Assembly: GCA_026929865.2 (NCBI GenBank) | Contig: CM049402.1 | Span: forward strand, 27,045,001 to 27,109,000 | Reading direction: 5' to 3' | DNA: 64,000 bases | From: Hyperoplus lanceolatus | Lineage: Eukaryota; Chordata; Actinopteri; Uranoscopiformes; Ammodytidae | Notes under the pieces: model-generated | Databases searched by the model: none | The model's input: the letters and a program-made list of their open reading frames with translations, nothing else | What the model was told of the DNA's origin: nothing | Shown here: positions 1 through 64,000 of the stretch, piece after piece | Layout of the letters: each line of letters starts with the position of its first letter | Position numbering within the stretch: position 1 is the stretch's first letter | Made by a program: the position numbers and the translations under genes

Positions 1-13
1 TGTTAGAACATGG

Positions 14-142
<129 letters not shown>

Positions 143-210
143 CGAATTACAATGACATTGTCTGCGCCTCCCCAGGCGCTTTCAACTGTCAGTGTTACCT
201 GTGATGCAAC

Positions 211-227
211 AGTGCCCCCTGCAGGAG
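211..227 (-). promoter_or_regulatory. CTCF-like motif
   Basis: On the reverse strand the sequence CCTGCAGGGGGCACT resembles the CTCF core consensus (CCASYAGRKGGCRC). Occupancy cannot be judged from sequence. Nearly the same 15 bases recur at about 34000, so both could instead derive from one old repeat. Confidence 0.3.
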
Positions 228-800
228 GAAATCACCATTGTCTTGTCATTTGCTGCAATTGAAAACTCAGAAAATCTATCCCTGTGAAAAACTATGCAGT
301 TGTAAAAGTAAAGTTTGAATACAATTAATCCAGAGCCAGATTAACATTGCCAAAGGGCAAAGGAAGGTGCAACCACCTAAGGCTATATCCACAAGTGCAC
401 GGGTATTGCGAGAAATGCATTCCCAATCCTCCCATACACACAAAGGTGTTTTAGAATACATCTCCATGCACACAGCAACGCAAACAAACTGTTGAAAACG
501 CTAATGTTATCATGCCAGGCCAGTAGGTGGGGATGATGTGTCACATCAAACACCATAGAAGAACATTGTGAGTATCTTCTTGAGCGAGAGTGGAGCGTGA
601 TCAGTAGATGTGAATAACAATTGATGCAAGTGTTTCTTAAAACCTCTGGTCTCCCTGTCCCCAACGAATACAGACATGCAGAGTTTTCCTAAATCTCCAC
701 TTTGGCCGGAGTCTTCATAATCCTCCGGTTTGAGTGTCTGGTTGTGCCAAACCACACAGAAAAAGATAGGAAAATACACATGGCCTTAGGCCGGAGAAGC

Positions 801-803
<3 letters not shown>

Positions 804-881
<78 letters not shown>

Positions 882-890
882 AGAGAGAGA
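804..890. repeat. (GA)n microsatellite
   Basis: A GA dinucleotide tract with a short GGGAGG interruption near its right end. Confidence 0.98.
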
Positions 891-3800
891 ATGTGCTGCA
901 GCTGTGGCTTAAATAACCAAGAAACACTGGGGCCCAGGTGTTCCAGGTTACAATATCAGACCCCTGCAGAGTGTGGAGTGACACGGGCCAGTAATAGCTT
1001 CACCCCCAGATGATACCGGGGGTCATTACATGCAGCGTAAAAGGTGTTTAAACCACATGTTGACACAGGGGTTTTTCTAGAAGACAGGGCTAAAGATCCA
1101 GTTGAAATTATATTGTGTTTTAGCGGTGTATATTACTAAATAAATTGTCAATAAATCCAATTGTCATAGACACATTGAAACACAGCAAACCATTGGGAAA
1201 CCTGCATGAGCAAGGATACATCAAAGAAACAATACAACTAGGTTTAAGCACAAGTAGCACATAAAATCAAGCAATTTAGGTATTTTAAGGATCTGCCTTA
1301 GCTAGTCTAAACAAACAGATGTAGTGGAACGCATTGGGAGGATGGGGGTGTTTATTGAAAAAGCCCGTCTGTAGAAATGCAATCACCTTTTCCTACCTGT
1401 CAATGGCAATTAAATAAGAGAGTGAGAGAGATTCTAAATTATAGCAGTGTCTTTCACCCAAGGGTTGCAAAGTGGTGCTTACAACGATCATTGGCAGTGC
1501 TCTCTGGGTTTCTGTTTGTTCTCCGGTTTAATAAGTAGAACATTCTAGTACTTAGCTCCTTATGTGTAAAATCAATAGTCAGCTAAAAGACGGCTAAAGG
1601 TAGCAGACAACCGATCTTCTGAAATGAGCCTCGCCCAACTTTATGACCAAAAGGGAGGGCGGGGGTTCTCAATAACACAAGTGAACCAGTAACAAGAAAA
1701 TGATATCAAGTCAGAATTCAAAGTTATTGGTATTGGTGTGTAGAATGGTTTGTTTCATTTTAATAAATATTTATTTTACAAACTTAAATCTCCATGTTAA
1801 AGGGTCCATTGTTGGCAAATCCCATTGTTCAATTAAGTTCCCCAAATTGTATCTACACATTACATCTGCATTTTAAAATTCTGACTGAGCTGAATACAAG
1901 ACACAGCATAGATATGGCAACATTAAGAAAAAATAAAATTGACATTTCCCAACACAATAGTAACATTTTATATTGACCAGTATTGTCTCTATTTCACGGC
2001 TATAGCATTTCCTTGTGTTCTCCTGTGTTGACCCTTTCCTTGCTATGTCTATCATGTCCTCAATCTGCCCATCTGTATGTAAATATGTAGATGTGTGACA
2101 CCTGTCCTCAATCATCATCAACACACAGCATATCAACCTGGGGTTCGCCTTCCTCTCGTTGCATAGTTCTTGTTTCTTGTAGCTGTGCTTAGTCTTTCTC
2201 TATAGCATCAGTGATTTGTTTTTACGTTCCATACACTCACCAATGCTAATGTCTGCTTCTCTGCCTGCTTGCTTGCCTGCTGGATCAACGTACACAACTC
2301 AGCTACAGAAAGATTTCAATCACATGCTAATGTTGTTGGCTTGCTGATGCTTGAAAAGAGATCTTAAAATAACCATTCTAGATTTTTTTTTGTTTCTTAA
2401 TGGCAAACAATTTGTCTTTTCAAGGCAGGAAAAACATTGCAGAGGAACTAATAACTTTAATAACTTCAATAAGCCAATTGTCCCATTAAAATGTCCCATT
2501 ACTTAGTAAGCCAGTGTGCACAATGTAGCCGGAATGCCTTTACAATAACAACTGTTCACTAGTTCTGTTTGGTATCTGAGTCTAGTAGGCAAACCATAAT
2601 GCAGCTCGCTGGTAAGCTGCTGTGTGCACTGCACCTGATGGGGACAAGAGGTCAGTGGGAGCCCATAGGTAATTTTTGTCCAAAGGCCGTTTTGGACTAA
2701 TCTCATCATGATGCATGGTTGCATATGGGGACATCCTGGAGAGTTTCCATTGCTAAACAAGCAATAAGACAATCCCTTGATTCTCTCACTCTTTTGTAGT
2801 TATGTTCTCCCATTCCAAATTCTTCTCTCTGTCCTTTTCTCTCTCTCACCAGCCTTTTCTTACGGCACAAAAAAAGTAAAATCATCCCTCCTTCTCGGAA
2901 CTGCCACATGGTTTCAATTGTTTCCCCTCCTGCCTCTTCAACCTTAGCTATTTTCTGAAGCTGGTCTTTCAGTCAAATCTCTCTTCCAAAATAAACTTTC
3001 CTCTATTTTCATGAATAAGGCAAATGTTGGTGAATGACTTCTAGTAAACCTGTGGCCCTGGAGGTGGCAAACCATGTGAGGTACGATACATAGCCAGGCA
3101 ACTCCACAAAATGGACTCCTAATTTGGGTTGTTCACCTCATATTAAATTAGGCCAGTGTTGTCGTGTTTAGGATGACACATAAAATGTAAGAAAATGAAT
3201 GGAATCCTAACACAGTCAAAAAAACGTTATTCTGGAAGTAGGGGAAATGTGTGAACACAGACTGAGTGCTGATTTAATGATGTCCCAAAGTTCAAAGGTT
3301 ATCAAAGTAAATCAGTCAACTGATTCATTGAGCACTTATCTATTGATTTCATGTGATTGGGGACAAAGATAGGCATTTGTTTGACACGGTCCAAAAAAGA
3401 AGATAACACTAAATGAGCAAAGGACTGATCAGTATCTTGTGTTGCCGCCCTTTGCCTAATTTGAAAAAATAATAGATTGCAGCCTGTGCAATATTATAGC
3501 TGTACAAAGAAACACTGGACATTGGTGACTACTAGGAGACGCTGTCATATACACCAGTGCATAGCATCCAAACATGCTTAAAGGTTCAGTAAGCGGAATG
3601 GTCAGTTTAGCTAACTTCCTGTCATTGACTGCAGTTAGTAGTCCCCTGCCTCGTCCCTATGTCACCACATTAATGCATCCTCAAGCAGCGAGTTTTCTAG
3701 CATCATCTCAGATCCATAAGTGTGACAAAACATGACAAAACCATCAAAACAGACATTGGGAAGGTTGATGAATGGCAAAGAATTGCATCATATTATCTTT

Positions 3801-4285
3801 GTGCATTTAAATTGCCATGTATAAAACACACTTGAGGTTTTTTTCCCTTTTGGATATGCTTGCCCATACCATAACCTCCCCACCGCCATGCACCAATCTG
3901 TTCAAAATGTTGAATGCCTTTATTTTTTCAGGTATTTGGTCACAAACCAAATTATTGGACAAAGTAGTTAGAGAATCACCGAATAAAGGCCAACATAGAT
4001 GTCCACAGTATAACTATGTCTAAAAACGATGTTGAAATAGATCACAAATACCTGTAAGATGCCGTAGGACATAACTTGTAACATGCTGTACTGATTTCTT
4101 CCATCCTCTTTCAAATTTGAAAACACTTATGCAGTCTGAATACTGCAGTCCCATTACAACTGGGTGATGAATGATTGTGATAATGCTGTGGTTATTAAAA
4201 AAAATGTAAGGTGTAATTAAAGATATAGGCTACAATTAGCTCCAGAATTTAGGCCCTTACAAATGCTGTAATAGTTACGATGCAG
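891..4285. other. Unassigned AT-rich stretch
   Basis: I see no coding exon, RNA gene or recognisable transposon here. The short open frames have no protein-like composition. Around 3431-3465 there is a weak resemblance to the 3' coding end of the Tc1 transposase at 22.96 kb, too short to call. Confidence 0.5.
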
Positions 4286-4293
4286 AAACACAT

Positions 4294-5095
4294 TTGACAC
4301 CACAGATCTTTACCCATCCTCCTCCTTTGCATCCGTATCTGCCACTGGATAACAGGTATGACATCCTAAGCCTGCAGGACTTCCCTCCCATGGATGTGCT
4401 GGCCGGCTCGCCCCCAGGACCTGCTCATCCAGCTTGTCGTGGCGCTCAGCACTCCAGGAATCGGGGTCCACCCGTCCAGCCTGATCTCTCCACTCCGTCT
4501 CGGCCAGGAGTGAACGCAGATCTGCGCCATAAACCCCAACCTCAGGCTCCATCCTGCCTCCGCCGCACCTCCAGGCAGCCAGTGGAGCGGCACACCCCGT
4601 CTGTACTGCTCATCGGGACCTCCATAGTCAGGCACGTGGCAGCGCATGGTGGCCGGACCTTCTGCCACCCAGGAGCCAGCGTCAACGACATTGCATCCTC
4701 GGCCCTCCAGCAGAGTGAACAGCACGGCTCGCCTTCCATGTTGGTCCTGGAAGCCGGCATCAACGACCTCAAAAAACAACAGTCGGAGGTACTTAAACGG
4801 GATTACGTCTCCCTTGTGGATCAACTGCTGGACACGGGGAAGCGGCTAATTATCGTATTATTATAGTAATTATAGTATGGTGACGTCACCACCAGCCTCC
4901 TTCATCAGCTGCACCTGTGGCTGAAGGGGTTCTGCCTAACAAGAAGCATTCCGTACGTGGACAACTTTGCAGCATTTTTAAACAGGCCTCGCCTTTTTAA
5001 ACGGGACGGTCTTCAACCGCATCAGAAGGGATCACAGCTTTTATCCGTCAACATTGACCTAACTGTCCGTTCATGCGCAACACCCACCTCCTGAC
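4294..5095 (+). pseudogene. LINE ORF1 SGNH-esterase remnant
   Basis: This encodes part of the esterase domain found in ORF1 of CR1/L2-clade LINEs. An open frame runs 4294-4866; the reading then shifts frame and continues to about 5095. Visible blocks are LLIGTSIVRHV (nucleophile Ser block), EAGINDL (GxND block) and DGLQPHQKG (terminal block, where the family usually has DGLH). The upstream part is proline-rich with no fold I can name. The frameshift and the replaced histidine mark it as dead. Known members form part of the LINE ribonucleoprotein; the role of the esterase is not settled. Confidence 0.7.
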
Positions 5096-5334
5096 TCACG
5101 GTAAATACAAATTCACATGCACACGGACACTCTGCTCACTCACATTCACTATCCCCCTCCTACACTATACACGCCCCCTGTTCAGTTGCCCCGGAAACAC
5201 ATGACAACAGCCATAACATTGAGACCACACTCACACACAGACAAATTAAACCCAGGGTTGTTTTTAGACCAAGCTGTGTTTTTAACATTCCTTTGAAAAG
5301 ACGTGATGAGCGCACGCTCGGCACGGACATTAGA

Positions 5335-6162
5335 ATGGCTGTGCTGAACGTGCGCTCTCTTTCAAACAAATCTTTTATCATAAATAATGTAATTTTAGAT
5401 AACAACCTAGATAGCATTCTCCTTACAGAGACATGGCTTGGCACTGATGCACCTGTTGTTCTCACTGGGGCTTCCCCACCAAATTGTAGCTTTTTATTTT
5501 CTAGTAGAGGGGGACAAAGAGGAGGCGGAACTGCTTCAATCTCTAAAGACACCATGTTATCCAATGAAGTCTTTTTTAACACATATTTATTATTTGAATA
5601 TCATGCTTTTGTTTTTAGCAGCCCCCCTATCCTCTGTATGACAGCATACAGACCACCCCGCTATTCCATCTCTTTCAACAGTGAATTCTCAGAGCTATTA
5701 TCAATTACCCATAGCAATTACAACAAAATATTTATAACCGGTGATTTTAATTTACACAAAGATAATACATCAGATTCAATGTCGAGAGAATTTTTAAACC
5801 TTTTACATTGCTTAGATTTTAATCAACATGTCACACAGCCGACCCACAACAGGGGGCGCACCATGGACCTGGTCATAACTTATGGCCTGTCCATTGGTGC
5901 GACCTCTGTTGTGGACCTGGCTGTGTCTGACCACTTATGTGTGTTTTTTACAATCACCAGTCTTAACCAGCAGGAGGCCCCAGTGAGAACCGTGAGGAAA
6001 CGCTACCTAACTTCTGAAGTGGCTACACATTTTATCCAGATTTTTCAGAGCACTCCTGCAGAAATTTTACCAGCACCATGTGATTTTATTGTTGACCGTT
6101 TTAACCATAAAATAAAAACAACGCTGGACTTAGTGGCTCCACTTTTAATAAAAAAACATTAA
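5335..6162 (+). pseudogene. LINE ORF2 endonuclease domain (first part)
   Basis: An apurinic-like endonuclease domain that nicks target DNA to prime reverse transcription. Seen in order: AVLNVRSLSNK near the start, LLTETWLG (catalytic Glu), TAYRPP, ITGDFNLH (the Asp-x-Asn pair) and VSDHLCVFF (terminal Asp-His). All the expected catalytic blocks are present, so this domain is better preserved than the rest of the element. The ATG at 5335 precedes the first conserved block, but the true ORF2 start may lie upstream. A stop at 6160-6162 follows a short lysine run; homology continues in another frame. Confidence 0.8.
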
Positions 6163-7035
6163 ATCAAAACCTACAGCCCCGCGCAGGAATGCAGAAATGT
6201 AAAGACTAAAGAGAAACTGCAGGAGTGCTGAGAGGAGATGGAGAAAAACAAAATTAACAGTTCACCAAGAAATTTTACTTGGACACCTCAGAACCTACAA
6301 TAACGCAGTCAAACAGTCAAGAATCTCCAATTTCCAAAAAATCATCAACAAACACAGTATTAACCAAAAAGTCCTCTTCTCCACAATCAACCTCTTAACA
6401 AATAGTAATTTTAACAGATCATCCAGAACACCTACCGACGCCCTCTGCGAGGAATTTGCAGACCACTTCAGAAGTAAAATCAATGACATCAGATCGAGTC
6501 TTTTACCTCAACAGACTTTAAATATCGACACACCTGGATCATTGATTTTACCCGAGGAAACACTGGAGAGTTTTGCCCTGGTTGATGCGAGGATACTTGG
6601 TTGAGTTTTATCCCAAGTAAAGCCCACAACCTGCCTATTAGACCCAATTCCCACACCGTTTTTTAAAACACTTTGTGGATTCTTTGAGGAACAGCTTTTA
6701 TACATGGTAAATTGCTCTCTTCAGACGGGTGGTGGTGAAGCCCCTTCTGAAGAAGAGCAACTTAGATCCCGACATTTTTAATAATTATCGGCCTGTATCC
6801 AACTTACCGTTTTTAAGTACAATTTTAGAAAAACTAGTTTTTAATCAAGTAAATCTTTTTCTAATCACAAACAATATTTTAGAGAAGTATAAGTCTGATT
6901 TCAGGACGAGCCATAGTACAGAGACAGCCCTTTTAAAGATTGTAAACAACATCAGGTACAACTCAGATAACCATAAACTCACAGTCTTGGTACTACTGGA
7001 TCTAACCACCGCCTTCGATACAATACACCATCACA
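6163..7035 (+). pseudogene. LINE linker and N-terminal half of reverse transcriptase
   Basis: Continues the element with at least two frame changes and an in-frame stop near 6602. Recognisable reverse transcriptase pieces are VKPLLKK, NNYRPVSNLPFLS and, in palm motif A, LLDLTTAFDTIHHH at the very end. The frame then runs into the inserted hAT element. The counterpart in the 42.7-45.0 kb LINE is uninterrupted. Confidence 0.8.
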
Positions 7036-8214
7036 CAGAGCGGCCAAGTCTCACGCTTTGGCCGTGAGACACAAACATATCAACCAGTTCACACGCTCAC
7101 ACGCCACACCTCCAATTTCTCATGCAGAGAAATGAATCCCCATAATATATATATTTTTTTGGTACTTTTACTTTGAAAGTCTTATTTTGAAAAGCTAAAC
7201 GGACTCAGTTCCGTGACATCCTCTTTCTGCCATGCTTTCTGCACGTGCGGTTTCTTTATAGGTCCATGGCATGGACAATATCCATGGCCGTGTGCAGCCC
7301 GTAGCCGCAGCAGCCACTTGGCAAACCACCACGGCCACGCCCCCCTGCGTTACACTACAAAACTAATAAAAGGCCGCCGCCTCCCAGTCCCGCCCTTTGT
7401 TCAAATTATATGGAAAATTAATGACAACAAGGACGCCGGTATTAAATGAACAAAGTGGTAAGAACACCTTGATTTAAATCAGTCACTTCACTTGATATAT
7501 TCAAGCTTGTTTTGCATTATGTTATTGGGCTGGTGGACACACCAACACATTTTTGTTCTAAAATGTTGTCAACATTAATTGAATGAATGTATTGAGTAAC
7601 TAAGCTTAGAGGTTACTGTGGGAAAAATATGTTCTGAGAAGACATCAAGTGTCATAGATTTAATATGATAATGGTGAATTGAAATTGGATAATTGGATAA
7701 CCCATACAATGTTGAATACATATAGAATAATTACCTTTATTACAGTTTAACAATAGGCTACAGGAGATATTTGAAAGCACTACACATGCATTGTAGGCTA
7801 TTCAATTAAATTTGTGTCAGCGAAACCGTGAATGTTCTCTTTTACTTTACATAAAAATGAATGCAGAAAAGGCACACATTGATTCATAAAAATTCACCAG
7901 AATGCAGGAAATTAAGTGTTTAATGCTCAAAATTTTCTGGGGGGGAACCCCAGACCCCCACTTACAATATGTCTACACCCAATGTTTAATTAAAATCTGT
8001 CCTACGACTTTGCAATTCATGAATTTGTTTATTTTAATACGATTTTTGATGTTTTATCACATTTTCCAATTGTCTTTTATTTCTGATTTATTATGAACGA
8101 TATGTAAACTTGCAGGACACTAGCAAAAAATATTGGGTGGGAAAGAGGACACGGTTTTGGGTCCCTCGGCCAAAAAATCTCACTCCAAACTTTTGGTGAA
8201 ACTTGGCAGCCCTG
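7036..8214. mobile_element. Non-autonomous hAT element in the LINE
   Basis: A 1179-bp insertion flanked by a perfect 8-bp duplication, CCATCACA, at 7028-7035 and 8215-8222. The termini are inverted: CAGAGCGGCCAAGTCTCACG on the left and, on the reverse strand, CAGGGCTGCCAAGTTTCACC on the right. Eight-base duplications and CAGRG ends are hallmarks of the hAT superfamily. No transposase frame remains. The interior at about 7850-7980 resembles 38330-38460 in another hAT element, including a run around CTGGGGG and CCCC. Confidence 0.88.
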
Positions 8215-8222
8215 CCATCACA

Positions 8223-9336
8223 TTTTGTTAACTAGACTGAGGAACCTGGTCGGCCTCTCTGGTTCTTAACTGGTTTGTTTCTTACCTCACAGATCGACAC
8301 TTCTTTGTAAGTATGGATACATGTTCCTCAGAAACCCACAAAATAAAGTGTGGGGTTCCCCAAGGGTCAATCTTAGGTCCAACTCTTTTTAATCTTTACA
8401 TTCCTTGGGGACGTCATCAGGAGGCACGGCATCAGCTTTCATAGTTATGCTACCAATACGCAACTGTGCATTGCCGTGTCTCCGGATGACACAGGGCCTA
8501 TTGATGTCCTTTTTAACTGCATTTTAGATATCAAGACATGGATGGCAGAAAATTTCCTACAGCTCAACCAGGACAAAACAGAGGTTTTACTCATTGGTCC
8601 TGAAGGCCAGACAGAGAAACTTTTACCAAAGTTAAAGGATTTTAAACTATCACAATCTGTAAAAAAAATCTGGGCGTGATTTTTGACTCTGAGCTCAGTT
8701 TTATTCCACTCATCAAAAACATAACAAAGATAGGTTTTTATCATCTTAAGAATATAGCCAGAGTCCGCCCGTTTCTCTCTCAGGCCAGCACGGAGGTGCT
8801 GATGCTTGCTTTTATCTCCTGTCGCTTAGACTACTGTAATGCCCTGCTCTCTGGCCTTCCCAAAAAGAGCATTAAATCTTACAATTATTACAGAACTCAG
8901 CCGCACGAGTGCTGACAAGGACCAGAGGGCGGGAGCACATTACACCGGTTTTAAGGTCACTGCATTGGCTCCCCGTGCGTTTCAGGATTGATTTTAAGGT
9001 TCTTTTACTAGTTTTTAAGTGTCTTAACGGTCTTGGGCCTTCTTACCTATCTGACCTGCTTTTACTATATCAGCCCCTGCGGACCCTGAGGTCCTCCGGT
9101 AGTGGCCTTTGACCATACCACAGATTACTTCTATAAAGCACGGGGAGGCGGCTTTCAGTTTCTATGGGCCCCGACTGTGGAACAGCCTGCCGGAGGACCT
9201 CAGGGTCGCGGAGACTGTTGAGGTTTTTAAAAAGAGGCTCAAGACCCACCTTTTTAACCAGGCTTTTAATTTATTTTTTATTTTTATTTTCTTATTTTAT
9301 AAATTCTTCTTAATTTCTTTTATGCTTGTGTTTTAA
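8223..9336 (+). pseudogene. LINE C-terminal half of reverse transcriptase and tail domain
   Basis: Resumes exactly where the hAT insertion interrupts the LINE. It has several frames: WMAENFLQLNQDKTEVLLIG, then a shift, DYCNALLSGLPKKS, another shift, HITPVLRSLHWLPVRFRID, and finally RLWNSLPEDLR near the end. The catalytic YADD box is degraded: the frame around 8440 reads SYATN. With the stops and shifts, the enzyme is inactive. Confidence 0.8.
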
Positions 9337-9959
9337 GTTTCTATGTTTTTATGTTTTATTCTCTTGTGTTTTAAGTTTCTATGCTTTCTGCTGTATTCTA
9401 CTGTTTTAAACTGTCAGTTTTTAATCTCCAGTGTTTCCTCATGGGGGCCTGCCAGACTGGGAGTTGTCTCTGGTCTGTCCGTTGAGGGTGCTGTCCTGTG
9501 GGCGGTTTCGGCCCGGGTAGCTGTGGCTCCACACCACGGTGTGGGGCCTCTTGTCTGCCCGGGTTGGGGTGCTCCCTGTGGCAGCGCTCTCTGCAGACTT
9601 GGACTGGGATCGCTCCTGGTGTGGCTGGCCCCCCAAAGGTAACTTCCTCCACGCCGCAGGTCTCAGTGCCCAGCCATGTCTCTTTAGTGATAGCTAGTGT
9701 ATGTGTGAGTGTGTGAGATTGTGTGTCCGTGTGTGTATGTGTGAGTGTGTGTAAGAGTGTGTATGTAATTGTGTATGTCTCTGTGCATGTCTATGGGGGT
9801 GGGAGGGTTGGGTTCTTTTCATTTTGTTCTCTTGATTTTATTAGCTGTTTTTATCTGTATTTTTCTGTTGTTGTTTTTATTCATTGTAAGGCACTTTGAG
9901 TTACTCTTGAGTATGAAAAGCGCGATATAAATAAAAGTTGATTGATTGATTGATTGATA
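9337..9959 (+). repeat. L2-like LINE 3' untranslated region and (TTGA)n tail
   Basis: Non-coding 3' part of the LINE. It ends with GGCACTTTGAG, an AAAAGCGCGATATAAATAAA block and about five copies of TTGA/TGAT. A degenerate GT-rich tract lies at 9700-9780. The terminal block is shared in form with the ends at 45.07 kb and 32.4 kb. Confidence 0.8.
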
Positions 9960-10744
9960 GACCATTAAGATTATTTAAACGTGGTAAAATTATACTTCAT
10001 GACAAGCTCTTATCTCTTGTGGTTACTTTTACCTTGAGGGTTGGGCTTTGAAATTCTAAGTAATGAAAGAAGTAGAAAAACACATCCATTCTAAAACAGA
10101 AAGCAGTGCTTATCAAACTCAAATCACAGCCATTAGTTTGTAGGACAGGTGCAGCCGAATACACCTTCACCCATCAGTGCCCTGCAATCAATTTCATTAT
10201 CTGATGATTGTTGTCTCTGGCATCTTTCTGCCGGATGCCTGTAGTTTGTGAATCTTTCTGCCTTCAAATCAACCTCTCTGGCTTTGCTTGTGTCAGTAAC
10301 TCTGTTCGTAAACCCACCAACACATTTAATACATTTATTTTTTCTGTGTCAGCTCCCTCGACCTTTAATGGTCAGACACACTGAAAGTATAGAGCGAGTC
10401 CCCTGTTTTCAAAAGGAAATATCTCCTCTTCAGCCCATCCCTTCATCTATCCATCTACAGTATAAGGGTCGGCCTCTGACAATAATAGCACAAACCCTCA
10501 GGGAAGCCAGACATTAGAGCACTCGACACTGAACTATTATTGCCCATATAGAAAGGTAAAGCAGGTTATAATACACAGCAGTGAAGGTAATGTATGGGAG
10601 ATTTTCTGTCCATGTTCAAAGCAAAATGACTCACATCATGTATCAATTTATATATTTTCAGGCAGATACAATGTTATCTTTTAGGGACATTTGATGTATT
10701 AATGTGCTTGTATCCAATTGCTTATCTAACGTGAGGCATAATAA
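9960..10744. other. Unassigned stretch
   Basis: No gene, RNA or repeat that I recognise. An 89-codon open frame at 10248-10517 has no motifs and no homologous copy in the window. Confidence 0.5.
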
Positions 10745-11248
10745 CCTGGTCCTACCAGACCATCGTACTTCATTTCATTTGTACAGAAGGTGTGGAATCG
10801 CTCAATTGACAAACATTAACTCACTTGAAGGCAGGTGTCTGTTGAAGTTTAAAACTTGGATCTGCTCAGTGCCACTCTAGCCTGGCTCCGCCCACCCGCC
10901 TAGTTCCAGCCAAATTTTATTTTCCCTTCAGTAGTCAGTCTGGGTGTACAGCCCATTTCCCACTTTTGCCGGAGATTCGACAGCCGGTCCAATCAGCGAA
11001 CAGAGCGAGTGGCTGAGAACGATGACGTCGAAGTCGCGCTCCAGTTTCAGTTGCCAGAAGCCGGCTCATGACACGCGTGACGACCAAACGTTATGCGATT
11101 GGTTGGCTAATCCAGAGTGGCACTGGGCAGATCCAATAGTTTTAAACTTTAACAGACACCCGCCTCCATGAGTGAACGTTTGCCAATTACAGCACTGCCA
11201 GACCTTCTGTACAAATGAAATGAAGTACGATGGTCTGGTAGCACCAGG
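10745..11248. mobile_element. Foldback/MITE with about 134-bp inverted ends
   Basis: The left end (10745-10878, starting CCTGGTCCTACCAGACC) and the right end (11116-11248, ending GGTCTGGTAGCACCAGG) are inverted copies over about 130 bp. They include an ACTTCATTTCATTTGTACAG block near the outer edges. The interior (10878-11115) is itself present in inverted orientation immediately to the right. No coding sequence. The superfamily is uncertain. Confidence 0.75.
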
Positions 11249-11250
11249 CT

Positions 11251-11458
11251 AGTGCCACTCTGGATCTGGCAACCATTTGCATAACGTTTGGTCGTGACGT
11301 ATGTCATGCGCCAGCTTCTGAGCCAATCCCTCTGTTCGCTGATTGGACCGTCAAAAATCTGGCCGGAGAAAACCCGCGAATATACCCCAGGCTCATACTG
11401 ACTACTGAAGGGAAATGAAAATTGAGCGGAAGTATGTAGGCGGCCAGTGCCAGGCTAG
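11251..11458 (-). repeat. Inverted copy of the 10878-11115 module
   Basis: The reverse complement aligns with the interior of the neighbouring foldback element. Shared blocks include CCCTTCAGTAGTCAGT, GGTCCAATCAGCGAACAGAG and CGACCAAACGTTATGC. It ends CCAGGCTAG, opposite the CTAGCCTGG that starts the first copy. This is an independent copy or an inverted duplication. Confidence 0.75.
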
Positions 11459-11738
11459 AGGCATAATGGATATGAGTCATAAAAGCTGTATATTTTTCTT
11501 AAATAACCTTTAGCATTTATTCAAGATTTTCTTACCTGAGAGTTTATGAATCAAATGATAATCCGTTGTCTGAAGTGACCTTCATGACACCTTATTGACT
11601 TTTTTACTTTTTATTTTTTGCTTAACATTTGCTTATAGTTTCACCAATGTCCTTAGAAACCTGTAAAGTAGAGTAAGCCATGTTGGTTGTTTGTTTTGTT
11701 TTGTCTTTTGTTTTTGTGTTAAAAAATAAAGTTTTTTT

Positions 11739-11746
11739 ATTATATA

Positions 11747-11826
<80 letters not shown>
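11739..11826. repeat. (TA)n microsatellite
   Basis: A TA dinucleotide tract of about 40 units after a T-rich lead. Confidence 0.98.
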
Positions 11827-11827
<1 letters not shown>

Positions 11828-12710
11828 ATGCAATCTAGAGAAGATGATCAGAATGTCAACGTTGGCTCTGTTATTTGAAACATGACATTCTCAAGGCAAG
11901 ATTTTCTAAAAACCTTTGTGGCTGTTTTTCAGCTGAACATGAAACGTATGAGGCAGGCCTCTTACTCATGCAGTGTACTTATTGAAGCGAAGGTTCACTA
12001 TTTTTGAAGTGGGGTTGTAGTACTTGCATAGTTAGCATGTTACATTCTGGAGATGGCCGATCAGCGTAGTCACATTAAGGGGTTTTTAGGGGAGACGTCA
12101 TAGCGTAAATCAACAATACTGTAGCAATGGGGGCCATCAGATTTTTTTTTTTTTGCGACATAGGCCTATAAACAGTAAGCTGACCTAAAAAAAATATTTG
12201 TTAAATTATGTATGCTAATTGTAGGATGCTTTAGTGTGCCGCCAGACAGCCATTTATTTTTGCACGCGTAGTTCGGTCAAGTATTACTACGCCAACTCAC
12301 GCAGGTGCAGTGCAGCATATCAGTCCGCAAATCAGCTTTTTGACTACACACACATACGCACACACTTTCATATCTTTCTTAGAGACGTGTGTGACTTTCC
12401 TCTACAATAAAGAGATAATCCCAAAAATGAAAAGTGAGCGAGAACAAAAGGGAGGATGAATGAGAAGAAGAGAGAGGGCAGGTGTAGGTTTTATTAAGCT
12501 GAGAGAGGGCACAGTGATGGAGCAAATTGATCAGGTTATATCTGGTCATAAAGTCATCCAAATCAAATAACAGGCCCACTGGACTGTTTTCTCTTTCACT
12601 TTCTGGGACCAGCGCCCAAATTGGCATTCATTCCATTTCAGTAAAGATCTTGATGGTTCTCACTCTCACGTTATTGCTTCACATAAAACACACACACAGA
12701 AGCACACACA

Positions 12711-12742
<32 letters not shown>

Positions 12743-13346
12743 CACACACATACACACACACCTATACAAACACTGTGCTGTCATTGGTCTGGATCAGTCT
12801 TCTCTCTCTGTCAGACATACAGCCATTATACCTAAACTCTGCCATTACAGAGTTGAAATAGAGCTGTGTACCTTCACATCAAACAGAAACACTAAGCTTG
12901 GATATGATATTGTCATTAAATTGCTCTCGTGTTGCATTCATTTTATTGTTTTAACTCGCAATGCTGTAAACACAACACTGTCCTATTATCACCTTGTGAA
13001 GTTTTTACGGCCGTTGGCAAACAGTTGTTTTTTTGACACTGAGCAACATTATTTTAGAGTTCTGTTTGTGTCCATCTGGTGAATGTAAAAATATATGAGA
13101 AGAAATGAGAAAAAAATATAACGAACCAAGCAGGAAAATTTGGTGGCCGAAGAACAAAAATAATAAGCTTAAAGGTAAATGATATCTTTAAATGATTCAG
13201 AAAGATGAAAGGAACCGCCGAGTTAGGATAATAATCCATTGGTTTGTCCTTTTAGTGGTACCTTTATCATTACACACATATACAGTATATAGTTATTGTT
13301 TGATCATTAATGTAAAGGCTTTGATTAGAGCCTCTTTGCAGTAATA

Positions 13347-13349
<3 letters not shown>
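11827..13349. other. Unassigned stretch with a (CA)n tract
   Basis: An interrupted CA microsatellite lies at 12689-12760. I see no gene or recognisable element in the rest. Confidence 0.5.

Positions 13350-13397
<48 letters not shown>
13350..13397. repeat. (AT)n microsatellite
   Basis: About 23 AT units. Confidence 0.98.
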
Positions 13398-13400
<3 letters not shown>

Positions 13401-13962
13401 AAAGAGAGAGCGAAAAATAAGATACAGACTACGTTTAATTGTGATCAGCACACATTTCAGACAGAAGTGGAAAGAAAACATTCGGAGCTGTTCAGGAGGC
13501 AGAGCATTGTGCAGCTTAGCAACAGGTGAATTTCCCTAAACGAAAAAGTGAATTGATACCATTACTATATATATTTTACTGTGCATTGAACAGCCTGTTA
13601 GTGTGATTTTGCACGGTCACAAAATGATTCAAAATATACTGTGGTATAGAATAACATTATATTTTAAATTGCTCATTGGAAACGCCTTAGCTTCCTTCCA
13701 TTCACCTCTGTAAATACCATCTGTTATAGTGTAGAGTCGTATGAATAAAAAATCGCAACCCTGCATCTCAGCCTTCACTCCTCATGAATGTGCAGTTATA
13801 GTGTGAGTCACGAGCAATTCATTGCAACAAAAAAAATGCCGGAAGGTTCATGTAGCAATAAGACCATTAATATGCAGCAATTCTCATATATAATGTGGTT
13901 CCAAATGGCTTATTGTGTTGTATCGACATGGAACCCTTGTCAAATGTGACAATGTGAGTGGA

Positions 13963-14145
13963 GGGCAATTGTGGTGTAGTGGTTAGAGCCCCCCCCTCCC
14001 CCACCCCCCATAGAAGCTCAGTCTTCAGAAGCAGCACACCATGGGTTCAAGTCCAGCCCATGGTTGTTCTCTGTATGTCAATCCCCTCTCTGCACCAATT
14101 CTTCTCTGTCTCTTCAAACTGTCTAATAAAGCATACAAATTGAGT
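13963..14145 (+). mobile_element. tRNA-derived SINE
   Basis: The tRNA-like head has an A-box-like GGTGTAGTGGTTAGAGC at about 13973-13989 and a B-box GGGTTCAAGTCC at 14043-14054, which together form an internal RNA polymerase III promoter. A non-tRNA body ends with AATAAAGCATA. The same family recurs at 31.69 kb. A C-rich expansion interrupts the head of this copy. Confidence 0.8.
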
Positions 14146-15214
14146 AATATGACAGATTGTACTCATCTGAAATTGGCTGGGTAGAAGTTCAGCTTCACTG
14201 AGGATTAAATGAAACCAATGGTACAGATGACCTGTGAGCTAAGCAATTGATTAATTGGTACTTATCAAGCTTGTCAACCTCCTGCCCTGAGGATATATTA
14301 TGTTCACATATTGATGTCAGACACAGAAAACCGTTCTTACTGCACCATTGACAGCAAATTAGCTTGCAATTAGCAATGTAATAACTGTGAAATGAAAGCA
14401 CTTGTTGGTTGGGTTGTTGTTTTTTTGCAAATTGGTATCATTAAAAATAAGTAAAATAAGCAATTAACAGGTCCTGTTTTTCTTGTTTCCAAATGTATCA
14501 TTTTGCACACATTTGGAAGGAGCCTTGCAAATGGAACAACCTTTGCGCGCGGCTATGACGCAATCGGTCTTCAAATGCAGCCTTCGTAGACCGCAACCCC
14601 TGAATCGAGATACAGCCTGTGTCTCCTTGTAAGTGTGAGAAAAAAAAACAGTGGGTCACTTTGGTACTGAAGAAAACTTTAAAAAGCTGATTGTTTTCTA
14701 TGATGATATTACTAACGTATTTTTTCTTATAAAAGCAGGTGTGTGGATTTGTGTCAGAAAGGTTACTGCAGGGAGATCAATGTGAATCTTCTCCCCAGTT
14801 ATATCATGCCAATCTATACCGCTATTGACACACCACTTTGACCTACGAGGTCTTAGTTTTTTCTGATCTTGCGCTTTAATTAAAATCTGGGCTTTGAAAT
14901 GTCAATGCCTATAGACCATTCATTTCCCTGTATTGTAAAGCAGTCACAGAAGAAACAAGGACAAGGTTGTTTATCCCAGAGATATGTGCATGCCGTGGTG
15001 GTTTATCAGACATGCTTCTTTTGACACCAGTCATTCTCATATGTTTTTATTTTTGCTAGGACGTATGGTTCATATGATATTCACATGGTAATATGTGATA
15101 TAATGGGATTGACTCTTGCATACCAATGTGTTTTCATTAGTTTTTCTCTTGCCAGGCAATGCACTGTAAGTCGGGTCTTTGAGTGGACGGCATTTGATAA
15201 AGAGTATTAATTCA
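14146..15214. other. Unassigned stretch
   Basis: No gene recognised. At 14510-14650 a block with CpG-rich ends could be a decayed MITE, but I could not find matching termini. Confidence 0.4.
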
Positions 15215-15300
15215 TTCACTGTGAATTCACTTCATACACAGTACGGAGAGGTAGCAAATTGTGAGGAGACATTCACTGATTTTATTGCAATAAGGGATTT
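15215..15300 (+). repeat. Fragment of the 16.77-17.12 kb MITE family
   Basis: Aligns imperfectly with 16995-17060. Shared blocks include AGTACGGA, AGGTAGC and ATTCACTGATTTT. Only the interior is present, with no termini. Confidence 0.5.
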
Positions 15301-15320
15301 GTCAACAAATATTCTTCAAC

Positions 15321-15321
<1 letters not shown>

Positions 15322-15376
<55 letters not shown>
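15322..15376. repeat. (AT)n microsatellite
   Basis: About 27 alternating AT units. Confidence 0.98.
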
Positions 15377-15379
<3 letters not shown>

Positions 15380-15422
15380 GTGTCAAAAAATGGTTCAACG
15401 CGCCCAACGCACCTACTAGTCT

Positions 15423-15438
15423 CCCCCCCCCCCCCCCC
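15423..15438. repeat. Poly-C tract
   Basis: A run of about 16 C residues followed by CTCCTCC. Confidence 0.95.
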
Positions 15439-15799
15439 TCCTCCTCCGCCCGATATATTTATTGCCCTAATCAACCATGGCTGCGATCAGACCCGACCCG
15501 ACACAACAGCGATCATGTCCACACAAAAACAACAACAACACGGCCAACAATTGTGCCAAAAGACGTGAGTTTAATAAATGCTATCCGACCGGTACGGTGC
15601 TAACTTGGTTTATCGGCTAAAGCACAGCCGCACATATTCACTGAATTAACCAGGAAGCCCATTCTCCTGGCTCACTTTCCCCACGTCTTCTAACCCAACC
15701 CCGAGCGGCTTCATATCACCAGCCAGCCGCAAATACATTTCCTCCCCGGTTTTTCTCAGCCTCTCTGTTGTCCTCCCACAGTGCCGATGTCCGTGACGT

Positions 15800-16040
15800 C
15801 GGGTCATTCTCCAAGGCTGATTGGCTAACGCGGCTAAACGTCACGCGTTGGAGCAGAAAAAGTTAAATTTTTTGAACTCTGCGCGTTGGTGCGATGGTGC
15901 GGTGACACTTTGGTAACGCGGCTACTGCACCGCTTTACCTCGACATCATCGCGCCTAAACCAATGGTTCCCTATGCAAAAATAGGATTTTTTTACGCCGC
16001 CACCGCACCGAACACGTTTGGTGTGTTCGCACCTTAATAC
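15800..16040. mobile_element. Possible MITE, CpG-rich
   Basis: A GC-rich block with repeated ACGCG and CACCGC motifs, ending ACGTTTGGTGTGTTCGCACC. A similar terminal sequence, GCGTTTGGCGTGTTCTCACC, occurs alone at about 22514-22533, which suggests a family of elements with this end. I could not define the left terminus or a duplication. Confidence 0.35.
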
Positions 16041-16265
16041 CCACATTTTTATCACCAGCTGGTGCAACCGGCCCCCGATCTCGTAATGGAGGAGTTCAAA
16101 TGGAGATATTCTGTGTGCACATCTAACAAAAGGAAGACTCTGTGGCTGGCCCAGAGCTATGTGTGGTCTCTGAGCTCTGGATTTCTTGGACAGACACGAT
16201 AATTCTCTTGCACTTTGTATTTACATTTCCTCAACTGCTTCCCCTATAATTGCTTCTCCCCACAT

Positions 16266-16267
<2 letters not shown>

Positions 16268-16302
<35 letters not shown>
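16268..16302. repeat. (TC)n microsatellite
   Basis: About 17 CT units. Confidence 0.97.
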
Positions 16303-16307
<5 letters not shown>

Positions 16308-16773
16308 AGCTGTCCCTTCTCCAGCCTTTCTTTATTCACTTTTTCTTCTGTTTGACTCTATATTTTTTCCAATTGAGACAGGGCTGGCTCTGCTGACTCA
16401 TCACTGTTTGTTGACTTGTATTTGGCGTATTGATATTTCCTTCCCTTTTCCGAAATGACTGTCTCCAAAGTGATTGACGACAGTGATTCCCCACGGACAG
16501 AATGAAGCCGCATTTATCGACATAAATCCATCTTTTGAATTGCAAATACAGTCTACCCGCCCGGATTTACAGTGATCATTCCTGCTAGGAAACGGGTTCT
16601 TTTCCCCTCTGTTTTTACAGCAAATTAAACGAAAATCTATTTAGGCGGAGCACTGGGTATGAATAATACAGATGTTTAAAGGATAGCTCACTGTTGTTGT
16701 GTTAAGAAAAATGGGAAGCCATGTTCAATCATGCAACGATGGCAGAAATACCTCACAGCTTGTTTTTTTTAAG

Positions 16774-17122
16774 TTAAAGGTGGTGTCAGCGATTCTGGAG
16801 AAAGCTTGTTGTCAAAAACAATATGTGTTGTCCAAATCAGTGAATTTCTCCTGACGATCTGCTGTCTTTCCGCACTGTGGGTGCACTGTGAATACACAGC
16901 CTAGGCTCTGTAAACTGGTATGGAAACAAAGGTGGCTGACATTAGCTTGCAACATGCCCCTTAACAGAGCCTTTAGGTTGTTAACATTTATGAAAACTAA
17001 ATGTGAGTGCACACAGAGTACGGACAGGTAGCCGATCGTGGGGATATTCACTGATTTTGACCAACAAAAAAAAAACGGTTTTGACATGAAACATTCTCCA
17101 GAATGGCTGAATCTACCTTTAA
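16774..17122. mobile_element. TTAAAGG-ended MITE
   Basis: A 349-bp element. The left end reads TTAAAGGTGGTGTCAGCGAT; the right end, on the reverse strand, reads TTAAAGGTAGATTCAGCCAT. The inverted repeats extend about 45 bp with mismatches (TTCTGGAGAA is shared). No coding capacity. Related interior sequence lies at 15.2 kb. Confidence 0.7.
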
Positions 17123-17352
17123 TGGTTTTCTCTCAGTAGTACAATGTGTAAGAATGGCTTTTTTAGGTTTGTTCATTTGAGCCATAGTTTCATTCTGTTG
17201 TTGAGAGCAAATAAAGGTTGAGTGAAACCCCTCCTGTGCTCCCTCTCCACATGTATCCTCTTTCTGTCTGATTCTTCTAAACTGGTGGTGGTGGAGGGTG
17301 TCCTGCAGTTAGTGAGAAAGCTCCAGCCCTCTTTTGCACACCACAGGAGAGC

Positions 17353-17367
17353 TGCCACCAGGGGCTG
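17353..17367 (+). promoter_or_regulatory. Weak CTCF-like motif
   Basis: TGCCACCAGGGGCTG matches part of the CTCF core but lacks one G of the usual run. Weak on its own. Confidence 0.15.
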
Positions 17368-17700
17368 ATAGATGGTGAAGAGGCTGCTCTCTGTGGGGGT
17401 GTCCCTGGATCAAACCCCTGGAGCTCCAACCCTTCCTCTCACGGAGACGGAGACTAGCACCCCACATCGCTCTCTACACAAACCCCATATACACACTTTA
17501 AGATGGATCTTTCTCTCACTTCACACCTTAATTCATGCTGATCTGTTACCTATCTCTCTCTCTGCTGCTGTGAAGAAAGCAGTGGCCTCTCTGGGGGCTT
17601 TGCTCAGACTAGTGATCCTACATGGTATTAATGTGGCCTTTGATATATATATATTGTTTTACGGTCTGGTTTTGAGGAATATCAAATAGTTATCAATTTA

Positions 17701-18110
17701 CACTCACCGGCCACTTTATTAGGTACAGCGGTTCAATTTTCTTGTTACCACATATAACTTATAAGCCAATCACATGCAGCAACTCAATGCATTTAGGCAT
17801 GTAGACCTGGACAGGACAACTTATTGAAGTTAAAACCGAATGGGAAAGTAAGGGGGTTTAAGTGGCTTTGAACATTGCAGTTGATGGTGTCAGACAGGCT
17901 GGTCTGAGTATTTCAGTTTTCACGCAGAACCATCTCTAGGGGTTTACAGGGAATGGCCCAAAAAAGAAAAAATATCCAGTGAGCTGCATTTCTGTGCAGG
18001 AAAATGCCTTGTTGATGTCAGAGGTCAGAGGAGGATGGGCAGACTGGTTTGAGATGAAAGAAAGGCAACAGTAACTCAAAGGAGAAATTTAACTGCTGTA
18101 CATATATTTA
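17701..18110 (+). mobile_element. Truncated Tc1-like element, left end
   Basis: Begins after a TA dinucleotide with CACTCACCGGCCACTTTATT, a terminal sequence I know from teleost Tc1-like elements. Downstream are degraded pieces of the transposase N-terminal DNA-binding region in mixed frames (for example RQAGLSIS near 17893). The right half and the DDE domain are missing. Confidence 0.65.
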
Positions 18111-19415
18111 AATATCATCCAATGTTATTTGTAATAATTAGGGTCCAAGGTCAGTGTAAACCTTAATTGATGAGCTGCACAGAAGAAAGTTGACATCTTA
18201 TCAAAATAAGTTCCTTTGTGCGACTGATGCAGTGGATATAACTTTCATGTGTAGTAGGTCCACAATGTTTTTGCCAAAGACTACAGCACAAAGACTGCAA
18301 GTAGCCGGAAACTTGATCCAGTCTTCCATTATGGTTGTAAGCATCATGGTTCCTCTTAGCATGTATTGAACGTGCCGCTTTTCCAACTATACACCTACTT
18401 CTACTCCTCAACGTTTTCAAGAGATCTGATAACCTTCTGAAGGACAATAAAGGTTATTCACCTATTAATATGTATGCACAATCACTAAACTGGCAGGTTT
18501 GGAGTTTTGCCAGATTTTACCTTTTGGTGTGCTGCAAGCTGTTTGACCATCTGCCGGTACATCAGCATAAATTAAAACAAATCTTTTCACCCTCGTACTT
18601 TGTCATACATATTACACATTTGGCTTATCATATCGTTTAGAATAATCATGCTTCTCGCAAAGTAATGAGCACATCCTGTAGGAATACTGGACTGTGTTTT
18701 GAGCAGTTTTATGATCTAACGTACAGCGTGAAGGACTGACAGATATTTCTGATTAAAGCAACAGTGATAACACGCAGCAGATGCCAACCTACGCACCAAG
18801 ACACATTCACACTTATGGTGCGGACAGGAGTCACAGGAACACATGTCCATAGTGATAGAAAGTGATATGCAGTATATCAGGATAAGGCATAGAAGAAGAT
18901 GTCAAATCATCTCTGTTAAAACTGGAAAAATCTACCATTTTCATTTGTGTAGCCTAATATAACACATAGCAAAGGGCATAATCTGTTAGAGATATGACAC
19001 CAAGTCTGTCCTCAGACTCTCAATTCGGTGACCCCCTCCCCCAGTATTTCATATTGTTTTTTTTTTTTATTAAATTGCATAACAGTTTGAGATACAGTGA
19101 GCGAGAGAGAGAGAGAGAGATTTGGTTAAATTAAATCATGGAGCTCTCAGAAGAGTATGATGACGCTTTGGCTGTGGGGATAATGGACTGTGCCAGTTCG
19201 ACACTTCTAACAGGGATCCATCCAATACCAAGAAGTGAGACAAGATAACACAGCAAATCACCTGTTATTTTTCACTGCTATTCTTGGCGTCTGTATAGTG
19301 CCGTTTCATGCCCTACTCATCCAGATGGTGGGGAGGATAATTGGTGCTCCAAATTTAATGTAGGCTTTTTGCAGTTGTTATTTCACTCGTAGATGCATGT
19401 GCGGGTGTTTCTGAG

Positions 19416-19418
<3 letters not shown>
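18111..19418. other. Unassigned stretch
   Basis: No gene or element recognised; only short A/T runs and a short GA tract at 19103-19120. Confidence 0.5.

Positions 19419-19463
<45 letters not shown>
19419..19463. repeat. (GT)n microsatellite
   Basis: About 22 GT units. Confidence 0.98.
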
Positions 19464-19464
<1 letters not shown>

Positions 19465-20358
19465 ACCCTCACAACAAAAGCATAGCCACGAGAAGCAAAG
19501 TGACACTTGCTGCCGTCCTGGGAGCGAGGGGGGGGGTTGTGTTTTAAGAGCACTGCAGCCCCCCGACACAAACACGCATTATTCATCCCAGCACACTGTA
19601 ATAACTTTAATCTACCTCCTATACACCAGAGTGCTCATTAACTCCATTTCCACAGAGGCTATTTGAGTGACTAAAACACATTAGCACCACAAACAGCGAT
19701 CAAAACATCCCATTTATCTTTGTCTTCCTGTCACCCGTCCCGCAATGCAATCTGATAAACATGCCGGCAAACAATAGAACAAAGAATGCGCGAGGGAAGG
19801 CAGGACAGCCCTCCCACAAACACACCACCAAGAAGAGATAAACAAAATCTTTTCATTCTTTTCTTTTTTTGCACAGGATTATCTGGGTTATTAGTTTTCC
19901 TTCCACGTTAAATGACTGTTGGCTCATTTGACATTCAGGCTGGGTGCAGCAGGGGAGTGGGGTTTGATCCTCCAGAGAGAGCGGCTGACATCATGGTATG
20001 TGATCATGATCAGATGACTACTACAACTACTACTACTACTTCTACTAGTACCATGTATAATACTGCTGCTCCAAACTGTAACCCCATAGGGCCTCACAAA
20101 CTGATGAAGCAAGAGCTTAAATGTCACAGTCTGAACCATACATGCACATTCAGTCTCCCTCTCACAACTGGAAACTGTGGTTTATTTTCATGTCAGTGCA
20201 TCAACCGGTGAACTTGTAGTTTCCCGGTCAGTGCGGAGGACTGTTGCCGTCTGCTATTGTGGTGACTCACTGTGCATCTTGACAACTGTTATGACATGTT
20301 GAGAGACATTGACCAATATGAACACAGAACTTCTCCAGTTCACATGTATACTGTAAGT
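19464..20358. other. Unassigned stretch
   Basis: A short ACT trinucleotide tract lies at 20020-20045. A 99-codon open frame spans it but looks like chance. Confidence 0.5.
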
Positions 20359-20611
20359 CACATGTGTCAAACTCAAGGCATCTGGCCCGCGACACGTTTT
20401 GATCTGGCCCGCGAATCAATTCGGCCGATTTGAATCAATTCTATTTTTTTTTTTTAATGGAGTCTGTGCCATATCCGCACGTCGCATACACTCCCAACTG
20501 TTAGGAAACTTACGTGGCTTACAGCTAGGAATGTCTGCTGAAAGTTCCACAGCTCAGGATTTTAAGCCATGAATTGATGAACTTGCATCTAAGAAGAGCT
20601 GCTCACTCCAG

Positions 20612-20626
20612 CCGCTAGGGGGCAGC
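20612..20626 (+). promoter_or_regulatory. CTCF-like motif inside the hAT element
   Basis: CCGCTAGGGGGCAGC fits the CTCF core well. It lies inside the transposon at 20.4 kb, in a part not shared with the second copy. Binding is untested. Confidence 0.4.
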
Positions 20627-21033
20627 CAAAATAAAAAAAAGCAGATTTTAGCAACGTGGTAAATGGCAATCTTGCTTCACCGCTATTAATGTTTCCTCCA
20701 GTGCTTTATGGCAAAGTAAAAACCAAAAAAATAATAATACAATGAAAAAAAATATATTTTTAAGTGCTGAACAATTAATGTACTAGCCAGCGCGGTGTGT
20801 CTGCGGCTCTGCGCGTGCAAAAGGAGCAGGAGCATGCTAGTGTAGGCCTACAAGATTTATTTTCTAATTTTCCATGCTGCTTTATTTTTATGTTTTAAAT
20901 TGGGAAAAACTTATTCCAAAACAACCAATATTGTATTTAAAAATAAATAAAAACAGTGTATTTTGTACTGTCTGCATGTTTGCACAAAATGTGTCCCTGT
21001 ACATATAGTAAACAAAATTGGACAAAAGTGCCT

Positions 21034-21074
21034 GTAGTATTTGTGTATTCAAACAAGGAATACACAAATACTAC
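21034..21074. repeat. Perfect 17-bp hairpin
   Basis: GTAGTATTTGTGTATTC and its exact reverse complement are separated by a 7-base loop, within the hAT element. Function unknown. Confidence 0.9.
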
Positions 21075-21462
21075 ATTATTAGTGCGTATTGGCATCTTTG
21101 AGCAAAATACCCCCAAAATTTTTGCTGCGGCGCCCCACGCCGCACCTCTTATTCCCATGGCCAGCAGCAACCTTTACTAATACATTTCCTGGAGGGTACA
21201 GAGATCCCTTTTGATCCGTGATAATGTAGGTTACATTTGTAGGCTGAATGATAAAGCATATTACTGAAAAATAAAACTATAGATTTGGAGTTGACATATG
21301 TACGTTATTTTGCCATTATTTTACTGGTCTGGCCCACTTGAAATCAGAGAGGCTGTATGTGGCCCTCGAACCAAAATGAGTTTGACACCCCTGCTGTAAG
21401 TCCTTGAGCAAGGCAATGAATGAAGCCCACATTTTTCCCAATGGTGCGGCCAATACAATGAG

Positions 21463-21516
<54 letters not shown>

Positions 21517-21541
21517 TGTGTGCGTGTGTGTGTGTGTGTGT
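21463..21541. repeat. (GT)n microsatellite
   Basis: A GT run with single GC and TA interruptions. Confidence 0.98.
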
Positions 21542-22158
21542 CCAAAAACATGTCTTAATGGGTACAAAAATGTGGCACCTAATGTAAGGCAGATCACACA
21601 ATTGGTGGTGTATGTATGGAAGCACATGGGGCATCAATATGCATAGTAAACACATTAATCAGTTAAAAAAATGAAGTAATGTGATTGTATTCAAATTGAG
21701 GCTATCAGAAAATATTAGAAATAACCAATATTTCTACTTAAGCAATAGCACACGAGAGGGAGCATGCTGTCGCTCTATATCAGCACTGCTGTGATTTGGT
21801 CGTAATAAACTGTCCCTCCAGAAGAAGGCTACATACAAAATAAACAATGCACATTCAAAAATACGATTGGTCCTGGAGTATATAAGCACTAACAACATGA
21901 AATGAAAAAATGCAGTGCATGGACAAGCTATGGTTTTGACAAAATTGGATAAATCTCTTTGCAAGTCTTTACAAGGTTTTGTCAGTGAATGTGCTTCAGT
22001 GTTATTTCAGTTCTAGAAGTAGATACCACATCAACAAACTTCTCCTGCGGCAATTTATTCTAGTCAATATTTTTCTTCCTCTTTAGCACCAAGTGACCTC
22101 CCCAGCCTCATTAAAAAAATCATTCCCTAATATGTCCCTAACAACCACCTTACTCTCA
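21542..22158. other. Unassigned stretch
   Basis: No gene or element recognised. Confidence 0.5.

Positions 22159-22212
<54 letters not shown>
22159..22212. repeat. (CA)n microsatellite
   Basis: About 26 CA units. Confidence 0.98.
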
Positions 22213-22214
<2 letters not shown>

Positions 22215-22640
22215 GTGTTCCTTAATCATGTTTATCTATCTACATGTCTGTCTAATTTGTCTCTTATTTATTCAACAGCCCAATTTATAATTTGTTTTCA
22301 TTCAATGTAATTAATGAGTTATTTGTGTGATGTATTCCTACAGAGTGTCATTCTATTCAGCCAATGCTGTTAATACTCAAACTGCAAACGCACGGACAGA
22401 GGGAGAGTGGGTAACACTTTACAATAAGGTACTGTGGTGGATTTGAATAGCCTCTATTCATCAAGAGTTGCTGAGCAGATCTAAAACGCACCCAACTCTA
22501 AACGCACCCAACGCGTTTGGCGTGTTCTCACCTTAACAGTTTCGGTAATTCTTTGGTGCTGTGTTGCTGTCATTTCTTCCCCATTTTTCTCCTCTCATTG
22601 AGCACTTCACAATGTGCGAAACAGCGCCCCTTTACATTTA

Positions 22641-24271
22641 CACTCAACAAAAATATAAACGCAACACTTTTGTTTTTGCTCCCATTTTTCATGAGATGGA
22701 CTTAAAGATCTAGAATTCATTCCAGATACACAATATTACCATTTCTCTCAAACATTGTTCACAAATCTGTCTAAATGTGTGATGGTGAGCACTTCTGCTT
22801 TGCTGATATAATCCATCCCACCTCACAGGTGTGCCACATCAAGATGCTGATCTGACATCATGATTAGTGCACAGGTGTGCCTTAGACTGTCCACAATAAA
22901 AGGCCACTCTGAAATGTGCATTTTTTTGCTTTGTTGGGGTTCTGGGGACTCAGAACCAGTCAGTATCTGGTGTGACCACCATTTGCCTCATGCAGTGCAA
23001 CACATCTTCTTCGCATAGAGTTTATCAGATTGTCAATTGTGGCCTGTGGAATGTTGGTCCACTCCTCTTCAATGGCTGTGCGAAGTTGCTGGATATTAGT
23101 GGGAAGTGGTGCACGCTGTCGTATACGCCGGTCAAGCACATCCCAAACATGCTCAATGGGTGACATGTCCGGTGAGTATGCTGGCCATGCAAGAACTGGG
23201 ACATTTTCAGCTTCCAAGAATTGTGTACAGGTCCTTGCAACATGGGGCCGTGCATTATCTTGCTGAAACGTGAGGTGATGTTCATGGATGTATGGCACAA
23301 CAATGGGCCTCAGGATCTCATCACGGTATCTCTGTGCATTCAAAATGCCATCAATAAAATGCACCTGCATTCTTCGTCCATAACAGATGCCTGCCCATAC
23401 CATAACCCCACCACCACCATGGGCCACTTGATCCACAACATTGACATCAGAAAAGCGCTCACCCACACAACGCCACACACGCTGTCTGCCATCTGCCCTG
23501 AACAATGTAAACCGAGATTCATCCGTGAAGAGAACACCTCTCCAACGTGCCAGACGCCATCGAATGTGAGCATTTGCCCACTCAAGTCTGTTACGGCGAC
23601 GAGCTGGAGTCAGGTCAAGACCCCGATGAGGACGACGAGCATGCAGTTGAGCTTCCCTGAGACGGTTTCTGACAGTTTGTGCAGAAATTGTTTGGTTATG
23701 CAAACCAATTGTTTCAGCAGCTGTCTCAGTGGCTGGTCTCAGACGGTCTTGGAGGTGAACCTGCTGGATGTTGAGGTCCTGGGCTGGTGTGGTTACACGT
23801 GGTCTGCGGTTGTGAGGCCGGTTGGATGTACTGCCATATTCTCTGAAACGCCTTTGGAGATGGCTTATGGTGGAGAAATGAACATTCAATGCACGAGCAA
23901 CAGAGCTGGTTGACATTCCTGCTGTCAGCATGCCAATTGCACGCTCCCTCAATGCTTGTGGCATCTGTGGCATTTTGCTATGAGACAAAACTTCACATTT
24001 CAGAGTGGCCTTTTATTGTGGACAGTCTAAGGCACACCTGTGCACTAATCATGATGTCAGATCAGCATCTTTATGTGGCACACCTGTGAGGTGGGATGGA
24101 TTATCTCAGCAAAGCAGAAGTGCTCACTATCACACATTTAAACAGATTTGTGTACAATGTTTGAGAGAAGTGGTAATATTGTGTATCTGGAATGAATTTT
24201 AGATCTTTAAGTCCATCTCATGAAAAATGGGAGCAAAAACAAAAGTGTTGCGTTTATATTTTTGTTGAGTG
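22641..24271 (-). mobile_element. Complete Tc1-like transposon
   Basis: A 1631-bp element flanked by TA on both sides (22639-22640 and 24272-24273). The terminal inverted repeats are about 278 bp each (22641-22918 and 23994-24271) and begin CACTCAACAAAAATATAAAC. I count roughly eight mismatches between them, so the copy is recent. It contains one uninterrupted transposase frame on the reverse strand, spanning nearly the whole region between the repeats. Of all elements in the window, only this one shows every part needed for cut-and-paste movement. Confidence 0.95.
22960..23973 (-). CDS. Tc1/mariner DD34E transposase
   Basis: A 337-residue transposase that excises the element and inserts it at TA. 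The start is the ATG at 23973 (MPQMPQALRER); the frame is open further upstream but only through a TTG. The N-terminal third holds paired helix-turn-helix segments (ARALNVHFSTISHLQRRF, residues about 26-43) and a basic RRPR stretch at about 56-59. The catalytic triad is intact: Asp151 in LFTDESRF, Asp239 in FQQDNARPHVA and Glu274 in SPDMSPIEHVWD. The spacing between the last two is 34 residues, as expected for DD34E. The length is normal for Tc1 proteins, with no stop or frameshift. Whether it is active needs experiment. Confidence 0.95.
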   Translation of the reverse strand: MPQMPQALRERAIGMLTAGMSTSSVARALNVHFSTISHLQRRFREYGSTSNRPHNRRPRVTTPAQDLNIQQVHLQDRLRPATETAAETIGLHNQTISAQTVRNRLREAQLHARRPHRGLDLTPARRRNRLEWANAHIRWRLARWRGVLFTDESRFTLFRADGRQRVWRCVGERFSDVNVVDQVAHGGGGVMVWAGICYGRRMQVHFIDGILNAQRYRDEILRPIVVPYIHEHHLTFQQDNARPHVARTCTQFLEAENVPVLAWPAYSPDMSPIEHVWDVLDRRIRQRAPLPTNIQQLRTAIEEEWTNIPQATIDNLINSMRRRCVALHEANGGHTRY

Positions 24272-24579
24272 TAGATTCTGAAGATGCGGCAAAACACAAT
24301 ACTGCACACTATATGTCCGCGAGGAAGCCAGCCCGAGCTGGCATCCCTTAGTGAAAAAAAGAAAGAAGGATTGACCAATCAGGTGAGGCTATTGTCTTGC
24401 CACTGCCCTCCTGTGATTGGTCAGGAGGGTGTCATGAGGGTGCCAAGGGAAGCCACTCAGCCCTTGGCTTCACACCAATCAAATCAAAGCATCATTATCA
24501 ACGTCACTGAAATGTAACAACAATAACAATAGCGGGAGATTAGCATGTTTGCATTGTTATCATATTAGCAAGAACAGTT

Positions 24580-24784
24580 ATGGAGGGTGGAGATTTTGAG
24601 TATTTAGTAAAAAATTATTTTACCAAACTGCCAATTGAGGAGCCATTAAAAATCAAATCTGACGGCAGGCCAATGCCTGTGGAGAGAAAGAAGTGTATCG
24701 CACTTTCAGGGAGGAGAACTATGTCCGCACCGAGTGGCTAGCTGGTAGCGGCAATCTTCAGCTAATGGCCTTCCTCTACAAATA
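24580..24784 (+). pseudogene. hAT transposase zf-TTF-type N-terminal fragment
   Basis: Starting at an ATG at 24580, the frame reads DFEYLVKNYFTKLPIEEP and KIKSDGRPMP, then loses one base near 24689 and continues as FREENYVRTEWLAGSG in the next frame. This order (DGRP, then FxxxxYxxxxWL) resembles the N-terminal zf-TTF region of hAT/ZMYM1-like transposases. It ends next to GTGAGT at about 24785, a good splice donor, so this may be a first exon. The cysteines expected downstream are absent, and no later exon was found. Confidence 0.5.
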
Positions 24785-25394
24785 GTGAGTAAAATACACA
24801 CCCACACTGTTCCCTTTACTGTCCATTTAGCTATATGTTATGTTTTGTGTTATTTTATTGCTAATTGTGCCTTGATTAAGTTGCATTGGTATCCACTGAA
24901 GTTGTTCTGGGTTGTCTTAAGTAGTGTTGTATAATGAACATTTGGCCTAGTTCTTAAACAAAAAGGATGTATAGAAAGTATGTGCGCATGTCAAGCACCT
25001 AACTGATTGTGAGAGTCGTGTCTCACGTGAACGTGAAACTTAAAATAGCCTATAAAACGCCCCCTAATTATATTGTGAATGAATTCGAATCTGCATTGGG
25101 CATTAAGCGGCTATAGTTGTGCATTCCGGTCGGGGTGGGGGGTGCATTTATAGTACAATGTATAATTTAATAAAACGATTTGGAGGTGTGTGAGTGAGAG
25201 AGAGAGCGAACGAGCGGTGTCGGACAGATTACAGGCGTGTGCGAGTCCTGGTAAAGTGACCAGGTGCTATAATAGCTCTTGTAGTTACATTAACCCTCCT
25301 GTTATGTTCCGGGTCAAATTGACCCGTTTCAAAGTTTGAAGATCTAGGAAAAAATAGTTAAAAGTATTTTTTCAGTATGAAACTTCTTCTGCTT

Positions 25395-25701
25395 GCCTTA
25401 ATTAGGGTAATCAACGTTGAAAGGAGCCAGTTGAGGTGGTTCGGGCATCTGGTAAGGATGCCCCCAGGGCGCCTCCCTAGGGAGGTGTTCCAGGAGCGTC
25501 CAGCTGGGAGGAGGCCTCGGGAAGACCCAGGACTAGGTGGAGAGATTATATTTCCACGATGGCCTGGGAACGCCTCGGGATCCCCCAGTCAGAGCTGGTT
25601 GAAGTGGCCCGGAAAAGAGAAGTTTGGGGTTCCCTGCTCAAGCTGCTGTCCCCGCGACCCGATTTCGGATAAGCGGTTGAAGATGATGATGATGATGAAC
25701 A
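25395..25701 (+). mobile_element. Rex3/RTE-like LINE 3' end
   Basis: A 5'-truncated fragment encoding the C-terminal tail of an RTE-clade ORF2 (SQLRWFGHLVRMPPGRLP, GRRPRE), followed by a (GATG)-type tail at 25680-25699. The protein tail and tail repeat fit teleost Rex3. It lies inside the left part of the piggyBac-like element, so it inserted later. Several frameshifts follow the first 40 codons. Confidence 0.8.
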
Positions 25702-25873
25702 TATAATATGAAAATCATCATCTCACACATTTGCAACCACCCCCTGCATGTTTATTTCACATAGATACTGTTCGGGTCAATTTGACCCGGCAGTAAAACT
25801 GGAGGTAAAAGGTTGTCAGAAATGTAAGACTATTTCTTTCTTTACAACTGTGAGACATATTTCACCCAAATCT

Positions 25874-25876
<3 letters not shown>

Positions 25877-25910
<34 letters not shown>

Positions 25911-25921
25911 ACGCCCACGCA

Positions 25922-25974
<53 letters not shown>
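25877..25974. repeat. (CA)n microsatellite
   Basis: A CA run with CG and CC interruptions, inside the piggyBac-like element. Confidence 0.97.
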
Positions 25975-25978
<4 letters not shown>

Positions 25979-26133
25979 GCAAGTGTTATGACTTTTGACG
26001 GGAACCATTTATGTTCCCTTGGGAAAACTCCACCCACATTCAGTGGACACTCAACAGGGGAGGGGCAAAACATATAAAATATTATCTGCATGGGAGTCCT
26101 ACCAACATTACACTGTCAGGCAGACCTTTACAA

Positions 26134-27060
26134 AATGAGAAGCAGAAGCAAAAGGATGACAGTCCAGGAGGCTCTGGAAGTCATCATTGATCATGACAGT
26201 GAAATAGAGGAGGATGTATCTTGAGCTAAATTCTGATTCTAATGATTCTGATTTTGAACCAGATGAGGGAATTGCTATTCCTATTCCTCCAAGCAAGACA
26301 TTCATGTCAACAAATTGTGAAATTCATCCCCAAATATGCGTCAGGCAAACCTGTCTGCAGAAAACATACAGGTGAACCTCATATAATTAGAATATCATGG
26401 AAAATTAATTGGAATTGAGGCAACAAGTCATGCAAAATGGACCCAAACCAAGTACCGAGTACACATGCATGATTATACTTTATAGAGGGCTGAAATTTTT
26501 GTATTAAAAATCCCTTTTTTTATTGATTTCATGTTATATTCAAATTTCCTAAGATTTTAAATTTGGGGTTTTCATAAGCAGTGTAAACCATAATAATGTA
26601 AATTATAACAAATAAAGGCTTTGAATATCTCACCTTTCATGTAATGGGTCTATATATTATATTACTTTCACCTTTTGAGTCAAATTACTGAAATAAATGA
26701 ACTTTTGCACGATATTCGAATTTTTCGAGTTTCACCTTAATGACAGTGCCAGGGCCCACTAGGATGGAACTGACTCGTGTGACTGACATCAAGTCAGCTT
26801 TTGAGCTGGTCATGCCAGATTCAATACAGGAAATCATTCTGGAAATGACTAATCTAGAAGGGAGGTGTGTTTTTGGGGAAAAGTGGAAGGAGCTGGACAA
26901 AACACATTTAGATGCGTATTTGGGGCTCCTCATCCTGGCTGGGGTCGAAGGATGAATTGACAGCAAGTATGTGGGATGCAGAGACAGGCAGGGCTATATT
27001 TCAAGCCACAATGTCTCTGGAGACGTTTCACATTTTCTCCAGTGTTTCAAAAGTAATAAA
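26134..27060 (+). pseudogene. piggyBac transposase remnant
   Basis: The ATG at 26134 opens MRSRSKRMTVQEALEVI and an acidic stretch, EIEEDV, typical of the N-terminus of piggyBac transposases. A frameshift near 26220 leads to SDSNDSDFEPDEG. A MITE interrupts at 26370-26737. The frame resumes with VTDIKSAFELVMPD, EKWKELDKTHLDAYLG and LLILAGV, the start of the DDE_Tnp_1_7 domain. After a further frameshift (SLETFHIFS) the coding sequence ends near 27050. The three catalytic aspartates lie downstream in intact proteins and are missing here. Confidence 0.8.
26370..26737. mobile_element. Tc1-type MITE in the piggyBac element
   Basis: A 368-bp insertion. The left end reads AGGTGAACCTCATATAATTA and the right end, on the reverse strand, AGGTGAAACTCGAAAAATTC; GAATATC follows in both. 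TA follows the right end. The interior is AT-rich and non-coding. It resembles Tc1/mariner-derived teleost MITEs and cleanly splits the piggyBac transposase frame. Confidence 0.75.
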
Positions 27061-27512
27061 GTGGTGAAACATTACAAAAAAGTTTGAACATGTATTTTTT
27101 TATGAAAAACGAGTGAATTATCCTTATTGAACCATTGCCTGTTAGAGGTAAGGAACACCATTGCACTAAATATTGATAGAATAGTTAGTAATGGAGTTGG
27201 TAATGACATGTGCACACTGCTTGTTAGGATTATTTTTGGTTTAGGACATCTTTTGGAGATTTAAACATGCCCCGGGTCAAATTGACCCGGAACACCATTG
27301 CTGTTCCTGACAAATGAACATAACAGGCGGGTTAAATACAAGCTGCGACGCCTACTCTTTTCTGTCCCCCACCTTCCAATAAACATGTAGATTAAAGGTG
27401 TTGTCTCACTTGGCTTCCTCAAAAAAAATCCCCACGCCACGCCACTGGTCTGAAGTCCTTTGTCTTTGTCAAGCCATGGGGAACATTCGGCTACTACAGT
27501 ACACAAAATTGT

Positions 27513-27872
27513 AGTACCTACTACATAGATATGCGTTACTAACTACATAGGTTTTTTTTTTGTGTTACCTACTACATAGGGGTTTTTTTGTGCTACCTAA
27601 CACATAGGTTTTTTTTTGGTGTGTTACCTACTACATAAGTTTATTTTTTTGTGCTACCTAACACATAGGTTTTTTTTGTGTTACCTACTACATAGGGTTT
27701 TTTTTTCGTGTGCTACCTAACACAGGTTTGTTTTTTGTGCTACCTAACACATAGGGGTTTTTTTTTTGGTGTGTTACCTACTACATAAGTTTTTTGTGTG
27801 CTACCTAACACATAGGGGTTTTTTTTTGTGCTACCTAACACATAGGGTTTTTTTATGCTACCTAACACATAG
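27513..27872. repeat. Minisatellite with T-tract and CTACCTA units
   Basis: About 13 tandem units of roughly 25-34 bp. Each is a poly-T tract of variable length, then GTG and either TTACCTACTACATAGG or CTACCTAACACATAGG. The two variants partly alternate. Confidence 0.92.
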
Positions 27873-27998
27873 ATATCCACAGATGCATGACAGCAGTCAT
27901 CCATTCATGTGCTGTCAATGACGCCTTTCAATCACTTCTCACTGTCTTACTTGCTTTCCAGCTGTCTCCTTTCTCTCCTTTAGTCTTTTTTTCTGCTG

Positions 27999-30045
<2,047 letters not shown>

Positions 30046-30340
30046 AAGCAAATGGTGGAATAAGCTCTCCATTGACATCAGGACAGCGGAAAGTCTAGAC
30101 ATTGTCCTTAAAACACATGTCTTCCGACTGCAGCCTGGCTAAGAAGATGATGATGGTTTAAAAAATAAATAAATAAATTGTACTTAGATGCTGCACTTAT
30201 CTGTAGCACTTAGTTTGGATTATTTGAAGCTAATGAATTTCCATGATTCTTGCTCTTCTGGGTTTGTACCCTCATGTTTGAATGCACTTATAGGAGGTTG
30301 CTTTAGATAAAAGTGTCAGCTAAATTAAATGAAATGGACT
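30046..30340 (+). mobile_element. LINE 3' end fragment
   Basis: Encodes a LINE ORF2 C-terminus (WNKLSIDIRTAESLDIVLK, then a stop) and continues into a 3' region with TTGCTTTAGATAAAAGTGTC AGCTAAAT and an AAATGAAATG tail. This tail form is common at teleost LINE ends. The clade is likely L2/CR1-related. 5'-truncated. Confidence 0.65.
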
Positions 30341-31689
30341 TGAAAAAGAAAAGGACTCATTTTCCAAACAATTAAGAAATTCCTTTGAAGGCTTTCAGTG
30401 AGTTTTTAGTTGAATGTTTTTCTCTGTTTTTTAAAAAAAATATCTCGAATCAATCAGTGAAATCACAGGGTTGACCGATTGTTGTTCTGGGGTCAGTTGT
30501 AGAGCCTATTTCCTGTAAGCCTGACCTGTACATGCATCCACTGAGCCTGACAATGCTGACAACTTCCCCTCCTTGTATTTGAATGAGATGGTCTATAGGT
30601 ACAGACTGTGTCAAATGTTTTACTTCCAAAGAAAAAGTATTTAATTAAAATGTGACCTTTTCCCACCAGCTCTGCTGCTTCCTGCCCAAGGGACAATGTA
30701 CTGTTGCTGCACAGTTCTCTTACAGCAGTTCTATTAGAAACCTGCTTGAAACAGAGGGTGCCTCTGGCCTGTTGAGCTGTCAGCTATCTCACCTGCAGTT
30801 TGAGCAGAATCCATGGCAGAAACAGTTATGGTGGGCTCTTTGTGCTCTCTGCTGCGCTATTTGGTTGTATATAAAATTCTCTTTCAAATAATAATAATAT
30901 ATGTACAGTATGATTGAGGGATTTAAAAGCATCAACCCCAAGAGCAGTACAATGAATAACCCAATAAGTTGTGACCCCCCCACCCCTTTTCCTCCAAGTA
31001 CCCCTCACTGCAAGATGCTTGACTGGGTGGGGCTACATAATGTACCTACTGCCACCTAGAAAGATTGTATTTGGGAACCAGGAAAGCAATAATCGAGAAT
31101 CTCTAAGATGGAAATCAGTTTTTAATCATTCACCTTAATGATTTAAATTAGAGGCATGCTTTATCTTCCCTTCCTGAGCTTTCTTCTATTTATTATCCAT
31201 TAAGGTTTTTTTAGTGTGTGTGAAGGGGGGGGGGGGGGGCATTTCCCAATCTCAATAAAGGGTCCGAGGATAGAGGGTGCTCTATGCTCTACAAACTGTT
31301 AAGCCCCTTGATTTGTCACATCGGGCAAATATACTGTAAGTCAAATTGACTTGACTTTAATTAAAAAGATAATGATTAATATTGTTATAAAAAGTAATTA
31401 AACTAGCAAGAATCTCATTTCAAAATGTAAAAAGTTGCTGATTTGCTACAAATTGTTAAATATCTACATGTTAATCAAAGTAATTGATTATTAAGTTTTT
31501 TTATGACCGCTAACACATGCACGTCATTAAGATTTTTTCTCCCCTGGTGCTCAGGAGGGGCTTGACCAATACATGAGGGTTGCTAAGAACTTTATGGTGA
31601 AGTGCTCCTTTTCCTTTCAATAAAAGCAGCTGACACTTAGGTGCAATTAAAGTAAGAGTCAACGCCTGTTGTCAATATCACTTTCTGTG
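30341..31689. other. Unassigned stretch
   Basis: Contains a G-run at 31226-31239. No gene recognised. Confidence 0.5.
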
Positions 31690-31858
31690 GGCACTCGTGG
31701 TGTAGTGGTTAGAGCGCCCGCCTGTAGAGGCTCAGTCCTCAGAAGCAGCAGACCACAGGTTTGGGTGGTCATTCTCTGCATGTCATTCCTCTCTCTGCCC
31801 CATTCCACCTCTGACTTTTCAAACTGTCAAATAAAGCATAAAAATGCCCAAAAATAAT
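31690..31858 (+). mobile_element. tRNA-derived SINE (same family as 13.96 kb)
   Basis: The head reads GGTGTAGTGGTTAGAGCGCC (A-box) and is better preserved than in the 13.96-kb copy, but its B-box is degraded (ACAGGTTTGGGT). The body and the AAATAAAGCATAAA tail match that copy. Confidence 0.8.
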
Positions 31859-32167
31859 CATTACAAAAAAAAACTGACTTCACCTTTAAGGCACATAAGT
31901 ATTGAGAAAAACATCAAATGCTCGGGCGCTGTCCAAGGTGCTGAACTTTTTCAGCAATAAACCTAAGACAAATCCAACAGCAATGTGATTAACAGTAGGC
32001 TACCAAAACCTGGTGTGTCAGAGCGAGGACAAAAAAATCTGAATCCTCCAAGGCTAAATAATGTTTTTACAGAAGAGCCTGAAAAGATACAGACTGAATT
32101 ATAAAATAGCAGCCAATGGCTGGTTTGAGATTATTAGTTTTATGCAGAGCAGTGCATATTACGGTGC

Positions 32168-32456
32168 ACAGGCGGCGGCAGTGGCGAAGTCGGTAGGGAG
32201 ATCGCCTCTGGAGTGCAGGGTCGGAGGTTCGATCCCCCGCCTACCCGCCACATGTCGAAGTGTCCCTGAGCAAGACACTGAACCCCAAATTGCTCCCGAT
32301 GGTTCACAGAGCGCCTTGCATGGCAGCTTCTACCATCGGTGTATGAGTGTGTGTATGAATGGGTGAATGTGGTAAGATATGTAAAGCGCTTTGGGGCTGA
32401 GAAAATCGGCCAGAAAGCGCTATTTAAGTCAAGTCCATTTACCATTTACCATTACA
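32168..32456 (+). mobile_element. tRNA-derived SINE with L2-like tail
   Basis: A tRNA-like head with B-box GGTTCGATCCC (32226-32236), then a central block with GTGTCCCTGAGCAAGACACT. The 3' end reads AAAGCGCTTTGGGGCTGAG and AAAGCGCTATTTAAGTC, close in form to the L2-like LINE ends at 9.9 and 45.07 kb. It closes with TTTACCATTTACCATT. Confidence 0.8.
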
Positions 32457-33372
<916 letters not shown>

Positions 33373-33869
33373 GCGGCTTCATGCATTCTATCCCAGAGCC
33401 AGCAATTTCCTGCAGCAGGATGCTGTCAGTCAGTCTGATGGAGACAAACAATTATTTTCAATTTTCACATTTAGCTCCTTCCAGCATCAAAGTCTTATTT
33501 GTTTGTTTGCTGTTGTTGTCGTTTTTACAGTCTTAAGTTGTCATCACTCATTTCATTTCACCACCAACCATCTCCGTATTGTTCCAGACATATAATGGCT
33601 ATTTGTGATCATTAAAAGATGCAAACGTATATGTTTAGTCATACCCTCTGTGAGCCATTTCCCGTCTGTATTGTTGCATTTGTAAGCGGGACCAAAAAAG
33701 GTTACTGCTTTTTCTTCTTTTTCTTTTTCGACAAAGACATAAACACATTTTCTTATGAAAGTTTGCATCCTCTGACTTTGATCTGCATTTCCCACTTTGT
33801 GAATTTTGACATAATGAAAGGACTATGTTTGCTGCCCACGCCACATTACACTGTTGGCTTCCTGCTTTG

Positions 33870-33871
<2 letters not shown>

Positions 33872-33937
<66 letters not shown>
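33872..33937. repeat. (GT)n microsatellite
   Basis: About 33 GT units. Confidence 0.98.
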
Positions 33938-33942
<5 letters not shown>

Positions 33943-33999
33943 CATGTGTGTGTTGAGCCCTGAGTGTCTGAATTTAGCTCAGTTATTAGCTGAGACAAC

Positions 34000-34016
34000 A
34001 GTGCCCCCTGCAGACC
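34000..34016 (-). promoter_or_regulatory. CTCF-like motif
   Basis: On the reverse strand, TCTGCAGGGGGCACT; shares CTGCAGGGGGCACTG with the site near 211. Confidence 0.3.
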
Positions 34017-34593
34017 AAACTGACAGTATTATTTCTTCCGGCAGTCACGGCATAGTGTGTGAACTATCCCCCTGTATGCTGTCTCACCTCTCGCTGTCTC
34101 TGCTCTTGCTGTCTTATCACATTTGGGAGCCAGAAAGAGTCATGAAAGATAAAGCGCTATACTGTACGCACTTGAAAAGAACCTGTGTGCTTTGATGCTA
34201 GAGAATAGAAGAGGCTGAGAGGAGTGGCAGGTGTATGGGTTGTACTTATGGATATTTTCTTTCGGGCTGACCAAAGGCCACTCAAAAACATTGTCAGCAA
34301 CGGACACTTATCAGTCCATTGGTGATGCAATTCCCCACTGGTGGAAAATATGGCAGTTTGAGGTTAATCTGCTCAACATCAGGTCCGAAATCTCCATCTT
34401 TCTAAGATTGAGAGACCAGTTAAGGATCACAGGGATACTTGTTCTCCCTGCACTAGAGTTGGATTTTTTTTCCACAATTTTCTATACAGTACTTTTTGCT
34501 TGTGGAGGCCTGTTTGGTTCCCTGCTTAACCGAGAAAGTCATGTCATCAAACATGGTTACATGCTTGCAGGACACAAATAAGTATTTTATATA

Positions 34594-34720
34594 TTAAAGG
34601 TGCTACGAGGAACTTTTCAATATTTCTGAAACAGTCTGATTTTTCCTCTGATGATCATAAACTACATGTAACAGCAACCGAGACCATCGGTGCAAAGAAT
34701 GGGTTATCAATGGTTTACTT
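34594..34720. mobile_element. One end of a TTAAAGG-type MITE
   Basis: TTAAAGGTGCTACGAGGAAC at 34594 resembles the termini of the element at 45244-46176 (TTAAAGCGGCTACGAGTAA). The matching right end was not found, so this is a fragment. The right boundary given is approximate. Confidence 0.45.
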
Positions 34721-35778
34721 TAATCTATCTTGAAAAGAACCAGAGGTCAGATAATTGTTGAAATGTGCCTAACAATGTGGAAATACTAAGATGCAGGAGG
34801 ATGTCTTTATAAGAGTGAGGTTTTAATGGGGTGAAACTTGGTAAAAGAGGCTGAATTAACATGGGGATTTACGGGTCGGGCTGGATTTATGACCTGATAT
34901 ATTCCACCTCATTTACAATATGAGCAAGACATTAGGTGCAGGAGAGGAGGTGGAAGTACCATTTATGACCATATTTACAGAGAATTTTGAATTGTGTGTT
35001 TTTGTTTTTTTGATTTGGTAACTTATCAGAATACAATTAAGATGATCTTGCATCCTTAATTGCTATCTGAGCATTATGGTATGTGCTGTTTGAGACTTGT
35101 TGACCTTCCACAGTCATTCAGAGTGCAGGGGATTTTAAGGGGTTTGAGTGTGGTCATTCCACCAGGGATGGTTTTTTGATTTTTCTTTCCCAGTGTTAAA
35201 CGCTGCGATTAGGTCGAGGATGGATGGGCACTGATCATTAAATGAATTTAACTGTGCATTTGGATTTAGAGGAGATATAGTGGAATAAAAGCTTGATGAA
35301 TTAAAAGCATCACCAATTTTAACTTCAGAACCACCATTGAGAATGGAAGAGTGTGTTGTAGGGTAGGACTAGGAAGGGGGAGGCTGTAGTGGAATGTCAA
35401 AAGGGCATGCTGTGTAACATGCATGTGTAATGATGGACAGGGTGGAGGTCAAGATATACTAGAACATGCCAAAACACAGGCATAAGTCCTAGCCCTCATT
35501 TAAAAGGCTAATATCAAGTTCAAAACTTTCCACTGTTGCTGGAACTAAAGTAAGTCGGAGAGTCATATATTTGCATCCATTAGTGTCACTATCTTAGTGC
35601 AGCACAAGTGAGGTGAAGGATGATATTGAGTAAGATAAGTTATATCAAGAGTCACCATGATTCATTACAGTTTAGAATTCAACAGCTGCAGACTCAGTCC
35701 GCCTATCATGACGCTTCAGTGATGAAGTGTGGAGGAGCCCATGGTTCCGTCTGACCCGTTCGCCATTTCCCATCATCC
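34721..35778. other. Unassigned stretch
   Basis: No gene or element recognised. Confidence 0.5.
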
Positions 35779-35798
35779 CTCACACACACACACACACA

Positions 35799-35829
<31 letters not shown>
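35779..35829. repeat. (CA)n microsatellite
   Basis: About 25 CA units with one CT interruption. Confidence 0.97.
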
Positions 35830-36929
<1,100 letters not shown>

Positions 36930-37581
36930 TATTTTGATCAGATCAGCCCACTCTTAAACGCAACCCTAAACTCCTGAATATGCACTTGTTTTGTCAGTCT
37001 CTAAAATATTTTATGAGCATCATGAATCTTTTGAGTATCTCATGTTGTTGCACACTCTCCCTATCCAGACGAATGTCACAAATCAATCCTGCCTTTCTTT
37101 ATCACCATGACTCATTGCTATCCTCCTTCCCTCCCTCCCTCCCTCTCTCCGCTGACACAGTCTCAAAGATGCTCCTCCACTGCTTCAGCCGTCCATCCAT
37201 CCATCTCCTCCCTCTCTCTCTCTATCTCTCTCTCTAGATGAGTGCAATTCTTCAGCTCTGTGTGGAAATGACTATTCATCATTACTATTGACGTTCTCAT
37301 CATGGCAGCTGTCATCAGGAATGGAGAGGCAGCCTCTGGAGTTCCTTCAGTCAAATTCACTTAGGCAGCGGCTGTCCATGTCGAGCTGTCCAATATTTTA
37401 CTGACACCCACTCCTGATACTTCAGAGTGTGTACTTCTCTGCAGTACGATTAAGACACAATTAAAATGCAAAAAATATATCAATCAATAGTTTTTCTTCA
37501 ACAAAATAGCTTTCGGAAGCTATTTTGATGTTCTGAAGATGACTGAAACACCACGGTGATATGTTAAGTGAGAGAGTAAAA
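36930..37581. other. Unassigned stretch with CCTT and TC tracts
   Basis: CCCT/CCTT runs at 37118-37146 and a TC tract at 37211-37235. No gene. Confidence 0.5.
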
Positions 37582-37589
37582 GTCTAGAC

Positions 37590-38635
37590 CAGGGGTGTCA
37601 AACTCTGGCCCGCGGGCCAAATCTGGCCCGTTTCAATATTTAATCTGGCCCGCGAACCAATTCGGCAATTCCATTAAATTCGGCCCATGGAAAAAAAAAA
37701 TATATGATTTTTTTATTTATTTTTTTCTCTCATGCGGAGCCTGTGCCATATCCGCACGTCGCACACGCTCCCAACCGTTAGGACACTCGCACAGCTTACC
37801 ACTAGGAATGTCTGCTGAAAGTTCCACAGCTCAGGATTTTAAGCCATGAATTGATGAACTTGCATTGAAGAAAAGATGTCAGTTTTGTAATGGCTGTAAA
37901 TAGGCCAATCTATGTGGCTAAATAGCATGCTAATAGGATGATTGATTGTGTCAACTATCTAAGGATGAATGCTAACATTATCTGGTTTCTAACTTTTGCC
38001 TCAAGTTACAATATAGCTCACTAGCTAACGTTAGATAGCCGCTGATAGCCCACCCCTTTCATTTCCAATGGTGGCTTTGCATTTCATTACCAATGTAAAT
38101 TGTCATAAATAGTTAACACTGGTGCTGGGTCATGATTCCTATAAAAAAAAAAAAAAAAAAAAAAAAAAACGTGATGTGTTTTGAAAGTGCAGAAAGTTTT
38201 GAAAAATCCAAGAGAAAACATATTGTCGCTCAATCCAGGATGCCTGAGAGCCTTACTGCATTATAGTCCTTTATAATTGTTTCACCAGGAACCTGAATGT
38301 TGTCTTTTCCTTTACAAAAATAAAGACATTTCTACCATAAATTGATGCAGAAAAGGCACAGAAAACAGAAACATCTACCAGAATACAGGAAATTAAGTGT
38401 ATGACGCACAAACATTTCTGGGGGAGCACCCCCATACCCCCCACCTATAATTTGTCCCCCAAAATATGTAAACGAAACCTAGCCTATGCCCCGTATGTAC
38501 GCAGGTTATATACCTAGATATGTTGTTTGATTTTTGGAATAAAAAGAAGGCATGTCAGTAAGCGACATGTCTGGCCCTTCTTGTGATTATCATGTCGTAA
38601 TTCGGCCCTTTGTGAAAATGAGTTTGACACCCCTG
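37590..38635. mobile_element. Non-autonomous hAT element (copy 2 of family)
   Basis: A 1046-bp element with a perfect 8-bp duplication, GTCTAGAC, at 37582-37589 and 38636-38643. The inverted ends CAGGGGTGTCAAACTC / GAGTTTGACACCCCTG are exact. The left 270 bp match the element at 20359; the right half instead resembles the interior of the hAT at 7036-8214 (CAGGAAATTAAGTGT and a CTGGGGG-CCCC block). An A-run of about 27 bases lies at 38143-38169. No transposase frame. Confidence 0.93.
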
Positions 38636-38643
38636 GTCTAGAC

Positions 38644-39402
38644 TGTCAAAGACCTATTTACTCCTGAATACATGTGTCACTTGCAGCCTTTAGCATTATT
38701 TCCCTGCACAGTCCAGACCTGCGTACAATATTTTCAATTGTGTGCATCCTTGAAGCCTATAAGTCTGAGACCAGCTAATCAAAACAGTGTTCTTTTGAAC
38801 CCCTTAAGGTCAACGATTACATACTGTACTTCTGTTGCAGCTTCTGTTAGACAAAGCAGAGTTTTTTTGTTTTCACCATCATGCATCATTCCAAATGAAT
38901 TGACTATACAGTATCATATGAAAACATACATCAGTGTGGTATGTGAATGTATGTCAAGAAGTTTAGGAAGTAGTAGCCTACAATGATTGTCTGCAAATAA
39001 AGGGTCTATACAGCAACACTTTCCCTACACTACAATGCTGCCTCTGATTTTCTCGAGCTGTCGAGCTACTTGGCTCGTGTATTTATTTAATCGTGTGCCT
39101 AATTTGCCTGAGACGAGTTTAAACAATGTTCATCTAACTCGTTAAGGAACGTTTGCAAGTCAAGCTGTGGCAGCAGTAAGTGCTGTCCATGCAAACACAA
39201 CACAAGCCTGTGACTGCAAAGTGTGTGTGGAACCCCGGGCCGACATCGGCACGTCTCGGAGAAGCTTTATAATTGGAGTTTCTCTGCTCTGATCTGAGAG
39301 TGTGAGTAGTCCTCTGACTCTACTGCTGAATATGGACCATGTCTTTCTGAAAGCTCAAAGCAGCCCTTTTCAAAGGACTGTATATTCACTTCAGAGAAAT
39401 AG

Positions 39403-39403
<1 letters not shown>
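38644..39403. other. Unassigned stretch
   Basis: No gene or element recognised. Confidence 0.5.

Positions 39404-39489
<86 letters not shown>
39404..39489. repeat. (AAAG)n microsatellite
   Basis: About 21 tetranucleotide units. Confidence 0.98.
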
Positions 39490-39600
39490 GGTGGAAGTGT
39501 GATTTTTACTACACAGTGTAATGATGGTATACACTGCACGAGCATATAGCAACTCTAAACATTTTGACTGTTAGGCAGACATTAGCTTGGGAAGCTGCAG

Positions 39601-39616
39601 CACCCCCTGCTGGCCA
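39601..39616 (-). promoter_or_regulatory. CTCF-like motif
   Basis: Reverse strand TGGCCAGCAGGGGGTG is the best CTCF-core match in the window. It lies in unique sequence outside any element that I recognise. Sequence alone does not show binding. Confidence 0.45.
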
Positions 39617-39983
39617 TGGTAAACACAGTTTCCTGAATGGTACTAAATCCAAGTTTACTTTGCTTCAACATTGTCATATTACCATTATTAATCTTACCTA
39701 GGATACTGCTTGCTGCTTTCCTACTGTGCAGATGCCTTTCTGCTTGCTCTCTCCTCCTCTTGCACTTTTTGCTTACATTCTTATTTTTCCTCGATAATAC
39801 ATTTAGCAGCAGGTCCTGGATACATACAAATCAAAGGGACTGTAATTTATTTTTATTTTTATAGATACTACAAGCATTTTTGAACACTTTTATGACCTTC
39901 TCAATAGAACGTGAGGGGGGGCCTAACAACAGGACAAGCCTGTGGTGACTGGAAGCGAGGCGCTCAAGCTAATTAGCAGCAAG

Positions 39984-41422
39984 ATGCCTCCCTTATCAAA
40001 CGAGGAGTATCAAATACTCCTACAGAGGATTACAGCACTGGAAACAAAAATTAATCGAATAGAAGTGAACATTGAAGTGAATGGACTATGTGAGAACGAC
40101 ACCACTCTACCAGTGACTTTAAACGGAGGACAAGATCAAGCTAACACACAGCTAACTACCACCCACAAGGCTATGAAGAAACAAAAGGACCGTGTCCAGG
40201 TTAGTGATAACCCTCCCTGGAATCGTCTTGGTGGAAGGCCAAAGAGATTGGAAAAGGGAGGACGGATAACGGGCAAGGCCGAGCACCATGAGATGACTGA
40301 TCTGGATGGCTGGCCTGCGTTATCACCCAGGCACGGGTGAGGCCGCAGCAATGGATTACTGCAAGGGGGAGAGGTAACAACAACAAACTTCCACAGCAAA
40401 CAAGTGTGCAAGGGTCGAACCGGTTTACTCCACTGATGCAAGTCCCTAAATTTCCCTCTGATGACCAAGATAGCATGGCGCTTGCACACAATAAGGTAAG
40501 GCCTGAAAGCCAAGAGCCACAGAGAAAACTAACAACCGGGCTAACCAAGCTAACAACTGGGCCTGAAAATCTGATTGTTGGAGACTTTTCTGTTAGAGAT
40601 ATTAAAAGCATGTGTAGTGTTGATACCAAAGTACTCTGCTTTCCCAATGATATGGTGTCGGACTTAGAAAAAGGAATCCTGGAAATTGCAGCAGCACACA
40701 CAACTGTAAAGAAAATCATTCTGCACATCGGGTCAAATGATGTTGTAAAGCACGAGTCTGAAATGTTGAAACAGAACTTTAACAATCTCCTGAACACAGT
40801 CAGCTCACTGAATGCTGAGGTGTATATCAGTGGTCCTCTGCCACCAATCAGAAGAGGACTTGAGAGATTCACTAGACTGTTAGCACTGAACACGTGGCTT
40901 TCAATAGCGTGCCCTGACCACTCAGTGCATTTTATTGACAATTTTAACATTTTCTGGAACCGCAGGCAGCTTTTTAAGACGGATGGACTTTGTCTAAATA
41001 AGGCTGGAGTTGTACTATTCACATCCAACGTGATTTACGTCCTACGTCACCCATCTGTTCGTGCCAAGGACAAGGCCCAGGAGGAGAAGATAACACAGCG
41101 TAGCAGCAGCACCGAAGGACAACTGCCGGCCCCAGATGACAGCTCAGACCATGAGAGATATCAGGGCAGAGAGGAGGGGGTCCCACCCATAACAAGCCCA
41201 CCTCTTGCTCATTCAATCTCTCCTACAACCACCCTTTCTCTATCCTCTCCTGATCTGGGATTCAAGGAAATCGTATGTACCCCCAGCAGTCAACGTCCCC
41301 CTCAACTCGCCAATCTAAGCCACAGTGCCCGGCTCTTCACCCCTCCACGCAAACCCCCTCCGATCCCACCGCGACGTCATTATCATCAGGCTTGGGAGAC
41401 TGATGATGTCAGCATTTGTTGA
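39984..41422 (+). pseudogene. LINE ORF1 with SGNH esterase
   Basis: The ATG at 39984 opens MPPLSNEEYQILLQRITALE, whose heptad-like spacing suggests a coiled coil for ORF1 multimerisation. The frame stops at 40340 but continues in another frame from about 40337, a one-base loss. The esterase part has LIVGDFSVRDIK (nucleophile Ser), LHIGSNDV (GxND) and DGLCLNKAG in the last block, where the family normally has His after DGL. The C-terminal 100 residues are proline- and serine-rich. The missing His predicts no esterase activity. Confidence 0.8.
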
Positions 41423-41588
41423 TATGTGTCGGGCCGCGGCTACACAGTTATCGCCTTCGACCCACAGGATAAGCCGGGGAGCCCTGTTTTTCAAGGTTTA
41501 TTTCAAGAAACGGAAAACCGTTATCAAATCTGATAAGCATTCCTCTTCAGCCACAATCTGCTGAAATAAATCGGGCTGACAATGCTTC

Positions 41589-42728
41589 GAACACACTAAA
41601 TGTAGCTTTATTAAACATCAGATCCTTGGCAGGTAAAACATTTTTAATTAATGATCTTTTTACTATGCACAATCTTAATTTTATGTTTTTAACTGAAACT
41701 TGGTTAGAGATAACAGCTCAGCTGTACTGATAGAATCCGCCCCCCAACCTACACTTTCGTGAGTGAATCCAGAGTGCATAAAAAGGAGGGGGGGTTGCTA
41801 TTTTGTTTAAAGAATCTCTACAATGCAAAAAGATGTCTTATGGAAATATGTATTCATTTGAGTATGTGGCTCTCCAGTTAAATTCAGCCTCTAGAGCTAT
41901 TTTCATCAATATCTACTGGCCACCACAATACAATACAAGCTTTTTAGATGACCTTTCTGAGCTGCTGTCTGTAATCAAACCATTGTCTCTTATATGAAAA
42001 GGTTGGGTGGTCCTCTCTTAAAGAGAGACGTGACGCACATTGGCACATTTTTATTTACAAAGCCTTGACCGGGAAGCTTCCTCGTTATTTAACTGAAATG
42101 CTGCACATTTCAGATGGGCTTTATCAAACCCGCTCCACTGACATCCTTATGCTTTATGTCCCACAAGCCCGGTCTGAGCTGGGAAAGACAGCTTCAGTGC
42201 CCCAGACTCCTGGAACAACTTACAGCAACAAATTAAACTAAATACATTCATATCCTTTGGCCAATTTAAACAGACTATCTTGGATCTGCCAAACTCTACT
42301 TGTAACTGTTTTAATTAGGCTATATTGTATTTTATTCCTTTTAATTACTGCCACTCTTCACCACTTTGTAAATGTTTCAATTGTTTTTGTTTTCTCTTCT
42401 CTTCACTTGTGTATTTGATGTATTTGCATTGAATATTTTGTATGTATTGTTGTTTTGAATTTGTTTTGACTCGACATCGTTGAAAATGAGGGTCACCCCT
42501 CAATTGATCTCTCGAGGATAAATAAAAGTTAAATGAAATGAAAATGAAAATCTGTATTGAGTTTCACTGTGTATTAATTGTTGGAGACTTAAATATTCAT
42601 ATCGACAAACTCGAGGACAGATGTGCAAAAGAACTGTGCTGTGTCCTTGACAACTTTGGACTAAATCAGCATGTTGACAAACCAACTCATAACAAAGGGC
42701 ACACTCTGGACCTTATCATTCCAGAGGA
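41589..42728 (+). pseudogene. LINE ORF2 endonuclease, broken
   Basis: Begins LNVALLNIRSLAGKTF and FLTETWLE (catalytic Glu), then shifts frame near 41710. It reappears as GGGVAILFKESL and IFINIYWPP, is interrupted by the 41977-42548 insertion, and resumes as LIVGDLNIHID (Asp-x-Asn) and THNKGHTLDLII. A last frameshift near 42724 separates it from the downstream long frame, which starts with the end of this domain (LSDHSCLFF). It cannot yield a working endonuclease. Confidence 0.8.
41977..42548 (+). mobile_element. 3' end of a different LINE, nested
   Basis: Inserted in the endonuclease frame between codons that are contiguous in the 5.3-kb element. Translation shows the tail region of a LINE ORF2 (IGTFLFTKALTGKLPRYLTE and ARSELGKTA), then a non-coding end with GAGGATAAATAAAAG and an AAATG-type tail. 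The flanks share only AATC (41973-41976, 42549-42552), so any target duplication is 4 bp or eroded. It differs from the L2-like elements here; the clade is not assigned. Confidence 0.7.
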
Positions 42729-44969
42729 ATGAACATTTCAGACGTAACAGTGGCAGATAGAGGTCCCCTCTCAGACCATTCCTGTTTATTTTTTGAGAGT
42801 AAAATGTCTGTGCACACAACTGATCAATCAAAAGTAATCAAAAAACGATATATTACAGAAAATACCAGTGAAACATTTATTCAAGCATTTTCTTTAATAC
42901 CACCCCTCCCCTGTAACTCAGTTAATGAGCTTTTAGACAACTTTAACGGCAAAATTACAAGTGTTATAGATGCTATTGCGCCCACTAAGATGAAGGTTGT
43001 CTCTGGTAAGAAAAGATCTCCCTGGAGAAATGCCCCGCAGGTCAGAATAGAAAAAAGAGAGTGCCGTAAAGCGGAACGCAGGTGGCGAAAAACAAATCTC
43101 CAGGTTCATTATGACATCTTCAAAGAGAAACTTCACACTTTTAACTCAGAGATGAAAAGTGCAAGGCAGTCTTTCTTTTCTGACGTCATCACCAAAAACA
43201 ACAACAATGCACGTGCCCTGTTTGCTACTGTCGACAGATTAACAAACCCTCCTGTGTCAGTAGCGTCTGAACATCTCTCCACGAGGGCCTGCAATGAATT
43301 TGCCTTCTTCTTTACTGAGAAAATTCACAAAATTAGACAAGCTGTCACTGCATCAATACAAAGTTCAACATATGTGTCATCGCTATGCCCACTTAAAATC
43401 AATCCAAATGCAATGACACAATTTTATCTGATAAACCACAAAAACCTGGAGGACATTATACAACACCTGAACTCCTCCTCCTCCTGTTGCCTTGACATTC
43501 TTCCCACAGGCTTCTTTAAAACTGTTTTTAGCTGTATGGCCTCAGATGTTCTACAAATTGTCAACATGTCCCTTCGGACAGGTGTATTCCCACAGGCCCT
43601 GAAAACAGCAGTCATCAAGCCACTCCTAAACAAGAACAATCTAGATACATCGCTCATGAACAATTATAGGCCCATATCTAACCTACCATTTTTAAGCAAA
43701 ATCATTGAAAAAGCTGTTTATCAACAGCTAAATAACTACTTAGCAATGAGCAACTGCTTTGATGTTTTCCAGTCAGGATTTCGACAACACCACAGCACTG
43801 AGACTGCTCTGGTTAAGGTCCTCAATGACATCCACTTAAACACAGACAGTGGCAAAAGTTCTGTTTTAGTTTTACTGGATCTCAGTGCCGCTTTTGACAC
43901 AGTTGACCACGGCATATTACTAGATCGACTAGCAAACTGGGTTGGACTCTCTGGAACTGTACTAAATAGGTTTGAATCCTACTTAAAGGACAGAGACTAC
44001 TATGTGTCAATAGGCAATTTCACATCTGAGCGGACACATATTGAATGCAGGGTTCCCCAAGGTTCCATTCTTGGGCCTCTTCTGTTTAACATCTACATGC
44101 TCCCACTAGCTCAGATTATGAATAAGAACAAATTATGCTACCATAATTATGCAGACGACACACACATTTACATAACCATATCACCAGGAGACTACAGTCC
44201 GATACAAGCACTGAGTAAGTGCATTGAACAAATCAATGATTGGATGTGCCAAAATTTCCTTCAATTGAACAGCGACAAAACTGAAGTAACTGTCTTTGGT
44301 GCCAAAGATGAACAATTAAAAGTCAGTGCACAGCTTACATCTGTTATGCTAGAAACCACACACCAAGCCAGAAATCTTGGTGTTGTCATAGACTCCGACT
44401 TTAATTTCAAGAAACACATCAAATCAATTAATAAGTCAGCATACTACCACCTTAAAAACATATCAAGAATTAAAGGACTTATGTCTCAGCAAGATTTAGA
44501 AAAACTTGACCATGTATTTATCTTTAGTATACTTGACTACTGTAACAGTGTCCTTGCAGGCCTTTCAAAAAAATCTATCAGACAGCTTCAGCTAATTCAG
44601 AACACTGCTGCTCGAGTCCTCACTAGGACCAAAAAAGTGGATCACATTACCCCAGTTCTGAGGTCTTTACACTGGCTTCCTGTCACTCAAAGAATTGATT
44701 TCAAAATACTGATGTTGGTTTATAAAGCACTAAATGGTTTAGCGCCAAAATACATTACTGATCTGCTGATACGTTATGAACCGTCCAGAGCCCTTAGGTC
44801 GTCTGGGACAGGTTTACATACAGTCCCAAGAGTTAGGACTAAACGAGGAGAAGCAGCTTTTAGTTTTTATGCACCAAATATCTGGAACAAACTCCCAGAA
44901 AACTTGAGGTCTGCTGCAACTCTCAGTTCTTTTAAATCGAGTCTGAAGACTTTTTTGTTTCCATTTTAA
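42729..44969 (+). CDS. LINE ORF2 reverse transcriptase, 746-codon open frame
   Basis: An uninterrupted frame from an ATG at 42729. It starts with the last endonuclease block (LSDHSCLFF, residues about 14-22), then a basic linker (KKRYITEN). The reverse transcriptase follows: VIKPLLNKNNLD and NNYRPISNLPFLSK, motif A LLDLSAAFDTVDH with FDTVDH at 389-394, the [17 protein letters not shown] block, and the catalytic YADD at 474-477. The C-terminal domain includes DYCNSVLAGLSKKS, HITPVLRSLHWLPV and AAFSFYAPNIWNKLPENLR. In a working element this would be the C-terminal three quarters of ORF2. The RT motifs are intact but the endonuclease upstream is disrupted, so it is annotated as an open partial frame, not a functional gene. 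Confidence 0.85.
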   Translation: MNISDVTVADRGPLSDHSCLFFESKMSVHTTDQSKVIKKRYITENTSETFIQAFSLIPPLPCNSVNELLDNFNGKITSVIDAIAPTKMKVVSGKKRSPWRNAPQVRIEKRECRKAERRWRKTNLQVHYDIFKEKLHTFNSEMKSARQSFFSDVITKNNNNARALFATVDRLTNPPVSVASEHLSTRACNEFAFFFTEKIHKIRQAVTASIQSSTYVSSLCPLKINPNAMTQFYLINHKNLEDIIQHLNSSSSCCLDILPTGFFKTVFSCMASDVLQIVNMSLRTGVFPQALKTAVIKPLLNKNNLDTSLMNNYRPISNLPFLSKIIEKAVYQQLNNYLAMSNCFDVFQSGFRQHHSTETALVKVLNDIHLNTDSGKSSVLVLLDLSAAFDTVDHGILLDRLANWVGLSGTVLNRFESYLKDRDYYVSIGNFTSERTHIECRVPQGSILGPLLFNIYMLPLAQIMNKNKLCYHNYADDTHIYITISPGDYSPIQALSKCIEQINDWMCQNFLQLNSDKTEVTVFGAKDEQLKVSAQLTSVMLETTHQARNLGVVIDSDFNFKKHIKSINKSAYYHLKNISRIKGLMSQQDLEKLDHVFIFSILDYCNSVLAGLSKKSIRQLQLIQNTAARVLTRTKKVDHITPVLRSLHWLPVTQRIDFKILMLVYKALNGLAPKYITDLLIRYEPSRALRSSGTGLHTVPRVRTKRGEAAFSFYAPNIWNKLPENLRSAATLSSFKSSLKTFLFPF

Positions 44970-45111
44970 CCTGTACTTTTTATTTTATTTAAAGGTGTTA
45001 CTTCTTTTCATTCTCTTTTAAATGTCTTAATCTTGCCCCTGTAAAGCACTTTGAGTGGCCTTGTGTTTGAATTGTGCTATATAAATACACTTGCCTTGCC
45101 TTGCCTTGCCT
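44970..45111 (+). repeat. L2-like LINE 3' UTR and (TTGCC)n tail
   Basis: Short 3' UTR with GTAAAGCACTTTGAGTGGCC and TGCTATATAAATACACTTGCC, then repeated TTGCC. Same architecture as the end at 9.88-9.96 kb, with a different tail unit. Confidence 0.8.
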
Positions 45112-45193
45112 AGTCACATATAAATACATCACACCAACAAATACTGGTACACATACTGCCGGCACACGCTTCGGCGCTGGTGTCTTAAAAAAC

Positions 45194-45301
45194 ACTACCG
45201 CTTTTGTCCAAAGGTGCCGCTAGAATGAACTGAACTGAACTGTTTAAAGCTACTACGAGTAAGTCGGCAGGTTGGCGACACCTTTGAACAAAAGCGGTAG
45301 T
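45194..45301. repeat. 23-bp inverted repeat pair
   Basis: ACTACCGCTTTTGTCCAAAGG at 45194 is matched by an inverted copy ending at 45301 with one mismatch. It spans the left boundary of the MITE-like element and may be the relic of a smaller element. Confidence 0.6.
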
Positions 45302-46176
45302 ATTATTACGATGCCAGCTGTCGTGAAGCTGTTTTGTAGCTCGTCCAGGGAGTGCAAGAGTCAAATAATCAGGAAGCAATATGGTGCGTGGCGTCCGTGT
45401 GTTGAAAGTGTGAGGGCACCGGACTCTTTTTGGCTCCGTGAGTCTATGGGTGACACAGCATCAACTAATGCCAGTAAGTGCTAAACACACCTGATTGCAA
45501 TGAGTTGATGCATTGTCACCTCTCACGGAGCTGAACGAGTCCCCGTGTCCTCACACAAAGCGAATGAACGAGAGATGGCAGTTAGTTAGTATGGATCACG
45601 ATGAGGTAATGTGTTGTTGTAAATAATGACTATTTCAGATGAATAATGGTCATCTGATGATGCTGGTGAGGCAAAGTAAACTTTGTTTTAGTAGGCTACC
45701 GCTCATTCATTTAGGAGTAAAAACTGCAGTCTAGTTTCGCTGCGTGAAATTGTGTATACGTTGCTTGGCAACGCCCTCCCACCCGACTATCACTCTCCCT
45801 TTTAGCTTTTCTTCATTGCATTTTCTTTTCTTTCTTTGATGGTTCAGCCCCGTTATCAGTCATTATGACGACAAATAACTATCTCAAACAAGGCTCCCGC
45901 TCCCCTTCCCTCACCTGGAGGGATAGGCTTCTCAATTCACGTTCCTGCGCCACACTGAAATCTGCGACCAATACGGATATGTGACCATAGAGCATGCACG
46001 CGTGAACCGAAAATCGGACTGGGTGTACGACCAGATCAAATGCAGTAATAAAAACTATATAAAAACGTCTTTCTTTGCACTGATGGTCTCGTTTGCTGTT
46101 AAAGGTAATTTATGATTATGAGAGGAAACATGAGGCTGTTTAAAAGATATTTAAATGTTACTCGTAGCCGCTTTAA
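45244..46176. mobile_element. MITE-like element with TTAAAGC ends
   Basis: The left end TTAAAGCTACTACGAGTAA and the right end (reverse strand) TTAAAGCGGCTACGAGTAA agree at 17 of 19 bases. The 933-bp interior is non-coding and holds a 149-bp hairpin at 45408-45556. A one-ended relative starts at 34594. The superfamily is not assigned. Confidence 0.55.
45408..45556. repeat. Long imperfect hairpin
   Basis: The arms begin GTGTGAGGGCACCGGACTC and end GAGTCCCCGTGTCCTCACAC, with further pairing (GGCTCCGTGAG, GGTGACA, GCATCAACT) toward a roughly 30-base loop. It could be a nested MITE; a transcribed copy would fold into one long stem. Confidence 0.8.
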
Positions 46177-46342
46177 GGGATGTTTTCGTCTGGAAATAAA
46201 GATTATAATGAAATATATATTTTCGTCATAGTTTTCATTGACACTGTAGTGCACTCATCACTATGTATGTACACCTACATTTCCCTTAGACTCTTACATG
46301 ACTGCGTGTGGAGCCTGTAGAAGTAACCTTCACTCTGCCTAC

Positions 46343-46605
46343 AAAATGTATGGCTCACTTAGATGGGCACTGCGGCAGGTTCTGCTTGGACTGGAGCAGC
46401 ATTCTCCATCCATTAGTTGACTGGTGCAGATACGGTCTGACTGTTGCTCCAATGCACAGTATTGTGATTCAACTAGAGTAGCCAGCAGCTTGTCTCTTTC
46501 TGTGTTGATAAATGCCTCCGCTTCACTTTCCAGCAGCTTCTCTGCCAGTGCACGGCCTCCCTTTATGTGCCTGTTTGCGGTGGTGTAGGGGGACCCTCGA
46601 GAAAC
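46343..46605 (-). CDS. Candidate exon, unknown protein
   Basis: On the reverse strand, a helix-like sequence (GGRALAEKLLESEAEAF, INTERDKLLATLVESQY) lies in an open frame that begins after TTTGTGTGCAG (possible splice acceptor). It is followed by GTGAGC (possible donor) near 46344. I do not recognise the protein. The composition (alternating charged and hydrophobic residues) is more protein-like than other orphan frames here, but there is no second exon, so this is tentative. Confidence 0.25.
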
Positions 46606-46951
46606 TCTGCACACAAACTGTGACGTCTAAGAGAGCTGTAACAGAGCCATGATTTATTTGTAGGAGCTCTCTATGGAAAGCTGCAGTCCCATCAGTAATG
46701 AGCTGGACCTCCTATAAAGCCAGAGCAGTGTCAGTGTGACTCTCTGTGTCTCCTCTTGTGCATCATTGCTGGCTTTCCAGTGGGCTGTTATTTTGTATTG
46801 ACTGGTCGTTGTGTGAGGGCTGCTCTTGTATCAGCCAACCACTCTGCTGTTGGCCTGTGGCCTGCGTTGGCAAGTGTCCACTGTTCGCTTTGCATCCAGC
46901 CAGCTTCACGGAGCCCTCGACAAAACTGCTGTGAGTGGTTATTCACGCTGT

Positions 46952-46955
<4 letters not shown>

Positions 46956-47008
<53 letters not shown>
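46956..47008. repeat. (TC)n microsatellite
   Basis: About 26 CT units. Confidence 0.98.
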
Positions 47009-47011
<3 letters not shown>

Positions 47012-47172
47012 CATGCACAGAAATATCATCTTTATAATAACTGCACCGCCTGTGTGCTTCCAGCAACTGAGATAGGCATCCATGGAGGGTGCTCCAGTCC
47101 TGAGCCCATGCCAAATGGCTGGATGCTGGGGCAGCAGTGCCTGCAGAGGGGAGATGAATGTACCGAGCACCT

Positions 47173-47512
47173 TGTTTATTTCCTCTGCTGGAGGTATCTG
47201 CCAGAATCCAGAGAGGGCATGAGCATTTGCAGAACATTTAGCTGCATTCAGCTGTGCCAACAACCGGTCCTCTGATAACAAACAGTATCCCCTCACCTTT
47301 GGAGCCTTATTAGAATGGCACCTGAGAGGTCGTCAGGCACAATCCCTAGTGTCTTCATGGGGATATTTATTTGTTGCCATATTTCAGGCCTCAACACTGA
47401 TTATGGAGCACTTTGATATGGTAGGAAGCCTTTCCTCTGCTGTTCTTCCTGGATCCCAACTTGTTAAGAGTTAAGTTATTTAACATGAAAGAAAAATCTA
47501 TTTGAACTTCTT
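47173..47512. repeat. Duplicated block A (copy 1)
   Basis: About 340 bp, highly similar to 48159-48512. Shared blocks include ATCTGCCAGAATCCAGAGAG and GTGCCAACAACCGGTCCTCT. Non-coding as far as I can see. Confidence 0.9.
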
Positions 47513-47586
47513 GTATGTATGACTCAATAAATGTTCGCAGTATACAAAGAAAGTGAAGTTTGTGGTTTGAGCTGTCACAAACAGTG

Positions 47587-48150
47587 AGAGCTTGTTCTTA
47601 CAGCAGCTGTCACAGAAGTCGTCCAGTGACTACGTAAGACACCACTAAAACGTATTTAACACAGCAGTTGATTGTACAATCCATTTTTCAGTTCCAAAGT
47701 ATGTTTTTGTTGCATTGTGTGACAGTGTTGCAATCATTAGTTGCACATGCACAGACTCTAAAGACTGGGAAAGACAAAGTCCTTATTTGACCTTTGCCTT
47801 TGTGGAAAGTTTGTTCAGGCTTACCTGGTGCCAAAAAAACAATAGAAAATAGGCTAGTTAAGAAAAGTTGATCTTTAGTTCATTAAATAAAATATATTTA
47901 TCAACACCTGTCTCAGCACCGCTGCACAGTATGTGTGAAGACAGGCCAACACCTCTCTTCACACATACAGTGCAGACATTGAGCTTCTTGTGATTAATCC
48001 ACCTGAGGCTTTTTGGTTCCACACTTCCTGCTGTTGCTTCCACCTTGTTGTACTTTTTAATTTCCACTAATGAGTGAGTCAACTGTGAGTCAGACTTGTT
48101 TGTTCTTCTTCTTCTTGTATTTCTATTTTTTTAGTGTCACATTTTACAAA
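47587..48150. repeat. Duplicated block B (copy 1)
   Basis: About 560 bp, highly similar to 53461-54000. Shared blocks include CACAGAAGTCGTCCAGTG and CAGCACCGCTGCACAGTATG. A 74-codon reverse-strand frame is kept in both copies with a few substitutions, probably by shared descent only. Confidence 0.9.
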
Positions 48151-48158
48151 GAACGTCA

Positions 48159-48512
48159 TGTTTATTTCCTCTGCTGGATGTATCTGCCAGAATCCAGAGA
48201 GGGCATGAGCATTTGCAGACCATTTAGCTGCCTTCAGCTGTGCCAACAACCGGTCCTCTGATGCTTACAAACAGTATCCCCTCACCTTTGGAGCCTTATT
48301 AGCATGGCACCTGAGAGGTTGTCAGGCACAATCCCAAGTGTCTTCATGGATATATTTATTTGTTGCCAAGCCATATTTCAGGCCTCAACACGGATTATGG
48401 AGCACTCCTACTGTATATGATAGGAAGACTTTCCTCTGCTGTTCTTCCTGGATCCCTACTTGTTAAGAGTTAAGTTATTTTACATGAAATAAAAATCAAT
48501 TACAGCTTCTTT
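48159..48512. repeat. Duplicated block A (copy 2)
   Basis: Second copy of block A, starting within 10 bp of the end of block B copy 1. This indicates a tandem A-B-A-B arrangement. Confidence 0.9.
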
Positions 48513-49180
48513 GCAACAAAAATGTTAAAAAATATATGAATACATCTTTCTTTTCAGTTTAGGTTTTGAAATATAGAAAATATATGTGGTGTTGCTTCTT
48601 TGCAATAAATGATATACTCAGTGATGGCCTATATGTATGTTGGTGTGAGATGTTCAGGTGTAAAGGGTTTTTGATGCTTTCACGAATCACTCTCACGAAC
48701 AAAATGAAACAATAAACTTACATTTCACAAAACGTTAAACTATTCCTTCGAAAGTTCACCAGATGACATCATTCTTTTCTGGCCAATCTGTGTGTGCCTA
48801 TACTGTACTGTATGTGTCCAAGTCCCTACCTCCTCTAAAAAAAACCTTTATCCACAACCAAGCGGCTATCTGGGCTCAAATAGGGGCCACTGGAATGACA
48901 TCAGCATCAGTACAAAGCCGCAGCAGCAGAATAGCCAGAGGCAGATGAAGCGGCTCAAAGGTTAAAGTTAGGCAGCATTCAAAGAGAGAAATTCAAGAAA
49001 ATGAATGTCACACTGAGGACAGAAGGGAGTGCTTGGAACAAATACAAAGCAGGCAGAGAAAGAGACAGTGTGGAGTTAAAAAAGAGGAGAAAAGGGGCAT
49101 TGCTGAATGCCAAGGAGCGTGTTTAAAGCCCCTTTTCAAATTACATTTCCAATGCATACGAGGCATTATGTTGACATATA
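48513..49180. other. Unassigned stretch inside the split duplication
   Basis: No gene or element recognised. Confidence 0.5.
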
Positions 49181-49771
49181 CAGTCCCCTCCAAAAGTATC
49201 GGAACAGTAAGGCCAATTCCTTTATTTTTGCTGTAGACTGGAAACATTTGAGTTTGACACCAAAATATGAATATGAGACAATAGATCAACATTTCAGCTT
49301 TCATTTCCAGGTGTAACCGCATCAAGCCTGTGACCCTTGACATCACCAAACTTTTGCATTCTTCTTTTGTGATGCTTTTCCAGGCTTTCCGCAGCCTCAT
49401 TCAGTTGATGTTTGTTTTGGGTTGTTACTCCCTTCGGCCTCCTCTTTAGCAGGTACAATGCATGCTCTATAGGGTTTAAGTCTGGAGATTGACTTGGCCA
49501 GTCTAAAACCTTCCACTTCTTGCCCCTGATGAACTCCTTTGTTGTTTTTGCAGTTTTTTGGATCATTACCTTGCTGCATGATGAAGGATCTTCCAATCAG
49601 TTTGGTTGCATCTTTCTTTAAATTGGCAGACAAAATGTTCCTGTAGACTTCTGAGTTCATTGTGCTGTTGCCATCATGTGTTACTGTGTTGTTGTCAAGA
49701 TGCACCTTTACCAAAGTGATGGAAAGGCTAACGTTTAGAGAAAGAAAGAATCTGCTCATGATCCCAAACAT
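49181..49771 (-). pseudogene. Tc1-like transposase C-terminal remnant with one terminus
   Basis: After a TA at 49179-49180 the terminus reads CAGTCCCCTCCAAAAGTATC. On the reverse strand the DDE C-terminal region follows: [11 protein letters not shown] carries the third catalytic residue, and [18 protein letters not shown] ends near the second Asp block, where QQGNDP replaces the usual QQDNDP. Frameshifts separate these pieces. A plus-strand copy of the same region lies immediately to the right. Confidence 0.8.
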
Positions 49772-50206
49772 ACAAGCTCATCTGTGAAACACGGTGGAGG
49801 CAATGTCATGGCTTGGGCTTGCATGGCTTCTTCTGGGACGGGCTCATTAATCTTCATTGATGATGTAACACATGATGGCAACAGCAAAATGAACTCTAAG
49901 TCTACAGAAACATTTTTTTCTGTCAATTTAAGGAAAGGTGCAACCAAACTGATTGGAAGATCCTCCATCATGCAGCAAGATAATGACCCAAAACACATCA
50001 AAGGAGTTAATCAGGGGTAAGAAGTGGAAGGTTATAGACTGGCCAAGTCAATCTCCAGACTATAGAGCATGCATTTTACCTGCCAAAGGGGAGACTTAAG
50101 AGAGTAACCCCCTAACACAAACAGCAACTGAATGAGGCTGCGTAGAAAGCCTGGAAAAGCATCACAAAAGAAGAATGCAAAAGTTTGGTGATGTCAATGG
50201 GTCACA
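49772..50206 (+). pseudogene. Inverted second Tc1 transposase remnant
   Basis: Plus-strand copy of the same protein region: KHGGGNVMAWACMASSGTG, then [20 protein letters not shown] with the second catalytic Asp, then frameshifted PSQSPDYRACILPAK (the counterpart of SPDLNPIEH), and a degraded tail. No right terminus found. It pairs with 49329-49684 as a foldback. Confidence 0.8.
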
Positions 50207-52675
50207 TGGGCGGTGAGAGTGTGGATGCGTGGAGGAAGACCTAGAAGACATAGAGCTGTAATGTCTGATGAAATACAGTAAAGGCAACATTGATAGACCC
50301 TGTTGTGAATCATGGTCTCGCATTGAGAGAAGCAGGGTTGAGAGTGCAACCCAATCTGCAAAAATCTAAAGTTGCATCTGTAATACGAATTGTCCAGCAA
50401 ACAAACCGCTTAGAGTATCATCCTTACAGTAAATGACAACATTGCAGGAATTGATGTATTACAATTATAGAATATTTACACAGATAAATACTACATTTGG
50501 AAAAAAAAGTCCATAACATTATATACAAAATGTGTATCTATTGAAGCAAACTTCTGATTTTTATTTCTTTTTGTTTTCCTAAAAAAACTGGTATGTTATA
50601 AAAATCAACAATTTCATGTGAAAGAATTTCACCCTTTCATCAAAGAAAATATTGTGTAATTTGTGTGAAATAACTCAAATTATTCAAACTGTAAAGATTA
50701 AAAGTTTGTAATTTGTGTATTGGGGTTTGATGCTAGTGTTTGAGTGACAGCGTGTGTTATCTGAATGAGGTTGGTTCATAGTGTTTGCTGCACTGAACCT
50801 GATTGCAGGTGAAGTGAACTGTTCAGCTCCAATGACTGTTGGTAGTGCAGACTGTAGTTAGAGTTTTGCACATTGAGCTACAGTTGTGCCCACTGTGGTT
50901 TAGCGATAATAAAAAAAACTGTAAGAAATGTAGCACTGTCAATTCACTCAGGGACCAGGATTTTGGTGCAACACTGCTGCACTGGGGTGTTTGAGTTTGT
51001 GGGAACATTACAATTGTGAAGAAAATATTCTGTAGGATTGATCACGCCCTAAATCACTTTCCATCAGGGAGAGAGAGAAAGAAAAAAAGAGAGGAGGAGA
51101 GGCGAGTGGGCAGATGCATCACACTCCATTCCCTTGCTGAAAGCTCTATTGGGCAGGCCACATAGTGGAAAACCTCTAAAATAGTGCCAGGACCCGCTGT
51201 TCCCCGGGAGAGGAAGATGTCGATGAGTGGGAGGGCTAGAGGGAGGAGGAAGGAGAAACAAGTCAGACAGGCGAGGCGTTTGCTGGCAATCCTTAAAAAC
51301 CTCTCGTTTAAACAAGAAAGACACTTCGATTTTTCTAAGGGGAGTGCCGTCCCGAGTGGGCCCCGAGTCACTTTTGCAAATAATAACACTCCACTGAAAA
51401 GAGCATAGTAATGATTCCCCGCAGGGTCTGTAGTCCTCTGCTGAAACATGCAAGGAGGAGGTGGGCGAGGAAAAAAACAGTGTATGTGGTATTCCAATGG
51501 TTTTCTTTGTAGAAGGATCCTGATAGATGGAGTGTGAACAGAGGCAGCAGGCTCTTGTGTGGGCTACAGACAGCAGAAGGGCCAGAGGGGGTGGGAAAAC
51601 TCCAAAGACAGCTGCCGTGCTCTGGGGCCCAGTTTCCCTCAAAGCCCCGAGCCAACTACCACACACTTGTTTCAACTCAATAACTAACTTTTTTTGATCT
51701 GACGGGGGGGGGGGGGAGACATTTTCTCAAGGATCAAATGCGGTTTTGATTGTTGCAGTTGGTTTAAGTCCAGGTGGATGGATTGAAATGTTGGACTGAC
51801 TACAACTCCACCACATGCTACAATAGCTTCCTGCTATGGAGCGTCGCTGCATTAATTACACTTCATCCACCGCAGTCACACACACAGCTATCATGTCAAG
51901 TAATAACTACCAGTTATTCACGCATGCTGGCAAATGTATTCACTTCTAAATGCTTGTGTATACAATACTAATTGTCTTGAGTTGTTAGACCCATAGTGTG
52001 AAAGCAGTTTGGTGGATATGATTTGATAATATCATACTGTGCTGGATCAAATCCTATAGGAAAGTTGATTTACGAGTTACAGCTCAGAGTTTGAGTAAAT
52101 GGTCTTATACATTCCCTTTTTTCTCTCATTTTTTAACAGCTTTTGTGTCTTTACTTAGCCAGAACTGCAACTCTGAACTTCTGTTTCAAAGCTAATTTCG
52201 CCTGGCTAGCTAAAGAAGCATTGGGATGCCCTCAAAGAAAAAGCACAGGTACCCAGTACCCACACAGTGACTCTCTTCTAGTGACTGCCAAAGCTTTAGC
52301 ACACTCTGATTTGAAACAAATGCTCAAAAGGCTTCCCATACACTCCCTGTCTTTTCCAACTGAGAAACAGAGTCAGACTGTAGCTGATGTTTTGCCCTGA
52401 CTCACCATGCTATACAGTAAGCAGGTATGGTCAAGCATTGCACACACACAAACACTCACACAAAGTAATAATGAAATACTTAAATGCTAAATATGAAGCT
52501 GCTGTTACGCTATGTCACCGGCTTGATTTTATCTCTCTCCATTTTTAATGATATACACCTCACACTATCTGACAAACAATGAACACATCCGCTGCATCGA
52601 CATGTGCAGCAGTCGGAGTGATAATTGAGCATTGTGCATAATGAGACATGTTGCATTTGGATGCCTGTCTATCCT
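50207..52675. other. Unassigned stretch
   Basis: Includes a G-run at 51703-51716. Reverse-strand frames at 51054-51675 are leucine/serine-rich from pyrimidine-rich sequence and show no domain. No gene called. Confidence 0.5.
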
Positions 52676-52679
52676 CTTC

Positions 52680-53235
52680 CAGTTTCCCTGGTGGTGATGA
52701 GACGGTGTGGATCTGGTCCCCCCTCTGGCAACATCTGAGAATGGATCATCAACGCAGAAGATGTTGCAGTGGTTAAGGATGCCACCTGGAGACGTGGGAC
52801 GTAATCCCGGCGCTGCAAACCTTAATTTTCCCTGGTGGAGACAAGACGGTGTGGATCCTCTGGCAGCATCTGAAGTCTTCCTGCATCCACACTATTCACA
52901 CTTTACTTTAGTATTACGATTTAAACATCTGGTCAATGATCAAATTCCTTTGTGATTGTCTCTACCTATGACATGTATTGCAGTATGTCCATCCTGGGAG
53001 AGGGATCCCTTACTTTGTCGACTCTCCCTGAGATTTCTTCAAAAAAAAATGTAATCCCGGTAAAGGGTTTTTTACTGGGAGTTTTTTCTCAGCTGAGCTA
53101 AGGGTGTAAGGGCAGGGTGTCATATTGAATCATATTGTATCATATATTATATTGTATGAAATGTAAAGCCCACTGAGACGAATGTTTATTTGTGATTTTG
53201 GGCTATACAAATAAAACTGATTTGATTTGGTAGCA
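52680..53235 (+). mobile_element. Composite SINE/LINE-end-like retroelement
   Basis: Contains a tRNA-like stretch (GTGGTTAAGGATGCC, then GGGACGTAATCCC, A- and B-box-like) between two copies of a TTTCCCTGGTGG...GACGGTGTGGAT module at 52683 and 52827. It is followed by a 3' region with CTCCCTGAGATTTCTTC, TTTTTACTGGGAGTTTTTTC and GGGCTATACAAATAAAACTG, ending in a GATTT-type tail. The 3' part is a common teleost retroelement end; the whole may be a LINE-mobilised SINE. Confidence 0.6.
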
Positions 53236-53460
53236 CCTGGGGATCGAACACAAATTTTAACAGTGTGTCTTTGCAGGCCTGTTTTTCAAGTATTTTGAAA
53301 CAACAAACAACAAATGGTGTAGTTCAAGTCACGTCACAAAGATCATTTTTTCCATGCATCAGTGTTTAGTATGCAATTGATTGAATGCATCTGTCTGTAA
53401 AATACTTGAATAGGATCACTTCATATTAAATGTTCAAAGAGCCCCTTGATGAGTGCGTGT

Positions 53461-54000
53461 GAGTGCTTGTTCTTACAGCAACTGTCACAGAAGTCGTCCA
53501 GTGGCTGCTTAAGACACCACTAAAAACGTATTTAACACAGCAGTTGATTTTACAATCCATTTTTCAGTTCAAAGGAATGTTTTTGTTGTCAATCTAGTAT
53601 CAGGCCAAACAGACTCTGTGGACTGGGAAAGACAAAGTCCTTTGAAATCTGCCTTTGTCAAAAGTTGTTTGTTCATGAAAAAAAAACATAGAAAAAATAG
53701 GCTAGTTAAGAAAAGTTGATCTTTAGTTCATTAAATAAAATATATTTATCAACACCTGTCTCAGCACCGCTGCACAGTATGTGTGAAGACAGGCCAACAC
53801 CTGTCTTCACACATACAGTGCAGACATTGAGGTTCCTGTGATTAATCCACCTGAGGCCTTTTGGTTCCACACTTCCTGCTGTTGCTTCCACCTTGTTGTG
53901 CTTTTTGATTTCCACTAATGAGTGAGTCAACTTTGTCAGAATTGTTTGTTCTTCTTCTTCTTGTATTTCTATTTTTGTTCAACTGTCATATTTTACAAAT
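53461..54000. repeat. Duplicated block B (copy 2)
   Basis: Second copy of block B, about 5 kb beyond block A copy 2. Small indels distinguish it from copy 1. Confidence 0.9.
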
Positions 54001-55229
54001 AAATTATTTTCTCTCTTTGATTGTGATTTTCTTGAACCCTTTCCCAGCTGCACATCCCTTTGACCATGAGAAGCATTTTCTCTAGTAGGCCGTCGCAATA
54101 TTGGAAAAGTGTGAGTTTTAATTAAGTTGCTTCAGTTTCTAATTCATCACCTAGGCATTCACCAATAACTAGTTCACAAAATTCTATTAGTGCCTTGTTT
54201 GCTCATGTGTAATTATCTCCCCGATCAATCAGGCTAGAACCATTTGTCACCGCTTCAACACTACAAATTGGTATGTGTTTCTGGAGCCCAACACTGACAC
54301 AAAAACACAGTCGCTAGCTACATCTACATCTCAGCAGTTGCATCAATTCATTTTAACTAAGGATTACAGTACTACAACTACTACATACAGTTTGTACATT
54401 TTACTATTCAAAAGCCTTCTATAGTATACAGTATTCTCTCATATTTTAATTTATATTATAGTATATTCCTATCATCTCTGTATAACTAACATAACTGTTG
54501 TGTGTTTTGATTCCAGTCGGATTCCAACAGTGCCGCATTCATCTGTTCCTCTGTTCCTTTTACATTGTAAAGTCAATTGTATTGATGTTGCCCCACAACA
54601 GAAGTTATGGCATGACACTTTTCATATAGACCAGGTCTTTAATTTACAGACACAACTTACGATGCAAGGAACAACTTCCCCTTAATGGGAAAAAATACTG
54701 CCTTTGCGTGTGAGCTTATTTTTCACCTATAGATCATTGAACGGTTTCAGTGAGCCCAGTTGCATTTGTTGTTTTTTTTCCTTGCCACCTCCTATACACC
54801 ATGTGAAAACTTTAATCAGAATAAATAGTTCACAATTTTGGAAAGAAGTAGCCTCTTACTTCTTTAATGACATGTTTTTTTATACATGCATAATCAATTC
54901 ATTATTCATAATATATTTATTATCTGTGCAGATTGGAAAATGAACTAATTGCTTTGTTATTAAATCAAGTTGTTCAATGATTCATTTGTGTTGAGTACAT
55001 AAAGCTGTATAAAAACAGACAAATCCACAGCCCCACCACCTCCGCTAAATATAACGTCTAATATCCGCTTTTCAACAGCCACTTAAGAAAAGGCCTCTTT
55101 TAACATCACTTTCTCCAAATGTTGTTAAAAATACATTAAAAAGAAGTCTTTGTGCTGAGTGGGCCAATTTCAGCATACACCAGACCAACTGTGACTCTTT
55201 ATTTCAAGAGAGTGTGTGCAGTTGTGTTT
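54001..55229. other. Unassigned stretch
   Basis: AT-rich; no gene or element recognised. Confidence 0.5.
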
Positions 55230-55385
55230 AAACTCCCAGTCCTGACTTTCCATTCCATTTAACTTGATCAGTTCATTAAGAGAATGAAGTGTGGGGCCCT
55301 AATGAGGCCTTGTTAACGAGGGAGATCAAATTGTCTCCATGAGCTCGGTGTTTAATTAGGAAGGGATAGGGGGCAAGCTGAGAAA
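55230..55385. promoter_or_regulatory. Conserved-element-like sequence
   Basis: A block of mixed composition with homeodomain-type TAAT/ATTA cores (CCCTAATGAGGCC, GTTTAATTAGG), without repeats. It looks like vertebrate conserved non-coding DNA, but I cannot align it, so this is an impression only. Confidence 0.25.
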
Positions 55386-56534
55386 TACAGAGAAATGGGG
55401 GGAGAGGGGGTGGGGTAGTGAGATGAACCTTCAGGAAGTGTGTAGGCAGCTCACATATAAACAGACATATGCCGTGGTTGTTTTTAAGATTGGTTATGTA
55501 ACTCGCAAGTCACCCTCAAATACAATCTACTTAACTTAACATAAAGCTGAAGTGCATAGCTTCTGTTGCCCCCATGAGGAATTGTTCTTAATGTTCCAAC
55601 TGTTCCAAGCTCCCTGGACCCATTGCTCAATGCAGAGAAGATGGACGAGTTATAATTTTTTTATCTTTATTTTGATGGGTATGACATGTTTGATATTTAT
55701 TCACACATTGAACAAATTATATAATTGTTACAGTACATGCTCATTATTTAAATGTATGTTGACTGGCATAATGCAAAGATAAACAACAGCTTTGCCATAA
55801 ATGATACCTTTATTAAGCATTATGAAAGGTCATCGTTCTAGTTTATGTGTGATATTGAGGTGGTAGTGGGTGCAGCTGTTGTTGGCAAAGGCACAGCTCA
55901 TAATAACATTGTCTTGTCAAGGTCTTGTTGTGACTCATACATTCCATCATGTTTTTTGTAGCGCCCAGTAAAACCTGTTAGATTCCCACTTCTAACCCTG
56001 ACACATGGGAGAGGACAGGCTAATTTGAAGAAAAGGGTGTGGAGCAGATAAACACTGGCAACTGCAGTCAAGGACATATCTGTATCTGTACCACTCAGCC
56101 TGAAGAGGTCAGCCAAAAGCAGAGTGAGGAAGCATTTGAGAATCTATAAAAAGTTAGTAAGATGAAACCAAAATTAAGTTAACTGATACTTTTTTGGTGG
56201 ACCACTTTTCTTTAAAGATATTTATTTTACTTTTCTCATCTTTAATGGGTAGATTTAAAAGCTATAGATGTACTGTAAACATGGGGAGAGAGAGGGCAGA
56301 ATGACATGCAACAAAGGTTGCTGGAACTAAACCAGCAATGTTGCAATTATACGGCATATGTATTTTAACCATTTGCCTACCAAGGCACTTCAGAAAGTTG
56401 ACCACTTAATTTACTGTAAGATGGCGTAACTTCTCTCTATTACGTTTGTATTTTCACAATTGTACAACTGATGCTGGTACTGTTGTTAGACGATGCCGTA
56501 TATGTGTGTTAGGTCACTAGTACGTTACATCATT
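55386..56534. other. Unassigned stretch
   Basis: No gene or element recognised. Confidence 0.5.
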
Positions 56535-57470
56535 TTCTTTCTTTTTTTTCAAAGGTTTTTTTTATTAAATGTTAGTAACGAAATTGTAACACAATGAATA
56601 CAAATTTTTTTCCCCTTTTTTGCCGAACATACCCCACCCACATCCCACCCTCACACCCAACAACACAAAATATACACTACAAGAAACAGAAATAAACAAT
56701 CAATATGAAAAAAAAAAAAACATAAAGAAATAAAATTAAATCAAATAAAAGAGGGGGGAGGTAGCTACTCTTCTATAGTTGTTGTTGGTTTTTTTAAATT
56801 ATTTAGGAAGGGGCGCCAAATTCTGTCAAATTTATTCTCGGATCCCTGGGTAGTATAACGTATTTTCTCTAAATTCATACATGACATAATGTCTCTAATC
56901 CAATGTGAGTGGGAAGGAGGAGCAGGATCTTTCCACTTGAGTAAGATAACCCTACGAGCAAGTAATGAGGTGAAGGCCAGTACCTTCAGCTTCACTTTAG
57001 GTAAGCCCGGATTTGGAGCAATGGCAAAAATTGCAGTGAAAGGGTTCGGCTCCATTTGATGCTGAAGTACTTCAGAAATTGTTTGAAAAACTGATGTCCA
57101 GAACTCAGTCAAGGTGGGACACAACCAGTACATGTGAAAGAGTGATGCCGGTGCGCTCTTACAGCTATCACAGGTCGGGTCAACATCGGGGAACATACGA
57201 GCTAATTTAGTTTTAGATATGTGGATACGATGTACTACTTTAAATTGCACAAGAGCATGTCGGGCGCACATGGAGGTAGAGTGTATCCGATCCAGGACTG
57301 AATGCCACATGTGATCTGTGAAGGCAGAACCTAGGTCCTGCTCCCACATGGTTCTTATAGCTGCTAATGAGGGGCTATGCAACTTCGAAATAAGGTTGAA
57401 CAACACAGAAATTGAGCCTTTTAATGTGGGGTTTACAGAAAGAAACAAATCGACATGATTGGCTGGCGGT
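56535..57470 (-). mobile_element. L1/Tx1-type LINE 3' fragment
   Basis: A 5'-truncated reverse-strand LINE end. A 227-codon frame at 56765-57448 encodes the C-terminal part of an L1/Tx1-type ORF2. It includes ARHALVQFKVVHRIHISKTK and a zinc-knuckle-like Cys93-x2-Cys96-x8-His105-x4-Cys110 (CDSCK...HMYWLC). A/T-rich sequence at 56535-56760 is the 3' region. The open frame suggests modest age. Confidence 0.75.
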
Positions 57471-57589
57471 TTATAAGGGAATTAGGAAATTAACTTCTGC
57501 GTAAAATGCCTGATTTGCAGAAATCGGCTGCGCAGAGAGTTGGAAGGTATGGAAAAGCAGGGTGAAACGAATTAGAGAGAAATCTCATC

Positions 57590-57880
57590 TTTTAAACAAG
57601 AATAAGTCTGAAGGCTCATATTTCATTAAGTCCTTATTACGAGGCTCTGTTGTCGCCCCTCCAAACTGCTATAATCTGTAAGCCATTACCACCGCCTAAA
57701 AATAACCGCATTAACATGCACAGCTGCCGAGCCAAGCGGCAACATTTTTAATAAACGTCATGTAACCGCCGCGGCAATCAAATTTAATGGCCCTGAACCA
57801 CGACAACAATGCTTTGCCCCACAGCGCAGTTTGCATAAAGGAAATGACAAGCAAACCTAATAACAGCAGAATATGTGTTC
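57590..57880. promoter_or_regulatory. Conserved-element-like sequence
   Basis: Non-repetitive, with several ATTA/TAAT, AACATTTTTAATAAA and GCATTAACATG motifs and a CpG-containing core (ACCGCCGCGGCAATCAAATT). It resembles developmental enhancers in style. Conservation is unverified. Confidence 0.3.
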
Positions 57881-59168
57881 CTTTTTACATATTTAATTCA
57901 TAAGGTGGCGTTGTGTTTACAGTATTTTACATTTGGCTCAATATTTCTTGAACGCTCTGCTGGGAAGCATCAGTGAGCGAGCTAAACAGTGAGAGAGACA
58001 AGGGGATAGGGGATATAGGAGACGGAGGTGGAGGATAGGAGATATACGGAAGCCTGTAGTGGCCAGACCAAGCCCCCAGGCCAGGAACAATGCTAGATAG
58101 TGTGTGGCCACAGACAGAACCGCAGGTCATGTACCTGCCACAGGCCCAAATTGTGTACCGAAGGCTCAAAGAACTAGCCTGGAAATCCAGACCCTGATAT
58201 CTTGAACGATAGAGGGTCTGGCCACGATCAATATTCATTTCCAACTCAAGGGGCGGCTCCTACTCGTGCATTTCAAATGTCACTGCACGCAGTTGGATAG
58301 CACTACAACCAATCAGAGCGATGCACAAGGTGACGTATTAAGCCCCTTTCGTTTAGCGAACAGCTGTTAAACTGTTAAAGTAAACTTTTGCCGTAGTCGG
58401 TCGGCAAAACAGAACATTCCACTTACTGGCTAATGAAAGATTTGAGTGCCGTCTTCCAAATCGTAAAGGGTCGAGGCCAAAGTAGTCTCAAACTCAAACA
58501 ACATATCCGCAGCCATCTATGATATTTACTATCACGGCTTCGACGGCGCATGCACGTCACTGACATCATCCGGTTTCGTCCGCCCCAGAGCACCATACAA
58601 AGGGCTCTGGCGCTCCCATATTAGATAGAACCAGTGGCATAACTTTGATGTTCATATTGGTGGGGACACATTTTGGCGAAACGTCACACAATTTGGCGAA
58701 ATGCCCTCACCCCAGACCCAGCATCCAACCGCTCAGTAGCCTACAGTTTAGTCAAGAGTTAAGCGGCTATCAATCGTTTTGCACTAAAAAACTTATTATA
58801 TTCATACATCCTTGTCTGCTTATGTTTCACAGTAGGGCTGTCCCCGACTCGGAATTTAAGTTTACGAGTGAACCGGGAAGTTTGAGGGCAGCTGAAGCGC
58901 GAGCATGCCCGAGCCTCGGCGAGCCGGTGAGAGAGAAACAACACAGAGCCGGTGACGGCTGCAGAGAATGGTGATTTGCGCGATTAAAAAAGACAAGATG
59001 CTCGCGGTCTACAGGGGCTTAATTGTTTCCAAGGCGACCTATCTTTACTACAGCACATAGCAGAGCAGAATCAATAGGCACATATAGTGCGCAATTTGCA
59101 CAGTGCAAACGCTGAGCATTCACCAAAAAAAAAAAAGTTTCACAGCTAATGTAGCCGTTAGCACACTC

Positions 59169-59236
59169 AGGATCTCGTAATTATGAGAAAAGATCTCGTA
59201 ATTACGAGATAAAGATCTCATAATTATGAGATAAGG
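59169..59236. repeat. Palindromic 22-bp array
   Basis: Three units of the form AGATCTCGTAATTACGAGAT, each self-complementary or nearly so. Confidence 0.85.
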
Positions 59237-59261
59237 ATCGCCCTCTCATTCATCAATAACG

Positions 59262-59262
<1 letters not shown>

Positions 59263-59294
<32 letters not shown>
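59263..59294. repeat. (GT)n microsatellite
   Basis: A short GT run inside the hAT-like element. Confidence 0.95.
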
Positions 59295-59296
<2 letters not shown>

Positions 59297-60105
59297 TGTG
59301 CAGACGAGGTGAACCTAGCCATAGGCAAACATAGGCAATTGCCTTGGTTTCCGGACTACAATGGGCCCCATAATCAATACAATTATTTTAAATATCTGTT
59401 TTACTGTTTACATTCATTAATCAGCGATTGCATCGGGTACTGAGGGACACTCTTTCGGCTTTACGCCCGTGATCAGCTGCTGAGGTCCGACTGAGCTTTT
59501 CTCCTGAACAGTCCCAGTGACTACATGTCTGCGCAAAGTTGACATAGCTGCTACTCATTGTTATGCCCTCCTTGTAGAAGTTCTTATGTGTTTGTATGAG
59601 TCAAGGATCACACCGAGTTTAAACGACTGTATTTAATCAAAGCATTCAATAAAACTGCGCTCTGATACAGTAACAAACAGGAGGTAAAAGTGAACTAGCC
59701 CACCGGGCATTCTGATTGGTTGAGGCAACACAGTACGGTGGCTCCGGTGGCTCATAATGAACAAACTGCATATAATTTAACCAAATGCTAATGTAGCCGT
59801 TAGCGCACTTCCGAAATGACAGCAGAAGCTGTGTTACCGCTCTCAAATTAAGCAACCAATCACCGCTAACCGAAACACAACCCACGACAACCAACAGGAG
59901 GCAAAGCCAATCACAAAATACACAAGGCGGGACTATAAAGAGGCAACGCATTAACCGTTTCTCGTCGTTGTCATATCCTTCTCATATTGGTGTGGACAAT
60001 TTCAGCACATTGAATATTGGTATGGACATGTCCACACCGTCCATACGCAATTTTACACCCATGGATAGAACCAATTGAAACGTGAGTCGGGATTTCTGGA
60101 CTTTC

Positions 60106-60933
60106 TGAAAAAGCTTCAATGGAGAGTGTCCAGACCAACAGGCGCAGCAAATTTAAAAGGATTATCAACTGGGAAGAACAATGCCACCTGATTATTTGTT
60201 TAATCCCTACACATAACTGAGTTAAAATGATGATGATGTATTCAAGGCACTTCACTTAAAACAGTATACTAAAGGCAGGATTTCCAGCGACCTCATACCG
60301 TTAACACTAATTTACGTAGCTAGCCAGCTACAGCTGAAACAAATCTGCTACAGATGGTTCCCTTCTTATCTGGCAAAATCAATAGACAATGACCATAAAT
60401 GAGAGGCTGCGTTTGTCTCCTGTCTTAATTCAAGGAACCTTTGTTTTTAGAATTGACCACAAATGTTGAGAGGTAAATCTGTCACTGTTATCATTGTTAG
60501 CTGCAGGTGTGCAGTGCCAGATTGGAAAGCTTTATCAAGGGTAGATACAGGGGGCCAGGGCCGGTGGCAGCGAGGGGCCAGGGTGCCCACCCAATCAAAA
60601 AAAAATAATTTTATTTTTTTTTAGGTGGAAGTCCAGACCCACTATCAGACGGACCTGTTCATTCGCTGTCCAAGAAAATGTCAAATAAAATTCAGACAAT
60701 TAATTAATACTAAAGAATTTACCATGCATTGCTTCTAATTGTATTATTGGGTGGGCAGGACAGCCTTCCTCCAAGTTACCCAACCGCTTATAGTGGTCAC
60801 TGGTCAGCAGAGCCGGCCCGAGGCATAAGCGAAATGAGCGGTTGCTTAGGGTCCCGACTGCCAGGGGGGCCCCCCCAATTTTTAGTTTTATTTATTTATT
60901 TTTTTAGTTTGTGTGTTTGATATCAACATCATA
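60106..60933. other. Unassigned stretch, possible hAT end
   Basis: At about 60809 CAGAGCCGGCCCGAGGCATA, followed by GGGGGGCCCCCC, has the style of a hAT terminus. No partner end lies in the window; it may lie beyond 64 kb (see the frame at 63947). Confidence 0.3.
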
Positions 60934-61480
60934 CTAGAAATGCAATTCCTGAAGAAATTGCGGTGTGAATGCTGCGCTGCTGAACTGAAGCTGATGCTGA
61001 ATAATAGAATGTTTGAGAAATGTGGAATATTTGGAAGTTTGAATGGACTTTCTAGGTGGAATTAGGAATGAATTATGACCTTGAACTATGACCTCCAAAA
61101 TGTAATCAGTTCATCTTTGAGTCAGAATCAACATTTGTGCAAAATTTGAAGAAAAACCGTGGAAGCGTTCATGAGATAATGCAGTCACAAAAGGCAACGC
61201 CACAGTGACTTTGAAATTTGACCTTTGACCTCTAAACTCTTGTGATGTCATCTCTGAGTCATACTCAACATCTGTGCAAAATTTTAAGAAAATCCGGTGA
61301 AGTCTAAAATTTGGTGTTGGAACAGGGAATCGAACCCCCAACCCTGTGTTCAGCTCAATCAGGATACTACCATGTAATGCTCTGAAGGAGCTGAACATTT
61401 AGAATGTGGTATGTAGTTTATCGGATGAAAAATGATTGAGTTAACGAAATTTGATTTTATTGTGTTTGTGTCTCTGTGGA

Positions 61481-61531
<51 letters not shown>

Positions 61532-62213
61532 ACACCACCTTTAAAATCCTATTGCAGAGGTGGGATTGGAACCTGCAACCTTCCAGTTATGAGTCCAAAG
61601 CATTAACCACTACGCCACCAAACAGGTGTGTGCCCATTTGGCGAACAATGGAAAAAAGTTCCTTGTTGTGCACTCTGCCAAAATGCAGGGGTTCCTGTAA
61701 TACATTCCCTATGGGGATTTTTGGTGTAATAAACCTTTAAATATCTCTGAAGTTATGAATTTTATGAAAAAATTGTGAATTATGGAAATGTGCTCCTGTG
61801 CAAGACGAACATGGAAAACTTAAAATCGAGTTTCTACGATGAACTATGAACGAGTAGGACGAATCATAATTTTGTATGAAATATTAATTTCATAAAAAGT
61901 TGAATTGCTTTGAAGTTATGGATTTTATGAAAAAACTGTTCACAAATTATTGTTGTCTGGAATGAGCTGAACATTTAGACGTAGGAATCAAGTTTGTCGG
62001 ATGAATTTTCAGGGAGGAGAAGAGATTTGAAACTTTTCATAATTTTGGTTTAATTGCTTATTAATTATGAAGTTATTAATTTTTTTGAAAATTTTGAATG
62101 AAAGCGCACATGTCAAAAATGGGTTAAATATGAGGATGGTTGAAGATAGTTTGTGGAATGAAGCATGTTGAAGATATGGCCAAGCATGAATTTGGGCGGA
62201 ATAATAATAATAA
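60934..62213 (-). mobile_element. Helitron/Helentron-like non-autonomous element, copy 1
   Basis: A 1280-bp unit directly followed by a near-identical copy. Read on the reverse strand it starts in a TTATTATTATT-CCGCCC region and ends GGAATTGCATTTCTAG followed by T. A hairpin (GCAATT...AATTGC) sits 4 bases before the CTAG. It contains a tRNA-like module (61559-61620), a second B-box (near 61326) and a (GT)n at 61486-61530. The CTAG end after a hairpin, flanked by T, fits a Helitron-type 3' end. No Rep/helicase is present. Confidence 0.5.
61559..61620 (-). repeat. tRNA-like module in the tandem element
   Basis: Reverse strand: GGCGTAGTGGTTAATGC (A-box), an anticodon-loop-like CTCATAA, and GGTTCCAATCC (B-box). 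The 5' acceptor arm is missing, so it is not a functional tRNA gene. Repeated at 62921-62982 in copy 2. Confidence 0.65.
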
Positions 62214-63570
62214 CTAGAAATGCAATTCCTGAAGAAATTGCGGTGTGAATGCTGCGCTGCTGAACTGAAGCTGATGCTGAATAAACTTCACTGCTGAATG
62301 TTGATGAAGAACGAAGGATGAATATATCTGAATGAACAGAATGGTTGAAAAATAGAATGCTTGAGAAATGTGGAATATTTGGAAGTTTGAATGGACTTTC
62401 TAGCTGGAATTAGGAATGAATTATGACCTTGAACTATGACCTCCAAAATGTAATCAGTTCATCTTTGAGTCAGAATCAACATTTGTACAAAATTTGAAGA
62501 AAAACCGTGGAAGCGTTCATGAGATAATGCAGTCACAAAAGGCAACGCCACAGTGACCTTGAAATTTGACCTTTGACCTCTAAACTCTTGTGATGTCATC
62601 TCTGAGTCATACTCAACATCTGTGCAAAATGTTAAGAAAATCCGGTGAAGTCTAAAATTTGGTGTTGGAACAGGGAATCGAACCCCCAACCCTGTGTTCA
62701 GCTCAATCAGGATACTACCATGTAATGCTCTGAAGGAGCTGAACATATAGAATGTGGTATGTAGTTTATCGGATGAAAAATGACTGAGTTAACGCAATTT
62801 GATTTTATTGTGTTTGTGTCTCTGTGGAATGTGTGTGTGGCTGTGGTGTGTGTGTGTGTGTGTGGTGTGTGTGTGTGTGTGTGTGTGTGTGTCACACCAC
62901 CTTTAAAATCCTATTGCAGAGGTGGGATTGGAACCTGCAACCTTCCAGTTATGAGTCCAAAGCATTAATCACTACGCCACCAAACAGGTGTGTGCCCATT
63001 TGGCGAACAATGGAAAAAAGTTCCTTGTTGTGCACTTTGCCAAAATGCAGGGGTTCCTGTAATACATTCCCTATGGGGATTTTTGGTGTAATAAACCTTT
63101 AAATATCTCTGAAGTTATGAATTTTATGAAAAAATAGTGAATTATGGAAATGTGCTCCTGTGCAAGACAAACATGGAAAACTTAAAATCGAGTTTCTACG
63201 ATGAAGTATGAACGAGTAGGACGAATCATAATTTTGTATGAAATATTAATTTCATAAAAAGTTGAATTGCTTTGAAGTTATGGATTTTATGAAAAAACTG
63301 TTCACAAATTATTGTTGTCTGGAATGAGCTGAACATTTAGACGTAAGAATCAAGTTTGTCGGATGAATTTTCAGGGAGGAGAAGAGATTTGAAACTTTTC
63401 ATAATTTTGGTTTAATTGCTTATTAATTATGAAGTTATTAATTTTTTTGAAAATTTTGAATGAAAGCGCACATGTGAAAAATGGGCTGAATATAAGGATG
63501 GTTGAAGATAGTTTGTGGAATGAAGCATGTTGAAGATATGGCCAAGCATGAATTTGGGCGGAATAATAAT
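62214..63570 (-). mobile_element. Helitron/Helentron-like non-autonomous element, copy 2
   Basis: Near-identical to copy 1 but about 78 bp longer at 62285-62362. Its right flank (63575-63625) carries additional 5' sequence with a GTGTGAATGC-GCATTCACAC palindrome that is an inverted match to the 3' region, i.e. asymmetric terminal inverted repeats. It contains the same tRNA-like module (62921-62982) and GT tract (62830-62892). Confidence 0.5.
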
Positions 63571-63946
63571 AATAATAAATACGCAGAATATCAATGCTGT
63601 GAATGCTTTCAGCATTCACACCAATTATGTAAATGTAAATTATCATACATTAAAAGGAATACAATGTTTTGGTAGATAGTTAATTGCTTAATGATTGAAT
63701 CAGTTCATCTGGGAGGTAATCCGAGGTTAACTGATCACGTCACGTTCAAGTCCATGGCATGCACAGTGTGTATTGAGTTTATTTAAAAATATTTGAAAAT
63801 GGGGCTGCCCTCAGTTGCCCATGCACTGTGTAGGCCTATAGTCTATTTCAGCCTTGTCTGTGGAAAAAAAGATAACTGGACAACAGAGTTCTTCTGCTTC
63901 GTTCCTCTCACTGCATTTAAATGAATTCATTATAATACAGAGAAAT

Positions 63947-64000
63947 ATGTCCCGTAAAAGAAAAAGAGCACCAAGCCCATCCCAGAGGACCCTGCATAAT
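63947..64000 (+). CDS. Start of an open frame cut by the window edge
   Basis: The ATG at 63947 opens MSRKRKRAPSPSQRTLHN and is still open at the last base. The basic start resembles hAT/ZMYM-type transposase N-termini, and a hAT-like end lies at 60809. With 18 residues the identity is a guess. Confidence 0.25.
   Translation, partial: MSRKRKRAPSPSQRTLHN

Follow-up and report, generated by a model that had tools for sequence, protein, structure and literature searches.

A tandem repeat in the window, by which is meant the whole 64,000-nucleotide stretch of DNA that was analysed (G000:C8:27045001-27109000, from an 807-Mb assembly of 527 contigs), is probably best explained as a non-coding, non-autonomous rolling-circle transposon of the Helentron/HINE type which stacks by inserting into its own (TTA)n tract. 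Judged from its sequences, the family to which it belongs is real, appears to be a non-autonomous and Helentron-like group of rolling-circle elements, and bears strong indications of having inserted into its own TTA tract. Helentrons and HINEs are its nearest kind, rather than the canonical Helitrons. The host appears to be a fish, judging by the size of the genome, its chromosome-sized contigs and its repeats. The features of the copy in the window are as follows.

60934–63624, minus strand: whole composite element, with one 5′ module, two bodies and two 3′ ends
62214–63624, minus strand: unit A, complete (TTGGTG...CTAG), 1411 bp
60934–62213, minus strand: unit B, a body without the 5′ module, with first letters TTATTATTATTATTCCGCC abutting the CTAG of unit A
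63579–63624, minus strand: 5′ module, 46 nt, with a palindromic subterminal repeat (stem-loop 63598–63620)
63562–63578, minus strand: (TTA)n tract of unit A, 17 nt, the kind of tract interpreted as landing site
62200–62213, minus strand: leftover (TTA)n tract of unit B, 14 nt, at the junction
60962–60974 (unit B) and 62242–62254 (unit A), minus strand: 3′ subterminal inverted repeat CAGCATTCACACC
60942–60961 (unit B) and 62222–62241 (unit A), minus strand: 3′ hairpin GCAATTTCTTCAGGAATTGC
60934–60941 (unit B) and 62214–62221 (unit A), minus strand: 3′ terminus ATTTCTAG
61482–61530 (unit B, no strand assigned) and 62830–62892 (unit A): (GT)n microsatellite
61552–61624 (unit B) and 62914–62986 (unit A), minus strand: tRNA-like module 1, weak (RF00005)
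61326–61336 (unit B) and 62674–62684 (unit A), minus strand: perfect B-box-like 11-mer of module 2

Read along the minus strand from 63624 to 60934, the element consists of the 5′ module, the 17-nt tract, body A (to 62214), the 14-nt tract and body B, with the limits of unit A being those of the dispersed copies L003, L004 and L005. The palindromic repeat of the 5′ module reads TTGGTGTGAATGCTGAAAGCATTCACAG, and an inverted copy of it precedes the hairpin and CTAG in each body. Both units terminate with CAGCATTCACACC, GCAATTTCTTCAGGAATTGC and ATTTCTAG, the next base being T. When folded as DNA, the 5′ palindrome of unit A gave a z of −5.4 against dinucleotide shuffles and the 3′ hairpin a z of −2.0, with 10 of 200 dinucleotide shuffles folding equally well. 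A stretch of 68 bp near the 3′ end is present in A and absent from B (repeat spacings of 1280 versus 1348). The initial annotation had described a tandem pair of nearly identical head-to-tail units of about 1.3 kb, each with an internal GT tract and a 3′ end made of a GCAATT...AATTGC hairpin, a terminal motif and a following T. These features were all recovered, the two units lying on the minus strand and being 97.3% identical over 1230 aligned positions. The inverted motif that it placed near the other end corresponds to the palindrome at the 5′ end of unit A, but has no counterpart in unit B, which lacks the 5′ module. For the same reason the pair, while made of two head-to-tail bodies, represents one 5′ end, two bodies and two 3′ ends and not two complete elements. 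It should also be noted that AGGTCAAAGGTCA lies on the minus strand in each unit (61219–61231 and 62567–62579) and resembles what we take to be a putative DR1 nuclear-receptor site.

The ends of the family are far beyond chance. The exact 30-base 3′ end gave 97 matches in 807 Mb (41 forward and 56 reverse), compared with none for the reversed pattern used as a control on the same assembly, and the 3′ end pattern had no match in viral contigs. As the pattern takes in the TT after CTAG and only ends fitting it exactly are counted, the window's own outer 3′ end lies outside the 97. Subfamilies agree in their left and right blocks and vary in the middle, where some have CA arrays of more than 1 kb.

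The flanks of the family were surveyed at 39 5′ modules and 43 3′ ends from 31 loci, leaving out L021 and loci nested inside longer loci. Seventeen modules were scored as host-flanked by script, five of which (three of L033, one of L034 and one of L039) were set aside as own tracts or direct junctions. All 12 host-flanked 5′ ends that were kept start with TTGG, and the base before TT is A in 10 and T in two. At the other end, 23 3′ ends were scored as host-flanked and two of L040 were set aside (one poly-T case and one mutated self-flanked case); T follows CTAG in all 21 of those kept, as TT in 20 and as TA in the window. An empty site was also found, with the joined flanks of L047 aligning to L046:330-521 across the junction (180 of 192 positions). 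The insert relative to this site is exactly TT...CTAG, with no target duplication, and since the site is a run of five T the position of the cut within A-T-T is ambiguous; Helentrons and HINEs insert within TT. The other 10 of the 11 joined flanks gave no empty match in a paralogous search limited to the retrieved loci. Fixed ends, subterminal inverted repeats, a 3′ hairpin and the lack of duplication at the sole empty site agree with the rolling-circle reading given at the outset, and the insertion between A and T or T and T that was to be checked was seen as A|TT or T|TT. Nearly identical 3′ flanks were observed at different places for L041 (C6:601594) and L058 (C2:39032734), and likewise for L067 (C5:2943019) and L103 (C17:19058503), which could reflect either a repeat that was twice targeted or sequence that was carried along.

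The number of 5′ modules, bodies and 3′ ends differs between copies, as listed here.

L004, L005, L009, L010 and L011: one 5′ module and one 3′ end
L003, L046 and L047: two modules and one 3′ end
L030: two modules, two bodies and two 3′ ends
Window copy: one module and two bodies
Longer or broken stacks, also seen: at least 12 modules in L034

In L030, the left and right parts of the outer tract together equal the uninterrupted tract of L011 in length. A stricter regular expression retrieved 32 modules and 18 adjacent pairs; the gaps between adjacent modules end in TT in all 18, and 17 of them, 2 to 23 nt long, consist of nothing but leftover tract. Neighbouring modules are of different subtype in nine of the 18 pairs, which favours fresh insertion over the in-place copying of one module. 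In L047, two modules of different subtypes occupy an otherwise intact site, so that this composite most simply moved as a unit, and it seems that some composites do then move as units.

With loci chosen by likeness to the tandem query being a biased sample, the 3′ flank was read at every one of the 97 exact ends, 35 from loci and 62 as 32-base pieces. Host sequence follows in 71 of them and the family's own sequence in 26, namely a tract and body in 22, a tract and 5′ module in one and TTGGTGTG directly in three. L010 and L091 were assigned to host by eye, reducing the tract and body class from the 24 of the script to 22. These 22 junctions represent 16 tract/body combinations, which may partly differ through later mutation, and the count of self-insertions is inflated by stacks copied whole. 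The density of ATT in the window is approximately 0.049 per base over both strands, corresponding to some 40 million sites if the rest of the genome is similar. On this basis, roughly 0.03 of the 97 insertions would be expected to be self-targeted given 1400 copies with eight sites each, the 1400 being first-look candidates of which 39 were scored and the eight sites per copy an assumption. Exact 3′ ends at most 3.5 kb apart form 13 pairs, all on the same strand, where uniform placement predicts 0.04. As a separate observation, three right blocks of L038 (C7) and L039 (C13) have zero branch length and lie inside multi-unit arrays, suggesting either a recently spread composite or gene conversion.

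It is proposed that a Rep-helicase-endonuclease made elsewhere in the genome would nick the 5′ end, that the strand would be copied up to the 3′ hairpin and CTAG, and that the product would be inserted between A (or T) and TT. Older copies would often receive new ones in their (TTA)n tract, on the inner side of the 5′ module, and with such nesting 5′ modules would pile up on the left and bodies and 3′ ends on the right. Copying from the outer 5′ end to the first 3′ end would yield two 5′ ends with one 3′ end, as in L003, L046 and L047. Copying from the inner 5′ end past the first 3′ end could give the one 5′ end and two bodies of the window structure, for which the loss of one 5′ module by recombination may be an alternative. 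Given the single 5′ module in the window copy, simple nesting requires an additional step. It is conceivable, and put forward tentatively, that the (TTA)n tract is a built-in landing pad drawing the element's own family, producing arrays of 5′ ends and bodies of which some are mobile as units. If true, satellite-like arrays and new composite transposons would arise in a vertebrate by a self-propagating route. The stacks would also provide a countable natural record of the start, stop and landing points of rolling-circle transposition in an apparently vertebrate genome, with tract lengths and subtypes allowing separate events to be distinguished.

The relationship between units A and B bears on one alternative, namely that a single insertion was afterwards duplicated in tandem on the spot, by unequal exchange or slippage. 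The right block is 618 bp long, with 494 columns common to A and B. Over it, A matches L004 at 99.5% identity and B at 98.2%, with eight other copies nearer to A than B is, which points to separate insertions of A and B. The left block does not point that way. Here A is 99.0% identical to L003, 98.5% to L011 and 98.45% to B, and A is the nearest copy to B, the tree joining the two with a weak support of 0.755. This left-block kinship counts against self-insertion and in favour of a duplication, as does the membership of A and B, so alike over their aligned length, in the same subfamily. It is set against the eight closer copies in the right block, the many stacks that combine different subtypes and the differing tracts at the junctions. 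A simple tandem duplication is thus disfavoured and considered unlikely, and the nesting of one insertion in another would be a better reading of the tandem pair than a recent duplication, since unit A is closer in the right block to eight other copies than to B. That A and B are independent insertions is suggested by this comparison but not proved.

Tandem units could also have been inserted in one event as a rolling-circle concatemer, from a circular intermediate copied for more than one round. Circles have been described from an active bat Helitron (PMC4778049), and all 13 close pairs in the present family are head-to-tail. The direct CTAG|TTGGTG junctions, which make up 3 of the 97 exact 3′ ends, count against self-insertion and are also expected of such a concatemer. 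However, the 5′ module is missing at the junction in the window and at 22 of the 97 ends, and several stacks place modules of different subtype side by side. A concatemer is disfavoured for the window and seems rather improbable, though possible for the 3 of 97 ends, and insertion into the family's own tract is retained as the preferred explanation.

From two tRNA-like B-boxes per unit, the initial annotation had suggested a possible composite SINE–Helitron, to be tested for Pol III transcripts. The corresponding alternative is that a tRNA-derived SINE has joined a Helitron and that Pol III transcribes the product. Module 1 does carry A-box-like and B-box-like words, a perfect B-box word (GGTTCGANTCC) is found once per unit in module 2, and a different tRNA-like stretch with a perfect B box is present in L032, of an older subfamily. 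The likeness to tRNA stays below threshold, with scores of 19.4 and 14.6 bits under the gathering score of 29 of RF00005. The higher score belongs to module 1 of unit B; its copy in unit A had no match to the model, and no gathering-level tRNA match was found in 17 loci. ARAGORN predicted no tRNA in the window at default settings, and its relaxed calls were also obtained from shuffled modules (38 of 500 and 47 of 500 for the two modules), leaving the tRNA-like claim weak. In addition, the sole empty site shows no duplication and the element closes with a fixed CTAG, in place of the target duplication and 3′ tail of a tRNA-derived SINE. A SINE–Helitron composite is very improbable. Module 1 had 13 matches and module 2 had 42 in the loci searched, with one place counted twice.

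HINEs are defined by subterminal inverted repeats (subTIRs), a 3′ palindrome, a T-rich target and the absence of duplication (PMC4067079), and have also been described from oyster (PMC7492417). Like HINEs and DINE-1-like elements, the family has a palindromic subTIR 2 nt from its 5′ end with an inverted copy before the 3′ end, a 3′ palindrome 8 nt from the end, an internal microsatellite and a T-rich target, with no duplication at the one empty site (PMC4067079). Its 13-bp subTIRs, GGTGTGAATGCTG on the left and CAGCATTCACACC on the right, fall within the 12–15 bp length and, for the left one, the 2–4 nt distance of Helentrons and HINEs, as does the GCAATT...AATTGC palindrome, exact in 97 places, within the 8–35 bp distance from the 3′ end. 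The 3′ subTIR, at 28 nt from the 3′ end, is outside the 38–60 bp of mite HINEs (PMC4067079); in Helitron2-like elements this repeat lies approximately 20–40 bp from the end (PMC5148889). Unlike in HINEs, the ends are TT...CTAG and A precedes 10 of the 12 host-flanked 5′ ends, and a partner sharing these ends was not identified.

The CTAG end, the 3′ hairpin and the AT target in an AT-rich flank are shared with canonical Helitrons and with Helraiser (PMC4778049), the canonical 3′ end being CTRR with a hairpin about 11 nt upstream and A|T insertion, compared with CTAG and a hairpin 8 nt upstream here. In contrast, the 5′ end is not TC; it begins with TT, carries a palindromic subTIR and reads TTGG at the 12 host-flanked 5′ ends. 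Read-through beyond the 3′ end has been described for Helraiser, and the active bat Helitron captured flanking DNA in approximately 11.7% of events and used AT-rich targets (PMC4778049). The family thus combines subterminal repeats of Helentron character with the CTAG and A|T features of Helitrons. Proto-Helentron-Pi of Phytophthora infestans similarly has a 5′ TT, a 3′ CTAG and insertion between A and T, but is an autonomous element of about 14 kb with a Helitron-like structure, whereas the present family has subTIRs of the Helentron type (PMC4067079). Several 5′ termini with one 3′ terminus are known from FoHeli of Fusarium oxysporum, which also has asymmetric terminal inverted repeats, and self-insertion as the source of multiple 5′ ends has already been proposed there (PMC5148889). 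The present family differs from FoHeli in that the landing site is the (TTA)n tract adjoining the 5′ module on its inner side, that one stack (L034) contains at least 12 modules and that 26 of 97 exact 3′ ends are self-flanked. No report of a TTGGTG...CTAG family was found in the literature searched, which included full-text searches for three terminal strings, and PMC4021074 yielded no passage with Helentron terms.

A search with the PF14214 profile gave 11 matches at nine places in the genome. The protein on contig C297 is encoded in two overlapping frames with OTU, DUF6570, Helitron_like_N (Rep), PIF1 and Exo_endo_phos (endonuclease) domains, and carries the letters GSPH, given as a Helentron mark in PMC4067079. 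Within the first 9.9 of the 16.3 kb of C297, the family ends were absent at the mismatch limits set, the single exception being a 13-mer that lies in the coding part and differs at two positions. Only two matches of 20–22 bases were obtained between this part of C297 and unit A (E of 0.04 and 0.14), and a tblastn search with the C297 Helentron frames produced no match at E 0.001 in 30 element loci or in the window. Not one of the nine Rep places has any of the 97 exact 3′ ends within 20 kb, a count which would miss diverged ends; the shortest distance is 26.7 kb, on C14, and exact 3′ ends are absent from the four unplaced contigs that carry Rep matches. The autonomous Rep-helicase element with the same ends, sought at the suggestion of the initial annotation, was thus not found, and with no exact end near the Rep places we can only infer a Rep-helicase-endonuclease partner encoded elsewhere in the genome.

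A number of other repeats are located within the window. At 22636–24276, inverted ends of 290 bp that are 97% complementary surround a 350-aa open frame, whose protein has the appearance of a presumable Tc1/mariner-like transposon. Open frames, the longest of 758 aa, lie at 40301–44969 and 4240–7067, and we take them to be LINE-like from their endonuclease and reverse-transcriptase appearance, while a 238-aa frame on the minus strand at 56765–57481 presumably resembles a LINE tail. A minisatellite with a period of 57–59 occupies 27539–27872. Direct repeats were also observed at 47173–48511 and at 47584–48087 and 53459–53935, about 1 kb and 5.85 kb apart, respectively, and 91–97% alike.
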